A stretch of DNA of 26,837 nucleotides from positions 1-26,837 of the IMG/VR virus record IMGVR_UViG_3300031875_000004; one strand, given 5' to 3'. Made by a program: the position numbers and the translations under genes. This DNA comes from a virus. Each line of letters starts with the position of its first letter. Position 1 is the stretch's first letter. Positions 1 to 26,837 of the stretch are shown here, piece after piece. Below the pieces are notes generated by a model, which was not told the origin of the DNA, did no database searches, and saw only the letters and a program-made list of their open reading frames with translations.

Positions 1-170
1 AGGGGTGTGCCACACAGCTACCCCAGAAGCAGTACACCTTGACAAGAGACCACGCACCAACTTGAAGCCGGTGTCTTTCCAAGCTTTCTTAGATTTCTTT
101 TTTCGGTAGTGCCTTGTCCATTCTCCAATGGCTATTCCCAGAACCCTAATACGAGCAAGGTCTTACTCGC
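1..170. other. Window edge, no gene recognised
   Basis: The minus strand contains a reading frame that stays open to the window edge after a TAA near 165. It is rich in Lys, Arg and Trp, has no ATG with a ribosome binding site, and resembles no family I know. A real gene may start here and continue outside the window, but the sequence does not decide it. Confidence 0.3.
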
Positions 171-320
171 CTAATTCTGGAGTGCCAAAAGAATTTCCTG
201 TTTTTCTTCCTCTGTCAAAGCTGGATAGTCCTGCAGGATTTCTTCAGCGGTTTTCCTCTCGGTTCTCATTCTGTACCGTACTGTCCGGACAAAGATGTTC
301 TTTTTCCAAGTCGGCATCAT
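171..320 (-). CDS. Small protein resembling the C-terminal part of DUF433
   Basis: This 49-residue ORF starts at ATGATG, overlaps the stop of the upstream gene, and has GGGGGTGG about 6 nt before the start, so translational coupling is likely. Residues 22-47, with the core AEEILQDYPALTEEE, look like the end of the DUF433 helix-turn-helix domain, typically written as EILEDYPHLTEEDI. DUF433 proteins are usually about 75 residues and often act as antitoxins next to PIN-like DUF5615 toxins. The N-terminal half of the domain is missing here; the first 20 residues are basic and unrelated. It may be a truncated antitoxin-like DNA-binding protein or a chance resemblance. Its position at the end of the tail operon says little about function. 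Confidence 0.5.
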   Translation of the reverse strand: MMPTWKKNIFVRTVRYRMRTERKTAEEILQDYPALTEEEKQEILLALQN

Positions 321-694
321 TGTTGACCACCCCCGAGCAGAAAGGCAATGGCTTGCTCGATGTCGAGCAAACGATTCTCCGTAGCGCTGGCTATCTCTTG
401 CACCGAAATTCGCTGTGCTGTTTGCATCTCGTTAACCTTTGTTTTGATTGTATTCCGCAGATTCGAAATGGTGTTCCGAACCACATTTTCATCAACGGTA
501 CCATCTGCGCCAAAAATAGCGAATATGTTACTGTGTTCATCGAAAGTTATGTGTTTGCACGCTGGAAGCGATATCTTAAATACTTTTTCAAAATCCGCTT
601 TCTTCCACACCCAGCCCGTCTCGTTGCCTTCGTCATCAACAAAACCAACCTTTACCCTACCAAACTCATAGTTGAAAATCATTTTTTCGCTCAT
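317..694 (-). CDS. Hypothetical protein after the tail fibre
   Basis: The ATG start is preceded by GAGGTGG at a good distance, and the gene lies 9 nt after the tail-fibre gene, so it belongs to the late operon. The 125-residue product has a beta-rich first half (about residues 5-70, with acidic and aromatic residues). A helical, coiled-coil-like segment follows at about 78-112 and ends in a hydrophobic stretch with glycines (AIAFLLGGG). I recognise no family. Proteins at this place are often fibre chaperones, small virion proteins or pre-lysis proteins. The coiled coil would fit a fibre-assembly chaperone, but that is inference from position only. Confidence 0.75.
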   Translation of the reverse strand: MSEKMIFNYEFGRVKVGFVDDEGNETGWVWKKADFEKVFKISLPACKHITFDEHSNIFAIFGADGTVDENVVRNTISNLRNTIKTKVNEMQTAQRISVQEIASATENRLLDIEQAIAFLLGGGQQ

Positions 695-703
695 CGTTCC
701 ACC

Positions 704-1801
704 TCATTTTTTAATGATTATTGCCAGGGCCAGGAAGGGGGGGACAAAAGAAACATTAGTTGCAGTAATTATGTGAGAGTGGGAAAAGCTCTGGAAGGGG
801 TGGCACATTCTAAAGCCAGTCAGGCCGTAGCCATAGTTGCCAATGTGACTGTGCGCGAATGAATTAGCGCTAATTGTCCACGAAATTGAGAGAGTATTAT
901 TTCCAGATTTGGTCCCGGCCCCGGATCCCACGATATATAAGAAATAATCCCGCAAATCGGGGGTTCCGTTGCTCCCGTCACATAACAACCACCCTGGTGG
1001 CGCTACCATTGATTTCCAAAAAGCTATACAACCATTAGGGGGTATAAATCGCGCGGAGCTATAGTAAGCAAAAACCATGGCTTTTTTGAGGAACTCAGAA
1101 ATTGTTGCCGAGTAAGAGTGCTCATGCCAGCCGCTCGAGACTGGCAGTGCGCCTGATCCAGAACCACCCCTGCCTCTGTTCCATCCGTGCTCGTGTGCAC
1201 CATCTCCTGACGTGGTTCCGTTTATAGTGCTACTGCTACCTCCCGTTCCAATGCTTCCACCCCTTAGGAACATGTTGTTTTCTGGCAGTTTTGTCATCCC
1301 CAGCTCTACGCCATAACTAAGTACCACTCCATCTTTCGGGATATATAACTGTGCTACGGTTGACTCAAGAAATCGAAGGCTCACGTAGGGGGGAGAATAA
1401 GGAAAAGATATCGTATGTGAGTGTGAGCCCGCCGTCTCTGTCCCCGTCCCGCTGCCACCAACGACATCCTCAACCCAGCTACCCGTATGGGCGCCGGCCG
1501 TGCTGGTAACAAACTGGAGGTTGGCTGGATTTGATGCTGATGTGTACGTTTCAGGGGGATTCGAGGCGCTTGCACCTAAGATGTAGCGGTTATTTGCAAG
1601 GCTATACACTTGCCACCCTTCTGGGGTGTCGCTTCCTCGATAAGGGATGATAAGACCCTGGGGGACAGGGTAGGGGTAGACGTCTCTCCAGGCTCCATCC
1701 CCACGTACCCTGAGGTGTGTCACAGGGGTCCAAATGTTGTTGCGACGAATATATAACTGTGAAAACGACCACTGATTGTTTTGCCTTGTGTACAACGGCA
1801 T
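704..1801 (-). CDS. Tail fibre / collar-domain receptor-binding protein
   Basis: The 365-residue protein probably forms the distal fibre that contacts the host. Residues about 265-300 carry the phage tail collar signature PPGWLLCDGSNGTPDLRDYF, with a degenerate first copy (about 47-78, including PYRGSDTPEGW). It is rich in Gly, Ser and Thr and contains five His-x-His pairs (HSH, HEH, HEH, HSH, HSH). The C-terminus VPPFLALAIIIKK matches the PPYLAL-type ending common in collar-domain fibres. In T4 gp37, HxH motifs bind iron along a trimeric needle, so a metal-stabilised trimer is a fair inference. The start is ATG with a weaker GGGGGTAAG upstream. The gene follows the baseplate-like gene by 6 nt. 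Confidence 0.85.
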   Translation of the reverse strand: MPLYTRQNNQWSFSQLYIRRNNIWTPVTHLRVRGDGAWRDVYPYPVPQGLIIPYRGSDTPEGWQVYSLANNRYILGASASNPPETYTSASNPANLQFVTSTAGAHTGSWVEDVVGGSGTGTETAGSHSHTISFPYSPPYVSLRFLESTVAQLYIPKDGVVLSYGVELGMTKLPENNMFLRGGSIGTGGSSSTINGTTSGDGAHEHGWNRGRGGSGSGALPVSSGWHEHSYSATISEFLKKAMVFAYYSSARFIPPNGCIAFWKSMVAPPGWLLCDGSNGTPDLRDYFLYIVGSGAGTKSGNNTLSISWTISANSFAHSHIGNYGYGLTGFRMCHPFQSFSHSHIITATNVSFVPPFLALAIIIKK

Positions 1802-1807
1802 GAGTTC

Positions 1808-2365
1808 TTACCCCCACTGTATCCAAATGTCGCCCTCGGATCCCTGAGTAGAACCCGGAGGATTTGGGGATAGATATATGTTTCTGGCCTGCGCTGCAAA
1901 GACTCGCTCATCAGTGATGTCGTCTGCAGTTATCTGAGTGGCACTAGCAGCGACGTAGAGCTGGGCGAGGGAAAATTCCCAGTAATTTGTATTCTGCTCA
2001 AGTGGGGGGGGAGAAGGCTGTGATGCGGGGGTCCCCGTTTTTGCAAGGGCCTCGATTTTGCGGTCCACGTTGATATCGAGCCGCAACACAATACGGTCAA
2101 TCCGAGGAAGAGTTGGGTGAGCAACCTGGATCACTATCTCTTTTGAGGTTGTGTTCCGGTACCAGTACCCCCGAAACATCGCTACGCCAGACCGAACGAT
2201 AACTGCCATAGAAGGGGGATCTGTAGGAACAACCGCAAGTCTATCTCCGACCCCTGGAGCTACGCCTTCCCGGAAAATAGTAGAAATAACCTCAGCCCAG
2301 TCTATTTGGGTGTATTCCCGAGTGTCGCCCCCGCTCGAAGCGAAAAAACGGTATAACTCCGCCAT
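1808..2365 (-). CDS. Baseplate / tail-tip structural protein
   Basis: The ATG start has a near-perfect AGGAGGTGACAGT leader. The 185-residue product begins with MAELYRFF and has the beta-rich composition seen in siphophage upper-baseplate or fibre-adapter proteins: segments such as VRSGVAMFRGYWYRN and HPTLPRIDRIVLRLD are typical of the beta-sandwich that precedes receptor-binding proteins. A Pro-rich stretch (about 111-123) separates it from a C-terminal part containing AADDITDERV-like residues. It lies between the tail-tip protein and the fibre and probably links them. Family assignment is by general resemblance, not by a catalytic motif. Confidence 0.75.
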   Translation of the reverse strand: MAELYRFFASSGGDTREYTQIDWAEVISTIFREGVAPGVGDRLAVVPTDPPSMAVIVRSGVAMFRGYWYRNTTSKEIVIQVAHPTLPRIDRIVLRLDINVDRKIEALAKTGTPASQPSPPPLEQNTNYWEFSLAQLYVAASATQITADDITDERVFAAQARNIYLSPNPPGSTQGSEGDIWIQWG

Positions 2366-2369
2366 ACTG

Positions 2370-4481
2370 TCACCTCCTAGCTTCGGCTATAAAAAGCCGA
2401 CGATAGTACCGCAGAAGGAGCCGGACATCCTTGGGTTCGCTGCCGAAAATCAGGGTAGTGCGCTTTCCATCCTTGGAGTACTCCCGACGAACGCCCAAAA
2501 CCCGGACAACAGCTGTTGCTACGCCCGGATAGGAAATCGTAACGAAGTCGCCGAGCTTGAAGTCTACCTCGAAAACGAAAGGGCCCGTGGGGAAATACTC
2601 GGCCTCAAGCGACATCACTTCGCCCATCTCTGCCAGGACTTCTTCCCCTCTCTGCTCAAGGGCAATGTCTGTAAGGTCCCGAGCATCAGCGAAGACCTCC
2701 CTTCTATTCCATCCTGTCGGAATGTCCCCTTGGGCGTATACGAGGAAGTATCGTGAGGCCCCGCTACCCTGGCCACCAACAACCGCGAGGCTCTTACTCT
2801 GCTGCGTGTCGTAGCGATACGTCATCTTCTTAACGTTCGCAAGCTCGGGGGAAATCTTCACCGCGCTGCTCTTGTCCTGCCCCTGAAGCACCCCGAAATA
2901 GAACTGCTTTTCCTCCAGGTTCAGCCACATTCTCCATCCGAGCCCACTTATAGCCGCAATGTTCTCGAGGACCTCAGCAACCGTTTGGAGACGTGCCGAG
3001 TAGGTCATATCGCCCCCTCTGCCCTTGTTCGTCCCATGTGCAAGGGCCGTAATCCGCCGGTTCTGGTCTGTGGGGTTGACGACATTGACCCACACAAAAT
3101 AGTGCATTATGCTTTCGGGGTCACCTCCCACCTCATCGTAGCCAGTTCCCCCAGTGATGTTGTTCAGACACAGCCGATGAAGGAAAACCTCCCCGGCGTC
3201 ATACCCCCTCTTGATCCAAAATTCACTCCCAACACCCTGTTCGTCAAGGGTGAGCTCCTCGTAGGAAATGCGGCCGGCATCTGTGCGGTTGTCGCACAGC
3301 ACGAGGAAATTGCCGGCTTGGAGGAGGTCAGCGCCCGGCGCATAGCGGGAAATACGAAGCTCAAAACTGCCCACGGAACGGTAGTAGCTCTCGAAGCGGA
3401 GATAAGAGAACTGCTCAATTTCACCTAAAAGCTCAAGAGAAGGATTAAGGACGAGCAGGCGAAAAGGAGCCGGGTTGTCTTGTGTTTCAACATCAACCAA
3501 AGAGAATTGGGGAAAGGCACCAGCAATCCTTTGCTCTGTGCTCCCTACACTGCAAGTAGGTTCGGACGAGACATATTTACGTACCCGAATCCAGTCATAA
3601 GACGTATCCTTGATGTTTGTAGAACCGGCCCCACTGAACTCACCAAGCGATATATATCTGATGTTCTTGCTCCAGGTGACCGAATAGCCACTCAAACGAG
3701 AATAGTTATTCCAAAACGCTGCCGTATTGGGCGTGGTCTCGTTGCCGAGGATATGCCAGGTGTTCAAAGACATCGTGAAAAGAAACACACCACCGGCTAC
3801 GTTGTAACCTGCACTGCTTCCTGACGCAACCCAGCCCTTCACGGCCGTGCTACTGGCTGGGAAGTCTACCATATAGAGCATGGTTGCATCGGAATTTGCG
3901 TTGCCGGAGGCAATAAACCGGGAACTTGACACTTCCAAGGCCCCGCTATGTGTGCTCTCGGAGTTTGTGTTGTATTGCACCCTTGCTTCGGTGAGATACC
4001 CAGAGTTGAGGTGGAAAGAGAGGGCGGCCTGGAGCCCGATAGCCCCGACGGTTATCTTTAGAACGCTACCCGAAACGGTGTACGATGTTCCGGATGCAAC
4101 AAACCACCTTGTTGTGTCCAGGGTTGTGCCTAAGAAATCATCGAAGAAATCGAACACCGCACTACCGTTACTTTGGGATGTAGCGGTAGGGTTGCCGTAG
4201 TACATATAAATCGTCTTCGTCGAGCGAGCAGGAATTGATGGGACTTTAACCCAAATCCTCGTTGAGCTCGTATTAGCACCGCTCTCAATCCAGTAGCTCA
4301 GAATGGTGTTCCCATCGTTATCAGTGAAGCGGACGTCGCCGCAGTCAGAGCGCATTTTGCCGGCAGAGACAAGCGAAGCAGTATCAACAACCACAACCAC
4401 CTGGTAATTCGTGAGGTTTGACGAGTTACCAGTATTGTTAATCGTGATAGGCTTTCGGTATTTCCATCCTACCAAGGCCAT
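2370..4481 (-). CDS. Tail-tip protein: DUF2341 + LamG-like + Gp37-like fusion
   Basis: The start is the ATG at 4481, with GAGGTG 5 nt upstream, rather than the GTG two codons earlier. The product is 703 residues. Residues about 4-100 are a DUF2341 domain (WKYRKPITI, DVRFTDNDG, YMYYGNP). Residues about 105-310 look like a LamG/concanavalin-like beta sandwich (FDDF at the start, then WFVASG and later VKGWVASGS). Residues about 330-700 match siphovirus Gp37-like tail proteins (FRLLVLNPSLELLGEIEQF, RSVGSFELRI, ARDLTD). Gp37-like proteins occupy the Tal/gp27 position at the tail tip, after Dit. The N-terminal extension probably binds surface polymer. Finding DUF2341 ahead of this domain is unusual. 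Confidence 0.85.
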   Translation of the reverse strand: MALVGWKYRKPITINNTGNSSNLTNYQVVVVVDTASLVSAGKMRSDCGDVRFTDNDGNTILSYWIESGANTSSTRIWVKVPSIPARSTKTIYMYYGNPTATSQSNGSAVFDFFDDFLGTTLDTTRWFVASGTSYTVSGSVLKITVGAIGLQAALSFHLNSGYLTEARVQYNTNSESTHSGALEVSSSRFIASGNANSDATMLYMVDFPASSTAVKGWVASGSSAGYNVAGGVFLFTMSLNTWHILGNETTPNTAAFWNNYSRLSGYSVTWSKNIRYISLGEFSGAGSTNIKDTSYDWIRVRKYVSSEPTCSVGSTEQRIAGAFPQFSLVDVETQDNPAPFRLLVLNPSLELLGEIEQFSYLRFESYYRSVGSFELRISRYAPGADLLQAGNFLVLCDNRTDAGRISYEELTLDEQGVGSEFWIKRGYDAGEVFLHRLCLNNITGGTGYDEVGGDPESIMHYFVWVNVVNPTDQNRRITALAHGTNKGRGGDMTYSARLQTVAEVLENIAAISGLGWRMWLNLEEKQFYFGVLQGQDKSSAVKISPELANVKKMTYRYDTQQSKSLAVVGGQGSGASRYFLVYAQGDIPTGWNRREVFADARDLTDIALEQRGEEVLAEMGEVMSLEAEYFPTGPFVFEVDFKLGDFVTISYPGVATAVVRVLGVRREYSKDGKRTTLIFGSEPKDVRLLLRYYRRLFIAEARR

Positions 4482-4490
4482 CCCCACACC

Positions 4491-5339
4491 TCACACTCCA
4501 GCGTACCAGTTTTGGTATGACACAACAAACAAGGAACCTTCTCCCTCAACCTCTGCACCGTACTCGAGCTCGTTCTCACCTGGAATAAGAGAGAAAAGCA
4601 CAGAGTCCGCGGTGAGGTAAGGAAATGCGTTCACCCTTGTGCCGTTTGCCCTAACGAGGGCAACGGACTTCTTCCCCCAGGATGTATCTATTTCCACCCG
4701 CTCACCGGACGCAATGGCTATGTCCAGCTGAATCTTGTGGTTGGTCGTGTTATTCTTAATGTAGAAATTCTCCAGGGGCCCGTAGGCAACAAGGAAGATA
4801 GGGGCAGGAATATCACTCTCGTTTTGGATTTTCCTGAACTTCCCGATTGCCCCGAACGACAGCGGGAACTTGAAAGGAAAATCCCATCCCCCAAACACGC
4901 CAGCCAGGATAAGCGTATACAAGGCCTCGCTCCGGAAAAAGGGATTGGGAGCAACGACGCTAATCTGCGCCAGCTGGTGAGAAGGGCTTGTTCCCGAACC
5001 CAGAGCCCCAGAGAAGCGCAGTTCCTCAACCACGCCGTCTATGATGTACGTGTTGTTCTTTGCCTTGATTGTCAAGGTGCCCATGCCCGCCTTGGGGTTG
5101 AATAGCCTCACAAGCCTCCGGCGCCGCTCCTCCTGCTCCTCGTTGTTCCCTACGATGATGACGTCGAGGGAAATCTTCCGTGCCTTAAAGGTATGCCCGA
5201 TAAGAAACTCTCCGTCCTGATAGGGAGCCTTGTCCGTGTAGAGCGTAATCCCTTCAAGCCCCAGACCCTCGATGAGTTTGAGCCTGTAGGTATCCCGAAA
5301 CTCTATCCACCCTGCGGAGTTCTCCCACCGCATCATCAT
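4491..5339 (-). CDS. dit: Distal tail protein (Dit-like)
   Basis: The 282-residue protein has the features of siphophage Dit proteins, which form the hexameric ring joining the tail tube to the tip. The N-terminal beta region includes ITLYTDKAPYQDGEFLIG followed by the strand FKARKISLDVIIVG. An arginine-rich helix (about 67-79) and NPKAG-type turns follow, as in the Sipho_tail family. The C-terminal half (about 150-282) is a galectin-like beta domain. The start is one of three tandem ATGs overlapping the tape-measure stop, with GAGGTGGG upstream. The gene order tape measure, Dit, Gp37-like agrees with this call. Confidence 0.85.
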   Translation of the reverse strand: MMMRWENSAGWIEFRDTYRLKLIEGLGLEGITLYTDKAPYQDGEFLIGHTFKARKISLDVIIVGNNEEQEERRRRLVRLFNPKAGMGTLTIKAKNNTYIIDGVVEELRFSGALGSGTSPSHQLAQISVVAPNPFFRSEALYTLILAGVFGGWDFPFKFPLSFGAIGKFRKIQNESDIPAPIFLVAYGPLENFYIKNNTTNHKIQLDIAIASGERVEIDTSWGKKSVALVRANGTRVNAFPYLTADSVLFSLIPGENELEYGAEVEGEGSLFVVSYQNWYAGV

Positions 5340-8300
5340 GCCAAACCCACCTCGTATGAGAGCATCCTCATAAAGAGCTCAAGCTGCCTTCGCACCTCAC
5401 GCTCATCCAGTGGGCTTGGAGACACGAAGGTATTTTGAATGTTAATCTGCGTTATGGGTCTTTCGGTGTCGGTCGGCAAAGACACAACCCGATGCACCTC
5501 AACTGGGCGATAGGCGATTTCTGTTCGTAAGCCCAGGGCCGAGGATATCCTTTGTGACAAACCAGAAACATAAGTGTAAACCTTTTCGATCGCGGGAACA
5601 ACAGCGCGAAAAGCATCAATAAACTTGTTAATAGCCGGAGAGAAAACCGAATCGAAGGTTGCCGGGTCAAACGCCCCGCCCTTAAAACCCTTCTCGATGG
5701 CGTTGCTCAAAGCGCTGGCGAGCGCTTGCATCTTGTCCTTTAGTGCAGAAGCCTTTAAAAATCCCTCAGCAACCGCCTTAACAATGTTATTGATAAGTGA
5801 GTTGCGCAGGCTCTCATAAAGACTACCCAGGGCCAGCTCCCAGGATACAGCTCCCAGAGCGTTATTTATCGCTGTGGAAAGAAAGTCAAAGGAGTTAGAA
5901 AGTTCTTTTGTAGACGAAGAAACCTGCTCTTGAGAAACCGCAAGGGTCGATAATGTCGTGTTTAATTTATTACTGCTTTCTGTGGTTTTTTGAATCTTTT
6001 TGTTGCATGTCTCTATTTTCCACCCCATTTCTTCGGCGGTCTTCCCGTACTTTTCGAGCCACTCGAGCGGGGAGAGCCCCTGGACAGAGGTTTGTATTCT
6101 ACCTTCCGGAGTTTTTATCCAGTTTCTCGGGGCTCCACTAGTTGCTGATGAACCAGCAGAAGCAAAGGAACAGGAAGCGGAAGGTGCAGCAGTAATTGAT
6201 AATGAGGATGACGCAGATGCAATGGCACCAGAAATATACTCTCCGATTTCCTTGGCCTTGTTGTAGAGCACCTCTAAGGCTTGCATCCCGGTATTGATCC
6301 AGAATTCTTTAAAGGAGTCGATTGCGGGTTGGGCGGCTGCCACAAAAGCCTCGGGGTTAAAGACGCCGTTGACCATGGCCTCTTTCGTTGCCTTGTTGAG
6401 GGCCAGGGCAAACTCTTTCATGGCATCCTGGACAACTGCCGAGGCCAAGAAGGCCTTGACCATTGCGTCGACAATGTATTGATAAACAAAGGCGTTCAAA
6501 CTTTGGGAGAAGCTCAGGAGGGCTTCTCCCCAGGTCTCCTGACTGAGAGCCGATTGAATAGCGGAACTCAGGCCCTGCGCAACCTCTTGAACCAGCTCCT
6601 TCGTCTTCTGACGAATGGCATCTATCCAACCGATAAACATCTGCACAGCCGTCGCAATCCAGGTAGGTATCCCCGAAAAGAAACCCAAAATACCCGTGAT
6701 GACCCCGCCCACCTGGCGGGCTGTAGGCTGCTCTCCAAAAACACCACCAATCGCAATATTCCCAATCTGCCCGACCACACCAAGAATTTTGTTCGTCAGG
6801 GCATCCATAGACTGGGATGCAGCAGTGGCGACCTCCTCGAACTTGAGAACCATTTCATCCATTACTGGGAAAAACTCGTTGGCCAGGGAGTCAGAAAGAG
6901 TCGCAACATTGGTGATAAAAGCGTCGGCAAAATCTTGCGACTTGAGCACCAGGGTATCGAATTTCTCGAGAGCCACGGAAACATCGATGCGGTCGAACTC
7001 CTTATTGATAGCATCAACCATGTCGGGGATGATTGAGTGGCCGACCAGCTTGTCCCAGAGTTTCTGGGCACCCGACTTAATCCCCTCCCAGGCCTTCGAT
7101 GCCTTTTCACTGATGCTTTCCCAGGTGTTCGACAGAAAACTACTGATGCCCGACCAAGCGGTTTCCCAGTTTGTTTTGAGGTTGCCCCAGAGGCCGGCGA
7201 AAAAGCTCTTGATGCCACCCCAAATCACTTCGGCGCCCTTCTTAATAGTCTCCCAGGAGGCCATAAGAATTCTGTTGCTCTGTTCCATTGATGCTTGGTG
7301 GTAGGCGTTGACCCCTTCCCACACCCCAGAGAAGAACCCCTTAATACCTCCCCACACCTGCTCAGCCTTACCTTTAATCCAATCCCAGCACTTACCCAAA
7401 AATTCCTTAATCTCGTCCCAGTGCGTGATGATGAGCGTGGCTACAGCTACAACCCCAACAGCAACGAGACCGGCTGGGCCAAGCATCCCGCCCGCCGCAA
7501 AAAGAGAACCAAAAGCGGAAAAAGCACTTGTTGCCGAGCCTATCGCCCCAACTGCACTCACAATTGGCCCCGAGGCTGCGGCGGCACCAGCAAGGATGAG
7601 AAGGAAATCCTGCATTCCTGGGGAGAGCTTGCTAAACCAGTCGAGCATTCCACCCAGATGGTCGAGGAGGCGAGAGAGGACAGGCAAGAGCTTATCCCCA
7701 ACCTGTTCCATAAGGACGTTGAGCTTTGCCCGAAATTGCTCCCAGGTGAAGCCAGCAGCGTTGATGGTCTCAGTTTGAGCCTTGAACGCCTCTTCAGTAA
7801 AGCCGCTCGCTTCGCCCATCTGGCGAAGCTTCTCCTGAAACGTTTCTGCTTGGGGACCAGTGAGGGCCAGCGCTGCGTTGACGCCCTCGATGCGCCCAAA
7901 TAGCCTTGTAAACCGCTCTTCGTTCCCTCCTACCGCTTCATAAAGAGATTGCAGGGCCGGGACAACGCCACCCATGGCTTCTATAAGCTGCTTGCCACCC
8001 TCGTAACCAAGACTGTGAAGAAGTTCAGCCAGGTCCTTGGAAGGCTTGAGCATTTCAGAGAGGATGGCCCTGAATTGTGTGGAAACCTCTGCGGCGTTCC
8101 CGGTTACACCTGTGAGGGTAGCGAAAACAGTGTGGAGTTCTTCGAGCGATACACCCAGGGAAGAGGCCAAGGGGGTAACCCGACCAAGGGCGTCAGCGAG
8201 CTCGGGGAAGGTCGTCTGGCCGAGCTTAACGGTCATAAGTGACAAATCAGAAACTTTTTGCAGGGCCTCAGCCGAAGTGTCACCGTATCCTTTTGTTACG

Positions 8301-8740
8301 ACAGAGAGCATACGTACAGCATCGACGGTGTCTGCTGCTCCGGCTTTTGCTGCCTTTACGGCAATTTCAAGCTTCTCTATGCTCTCCGAAGAGTCCCCGA
8401 ATGCAGAGATAACTTCGTAGAGACCCCGAGCGAGGTCGCCCGTCGACTTTCCGGTTTCCACCGAGAGTTCCTGCACCGACTTCTTGAGTTCCTCAACCCT
8501 GCCCACGTTCTCAGGAATCAGCGCGGCCACGTTCGCCATTGCGCCGTTGAAATCCATGCTGGCCTTTACTGCAGCCGTGCCCATAGCCATCAGTGGAGCA
8601 GTAATCCCAATGCTGAGGGTCTTGCCTAAATTCTGCAACCCCTGAAATGTTTTCTGCGTGTTATCTTCGACTTCACTCAGTGCAGATTTAAGTTTTGCTG
8701 TTTCGCCGATGATTTCAACTATAATCTGCGCATCAGCCAT
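5336..8740 (-). CDS. Tape measure protein
   Basis: This is the longest gene, 1,134 residues from the ATG at 8740 (GGGAG 8 nt upstream; the TTG two codons earlier is less likely). It sets tail length and is carried inside the tube. Residues about 40-330 match the TP901-type tape-measure N-terminal domain (MDFNGAMANVAAL, ETGKSTGDLARGLYEVISAF, GVTGNAAEVSTQFRAIL). A hydrophobic region lies at about 380-450. Repeated tryptophan units of WGGIKSFF type follow at about 465-580. Long helical and hydrophobic segments make up the rest. At roughly 1.5 angstrom per residue it predicts a tail near 170 nm. The start overlaps the end of the frameshifted chaperone by 8 nt. Confidence 0.96.
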   Translation of the reverse strand: MADAQIIVEIIGETAKLKSALSEVEDNTQKTFQGLQNLGKTLSIGITAPLMAMGTAAVKASMDFNGAMANVAALIPENVGRVEELKKSVQELSVETGKSTGDLARGLYEVISAFGDSSESIEKLEIAVKAAKAGAADTVDAVRMLSVVTKGYGDTSAEALQKVSDLSLMTVKLGQTTFPELADALGRVTPLASSLGVSLEELHTVFATLTGVTGNAAEVSTQFRAILSEMLKPSKDLAELLHSLGYEGGKQLIEAMGGVVPALQSLYEAVGGNEERFTRLFGRIEGVNAALALTGPQAETFQEKLRQMGEASGFTEEAFKAQTETINAAGFTWEQFRAKLNVLMEQVGDKLLPVLSRLLDHLGGMLDWFSKLSPGMQDFLLILAGAAAASGPIVSAVGAIGSATSAFSAFGSLFAAGGMLGPAGLVAVGVVAVATLIITHWDEIKEFLGKCWDWIKGKAEQVWGGIKGFFSGVWEGVNAYHQASMEQSNRILMASWETIKKGAEVIWGGIKSFFAGLWGNLKTNWETAWSGISSFLSNTWESISEKASKAWEGIKSGAQKLWDKLVGHSIIPDMVDAINKEFDRIDVSVALEKFDTLVLKSQDFADAFITNVATLSDSLANEFFPVMDEMVLKFEEVATAASQSMDALTNKILGVVGQIGNIAIGGVFGEQPTARQVGGVITGILGFFSGIPTWIATAVQMFIGWIDAIRQKTKELVQEVAQGLSSAIQSALSQETWGEALLSFSQSLNAFVYQYIVDAMVKAFLASAVVQDAMKEFALALNKATKEAMVNGVFNPEAFVAAAQPAIDSFKEFWINTGMQALEVLYNKAKEIGEYISGAIASASSSLSITAAPSASCSFASAGSSATSGAPRNWIKTPEGRIQTSVQGLSPLEWLEKYGKTAEEMGWKIETCNKKIQKTTESSNKLNTTLSTLAVSQEQVSSSTKELSNSFDFLSTAINNALGAVSWELALGSLYESLRNSLINNIVKAVAEGFLKASALKDKMQALASALSNAIEKGFKGGAFDPATFDSVFSPAINKFIDAFRAVVPAIEKVYTYVSGLSQRISSALGLRTEIAYRPVEVHRVVSLPTDTERPITQINIQNTFVSPSPLDEREVRRQLELFMRMLSYEVGLA

Positions 8741-9331
8741 TCTCAAACTCCCTCTTCAGCTGTTCCCACTCGTCTCTAAGATTCCTCTTCACGGAGCTTA
8801 CCCTTTTGGGAATGAACTCCTTGAGCGGCGGAATCCTTTTTTGCCGCTCAAGCGCCGCAGCAAGCCACCCGGCGGTTACAATTGCTTCCGATAGCCTCGC
8901 TTCAAGGTTGCCCCGCTCTTCCACCGCCCTGTAAAGCTCCCAGGGGGTCATGGAAAGTGCATCCACAACCGACAGGCCCAAAACACCGCACCCCAGAGCA
9001 ACGGCGTCGTCATAAGTTACGACGACGCTGCGCTCTTCATCGCTTTTTTTCCCACAAAAGCCGCTCCGTAAGCTTCGGCCACTTTCTCGAAGACGTAGTC
9101 GAGGCTCTCCACCTCGTCCACGAGCCGGACAACATCGTCAAGGGTTAGTCCTGGGTCCTCGTGCTTCAACCCCAACCAGAGGAGATACACAATGTCGTTT
9201 AATCCCCAATTTGCGGGGTCGAACTGGTGATATGGTTTTGAATAGTGTTCCTCAAGCTCCATAAGGGCCTTGATGGTAAAGCGGATATTTCGCTCCTTAT
9301 CAAGCTTAACTCTCACGAAAGGCTTGGGCAT
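8733..9331 (-). CDS. Tail assembly chaperone, -1 frameshift product (gpGT-like)
   Basis: A -1 slip on GGGAAAAAAA (9053-9044) moves ribosomes from the chaperone frame into a second frame that stays open to 8733, giving one protein of 199 residues. After the slip the reading goes KSDEERSVVVTYDD and continues through GLSVVDALSMTPWELYRAV. The C-terminal part is helical and basic. In lambda gpG/gpGT and in most siphophages, a frameshifted pair just before the tape measure gene chaperones tape-measure folding and tail-tube assembly. The gene position, slippery sequence and long open -1 frame all agree. The second frame has no good independent start: its first codon on offer, TTG at 8981, lacks a ribosome binding site. 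Confidence 0.85.
9017..9331 (-). CDS. Tail assembly chaperone, unshifted product (gpG-like)
   Basis: This is the main product of the chaperone locus, 104 residues, starting with ATG at 9331 and ending at a TAA 8 codons after the slippery site. It is a small helical acidic protein (LMELEEHY, LNDIVYLLWLGL, LDDVVRLVDEV) like siphophage Phage_TAC proteins. It lies directly after the major tail protein and before the tape measure gene, the invariant place for gpG analogues. It is thought to coat the tape measure protein and recruit tail-tube subunits. Confidence 0.88.
   Translation of the reverse strand: MPKPFVRVKLDKERNIRFTIKALMELEEHYSKPYHQFDPANWGLNDIVYLLWLGLKHEDPGLTLDDVVRLVDEVESLDYVFEKVAEAYGAAFVGKKAMKSAASS
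9044..9053 (-). promoter_or_regulatory. Programmed -1 ribosomal frameshift site
   Basis: The minus strand reads GTG GGA AAA AAA GCG in the zero frame, so it contains the classic heptamer G GGA AAA, overlapping A AAA AAA. A -1 slip joins the two chaperone frames. The lambda G/T site is GGGAAAG, which is very close. Confidence 0.85.
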
Positions 9332-9342
9332 AGTTCACCACC

Positions 9343-9753
9343 CTATGTAGTCACTTTTGTAAGCGCTCCAACACCATCAAACTCACAGCTGTAGGTTGCA
9401 GAGTCGTCATAGGGTGCTTCAAAGTCCGCCGAGCGGACAATCGCACTCCCTTCCTCGATATCATCCTCGGCAAACTTGAACCGGACCTTCACGATGTTAC
9501 GGTTCTTCCACGCATTGCGCAGGAAAGCAAGGGCGGTGTCGTTATTAACGATAAGCCCGTCACAAGAAACCGTCCAGGCGACGAATGTTGGTAAAACCTC
9601 ACGCATTGCCCCCGTGCTTCCCTTTGTCGTAACGTCAACCGTATCGGTTTCAAAATGAAGGGTTGCCCCTCTCTGCCCACCCACTATTGTCCAATTCGGG
9701 GTTTGTGTTCCGGTGTCCACAAGCACAACAACATCAGCGCCTCGAACAGCCAT
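9343..9753 (-). CDS. Major tail tube protein
   Basis: The start is ATG at 9753 with AGAGGTGA 5 nt upstream; the GTG three codons earlier is less likely. The 136-residue protein looks like the TP901-1-type major tail protein: an N-terminal strand MAVRGADVVVLVDTG, then WTIVGGQRGATL, then VDVTTKGSTGAMREVLPTF, with a conserved swap of strands typical of the tail-tube fold, and ends in CEFDGVGALTKV. It polymerises into the hollow tube around the tape measure protein. It lies between the tail completion protein and the chaperone, as expected. Confidence 0.88.
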   Translation of the reverse strand: MAVRGADVVVLVDTGTQTPNWTIVGGQRGATLHFETDTVDVTTKGSTGAMREVLPTFVAWTVSCDGLIVNNDTALAFLRNAWKNRNIVKVRFKFAEDDIEEGSAIVRSADFEAPYDDSATYSCEFDGVGALTKVTT

Positions 9754-9758
9754 TTCAA

Positions 9759-10136
9759 TCACCTCTCGATTCTCAAGATTTTAAACCTCAATTTTACCAC
9801 ACCGTGCCGGATACCGTCGTCTTCGACGATAAACCGCATGGTGTCAAGCCCGGAGTAACACAACATAGCGCCATTAATGGCCACTCCGTCACGTAGCAAT
9901 GCAATAACGCTTTCAGCAATGCTCTTAACTTCCTTCATGCCTTGGTGCCGCGAAAACACATGAATCGTAATAAGGGCGTTTTCTCCAACATGATCCTTGG
10001 TGGAGTAGTCCGCAACGAAGTCTTCACCCAAAACCAGGTAAGGGAGAGAGGCGCCTCCGGGGACTGCATCGTATACGGCTATGGGAAGCTCTGTGGTAAG
10101 CTTCTGATATATTGCCGCCTGGAGTTTTGATATCAT
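9759..10136 (-). CDS. Tail completion protein (DUF3168-like)
   Basis: The 125-residue product begins MISKLQAAIYQKL and contains VYDAVPGGASLPYLVLGEDF and ITIHVFSRHQGMKEVKSIAESVIALL, the pattern of DUF3168, the gp17-like tail terminator/completion family of siphophages. Such proteins form a hexameric ring capping the head-proximal end of the tail. The ATG overlaps the stop of the upstream gp10-like gene by 4 nt, showing coupling. The next gene is the major tail protein. Confidence 0.87.
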   Translation of the reverse strand: MISKLQAAIYQKLTTELPIAVYDAVPGGASLPYLVLGEDFVADYSTKDHVGENALITIHVFSRHQGMKEVKSIAESVIALLRDGVAINGAMLCYSGLDTMRFIVEDDGIRHGVVKLRFKILRIER

Positions 10137-10477
10137 CTTTTCTTTAACCCTTTCTTCAACCCCTTGAGCCGCGAACGGACGGTTTCCACGGCCGGTCGCA
10201 TATAGGGCCTAGCGCTCATTTTGCTTGTGCCATACTCCACAAAATGGGCGTAGGGAGCATAAGCCTTCACGTACGCCCGGAGCTTTTCAGGAAACTCGGC
10301 CTGGATAGAATTGCGAAGGTTCCCGGTCCGCACAGGAGCGAGATGTTTCGCTTCTCTCTGTATCTCCACAGCCGTTTCAGAGACAACCCTGGATGCATTT
10401 TCCATGTGCTGCAGGGCCTTGGCCTTTACCGCAGCGATAGCCACCCCGACCCCTCGAACAGCAACGCGGACACTCAT
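10133..10477 (-). CDS. HK97 gp10-like head-tail component
   Basis: The ATG at 10477 has GGAGAT 8 nt upstream and is preferred to the GTG 18 nt earlier. The 114-residue protein has the HK97 gp10-like core: a helical N-terminus, then REAKHLAPVRTGNLRNSI, then YAPYAHFVEYGTSKMSARPYM, then a basic C-terminal helix. The VRTGNLRNSI and VEYGTSK motifs are strong family marks. It acts at the head-tail joint or in tail completion. The C-terminus is very basic (KGLKKGLKKR). Confidence 0.92.
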   Translation of the reverse strand: MSVRVAVRGVGVAIAAVKAKALQHMENASRVVSETAVEIQREAKHLAPVRTGNLRNSIQAEFPEKLRAYVKAYAPYAHFVEYGTSKMSARPYMRPAVETVRSRLKGLKKGLKKR

Positions 10478-10794
10478 GCTGAAATCTCCGAGCACAGAAT
10501 CTCAAGCCATTTGTGCCGCTCTTCTGGATCAAGAATGGCCTTTATGGTGAAGAGGCGGCCACCAAAAAAAATCCGCATCCTGGTTGATACACCTTCACGG
10601 TATCTCATGGTGACTTTGTGGGTAACTTCCTGGAGGGTCTGCTGGGCAAGGTAGCGTTCCTGCCCCCGCAGGGGTTCTACAGAAGCCCAGACAGTGGCCA
10701 CATCCTGCCACTCTTCAGAGAAACCACCCATTCCATCTGGAATGCTCACCAGCTCCTGAAGAGAGATACGGTGTCGAAGGTCTCCGATCCTCAT
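10474..10794 (-). CDS. Head closure / head-tail adaptor protein
   Basis: The 106-residue product has the Phage_H_T_join pattern: MRIGDLRHRISLQELV, then DGMGGFSEEWQDVATVWASV, then LRGQERYLAQQ, and a C-terminal strand pair around GRLFTIKAILDPEERHKWLEI. In SPP1 (gp16) and HK97-like phages this protein closes the head pore after packaging and binds the tail. The start is ATG in an ATGA overlap with the upstream connector gene. Confidence 0.93.
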   Translation of the reverse strand: MRIGDLRHRISLQELVSIPDGMGGFSEEWQDVATVWASVEPLRGQERYLAQQTLQEVTHKVTMRYREGVSTRMRIFFGGRLFTIKAILDPEERHKWLEILCSEISA

Positions 10795-11336
10795 ATCCGA
10801 TGCACCCTATACCCACTGATCAGCGCCGCAACGGCAGTAGGGAGAGGGCCAGAAGCATCTACTTGAGCCTGATATTTGACCTCGGGTGGTTCTCCCGTGC
10901 GTGCCTCGTATAAATACGCAGCAAAAATCAGCACAGCCTGTTTAAGCGCCGGTGGTGGGGTTTGGTATCCTGCTACGTAGCGGACAACAACACCCGCAGG
11001 AAAGTCGGAGACAAGCGGAGAGGCAAAATAAATCGCTCTGGTGCCTAATAGATTGTACGACTCTTCGGGAACCTCGACACCATCAACCACAACGGATTCA
11101 ATGCTCCGAACCGGTGGCATGGGTAGATACACCGTCCCGGAGACTTGGCAATACCTTGCCTCCCAGGTTTGCAGAGCAAGGGAAGACAGAAGGTGGCCCT
11201 CAATTGCTCCCCGTGCGGCGGAAATAAGCCCTGTGAGGTAGGCGTCCTCGGTAGTATTATGCTCAATCTTCAGATGCGTTTTTAGCTCTGCGATAGTGAC
11301 GGGTTCTTGTTGTACCCCTAAACTCTTGATGAGCAT
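10791..11336 (-). CDS. Head-tail connector protein (gp6-like)
   Basis: The ATG at 11336 is preceded by GAGGAGGTC and is favoured over an earlier in-frame start at 11375 that lacks such a site. The product is 181 residues. It opens with MLIKSLGVQQEPVTIAELKTHL and contains LTGLISAARGAIEGHL, the helical signature of the Phage_connect_1/HK97 gp6 family. A beta region around YLPMPPVRSIESVVVDG follows, and the protein ends with a helical region, LKQAVLIFAAYLYEARTGEP. It forms the ring between the portal and the head-closure protein. The beginning overlaps the end of the small gene at 11263-11487. Confidence 0.92.
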   Translation of the reverse strand: MLIKSLGVQQEPVTIAELKTHLKIEHNTTEDAYLTGLISAARGAIEGHLLSSLALQTWEARYCQVSGTVYLPMPPVRSIESVVVDGVEVPEESYNLLGTRAIYFASPLVSDFPAGVVVRYVAGYQTPPPALKQAVLIFAAYLYEARTGEPPEVKYQAQVDASGPLPTAVAALISGYRVHRI

Positions 11337-11487
11337 CCTTGACCTCCTCTGGTTCATGGGAAGTGTCAAGCTCAACTATCCTGGCCCTGAGCCATGCCCG
11401 GGCAGTAGCTTCGTCAACATCAACAACCGAGCCGGGCGCATAGGCCCGGCTCGCTGTAGCAATACTTCGGAGAACCCTAACCATCAT
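11263..11487 (-). CDS. Small protein between capsid and connector genes
   Basis: The 74-residue product starts with two tandem ATGs overlapping the capsid stop. The first 45 residues (VRVLRSIATASRAYAPGSVVDVDEATARAWLRARIVEL) have the pattern of a small protein often found after phage capsid genes: a strand, a YAPGDVVDL-like turn, then a helix ending near a G/V-A-E. This supports a real gene. The last 25 residues overlap the connector gene and are rich in Arg, Lys and His, without family resemblance. The role is unknown; a capsid accessory or connector-assembly function is inferred from place only. Confidence 0.7.
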   Translation of the reverse strand: MMVRVLRSIATASRAYAPGSVVDVDEATARAWLRARIVELDTSHEPEEVKDAHQEFRGTTRTRHYRRAKNASED

Positions 11488-12602
11488 GACGCAGGCACCC
11501 GCAGGACCTTGATGGCGTCGGGACGAATCACTCCACCCCCCACACGGAAGTGCGCCTTGAACCCCACAAGCCCATTTTCAGCATAGAGCTCCACTAACCG
11601 CTGAACAGTCACACCAAGGCGGTCGAGAATCCGGTACCCAGCGCGGAGGTCACCAAAGATGATGACCTTGGCCGCAGTGCCGGCCTGGGGGATGTTAGGA
11701 ATGTCGTCCTGGTTATAAACCGGGTAGCCGTTAAAGGTTGCTGGGGCTCCTGCTTGGAGACTGGGTTGCCACAGGTAGACACCATCGGTGGTCTTAAGGA
11801 GACGAAGCGCTTTTTCGGTCTTGGAGTTCATGATGAGCACAGCGTTCTTCCGGTACTGGGGCCGAAGAGCGTAGCAAAGGGAGATGACATCGTCAGTGGT
11901 GATAGCTCCGGCCTGACCAGCGTTGATGGCTTCAATATTGGTACCTGTGAGGATTCCCTCGGGCTCACGAGAAGCATGACCACGGCCGGCAATAAAAGCG
12001 GTGTCCTCAGCTTCGGCGATGGCCCGGACAAAGGAGTCTGCAACAATGCTCTCTAAAGCCACGTCAGTATCCGCTAGCTCGTCTTCACCGATCTTGGCCA
12101 AACCATAGAGGTCTTCAACATACTGGTGATCCTCAGAAGGCACAAGAGTGCTTTCGGTGATCGTGGTCCCGGTTTCCAACTTGCCCCATCCCACCTGCAC
12201 CTCGGTCAGGCTCCGTTTCCTGATGCGGTCGGTGTTAATCTGCCGCACGGTAGCAAGGCCACGAACAACGGTAACCTTCGGTAAAGAGCGATAAATTTCG
12301 GCCTCAAGCGCTTCGGGGATAAGAATCTGGCCGGTAGCATCGGATACGAGCGCCTTCTCTTCCTTCGTCAAGACGTCGCCACGCATCCACTTGAAGAACA
12401 CCGCCTTTTTCTCGTCCGAAGCCGCATGCTCTGCGGAGAACGCAGGCCGCTGCAGTGCAGTCCTGATGATATCAAAGTCCTTGTCCAGCTTTTCCTGGAA
12501 CTCAAGGAATTCAGCTTTGGTTACAAAGCCCTTCTCGGTCTGCTCAAACTTCTCCCGCAGAACCTGAGTGAGTTTCATAAGTTCCATCACTTTCTCTTCC
12601 AT
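11484..12602 (-). CDS. Major capsid protein, HK97 fold
   Basis: The 372-residue protein is the main head subunit. Residues 1-about 60 form a helical, charged scaffold-like delta domain, probably removed by the upstream-encoded protease. The mature part starts with LVSDATGQILIPEALEAEI at about 85-103, a typical HK97-family opening. Then come WGKLETGTTITES (E-loop region), YGLAKIGEDELADTDVALE (spine helix), AFIAGRGHASREPEGIL, LIMNSKTEKALRLLKT and IIFGDLRAGYRILDRLGVTV. The start is ATG with GGGGTGAT upstream. I see no separate decoration protein gene next to it. Confidence 0.96.
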   Translation of the reverse strand: MEEKVMELMKLTQVLREKFEQTEKGFVTKAEFLEFQEKLDKDFDIIRTALQRPAFSAEHAASDEKKAVFFKWMRGDVLTKEEKALVSDATGQILIPEALEAEIYRSLPKVTVVRGLATVRQINTDRIRKRSLTEVQVGWGKLETGTTITESTLVPSEDHQYVEDLYGLAKIGEDELADTDVALESIVADSFVRAIAEAEDTAFIAGRGHASREPEGILTGTNIEAINAGQAGAITTDDVISLCYALRPQYRKNAVLIMNSKTEKALRLLKTTDGVYLWQPSLQAGAPATFNGYPVYNQDDIPNIPQAGTAAKVIIFGDLRAGYRILDRLGVTVQRLVELYAENGLVGFKAHFRVGGGVIRPDAIKVLRVPAS

Positions 12603-12603
12603 T

Positions 12604-13656
12604 TCATATCACCCCGCAGAGGAGTTTTAGGTTGCGCAGGGCTTCATCGAGTGCCTTCTCGAGCGGCTCATTACCCTCAGGAGTGCTGTCCCGCGGCTCC
12701 TCGGCAATGAGTGACTGAAGGATCTCGATGGCCTGCTCAATTTTGGCACGGTTGGCCGCCGAGACTGTCCGGCCATACTTCTGCTCAAGGATTTCCTGAG
12801 CAATACTCTTTACGTCAAGCAGAGCCACCGACAAAGCTTCTTCTTGTTTCCAGGGAGGAGTCATATCAAGCCTCGCATAGTAGCGTTCTAGGTGTCGTTT
12901 GATTGCCTGGATATCGTCTTCAGGAATATTAACTCCACCCCTTGCCCCCTGAATTGCAGCCGCAGCAGCAAAGATAGCTCGAGGGATAGCGTAAAGTTTT
13001 CCGTCAATCACATCAGCAAGGGGGAGCTTGTAGGAGCCATAGTTCTCCGGGTTGTCGTCGTCATACCAAAGAAATGCCTTGCGGTACTTCTCCCAATCAA
13101 TATTGTCCTTGTCGGGGCCTCCAGCCCACCGGGCCACCCTGGCTCTTGCTGCATCGGCATCCCAGGCACGGTCCCTATCCGCAAGGGTAAGATCCTGGTA
13201 GGGCACCACACCCTTGACCGCCGTCACAGTAGCAAGGGGGTTTGCGGGGAAAGTCACAAGTGACCACTCCCAGAGGCGAATTTCTTTAATGCGCCGCACG
13301 CTCCCTTCCCAGATTTGCTTCACCACGTCGAACCCAATGGACAACCCCTGTAGTGCGCCCTGCTTGAGGAGAGAGAACGCTTCACACCCACGCTGCGTCT
13401 CGAGGTTCAGCTGCCCCACAACATGCAGGCCCCTTGCGTCCTCATGGGCCTGAACAGTAACACCAATGGGCTCCTGGGGATTGTGCTGCCACAAGACGGG
13501 AATGTTCTTCCGCTCTTGGATGGTCTTCATAAAGGCCCCTCGCTCGATCACGTCATTATCATAGTCGACGACACCGAAAACAGAAGCATAACCCTCAACA
13601 AGCCCTTCTTCACCGACTGCTTTAATCTCGAACGGATAAGCCCTGAATTCTTTCAT
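12604..13656 (-). CDS. Prohead protease, HK97/S78 family with C-terminal extension
   Basis: The start is the ATG at 13656, with GGAGGG 6 nt upstream; the ATG at 13662 sits directly on that site and the longer frame to 13812 is non-coding. The product is 350 residues. The protease domain (about 1-165) has VEGYASVFGVVDYDND, the catalytic His in LWQHNPQEPIG and the catalytic Ser in ALQGLSIGF, as in HK97 gp4. A second domain (about 185-285) has WEKYRKAFLWYDDDNPENYG and YAIPRAIFAAAAAIQGARGG, a module often fused to phage proteases. The helical tail may scaffold. It matures the adjacent capsid protein. Confidence 0.93.
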   Translation of the reverse strand: MKEFRAYPFEIKAVGEEGLVEGYASVFGVVDYDNDVIERGAFMKTIQERKNIPVLWQHNPQEPIGVTVQAHEDARGLHVVGQLNLETQRGCEAFSLLKQGALQGLSIGFDVVKQIWEGSVRRIKEIRLWEWSLVTFPANPLATVTAVKGVVPYQDLTLADRDRAWDADAARARVARWAGGPDKDNIDWEKYRKAFLWYDDDNPENYGSYKLPLADVIDGKLYAIPRAIFAAAAAIQGARGGVNIPEDDIQAIKRHLERYYARLDMTPPWKQEEALSVALLDVKSIAQEILEQKYGRTVSAANRAKIEQAIEILQSLIAEEPRDSTPEGNEPLEKALDEALRNLKLLCGVI

Positions 13657-13658
13657 TC

Positions 13659-14522
13659 TCATCCCTCCACAATATAGCCATGAGCACATCGGCAATTCAC
13701 GTGCGCGGGGGGAACAAGCACCCCGCATGAAAACACCTGGTCCTTCTCCACAACCTCGCCGTCCATCCCGCCGCAGGTCGGGCAAACAAGCTCGTCGTGT
13801 GCTGTAATCCACTCCTTAAGCAAACGGCCACGCAGAATGCCCTTTTCCTGGGCCTCTGTTACCGCTTCGTATTCGCCACGATTCCAGGCATAACTCAGTT
13901 CGGTCCGGGCTATACGAATTCCTCGTTTGCTATGAAGTTGCTTCACGTATCTACCCACTTGCTTCTCTATCTTGTGAGCAGAAATTCCCTCGGCAACAAG
14001 GGCGTCCCTGAGCTTCGCTACTGACAGAGCTTCTCGAGGAGTTAGCCCGACCACCGAACGTATCATCCTCCCAAGTATGTGGGGGTCAACCGGGTTCTCA
14101 AGGGTATAGTGGCGCAAAATATCCCGAACAGCATGCAGCTGTGTATCCGTGAGTTCCTTGATGAGTTCACCACCTCTATTCTCAATCCACCGCATGACTT
14201 GCAGACGGGTAGGGGTGAACTCAAATGGGGTAACCTTCTTTGAGATAACATCAGAAACGAGCCCTCCAGCCTCTACTATTGCCTCTCGCCATGCTGGATC
14301 AAGTTTTTCATGCACAAAACTCGAATAGTCTTCCTGCCAAGCAAAAGTCCACTCCAGAGGGACCTCTTTGTTTGCAACAGCATATACGATTTCTGCCTGT
14401 TGCAGGCGTTCCACCTGCACTGGCCAGAGATGATACAAGTAGGAAGCAATGCGTGATTCGTATTTCGATGCAAACCGGAGTAGCTCATCAGCGTACTGAC
14501 GAGCAAAAAGCGCCAGCCTCAT
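13659..14522 (-). CDS. Head morphogenesis protein, Mu gpF-like
   Basis: The 287-residue protein is a minor head component of the Phage_Mu_F/SPP1 gp7 family. The long N-terminal part is helical. The family core is near residues 200-282: RIARTELSYAWNRGEYEA, KEWITAHDELVCPTCGGMDG, then VPPAHVNCRCAHGY. The two CxxC/CxC groups and the His give a likely zinc site. Such proteins bind the portal and enter the prohead in few copies. The start is ATG in an ATGA overlap with the portal stop, and the gene is followed at once by the protease, a common order. Confidence 0.92.
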   Translation of the reverse strand: MRLALFARQYADELLRFASKYESRIASYLYHLWPVQVERLQQAEIVYAVANKEVPLEWTFAWQEDYSSFVHEKLDPAWREAIVEAGGLVSDVISKKVTPFEFTPTRLQVMRWIENRGGELIKELTDTQLHAVRDILRHYTLENPVDPHILGRMIRSVVGLTPREALSVAKLRDALVAEGISAHKIEKQVGRYVKQLHSKRGIRIARTELSYAWNRGEYEAVTEAQEKGILRGRLLKEWITAHDELVCPTCGGMDGEVVEKDQVFSCGVLVPPAHVNCRCAHGYIVEG

Positions 14523-15748
14523 TCCTGCTCCTCAAGGGTGGAATAGGGCATCATATTCGCTGGCATAAAGAGCGAGTCGCCGCCGGGCACAGGGTCATAA
14601 CCAAGAAGCTCTCTGGCCTCGTTCGGAGTAAGGACGCCCCGCTCCACGGCCCTGATGGCCCTATCCCATATGGCCGCACGGTCTTCCTGCAGCGCTTCAA
14701 TTTCATCTCGGTCGTAGTCAACAAACAGGCCTCCGCCGAACTTAAGCACAAGTTTGGAATTAAACTCATGCTTCAACCAGTCCATAAGAGGTAAAACGGT
14801 CTCGGTGTAGAAGGCCTTGCGGGCTTCTTGGTAGTTTGCATAAGTGGAGCTTTCCCGGTCGCCGATGAGCTGCGGGGGAACGCCGAAGGCAAGAGCTATT
14901 TCCCTCGCCGAAAGCTTAATGCCCTCCAGCCAGTCCATGTCAGTTGGGGAGTAACCCATTGGCTTCCAGTCCAGTCCTCCCTCCAAAAGGAACGGTTTCC
15001 CAGCGTTTTGGGCCCCCAGATAGATTTCCCGGACTTGACGACGCAGGCGCTCAAATTCCTCATCAGAAAGGCGTTCTTGAGGAGGAATAATAAAGGCCCC
15101 GGGAGGGCGAGCAGAATTTTGCAGAAGAGCAACGTTCCAAGCCCTGCTTTCGTTGTTCTGGTCTATCGAGTAGGTCACCGCTTCAACCGGTGACATGCCG
15201 TAGAAATCGTCGAGCGGGTTAAAAAATTTCAAGTGCAAGACGTCCTCTGCTTTAAAGCGAACTTCTTTCCCGCCAACGGAGTAGACATAGCCCGCCACAG
15301 GCTGGATGGTATTCCCGGGCACGATTTTCACCCTGTCGGGGCGGAGGACGTAGAGCTCTCTCGGAGGCTTACCTTCTGGCCCGACCATCTCAATATAAGC
15401 GTTGCCAGAAAGAAGAAGGTAGCCAACGACTTCCTCAAGGAACCTTCCCCAACCCTGATTTGGATTGGGGCACGTAAAAAGGGCACTCAGGGGGTGGTCT
15501 TTTGATAGTTCTTCCAACCTGCCCTTTTGTGTTTGATAAACGAGCCAGGGTATCCCGGCGCAGGACATACTAACAAGGCGTACGCAAGTACAAACGTAGA
15601 CGTTCTTCTTGTACCCTTCCCGTATGAAGGAAGTGTAGTCTCTGGACGACCACACCGGTTGTCCAAGAGTGGTAGATAGAACAGCGTTGAAGGCTCTACT
15701 TTGCTTTTCTTCCTTGCGCCTAAAAAGAAAACGAAAAGGATTCAACAA
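14519..15748 (-). CDS. Portal protein, HK97 family
   Basis: The 409-residue protein forms the dodecameric portal at one capsid vertex. Family marks in order: VYVCTCVRLVSMSCAGIPW, HPLSALFTCPNPNQGWGRF, LLLSGNAYIEMVGPEGKP, ELYVLRPDRVKIVPG, VLHLKFFNPLDDFYGMSPVE, then IALAFGVPPQLIGDRESSTY and the crown region NEARELLGYDPVPGGDSLF. The start is TTG with AGGAGGG about 8 nt upstream; no better ATG exists. It lies between the large terminase and the gpF-like gene, the usual place. Confidence 0.95.
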   Translation of the reverse strand: MLNPFRFLFRRKEEKQSRAFNAVLSTTLGQPVWSSRDYTSFIREGYKKNVYVCTCVRLVSMSCAGIPWLVYQTQKGRLEELSKDHPLSALFTCPNPNQGWGRFLEEVVGYLLLSGNAYIEMVGPEGKPPRELYVLRPDRVKIVPGNTIQPVAGYVYSVGGKEVRFKAEDVLHLKFFNPLDDFYGMSPVEAVTYSIDQNNESRAWNVALLQNSARPPGAFIIPPQERLSDEEFERLRRQVREIYLGAQNAGKPFLLEGGLDWKPMGYSPTDMDWLEGIKLSAREIALAFGVPPQLIGDRESSTYANYQEARKAFYTETVLPLMDWLKHEFNSKLVLKFGGGLFVDYDRDEIEALQEDRAAIWDRAIRAVERGVLTPNEARELLGYDPVPGGDSLFMPANMMPYSTLEEQE

Positions 15749-15763
15749 CAGAGGTCCCTCCTG

Positions 15764-16996
15764 TTAGAGCACCGAACGGATACCAACACCTGCGCCTGGG
15801 TGCTTCAGACTAGCCAGTGCGTACCTCAGCGCATCCATGGCGTGGTCGTTGAACTTCACAGGCTCCTCCAAAATCTTTCCCTCTTTGTCCTGCCGCCAGC
15901 CGTAGGAACGAATCTCCTTTAAGAGATTCACAGAATCAGCGGTGATGTGCAGCCGATAGCGCTTGACTTTGTCGATGCCAGCCCGTACATCTTTGTTCGC
16001 CGGGTGGACATCGAAGCCCGCCCGGTAAATCTCTTCGATCCGTTGGGGCTCAGAAGAATCAGCGAAAATCTGTGCGCTGCGGGACACAACATCCCTCATG
16101 AAGCCCACAAGGTCCTGATTCGTCATGTGTGAGCGGTAGAGCACCTCATGAATCCAAGCCTCATTTTCCCTCATCCGCACTTCGATGAGAGCTGTAGGAT
16201 TGTTGTACCCGAAGTCGAGACCGAAAACCTGAAGGTCATACATCTCCGGAAGAGCCTCGGCAATATCCCAGTTCGTATAGATGAGGTTCTGCAGGACGCC
16301 CCACTCCCCCAGGGCATAAATGCGGTAATAGTTCTCATCCTGCTCGGAAAGTCGCTCCAGATCACGGACGTAATCCTCAGGGAGAAAGGGGTTGTTCCGG
16401 TACGTCGTCACCAGCGCCGCCATTTCGGGAGAGGGTGCATCAACAAGCTTCGTCTTCAGCCAATGATTTGCATCCACGGGGTTGAAAGTGAGGTATATCT
16501 GGTTACGGAACTCATTCTTTCTCCGGAGGCGGAGCTTGAGCTGGAGGAAGTCCTCATAACTGAGCTCGGTTGCTTCCTCGGCCCAGATGTAGTTGACGTT
16601 AACCGATTTGATTTTTTCCGGATCGTCCAGGGGTTTAAAGAAAAAGGTATTACCACGAAACGCAATCGTGAATTCGCTCTTATTAGCCTCAAAAGGGAGA
16701 GCGTACTCCCGGAGGAGTGACTCGACAAGGAGCCAACACGACAGGCGCAACGAAGGCAGGGTTTTTCGCACAATCAGGAAGTGTTTGTTGCGCTCCTGGA
16801 GGGCTTTGAGGATGAGCCACTGGGCAACGGCATGGGACTTCCCCGACCCGGCCCCTCCGTAGAGCACTAAGAGCTTTTTATCAACACTCTGAGAAAGAAA
16901 GTGGCCGAAGGTCTCAATGATTTGAATGCGAGCTATCCTTTGTGGAGACTGTGGAGACGTACTCGACGACAACCCGGAAAGGCTCCTTCTGATCAA
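15764..16996 (-). CDS. terL: Terminase large subunit
   Basis: This is the packaging ATPase-nuclease, 410 residues if read from the TTG at 16996. The ATPase domain has Walker A GGAGSGKS (47-54) and Walker B IWAEEATEL (137-145). The RNase H-like nuclease domain has FGLDFGYNNPTAL (Asp261), FADSSEPQRI (Asp313) and NDHAMDALRY (Asp384/388), as in PBSX-type Terminase_3 proteins. The start is uncertain. From 16996 the gene overlaps terS by 83 nt and the first 20 residues are Ser/Arg-rich and unlike the family. A shorter start near 16925, at a non-standard ATT, would begin close to QIIETFGHF. The ATPase core is unaffected. Confidence 0.95.
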   Translation of the reverse strand: MIRRSLSGLSSSTSPQSPQRIARIQIIETFGHFLSQSVDKKLLVLYGGAGSGKSHAVAQWLILKALQERNKHFLIVRKTLPSLRLSCWLLVESLLREYALPFEANKSEFTIAFRGNTFFFKPLDDPEKIKSVNVNYIWAEEATELSYEDFLQLKLRLRRKNEFRNQIYLTFNPVDANHWLKTKLVDAPSPEMAALVTTYRNNPFLPEDYVRDLERLSEQDENYYRIYALGEWGVLQNLIYTNWDIAEALPEMYDLQVFGLDFGYNNPTALIEVRMRENEAWIHEVLYRSHMTNQDLVGFMRDVVSRSAQIFADSSEPQRIEEIYRAGFDVHPANKDVRAGIDKVKRYRLHITADSVNLLKEIRSYGWRQDKEGKILEEPVKFNDHAMDALRYALASLKHPGAGVGIRSVL

Positions 16997-17321
16997 CCGA
17001 ATAAGTATCCTTCTTAGCGTATCTCTCGGGGAACAGGCGCTCTAAAATCCAGGCTAGGGCCTGCCAGTTTCCCTTGCGCCCTTGTTCAAGAATGCCGTTG
17101 ACACAGTCCTCCTCAAGCCTGGCTTCGCCCCTTTTTAACGCGTCAGCAAAGTCGACATAGGGCTTTCTACCGGCCTCCCCTTTCTTGATCCATTTATAAA
17201 ACGTATCCTTACAGATGCCCAATGTGGTGTAGATAGCCTGATCAGAGAGACCCTTTGCCCGCATCTCTCGGGCTTTTTCAATCATCTGAGGTGTCAGAAG
17301 GGTTTTACGCCCCGTGTTCAA
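16914..17321 (-). CDS. terS: Terminase small subunit
   Basis: The 135-residue protein recognises phage DNA for packaging. Residues about 8-48 form a helix-turn-helix of TerS type (MIEKAREMRAKGLSDQAIYT, then GICKDTFYKWIKKGE). A helical oligomerisation region (about 58-100) and a short Ser/Thr-rich tail overlapping terL follow. The start is TTG, supported by AGGTGGTG 7 nt upstream. It is followed directly by the large subunit. Confidence 0.9.
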   Translation of the reverse strand: MNTGRKTLLTPQMIEKAREMRAKGLSDQAIYTTLGICKDTFYKWIKKGEAGRKPYVDFADALKRGEARLEEDCVNGILEQGRKGNWQALAWILERLFPERYAKKDTYSVDQKEPFRVVVEYVSTVSTKDSSHSNH

Positions 17322-17356
17322 ATTGTGTCACCACCTATACATTGTTTCTTTCCGCT

Positions 17357-17581
17357 TCATGTGAGCGAATCGGCGTCTCCCGTCAGCACAACATGGGTGT
17401 AAAAGCGTCTTTGCGAGCGCTCCCACCTCTTGTCCATCGCCAAAATTTCCCAGTAGAGGCGCCTAGCTTCGGTGCGAATTTGTTCCTCACTCCAATGGGG
17501 GTGCTCGGCGGCGACAGCGTGAATAATGTAACTCAGTGAGCAAGAAGGACTCGCGTTAATGCTTCGCCGACCATTGTACAT
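17357..17581 (-). CDS. Hypothetical protein before the terminase genes
   Basis: The ATG at 17581 is preceded by GAGGGGTG at a good distance, and a possible promoter lies just upstream, so this may be the first gene of the late operon. The 74-residue product is mostly helical with a block HPHWSEEQIRTEARRLYWEI that resembles short phage proteins placed just before terS. I do not recognise a defined family and see no catalytic motif. It ends 35 nt before the small terminase start. Confidence 0.7.
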   Translation of the reverse strand: MYNGRRSINASPSCSLSYIIHAVAAEHPHWSEEQIRTEARRLYWEILAMDKRWERSQRRFYTHVVLTGDADSLT

Positions 17582-17597
17582 CGTGCATCACCCCTCT

Positions 17598-17624
17598 ATA
17601 ATATATATTGTCAGCGAAGGTCAA
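17598..17624 (-). promoter_or_regulatory. Possible late promoter
   Basis: On the minus strand TTGACC (17624-17619) is followed after 15 bp by TATTAT (17603-17598) in a very AT-rich stretch, ending about 20 nt before the start of the next gene. The hexamers are close to sigma-70 consensus, but the spacer is short. It is placed where a late promoter is expected, after the putative late regulator. Confidence 0.4.
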
Positions 17625-17633
17625 TTGTGTAGA

Positions 17634-18116
17634 CTATTTTTCCAGAAACTTCACAATTTTTTTGCAAATTTTTTTGAGTCGTCTATACACCTCATGTCGG
17701 CTCATCGAAAACTGCTCGGCGATGCACGCAACGTCATCACCAAGGATATACATATTGACAATCATCCTGTCAATGTCGTTGCGGATAACCACGTCAAGAG
17801 CACGAGAGATGTCGAGATAGTGGTAAAAGGCATCATCGTCAACGTAGAACGTGTCCCTCTGGGGAGGCATTTGCACAGCCTGACGGCGGAAGAACACACA
17901 GTAACACGAAAAACACAAGGGTCCTACCTCAGCGAGATAGTAATGGGCAGGTCGGACTCGTCCACAGTGAGCGCATTTCAAATAACAAAGTGCCGGCAAG
18001 TGGGAAGGAGGTGGCACATGGGGGAAGAGAAAGCGCACATAAGCAGACCGCAGGAAATCCCTCACGAACGGCACGGTATAGCTTTCAATCAGTTTTTTCA
18101 CCTCCTCCAAGCTCAC
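17634..18116 (-). CDS. Zinc-ribbon and HTH protein, likely late regulator
   Basis: The 160-residue product has four cysteines in CAHCG and CFSC (48, 51, 68, 71), a probable zinc ribbon. A C-terminal region (about 115-158) follows the pattern of sigma-70 region 4 or ArpU/RinA-type helix-turn-helix: RMIVNMYILGDDVACIAEQF followed by SMSRHEVYRRLKKICKK. ArpU/RinA-like proteins lie just before terminase genes and switch on late transcription, and this gene is in that place, so that role is inferred. The GTG at 18116 is the longest start. A much better ribosome binding site, GGAGGAGGTG, lies inside, so initiation at a downstream CTG or ATT cannot be excluded. Confidence 0.75.
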   Translation of the reverse strand: MSLEEVKKLIESYTVPFVRDFLRSAYVRFLFPHVPPPSHLPALCYLKCAHCGRVRPAHYYLAEVGPLCFSCYCVFFRRQAVQMPPQRDTFYVDDDAFYHYLDISRALDVVIRNDIDRMIVNMYILGDDVACIAEQFSMSRHEVYRRLKKICKKIVKFLEK

Positions 18117-18515
18117 CTAAGAAATCCAGTTCATCCAATGCCTCTTCAAAGGAAGGTATTTTCCCCCCTGTGATGTGCTCATCAGCTTCTTGTATGATGC
18201 CCGAAAATGTTCGCAAGGCAATGATTCTTTCTGCGTATATTGCTGCAAAGTAAGCTCCTTCCTGACGAGTATACGTGACCAATTAGCCCTCAACAGCAAT
18301 TTCGTCCCCCCGACGCAACTCCTTGCATCCCTCAACCATCGTGTCCCACACGACCACATCAAAGATTTCGGGCTTCTTGCGCCAGCCTTTTTTTTGGTGC
18401 GCATGACCGTTACCACTTGCATGCGGATATTACAGTAGGGGGTATCTTCGAGTTTGCGAAAAACGGGCTCCCGTAGGATTGCTCCACGCAACCAAACCTT
18501 GTTAACGTCTCTCAT
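18085..18515 (-). pseudogene. Third SSB-like OB-fold gene, split by frameshift and stop
   Basis: The start ATG at 18515 overlaps the stop of ssb. The first frame gives VNKVWLRGAILREPVFRKLE and CNIRMQVVTVMRTKKK, the start of an SSB OB fold. At eight As (A AAA AAG in frame, near 18394-18401) the homology moves to the -1 frame: PEIFDVVVWDTMVEGCKEL then RRGDEIAVEG. There a TAA interrupts, and the same frame resumes with LVTYTRQEGAYFAAIYAERI, again SSB-like, and runs to 18085 as an acidic helical tail. So two lesions, or one programmed frameshift plus one stop, divide it. A decayed gene is most likely; a shortened frameshift product remains possible. The single-frame 132-residue translation is not meaningful after the A run. 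Confidence 0.72.
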
Positions 18516-18943
18516 GGCTCAAAAGAGCTCTCTTCTCCACTGGCAAATATCTCATCGGGCGTAATCACGATGGGGGAATCTTCTAAGGCCGCAAAATCAC
18601 CCTCATCGATTGCGGCCCTTTCTTTCTCTACGGTAATAGATTCCTCTGCGACTTTCCTCGTCTCGGCACTCAGGTTTCTCACCCTATTCGCCAGAAGGCG
18701 CCATTGCGTTTCCCGGCTACTTTTTTTCACATACACTGAAATGCGTCCATGAATAAGCACGAGGTCGCCCGTCTGTGCGGCGCTCAGTTTTTCGGCTTCC
18801 GGACCAAATGCGACCACATTCATATATACTTTGCCCGTGCTCTCGTAAGTTACAAGGTGACACACGCTGTATGCCAGAGAACTCTTGGCATACCGCAATA
18901 TAGGTTTCTTGCCAATTTTTCCCACCACGACCGCAACGTTCAT
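18512..18943 (-). CDS. ssb: Single-stranded DNA-binding protein (second copy)
   Basis: The ATG at 18943 has GGGGTG about 6 nt upstream; the GTG at 18964 is less likely. The 143-residue product opens with MNVAVVVGKIGKKPILRYAK, the OB-fold start of SSB, and continues with KVYMNVVAFGPEAEKLSAAQ and GDLVLIHGRISVYVKKS, matching the strands around the DNA-binding cleft. The C-terminal third is acidic and disordered but does not end in the canonical DDIPF tip. It probably coats ssDNA during replication or annealing. It lies after a tandem repeat array and is coupled to a second, broken OB-fold gene. Confidence 0.88.
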   Translation of the reverse strand: MNVAVVVGKIGKKPILRYAKSSLAYSVCHLVTYESTGKVYMNVVAFGPEAEKLSAAQTGDLVLIHGRISVYVKKSSRETQWRLLANRVRNLSAETRKVAEESITVEKERAAIDEGDFAALEDSPIVITPDEIFASGEESSFEP

Positions 18944-18960
18944 TGTGTTCACCCCAACCT

Positions 18961-19134
18961 TCACCGCTCGGTTTTTTCATAACCCAGGCTCGCTGTTGTG
19001 AGTCGGTATACTCTGGGATAACGACTCACTCGCTCATCCTTGCTAGTTTTCTCACCATGAATGGCTCGCCCATCGACACTGGTTTCCTCATGAGCAGCGG
19101 CTCGCTCCAGCAACTTGGTTTTCTCCACTCTCAT
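18961..19134 (-). CDS. Possible small protein with 12-residue repeats
   Basis: Inside the tandem repeats is an open frame of 57 residues from ATG at 19134. It reads as imperfect 12-residue units: EKTKLLERAAAH, EETSVDGRAIHG, EKTSKDERVSRY, then a diverged unit and a final EKTER. Some codons differ synonymously between units (ACC/ACT, AGT/AGC, GAG/GAA), which hints at coding. Against it, there is no clear ribosome binding site, and the two upstream repeat copies are spaced 37 bp and fall in other frames. The frame begins on the stop of a mini-frame (TGATG). It may be noncoding repeat DNA. Confidence 0.3.
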   Translation of the reverse strand: MRVEKTKLLERAAAHEETSVDGRAIHGEKTSKDERVSRYPRVYRLTTASLGYEKTER

Positions 19135-19180
19135 CAGCTCGCTCTTTTTTTACTGGTTGCCTCCATCACCACGGCTCGCT
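18987..19180 (-). repeat. Tandem 36-37-bp direct repeats before ssb
   Basis: On the minus strand the octamer AGCGAGCC (variants GGCGAGCC, AGCGAGCT, AGCGAGTG) occurs at plus positions 19173, 19136, 19099, 19063, 19027 and 18987. The spacing is 37, 37, 36, 36 and 40 bp. Four of the copies also share a second block, GAGAAAACCAG-like, about 15-17 nt further on. A related GAAAAAACC lies after the last copy. The array fills the gap between the IS110-like gene and ssb. Confidence 0.85.
18998..19029 (-). repeat. Inverted repeat within the tandem array
   Basis: Perfect 8-bp arms GTGAGTCG and CGACTCAC are separated by 16 nt. They replace the second conserved block of the fifth repeat unit, so this unit is distinct. 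No T-run follows on the minus strand, so it is not a standard terminator; an operator or an RNA hairpin in the ssb leader is possible. Confidence 0.6.
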
Positions 19181-19187
19181 CTTTGAT

Positions 19188-20054
19188 TCATCTTTCCCCT
19201 TTCTTTCCTTCTTCGAAATAAGAAGGGTCGTAAATATGTGTGTGGTTCAGATATTCGGCTACGTAGGGCTTCCGAATAGGCAGCCCCAAGGCTTCTCGCC
19301 ACACCCGCCACAGGCATGCCAGAAACATCTTTTCCATTTTCCGCAAAGCACGATAATGAACCACGATGGGGCGCAATTCTGGATGAAGCTTTTCCTGCCG
19401 TTCCTTTTCCCGGTAATATATTTCGGAGAATTTGCCTTTGGTGCGCAGAAACGATACGGCCAGAAGATACATGCTGGACTTTAGCCTCGAGCAGTAGTGT
19501 CGCTTCTCCCCCTTCGTCACCCTCTCGGCCTTACCGTCTACCACTCCCAGGCCAGCAAAGCGCCACAGAGCAGATATCGTATCCGCCTTTTCGATATCAA
19601 TCACGCTCAAAATCCGCGCCCCCAGCATCGGTCCTACCCCTTTGATGTTCTTGAGCCACGGCCACACCGGATGATAGTGCAGATACACACGAGCACGCTC
19701 CACGCAATTGAGCTCCATCTGCAATAATGTTTTGTGCCACTCCTGCAGCATCAGAAAAGCCAGTGTTTCCTCATCTTTTCCCCTGCGCACAGCGGCAATT
19801 CGGTTTCCGATAGCGACCCGGAGCTTCTGAATTTGTAAGTACGAGTCCACAATGAAACGAATGTCTGTGCCGTTGGTCGTTGCTATGATTCCGCTTCCCT
19901 TAGCTTCTTCTTCACATTCTTCCTCCGGTTCTTCTTCGGGCTCATCATACCACTCATCCACAAACTCACAATCCTTCGGATGAATCTTCTGGGCACAGGA
20001 ATAATTCACATCATCCCAAAACATACAGTCCCAACAACTACGAGGATACTTCAT
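19188..20054 (-). CDS. Orphan IS110-like Tnp-domain protein
   Basis: The ATG at 20054 is preferred because GGGGAG lies upstream; the ATG nine codons earlier has none. The product is 288 residues. The N-terminus is Cys-rich (CWDCMFWDD, then two more Cys) followed by an acidic stretch. Residues about 60-130 are helical. The C-terminal half has the Transposase_20 (IS116/IS110/IS902) pattern: KGVGPMLGARILSVIDIE, SALWRFAGLGVVDGKAER, LRPIVVHYRALRKMEKMFL. The DEDD RuvC-like domain required by IS110 transposases is absent, and no insertion-sequence ends are visible. It is therefore unlikely to be a complete transposase. A nucleic-acid-binding role in the phage is inferred; the function is unknown. 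Confidence 0.75.
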   Translation of the reverse strand: MKYPRSCWDCMFWDDVNYSCAQKIHPKDCEFVDEWYDEPEEEPEEECEEEAKGSGIIATTNGTDIRFIVDSYLQIQKLRVAIGNRIAAVRRGKDEETLAFLMLQEWHKTLLQMELNCVERARVYLHYHPVWPWLKNIKGVGPMLGARILSVIDIEKADTISALWRFAGLGVVDGKAERVTKGEKRHYCSRLKSSMYLLAVSFLRTKGKFSEIYYREKERQEKLHPELRPIVVHYRALRKMEKMFLACLWRVWREALGLPIRKPYVAEYLNHTHIYDPSYFEEGKKGER

Positions 20055-20385
20055 GCCCTTCTTCTCCCCTTTCCCCTTCATGGATGCATTGCATCATTCT
20101 ACAAAAATCAGTAAAGGTCAAAATCACCAAGGGCTCAGAACGGTGTCCGCCAAGAATCACCCCGGAAAGACCTTGGGAAACAGCCTTGTTAACCCATTCG
20201 TGCACGGTTGCTAGACCAAGCTTGCGATATTTGCATTCGAAACGGAGCCCTGCAATCTCTACGTCACCCTTCTCTGGAGTAGCTCCAGAGAGCAGAATGC
20301 GCCGTGATGGTAGCCCAAGGTTCCTGGCTAGATTCACAACCCGATATTCGAAGTTTTTCCCTCTCTGGACCTCGCTTCGAGACAT
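20038..20385 (-). CDS. PDDEXK nuclease, Hjc-like resolvase candidate
   Basis: The 115-residue product has the compact layout of Hjc/VRR-type nucleases: a helix with Glu13 in GKNFEYRVVNLARNLGLPS, then RRILLSGATPEKGDVEIAG with Asp41, then LRFECKYRKLG with Glu50 and Lys52. This gives the E-D-ExK active site, and the Ser-Gly before the Asp also matches Hjc. It probably cuts branched DNA, acting with the annealing protein and SSB in replication or before packaging. The ATG has GGAAGG upstream. The last residues (EGERGEEGHEVSS) overlap the next gene. Confidence 0.8.
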   Translation of the reverse strand: MSRSEVQRGKNFEYRVVNLARNLGLPSRRILLSGATPEKGDVEIAGLRFECKYRKLGLATVHEWVNKAVSQGLSGVILGGHRSEPLVILTFTDFCRMMQCIHEGERGEEGHEVSS

Positions 20386-20387
20386 AT

Positions 20388-21080
20388 CTATCGCCTTCCG
20401 AAAAACTCACGCAACCAAGAGATGGCCTCATCAACATTACCAGCCACGTGGGTTGCCTCGGCGGTTGTCCATGTGGAAGGACTCTGGCTTACCACTACAA
20501 CGGGAATACCGAGACGGTATCGAGCGTAGCCGAACTCTAACCATGTTCCCGAGGTAATCGTATCCCCAGTGATGATGAGCACGGCATCGCAATCCTGCAA
20601 AAGTTTCTTGTCTTGTTCGACAATCTGTTTCTCAGAGAGACCCAAGCGTTTTACGAATTCACCGTCAACAGAGCAATCGAGAAGCGTGGTGGGAATGCCG
20701 TCTGGGAAGTGACGTAGGAAGGGGTCCACCGGTTGGAATCCAGCTTGGGTAAGCAACATTTTTACCCAAGTTCTCTCACGTTTCACCTCAACCACCTTGC
20801 GACCCGTCAAGGCACCGGAAACATAAATTTGCACCTGGTCATCACGGTCGTCCCTCATCCTCCTGATGTATTTCATGATGTGTCGTATGCACGAATTGAC
20901 GCAGTGGGAGGAGGGAATGTCCTTCCCCCAGTCCCGAAGAGCGTAATTCTTCGCTCCCTCCTCGTACAGCTTGGCCAGACAAACGAGGGCAAATGGTATA
21001 AGGTCAAGCCGTCCCTTTCCATCCAAACTCTCGCGCTCCGCTCCATCATGGTATTCAATAACTTCGTTTTCGCCCCTCAT
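20388..21080 (-). CDS. dNTP pyrophosphohydrolase-like / deoxyribosyltransferase-like fusion
   Basis: The ATG at 21080 has GGGGGGTG 7 nt upstream and is preferred to the GTG at 21101. The product is 230 residues. Residues 18-80 resemble the dATP/dGTP diphosphohydrolase N-terminal domain (DUF5664): DGKGRLDLIPFALVCLAKLY, EGAKNYALRDWGK, CIRHIMKYI. The usual last helix (HLAHALWN-like) is missing; the chain passes directly into VQIYVSGALTG at 83. That begins a Rossmann-like nucleoside 2-deoxyribosyltransferase/DUF4406-type domain, with DCDAVLIITGD and SGTWLEFGYA, where Glu182 matches the catalytic Glu. It probably edits the nucleotide pool. The fusion and the shortened first domain are unusual. Confidence 0.75.
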   Translation of the reverse strand: MRGENEVIEYHDGAERESLDGKGRLDLIPFALVCLAKLYEEGAKNYALRDWGKDIPSSHCVNSCIRHIMKYIRRMRDDRDDQVQIYVSGALTGRKVVEVKRERTWVKMLLTQAGFQPVDPFLRHFPDGIPTTLLDCSVDGEFVKRLGLSEKQIVEQDKKLLQDCDAVLIITGDTITSGTWLEFGYARYRLGIPVVVVSQSPSTWTTAEATHVAGNVDEAISWLREFFGRR

Positions 21081-21101
21081 GGTATGCACCCCCCAACACA
21101 C

Positions 21102-21299
21102 TCAATCTGGATAGCCATCATCTTCTTCAAGTATAACGCCATCCACTCGGTGTATTACAAATTCATAGCAGTTTTTGCAGAGATACGACTCACAAAGGCA
21201 CTCCATATCCTCGTACGGTACCAGTTTTCCACACCGTTCACATTCAAGAAGAAAGCTATCACAACCCATACACAACACCACCCACCCTTTTCTCTTCAT
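21102..21299 (-). CDS. Small zinc-binding protein
   Basis: The 65-residue product has cysteine pairs CERCGK and CKNC plus CLC between them, spaced like a zinc ribbon or treble clef, and an acidic C-terminus (LEEDDGYPD). The ATG overlaps the stop of the clamp gene (ATGA), so it is co-translated with it. It could bind nucleic acid or a protein partner. No specific family is recognised. Confidence 0.7.
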   Translation of the reverse strand: MKRKGWVVLCMGCDSFLLECERCGKLVPYEDMECLCESYLCKNCYEFVIHRVDGVILEEDDGYPD

Positions 21300-22366
21300 A
21301 GCCTAATTGGCATGAACACGTATTTATATCCTTCGTCCTCAACCACAATCGGCTCAAGCGCTGAGGTGATATACATCTTGACCATTTCCGCATCCATCAC
21401 CCGAAGAGCATCGATGAGTTTTTGCGCTGAGAAAACAATTTTCTGCGTTCTCCCTTGAACATAACAAGTAACTTCATCTTCTGCGATACCGTCGTTTCCC
21501 TGAGACACAAAGCGCAACGCCTCACCTGTGACCTCCATTTCGACCACATCGTTGACAATGCTCACGCGGCGGAGCACTTCGGAAATCCAGTGCCTTGAAA
21601 CCGAGATTGCCGTGAGGTGTGAAGAAGGAATAATATCTTGATACGCCGGATAATCATCGAGAAGCGAAATAGCGTATACTCCAAAATCTTCTCCGAGCAC
21701 GGCGAGCAGTTTCGGAGTGATACACAGAGAGACGCTATCATTGTTCCCGGTGTGGCTCAGGATGCGCATGATGAAGCGGCAGGAAGTTATGGGAATCAAC
21801 CCCTTCGATTGTTGCTCCAAAGTCGAGCAAGGAATAGATGTAATCCCCAGGCGGTATCCGTCTGTAGCCACAAGGTTGAGCTTACCAACTTGAGCCTCGA
21901 AGAGCACACCAGCATATCGCGTTGTATACTTTGTGACGGGAACGAAAATTACCTTCTGCAACGCACCAACAAGCTCCTTCGTACAAACAGATGCGAGGAC
22001 ACAATCTTCATCATGTTTACTCAGCTCTGGTTTTTCTCCATTTTTGAGCGTCACAACGTCGAAGCGTGTTTTCCCTGCAAAAACAATCGCCCTATCGTTA
22101 TCAACCTCAATGTTCACCTCTCCCCGCATAGACTGCAAAATCCGGCCGAACATGCTTGCGCTCAGCGTGGCACCCCCTGGTTGAGTCACACCTGCATCAA
22201 ACTCAAACCAGACTTGCATCTCATAGTTAAAGCCTTCGACTTTTACCTTATCATTCTCTGCGCTCAAAAATACAGCATCTGGCGCAATAGAACTGCTTTT
22301 CACGAGAGAAGCGGAAACGCTCACCGCTTCACCGAAACCCCCATCGAGATTAACCTTGAAACGCAT
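21296..22366 (-). CDS. dnaN: DNA polymerase III beta-type sliding clamp
   Basis: The ATG at 22366 is preferred (G-rich site upstream) to a TTG 15 codons earlier that overlaps the upstream gene. At 356 residues it is close to bacterial DnaN. Clear marks are LNLVATDGYRLGI in domain 2, DYPAYQDIIP at the start of domain 3, and the C-terminus YVFMPIRL, which corresponds to YMLMPMRL of host clamps. The protein should form a dimeric ring that tethers polymerase to DNA. No polymerase gene is in the window, so it presumably recruits the host replisome or a polymerase encoded elsewhere. Phage-encoded beta-type clamps are uncommon. Confidence 0.93.
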   Translation of the reverse strand: MRFKVNLDGGFGEAVSVSASLVKSSSIAPDAVFLSAENDKVKVEGFNYEMQVWFEFDAGVTQPGGATLSASMFGRILQSMRGEVNIEVDNDRAIVFAGKTRFDVVTLKNGEKPELSKHDEDCVLASVCTKELVGALQKVIFVPVTKYTTRYAGVLFEAQVGKLNLVATDGYRLGITSIPCSTLEQQSKGLIPITSCRFIMRILSHTGNNDSVSLCITPKLLAVLGEDFGVYAISLLDDYPAYQDIIPSSHLTAISVSRHWISEVLRRVSIVNDVVEMEVTGEALRFVSQGNDGIAEDEVTCYVQGRTQKIVFSAQKLIDALRVMDAEMVKMYITSALEPIVVEDEGYKYVFMPIRL

Positions 22367-22403
22367 TGCAAAAGCCCCCCCTTCGATTTTCTCAGGCGTT
22401 CTC

Positions 22404-22736
22404 CTACGCAAAACTCACCATCCACCAGTCAATCCCAACCGCCTGAATCTCCTCCTTACTCAGCACCTTCCCTTCCGGTATCCGGTCCCGGAGAACCGCG
22501 CACACCACACAGTCTTCGGGAGAAAGAATATAGCGCTCGCGGTTATAAGCGACCGTGACACCCAGAAGCTCAGAGAGAAGCCGAGCGGTAGCTTCGTGAC
22601 CCACCACACTGTAGTATTCATTACAGGAAACGAGATCCCTCACCATGTCGAGGTCGATCGGCGAAAAATCGAGCTCGTGAGAGCACCTCGGCAACATCTG
22701 CAATGAAAAAGCATTTGTCAGAACGATCCGACCCAC
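22404..22736 (-). CDS. acrIII-1: AcrIII-1-like viral ring nuclease (DUF1874)
   Basis: The 110-residue product matches DUF1874 (STIV B116-like) throughout: TNAFSLQML (7-15), VVGHEATARLLSELLG (44-59), NRERYILSPED (65-75), RDRIPEGKVLSKEEI (83-97). AcrIII-1, represented by SIRV1 gp29, degrades the cyclic tetra-adenylate messenger made by type III CRISPR complexes and so switches off Csx1/Csm6-type effectors. By my recollection of SIRV1 gp29 the important residues are Asn8, Ser11, Arg66, Arg85, His47 and Glu88. All occur here at the same numbers when the gene is read from the GTG at 22736; Gln81 is Val. That start has AGGGGGGTG upstream. It lies between an SSB-like gene and the clamp, so expression is early. 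Confidence 0.92.
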   Translation of the reverse strand: MGRIVLTNAFSLQMLPRCSHELDFSPIDLDMVRDLVSCNEYYSVVGHEATARLLSELLGVTVAYNRERYILSPEDCVVCAVLRDRIPEGKVLSKEEIQAVGIDWWMVSFA

Positions 22737-22750
22737 AAAATCACCCCCCT

Positions 22751-23122
22751 TCAGAACGGAGAAGTATCAATTTCATCAGGAGTTGCATCATCTGCGCCAG
22801 TCAACCGCCCTTCACGCTTCACCTTCATCACCTTGATTATCAAATACCAGCGTTCATTGCCGGACCGATCTTCCCGTTTTTCCCAAGATGGTTTTCCTTC
22901 AAGAAATACCAGATCACCCTCATGCAAGGTTGCGATGTATTCTGCATCGCTGTCCCAAGCAACCAAAAAGTTAGGCGCGAAAGTTGAGCTGTTATCTTCG
23001 AAGATAGCTCGAAATTGCACCCAAGATTTCCCGGATTTTTTAGAAATCCTGAGAGTTGGAGTCTGCAGAAGTTTTGCGAGTCCCCAAAACCAAAAACCAC
23101 GGGTAACCGTTGCATTATCCAA
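22751..23122 (-). CDS. SSB-like OB-fold protein (first copy)
   Basis: The start is TTG at 23122 with GGAGGTGAT upstream; no ATG in frame fits. The 123-residue product has an OB-fold pattern: FWGLAKLLQTPTLRISKKSG, then WVQFRAIFED, then FLVAWDSDAEYIATLHEGDL, VFLEGKPSWEKRED, and RWYLIIKVMKVKRE. It ends with an acidic tail PDEIDTSPF, close to the DDIPF tip by which SSB binds partner proteins. It is the first gene after the iteron region, supporting a role in replication. It is distinct from the SSB at 18512-18943. Confidence 0.82.
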   Translation of the reverse strand: MDNATVTRGFWFWGLAKLLQTPTLRISKKSGKSWVQFRAIFEDNSSTFAPNFLVAWDSDAEYIATLHEGDLVFLEGKPSWEKREDRSGNERWYLIIKVMKVKREGRLTGADDATPDEIDTSPF

Positions 23123-23145
23123 AGGATCACCTCCAACCTAAACAG

Positions 23146-23303
23146 TCCAAACACCAGTCCAAACACCTTTTTTTTGTGTGGTCCAAACACCACTCCAAAC
23201 AATACCAAAACAGTCCAAACAGGGTGGCAGAAGACGCTTGCCAGCTGAGTTTTTCGAAAGTCCAAACACTCCAAACAGTTTATACTCTATACTCCATCCA
23301 AAC
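23146..23303. repeat. TCCAAAC iterons, candidate replication origin
   Basis: The heptamer TCCAAAC occurs at 23146, 23158, 23182, 23194, 23214, 23261, 23270 and 23297, often as gtCCAAACacc. Several copies are 12 or 24 bp apart, close to helical phasing. An inverted copy lies at 23339, with TCTAAAC variants nearby. The array is noncoding, lies beside the replicative ATPase and an SSB gene, and is next to an AT-rich hairpin, as expected for an iteron origin. Confidence 0.7.
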
Positions 23304-23359
23304 TCTAAACATATATATTCTTTATATATATGTTTAGAGTTTGGAGTATAGAGTATAAA
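23279..23359. repeat. Long AT-rich inverted repeat
   Basis: Arms of 36 bp (23279-23318, with a 4-nt insertion at 23297-23300, and 23324-23359) are otherwise perfectly complementary around a 5-nt loop TCTTT. Each arm contains tandem TATACTC heptamers and an alternating AT tract. The 4-nt insertion creates one more TCCAAAC iteron. No T-run typical of a terminator follows on the minus strand. It could be a DNA-unwinding element or cruciform at an origin, and it separates the ATPase gene from the SSB gene. Confidence 0.8.
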
Positions 23360-23372
23360 TAAGTGTTTAGAC

Positions 23373-24608
23373 TTAGAAGGGAACCTTATCATGTTCGTAA
23401 TCATGTCGGACGGCCTTCCACTTGCCGTAGCCCGTTTGCGTTACTTTTCCAGAGGCTCTGAGTCGGGAAAGTAAGGAGTAAACCACGGTGGGTTTGATAT
23501 CCAGCTCTTTTGCGAGTTCTCGTGGCGTCATGGGTTTCTCTGCGAGCGCCGCTACGATTGCTTTTGTTGTTGTTTCTTTCTCACCCATTGCCTCAAGTGG
23601 TTCGGCGCCGGTTGGAGATATTTCTACAGCATTGTTGCGAAAGGACATGCGTAGCCCAATGGGCTTGAGGTTGCCAACGTTGCTCTTTCTGCAGAACAAC
23701 CCCATTACATATTCGTACTTATCAGCGTCGTAATCTGAACGGAGCTCCCAGGCCAATCGGGGAAAGTTTTCGAAATGCACCGACCCAACAGGGGACCTCC
23801 TTCCTTCCGTTGCTTTGTCCGCTTTCGAGACATGCGAGATAATGAGCGTTGTAATTCCACAAGCGTTAACCCTGCGGATTGCAGAGAAGAACTTCGTGAC
23901 TACAGATGAGTCGTTCATATCTCCTCCCACCGCGCATGCTGCCGAATCGATGATGAGCATTCGGTACCCCTTTTCCGTTGTGGTTTCAAGCAAAGAGTCG
24001 ATTGCGTCTGATAAAGGTATGTGCATGCGTAGATACGACGGATATTTCGTCACTTCGTAGATGTCAGAGAGTCCACGTGCGATCATTCCGAGCCTTCTTT
24101 CTGCTTCGGCTTTATCAACTTCCCAGTCAAGGTAGAGCACCTTCGCCTGTTCTGTGTTTCCGAAAAAGTCGATGGAGTTCTGCACGCAGAGCGCTATGAA
24201 CAGCGAGAGAAAGCTTTTCCCGGATCCACCAGGTGCGAAAAGGATGGTTGGAGCGTCTTTGAGTATCAAGTGTTCTACCAGCCACTCTGGGGAGACATTT
24301 TCGGCTGGTTGTAGTTGCGCCGGCTCGGGAGGGGTGATGAAGTCTGTCATGATTTCGGCTACCAGATTTGGAAATAGTGTTGACCAGGGTTCTTCGTCCT
24401 GTTTCTCGAGTATTCTACCCACTTCGCTTACGCTACGAGTCGCCATCAGGTTCAGGTTTGTAATGAGGAGGTTGCGTCTTTGGGGAAGTGTCCTGTACAC
24501 ATGCACAATTGCGTACACCGCCGTTTTCTCTTGGTATAGGTTTTTGAACTTCAGAATGATATCTCTGTGCCGGACAAGATATCCGCTGGGGATTCGCTCG
24601 ATTTCCAC
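23373..24608 (-). CDS. RepA-like AAA ATPase / replicative helicase
   Basis: The 411-residue protein has a RecA-like core of the RepA/AAA_25 type: Walker A APGGSGKS (125-132), the LYLDWEV strand (158-164), Walker B MLIIDSAA (217-224) and the sensor-like LIISHVSK (255-262). The C-terminus (345-400) is a winged helix: KPMTPRELAKELDIKPTVVY, then LSRLRASGKVTQTGYGKW. This can place the helicase on origin DNA, and iterons lie immediately downstream. The N-terminal 100 residues are unassigned. The GTG start has GGAGGT 12 nt upstream, and the gene overlaps the previous one by 58 nt. No primase domain is seen. Confidence 0.88.
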   Translation of the reverse strand: MEIERIPSGYLVRHRDIILKFKNLYQEKTAVYAIVHVYRTLPQRRNLLITNLNLMATRSVSEVGRILEKQDEEPWSTLFPNLVAEIMTDFITPPEPAQLQPAENVSPEWLVEHLILKDAPTILFAPGGSGKSFLSLFIALCVQNSIDFFGNTEQAKVLYLDWEVDKAEAERRLGMIARGLSDIYEVTKYPSYLRMHIPLSDAIDSLLETTTEKGYRMLIIDSAACAVGGDMNDSSVVTKFFSAIRRVNACGITTLIISHVSKADKATEGRRSPVGSVHFENFPRLAWELRSDYDADKYEYVMGLFCRKSNVGNLKPIGLRMSFRNNAVEISPTGAEPLEAMGEKETTTKAIVAALAEKPMTPRELAKELDIKPTVVYSLLSRLRASGKVTQTGYGKWKAVRHDYEHDKVPF

Positions 24609-24919
24609 GAGATTGCTGTTACCTCCTTCTTTTTGCTCTCCTTCTTTTTGCTTGGATGTGCAGGACCAGTAGGACCAGGTTTCTCCTGCATTCTTTTGGA
24701 AATGAGATACAGCAAGCGGTTTGTCTGCTTCTGTAGTGAAATAATTGTGTCCTGCGTTTCGCGCTCTCGTGTAATGCGCTCTTTGATTGCGTCTGGGTCT
24801 GGTCTATATCTCAGCCTTTCTTCTCTACGCACGTTCACAATTTTTTCCTCTGGGACTTCAAACCCCTGTTCTTCATAGAATTGCGCCCAGGTCTCCGATA
24901 CAGGAAAATCGATCTGCAC
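24551..24919 (-). CDS. Hypothetical coiled-coil protein between bet and helicase
   Basis: The GTG start has AAGGAGGTG 8 nt upstream. The 122-residue product begins with WAQFYEEQGFEVPEEKIVNV, followed by a charged helical region (about 45-78, ERETQDTIISLQKQTNRLLY) that should form a short coiled coil. It ends in a Pro/Gly (GPTGPAHP) and Lys-rich tail that overlaps the helicase gene. No catalytic motif or family is recognised. Its place suggests a helicase loader or accessory factor, but only position supports this. Confidence 0.65.
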   Translation of the reverse strand: MQIDFPVSETWAQFYEEQGFEVPEEKIVNVRREERLRYRPDPDAIKERITRERETQDTIISLQKQTNRLLYLISKRMQEKPGPTGPAHPSKKKESKKKEVTAISWKSSESPADILSGTEISF

Positions 24920-24939
24920 TAAGGTTCACCTCCTTCTCT

Positions 24940-25773
24940 TCAAGACGGGGAGGTAGGATTCTTCCGCTCCTGAAGCTTATGCAACACTTCAGAGAGCTGT
25001 TCACGGGTGAACCCAGAAAAACTGGTTACACCGGCGATCTCGTGGGCCTCCTTGGTGGAGAAGCCCATGGCTTTCACCGAAGTCCAGAACCACGACCAAA
25101 CATCTTTTCCAGTTTCGTTCTTCGCCTTGGTCTCAGAGTTCTCTACCTTGGTCTCAGGGTTCTCCACCACGCCCCCCACATGGGGGCTCAGTTCCTCAGC
25201 ATTGATTCCCATTTCTTCTGCTGAGTAGAGTCCCTGGAAGTCTTCGGGGAATGCTTCTCGAAGAGCTTGCGAGAGAGCAACCTTGCGAATCATCGTCGCT
25301 TTCATAGTTGCCCACGCCCTCTGTGGCACCCCTTCCTTATTTTCCCTAGTGTACTCCTGCAGACTGACGGAAATCTTCAAGGGCTCCTGCCAGTCTTTGC
25401 GATATACCTTCGCCCACCCCCCGACCAGGTTCTCGCTATCTAATACCAGGGAACCTTCTCTTTCTACCAATGTTTCTCCGTCCTGCACGATTACTCCGGC
25501 CTGCCAACCCGCGCAGTTGGGGTTGGCAGCCGCCCTTCTTACAAAGACGTCTTTCCCGACTACGATGGTGGCGGGATACTTTTCGCTATATTTGATGAGA
25601 TATGCTTCCCTCAAAAATGGGTTTAGACGCTGGTATCGACATAGATTGATGAATAATACGATTTCTTCGTTGGTTACCTTGCTCCCATCCCCCGACACCA
25701 GGTATTTCTTGATGATTTCCGGAGAGAGTTGCACCTCTCCCCGGTCGGTTTCGTACTTCACAATTCCGTTCAT
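24940..25773 (-). CDS. bet: Single-strand annealing protein, Bet/RecT type
   Basis: The 277-residue protein matches the phage recombination protein Bet family: TNEEIVLFINLCRYQRLNPF (35-54), LIKYSEKYPATIVVGKDVFV, then WAKVYRKDWQEPLKISVSL and the conserved TMKATMIRKVALSQALREAF. The protein anneals complementary single strands during recombination and replication. The C-terminal part (about 195-277) is a linker with repeated ENPETK/ENSETK units and a small helical end. The ATG has GGAGGATAGCT upstream. No lambda-type exonuclease is in the window; the Hjc-like nuclease and SSBs are likely partners. Confidence 0.9.
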   Translation of the reverse strand: MNGIVKYETDRGEVQLSPEIIKKYLVSGDGSKVTNEEIVLFINLCRYQRLNPFLREAYLIKYSEKYPATIVVGKDVFVRRAAANPNCAGWQAGVIVQDGETLVEREGSLVLDSENLVGGWAKVYRKDWQEPLKISVSLQEYTRENKEGVPQRAWATMKATMIRKVALSQALREAFPEDFQGLYSAEEMGINAEELSPHVGGVVENPETKVENSETKAKNETGKDVWSWFWTSVKAMGFSTKEAHEIAGVTSFSGFTREQLSEVLHKLQERKNPTSPS

Positions 25774-25794
25774 AGCTATCCTCCTTTTTCCCTC

Positions 25795-25833
25795 TCACCC
25801 GGGGTGAGGCTCCCACCGGCCCACCCCGGGTGA
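25795..25833 (-). repeat. GC-rich inverted repeat in the bet leader
   Basis: Arms TCACCCGGGGTG (25795-25806) and CACCCCGGGTGA (25822-25833) are perfect 12-bp inverted repeats around a 15-nt spacer. Each arm is itself nearly palindromic. The minus strand has no T-run after it; GGAGG of bet follows about 10 nt later. It is either a repressor operator pair or an mRNA hairpin affecting bet translation. Confidence 0.65.
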
Positions 25834-25847
25834 AGGAGGGGAGTTTT

Positions 25848-26012
25848 CTACCGCCAGAAGAACGGGAACCGTCTTTTGCCCCGCTCCTCTTTTTCTTTTG
25901 CTTCTTGCACAAAGCGTTTTAGCATTTCTACAAATTCTTTTTGTGCTTTTTCACGAGCACGGCAATCAAGCATGCGTAAAATTTCTTTGTGTGATTTCTG
26001 CGAGACGCTCAT
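25848..26012 (-). CDS. Small basic helical protein
   Basis: The ATG at 26012 has GGGGGAATTCC directly upstream and is preferred to the upstream GTG-type frame extension. The 54-residue product is one long charged helix (KEILRMLDCRAREKAQKEFV, then EMLKRFVQEAKEKEE) ending in RRFPFFWR. It overlaps the end of the previous gene by 47 nt. Function unknown; early-region small proteins of this kind often bind host factors. Confidence 0.6.
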   Translation of the reverse strand: MSVSQKSHKEILRMLDCRAREKAQKEFVEMLKRFVQEAKEKEERGKRRFPFFWR

Positions 26013-26265
26013 GGAATTCCCCCTTTCGCGGGCTAAACGAGAGGAAAGCGCAGGCACACGAAGGTGTAATCTCTTCAGCATAATATTTTCGAACCTTGTT
26101 CCCAGCTGGGCCACTCTCCTCCTCCTCGAGGAGGTAAACCTTGTCGTCGCGAACCCCTATGCTCTCCACAATCCGTGGTTCCCCAGGGTATTGTGGGGGA
26201 TAATCACACGCAAAGAACGTCTCGAAACCAAAAAGGAACTCTTTTTCGCTTATGCGTCTTCTCAT
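25966..26265 (-). CDS. Hypothetical early protein
   Basis: The ATG at 26265 has GGGGGGAAG upstream. The 99-residue product has a beta-rich look (FLFGFETFFACDYPPQYPG, then IVESIGVRDDKVYLLEEEES, then KVRKYYAEEI) with a Cys pair CAC near the end. I recognise no family. It overlaps both neighbours slightly and is translated with them. Confidence 0.62.
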   Translation of the reverse strand: MRRRISEKEFLFGFETFFACDYPPQYPGEPRIVESIGVRDDKVYLLEEEESGPAGNKVRKYYAEEITPSCACAFLSFSPRKGEFHERLAEITQRNFTHA

Positions 26266-26438
26266 CTCTCTTCCCCCCTCTCTTCCTCCCTTCGCCGAAT
26301 TGTGTGGATATAGCATTCTCTCTTTTGTCTCCGCAAGCGCACGAGTCTATCCACCAGGGCGATGGCGTAGTAAAGCGCCATCACTGGTGGATAGACTACC
26401 GGAAACAAAACCACTTTCCACCACGGCCTTTTTCTCAT
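26262..26438 (-). CDS. Small membrane protein
   Basis: The ATG at 26438 has AGGAGG 8 nt upstream. The 58-residue product starts with MRKRPWWK and has one hydrophobic segment (about 9-28, VVLFPVVYPPVMALYYAIAL), then an Arg-rich tail (RRREEERGEER). This fits a single-pass inner-membrane protein with a positive N-terminus. The membrane segment is encoded by a long inverted repeat, which is odd for a coding sequence. Function unknown. Confidence 0.6.
   Translation of the reverse strand: MRKRPWWKVVLFPVVYPPVMALYYAIALVDRLVRLRRQKRECYIHTIRRREEERGEER
26344..26397. repeat. Long inverted repeat inside a small gene
   Basis: Outer arms AGTCTATCCACCAG (26344-26357) and CTGGTGGATAGACT (26384-26397) are perfect over 14 bp. 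Inner arms GATGGCG (26361-26367) and CGCCATC (26376-26382) add 7 bp around an 8-nt loop. It sits within the membrane-protein frame and could form a very stable RNA hairpin or cruciform. Confidence 0.8.
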
Positions 26439-26491
26439 ACTCCTCGCCTCCTTTGTGGCTACAGGCCACAATTGAGTTTCCCTGAGTTTTC

Positions 26492-26719
26492 TTAAACATC
26501 CCCTTGAGTCTCCCAGGCCTCCCAGAAGGCCTTCGTGAGCTCAGGATCTTCCCCGAGAAGCTGAAAGAAACGTATACGTGCTGCTTCCCGGCCTTTCCGC
26601 ACCTGCCTGGAGACGTCCTCGAGAACGGTGCTGGGAACATATCCCAGCACTGCTTTGTGCCTACGAAGGGTTTCGAAAAGATCCTCGGCGTCTTTCCGTG
26701 ATCTTAAAATTTCGGGCAC
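26492..26719 (-). CDS. Hypothetical protein, first gene after the terminator
   Basis: The GTG at 26719 follows a near-perfect AGGAGGTG by 4 nt. An overlapping ATG in another frame stops after five codons. The 75-residue product is helical and charged (SRKDAEDLFETLRRHKAVLG, then LEDVSRQVRKGREAARIRFF, then PELTKAFWEAWETQG). I recognise no family. It is the first gene of the leftward operon visible here. Confidence 0.68.
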   Translation of the reverse strand: MPEILRSRKDAEDLFETLRRHKAVLGYVPSTVLEDVSRQVRKGREAARIRFFQLLGEDPELTKAFWEAWETQGDV

Positions 26720-26746
26720 ATTACACCTCCTTTCTGAAAATAAAAA

Positions 26747-26780
26747 AGCGGTAGGGCAGGGTGTTCCCTGCCCTACCGCT
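26747..26780 (-). terminator. Rho-independent terminator
   Basis: Perfect 15-bp arms AGCGGTAGGGCAGGG and CCCTGCCCTACCGCT enclose a 4-nt loop, and on the minus strand the stem is followed by TTTTTT. It lies only about 28 nt before the next start codon, leaving almost no room for a promoter between. Confidence 0.92.
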
Positions 26781-26800
26781 TAGCTGCAATCGACGGAACA

Positions 26801-26815
26801 GGAGATTGAATCTCC
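26801..26815. repeat. 15-bp palindrome at the window edge
   Basis: GGAGATTGAATCTCC is a perfect palindrome about a central base, located upstream of the terminator. It may be an operator or the foot of an RNA element. No gene is recognised in 26781-26837; a tRNA T-arm was considered and does not pair properly. Confidence 0.45.
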
Positions 26816-26837
26816 CGCCCCATCCTTTTCCCAACTC

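What the first reader, a model, noticed from the sequence alone, without database searches (positions are those of the whole stretch)
19188..20054. IS110-type Tnp domain without its RuvC partner, beside a repeat array
The protein keeps the coiled-coil and Transposase_20-like regions of IS110 recombinases but has a Cys-rich acidic N-terminus in place of the DEDD domain. There are no mobile-element ends, and it is embedded in a replication operon. IS110 enzymes use a bridge RNA encoded beside the gene. A structured repeat array lies directly downstream here, so an RNA partner for this protein is a speculative but testable idea.
Basis: inference. Interest (0 to 1): 0.52.

Follow-up and report, generated by a model that had tools for sequence, protein, structure and literature searches.

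The report
RNA-guided TIGR-Tas locus in a phage
The odd "transposase without its partner" is a phage copy of a recently described RNA-guided DNA-binding system (TIGR-Tas), and the repeats beside it look like its store of guide RNAs.

Summary
The 297-aa protein (19188-20081, minus) passes NCBI's TIGR-Tas model (188 bits, cut-off 100) and fails its IS110 model (16 bits, cut-off 140). Its predicted fold matches TasH and TasR (Z about 23) well above IS621 (Z 14.8). IS621's catalytic Ser aligns with Lys190. No nuclease domain was found, so it is a TasA-type (nuclease-less) member.

The array starts 6 nt after the stop codon, on the same strand. It alternates a 9-nt edge repeat (GAGCGAGCC) and a 9-nt loop repeat (GAGAAAACC), separated by 9-10-nt spacers: four intact units and two degraded ones. 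The edge core GCGAGCC recurs in the published Salicola CGphi29 TIGR array and in an unannotated array in Microcystis phage Mvi-JY20. Of 75 related loci, 70 have a repeat chain of four or more near the gene, against 3 of 72 control stretches.

No target was found. Unusual features are the Cys4 plus acidic N-terminus and the array lying between tas and ssb. This is a new member of a known kind; its biological role is open.

The parts
19188..20081 (-). tasA-like gene (TIGR-associated Nop-domain protein); likely start at 20081 or 20054
   Evidence: NF052498 187.9 bits; phrog_4285 E 2.8e-45; fold match to TasH/TasR Z about 23
19881..20081 (-). N-terminal extension aa 1-67: C16-x2-C19-x9-C29-x8-C38 followed by an acidic stretch; no known domain, low model confidence
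18970..19181 (-). TIGR array, edge GAGCGAGCC / loop GAGAAAACC, begins 6 nt after the tas stop codon
19145..19181 (-). unit 1: edge GAGCGAGCC, spacer A GTGGTGATG, loop GAGGCAACC, spacer B AGTAAAAAAA
19108..19144 (-). unit 2: edge GAGCGAGCT, spacer A GATGAGAGTG, loop GAGAAAACC, spacer B AAGTTGCTG
19072..19107 (-). unit 3: edge GAGCGAGCC, spacer A GCTGCTCAT, loop GAGGAAACC, spacer B AGTGTCGAT
19036..19071 (-). unit 4: edge GGGCGAGCC, spacer A ATTCATGGT, loop GAGAAAACT, spacer B AGCAAGGAT
18996..19035 (-). unit 5, degraded or modified: edge GAGCGAGTG (or, shifted 4 nt, GAGTGAGTC), loop-like GAGTATACC; holds a 12-bp inverted repeat (18998-19009 / 19018-19029)
18970..18995 (-). unit 6, partial: edge CAGCGAGCC, 8-nt spacer, loop GAAAAAACC; no following edge; just upstream of ssb
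18512..18964 (-). ssb gene directly downstream of the array (an ATG at about 18942 may be the true start)
   Evidence: PF00436 E 6.6e-7

Best explanation
This is a TIGR-Tas locus of the nuclease-less (TasA) type in a tailed phage. The Nop-domain protein is encoded on the same strand as the array just downstream. The array transcript is processed into about 36-nt guides (tigRNAs), each with spacer A and spacer B. A dimer of the protein holds one tigRNA, and the two spacers pair with opposite strands of an 18-19-bp DNA target (top strand: A, 0-2 bp, reverse complement of B). With no nuclease domain it would bind, unwind and bend the target, blocking transcription or replication, rather than cut it. 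The most likely use is against competing mobile DNA or host DNA rather than the phage's own genome. Shown here: family, predicted fold, array anatomy, co-orientation, absence of a recognised nuclease, absence of a self-target in this record. Inferred from published relatives: RNA processing, dimerisation, tandem-spacer targeting. Guess: the biological role.
For: NCBIfam NF052498 TIGR-Tas 187.9 bits vs cut-off 100. phmmer to TasR 9mty E 1.4e-25 and TasH 21kl E 3.1e-15. Predicted structure (mean pLDDT 83.4) matches TasH Z 23.1 over 224 residues and TasR Z 22.7 over 197. The array alternates two 9-nt repeats with 9-10-nt spacers, both repeats starting GAG and ending CC in most copies, as box D/box C should in edge and loop (rules from PMC12045711). 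The same edge core GCGAGCC is found in CGphi29 and Mvi-JY20 arrays. 70 of 75 related loci have a nearby chain of 4 or more copies vs 3 of 72 control stretches and 1 of 75 shuffled stretches. In the tree the window pairs with a nuclease-less relative outside the HNH group. No self-target with 3 or fewer mismatches.
Against: Only four intact units, fewer than the usual 5-15; the last two are degraded. No T-run terminator was found at the array end. The same repeat test found no array beside the gene in three of five named phages with relatives: Arthrobacter Talia1610, Mycobacterium Pinto, Gordonia Morrissey, so relatives of the protein do not always come with one. No natural target was found: unit 2 had 14 exact viral hits against 14 for a reversed-geometry control. 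A sister phage record (about 85% identical head proteins) lacks the gene, so it is accessory. Nothing was tested experimentally.
Confidence: 0.85

Rival explanations
1. A decayed IS110 transposase whose DEDD half was lost, beside unrelated repeats.
For: Pfam PF02371 match; fold relation to IS621, Z 14.8.
Against: IS110 equivalog 16 bits vs cut-off 140. Much closer to Tas proteins. Position of the catalytic Ser is K in the window, K/R in 43 of 49 aligned rows, S in 1 of 49. Adjacent arrays at most related loci. Intact reading frame.
Confidence: 0.03
2. TasA used as a regulator of the phage's own genes or replication: the array sits in the leader of ssb, and guide processing or guided binding tunes the replication operon.
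For: Array lies between tas and ssb on one strand; the partial unit 6 ends just before ssb. Replication-type neighbours.
Against: No tandem target with 3 or fewer mismatches in the 26.8-kb record outside the array; the record may be incomplete. Of the replication-side neighbour genes tested, only the helicase-like gene (5 loci), recT (2) and the RusA-like gene (1) had a match in the tas loci held, so the setting is not conserved.
Confidence: 0.2
3. The repeats are DNA sites (replication iterons or operators) bound by the protein or by a replication protein, with no RNA role.
For: Position in a replication operon; one 12-bp inverted repeat; no stable RNA fold over the whole array (z -0.72).
Against: Two distinct alternating repeats with variable spacers match TIGR anatomy and the published TIGR edge core; [quoted passage not shown]
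Confidence: 0.06

Closest known systems
TIGR-TasH of Salicola phage CGphi29 (SpTIGR)
   Same: Nop domain; array downstream on the same strand; edge core GCGAGCC; short repeats and 8-9-nt spacers
   Different: Has an N-terminal HNH nuclease; the window protein has a Cys4/acidic N-terminus instead; 29-31% identity
TIGR-TasA (e.g. Flavonifractor plautii FpTasA, PMC12045711)
   Same: Nop domain without nuclease, with a dual-repeat array
   Different: FpTasA sequence was not compared here; it is described as a solo Nop domain, whereas the window protein has about 67 extra N-terminal residues
TIGR-TasR (9mty)
   Same: Nop fold, Z 22.7 over 197 residues; phmmer E 1.4e-25
   Different: TasR has an N-terminal RuvC nuclease; the window protein has none
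IS110 family / IS621 with bridge RNA
   Same: Related coiled-coil and Tnp/Nop fold, Z 14.8
   Different: No DEDD domain, no catalytic Ser; the guide source is an array
TasA of Microcystis phage Mvi-JY20 (XAI95461.1, annotated hypothetical)
   Same: 39% identity, no nuclease-sized N-terminus, 36-nt array with edge ATGCGAGCC and loop ACGAAACCC right downstream
   Different: No Cys4 N-terminus; its array ends in a hairpin with a T-run
Box C/D snoRNP Nop5 / Prp31
   Same: Distant fold resemblance (Prp31 Z 8.9 over 160 residues; in the range where helical folds can match by chance)
   Different: Eukaryal/archaeal RNA-processing proteins with other partners and RNAs

Membership tests
TIGR-Tas | Nop-domain protein of the Tas clade | tested here: met
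   NF052498 above cut-off; fold match; tree with TasA/TasH relatives
TIGR-Tas | adjacent array of two alternating 8-12-nt repeats with about 9-nt spacers, about 36-nt unit | tested here: met
   9-nt repeats, 9-10-nt spacers, units of 36-37 nt for units 1-4
TIGR-Tas | box D/box C ends shared between edge and loop repeats | tested here: met
   Edge consensus GAGCGAGCC and loop consensus GAGAAAACC share GAG...CC; single copies deviate
TIGR-Tas | array ends in a truncated edge followed by a rho-independent terminator ('typically') | tested here: not met
   Only a hairpin without T-run; no terminator-like site in the array. The paper states this as typical, not as required
TIGR-Tas | processing to 36-nt tigRNAs and guided DNA binding | not testable with these tools
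   needs RNA-seq and a binding assay
TasA subtype | no HNH or RuvC nuclease domain | tested here: met
   Pfam on the whole protein gives only Transposase_20 above cut-off; N-terminal 54 aa no hit in Pfam or PHROGs
IS110 transposase | N-terminal DEDD RuvC-like domain (PF01548) | tested here: not met
   no hit; only about 67 residues before the Nop domain
IS110 transposase | catalytic Ser in the Tnp domain (S241 of IS621) | tested here: not met
   aligns with K190
IS110 transposase | bridge RNA and element ends | not tested
   no Rfam match in 18500-20700 up to E 1, but whether Rfam holds bridge RNAs was not checked; element ends not examined

The most novel reading that the evidence does not exclude
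The Cys4 plus acidic N-terminus is a metal-binding recruitment module, so this is an RNA-guided DNA-binding protein that brings a partner (for example the SSB or replication proteins encoded beside it) to guide-chosen sites instead of cutting them: a third kind of Tas effector arm besides HNH and RuvC. A separate TasA clade (L051, L065, L076) with CxxC...CxxC N-termini would be an independent case.
Probability: 0.15. Interest if true: 0.65.

Novelty: new member of a known kind. Interest (0 to 1): 0.4.

Why it matters
The TIGR-Tas paper leaves the role of nuclease-less TasA and the natural targets open. A compact phage locus with four intact guides, no nuclease and an unusual N-terminus is a convenient test case. 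It also shows that proteins annotated 'transposase' or 'hypothetical' in phage records, such as that of Mvi-JY20, can be unrecognised TIGR systems.

Tried and rejected
Targets. In the window itself the best A + reverse-complement(B) matches had 4 or more mismatches, no better than control geometries (two of the control orders printed there are the same sites read on the other strand). In IMG/VR, unit 3 gave 3 hits, unit 4 gave 2, and unit 2 (trimmed to 17 nt, gap 0-3) gave 14, the same as its reversed-geometry control (14); units 1, 5 and 6 were not scanned there. In the sister phage (27.5 kb searched, five units) one unit-2 match with 3 mismatches of 19 lies in what looks like coding sequence; I take it as chance. 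In 64 TerL-related loci there was no match at 2 or fewer mismatches in the expected geometry, and 3 in the reversed-order control. Across relatives, 517 units against 133 records gave 1 exact and 72 one-mismatch hits, against 6 and 62 (shuffled pairing) and 3 and 88 (reversed order): no signal. An earlier count was biased because it held loci fetched with window spacers; I dropped it.

N-terminus: no match in Pfam, PHROGs or phage tblastn, only chance-level PDB hits. Rfam: none. Near-identical phages in the GenBank set: none for 1800-26700. The single-protein scan of IMG/VR found no relative; the alignment query did. Plasmids: one weak hit, annotated as IS110. In the structure comparison, rows below Z about 13 were not interpreted, apart from naming Prp31.

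Survey caveats: the 75 loci include near-copies; 17 of 75 were set aside before the alignment and 48 of the remaining 58, plus the window, make up A3. For the cross-target count 11 near-copies, two poorly parsed loci (L012, L067) and L001 (a copy of the window) were left out. L067 is a low-complexity run beside a mis-picked ORF and some chains (L074, L078) may be other repeats, so a few of the 70 may be false. Loci below 4 copies were L012, L016, L042, L079, L080.

Full report
What was checked. Pfam Transposase_20 matches above its cut-off. The window is a whole 26,837-base virus record with tailed-phage genes: tape measure, major head protein, portal, TerL, RecT. Around the gene lie ssb, a RusA-like resolvase, a dGTP diphosphohydrolase/deoxyribosyltransferase fusion and a sliding clamp.

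Family. NCBIfam's TIGR-Tas model scores 187.9 bits (cut-off 100) over aa 74-262, whereas the IS110 model scores 16.1 (cut-off 140). PHROG 4285, labelled 'transposase', is the best phage family (E 2.8e-45). By sequence the solved relatives are TasR 9mty (E 1.4e-25) and TasH 21kl (E 3.1e-15). An AlphaFold2 model from 49 sequences has mean pLDDT 83.4, with blocks of about 88-98 over residues 71-290 and under 60 over the N-terminal 70. Foldseek's 11 matches at E 0.001 or better are all TasH or TasR chains. In the structural realignment TasH has Z 23.1 (224 residues, 3.2 A), TasR Z 22.7 (197, 2.2 A), IS621 Z 14.8 (180, 3.5 A).

Not IS110. In IS621 the Tnp-domain Ser241, followed by Gly242, is the catalytic nucleophile (PMC11208158, passages seen). 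In the profile alignment this Ser-Gly pair falls on Lys190-Gly191 of the window protein (a two-residue numbering offset of the solved chain is my inference). In the 49-row alignment that column is K or R in 43 and S in 1.

The array. On the minus strand, starting 6 nt after the tas stop codon, 9-nt edge repeats at 19181, 19144, 19107, 19071, 19035 and 18995 alternate with 9-nt loop repeats at 19163, 19125, 19089, 19053, 19013 and 18978 (each number is the 5' base, + strand coordinate). Units 1-4 are intact (36-37 nt). Unit 5 has about 4 extra nt and contains a 12-bp inverted repeat; unit 6 lacks a following edge and ends close to ssb. In PMC12045711 (I read the main text through the Discussion, two methods sections and the figure legends: plus an outline and a word search) TIGR units are edge, spacer A, loop, spacer B, with edge and loop sharing box D and box C ends; both hold here (GAG...CC). 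The target rule I used (A, 0-2 bp, reverse complement of B) is my derivation from that paper's 8-nt 3' overhang and 'C - 5' rule; the paper words the cut side in two ways, and I chose the one that gives the stated overhang.

Relatives. tblastn found relatives in 82 of 50,697 phage records, 76 of them named Mycobacterium. Of five named phages examined, two (Microcystis Mvi-JY20 and Salicola CGphi29, the published SpTIGR) have arrays with the same GCGAGCC edge core, and three (Talia1610, Pinto, Morrissey) showed none by the same test. An alignment query gave 72 IMG/VR loci (of 159 candidate stretches) and 3 genome loci (of 55). Within 1.5 kb of the gene, 70 of 75 loci hold a chain of 4 or more copies of an 8-mer at 33-44-nt spacing, against 3 of 72 control stretches from the same loci and 1 of 75 shuffled stretches. 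In a quick tree of 53 proteins the 16 HNH (TasH) rows form one group with 100% support; the window pairs with L007 (support 90) outside it, and L002 (Mvi-JY20) is next to the HNH group (support 91). L007 has a similar array that decays at one end, but upstream of its gene.

The N-terminus. Residues 1-67 carry C-x2-C-x9-C-x8-C and then an acidic run. Among the 49 aligned rows only the window, L051 and L065 have a CxxC before the Nop domain; L076 and L077 have one too. L051, L065 and L076 form their own supported clade away from the window, so the trait looks independent. 'Metal-binding' is inference from the Cys spacing; the word 'zinc' does not occur in the main text of the TIGR paper.

Targets and role. 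Own-genome, related-phage and IMG/VR searches gave no signal above controls (only units 2, 3 and 4 were scanned in IMG/VR, and only unit 2 had a control scan there). A sister phage record with about 85% identical portal and head protein lacks the gene (a record may be a fragment). The gene is therefore probably accessory and its guides probably point at foreign or host DNA, but this is inference from absence. The paper itself calls the functions of TasA less apparent and says genuine targets are difficult to identify.

Novelty. Library searches for 'TIGR-Tas', 'tigRNA', 'tandem interspaced guide RNA' and the Tas names returned the 2025 Science paper, one review devoted to it and other papers that mention the terms; I saw the listings only, apart from the Science paper. 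Whether this contig or Mvi-JY20 is in that paper's supplementary table could not be checked. I therefore file it as a new member of a known kind, with an unusual N-terminus.

Noticed in passing
L002:5666-5990 (Microcystis phage Mvi-JY20, PP438412.1): No repeat feature is annotated where a TIGR array of 9 edge copies follows a TasA annotated 'hypothetical protein' (XAI95461.1); it ends in a terminator-like hairpin with T-run.
   Followed up: partly
L076:993-2111 and following; L077:4941-6029 and following: Tas proteins with CxxC...CxxC N-termini and very long arrays (about 41 and 37 copies), with RecT- and helicase-like genes in the same loci.
   Followed up: partly
L048:2980-3933: TasH-like protein whose HNH motif looks degenerate by eye, possibly an inactivated nuclease.
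   Followed up: no
window 22404-22736 (-): STIV B116-like protein (PF08960, E 5.2e-19), a family named after an archaeal virus protein.
   Followed up: no
window 20388-21101 (-): Apparent fusion of dATP/dGTP diphosphohydrolase N-terminal domain and nucleoside 2-deoxyribosyltransferase.
   Followed up: no
window 23143-23222, 24623-24652, 25117-25168: Short tandem repeats of 9-12, 15 and 21 bp in the replication half of the record.
   Followed up: no
L005, L006, L004: Tas relatives in Mycobacterium, Gordonia and Arthrobacter phages without a detectable dual-repeat array nearby; they may use stem-loop arrays or none.
   Followed up: no
L008:4776-5699, L045:982-2091, L055:938-2449: Predicted ORF N-termini look like translated repeat arrays (repetitive peptides), so the starts picked there are likely wrong.
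   Followed up: no
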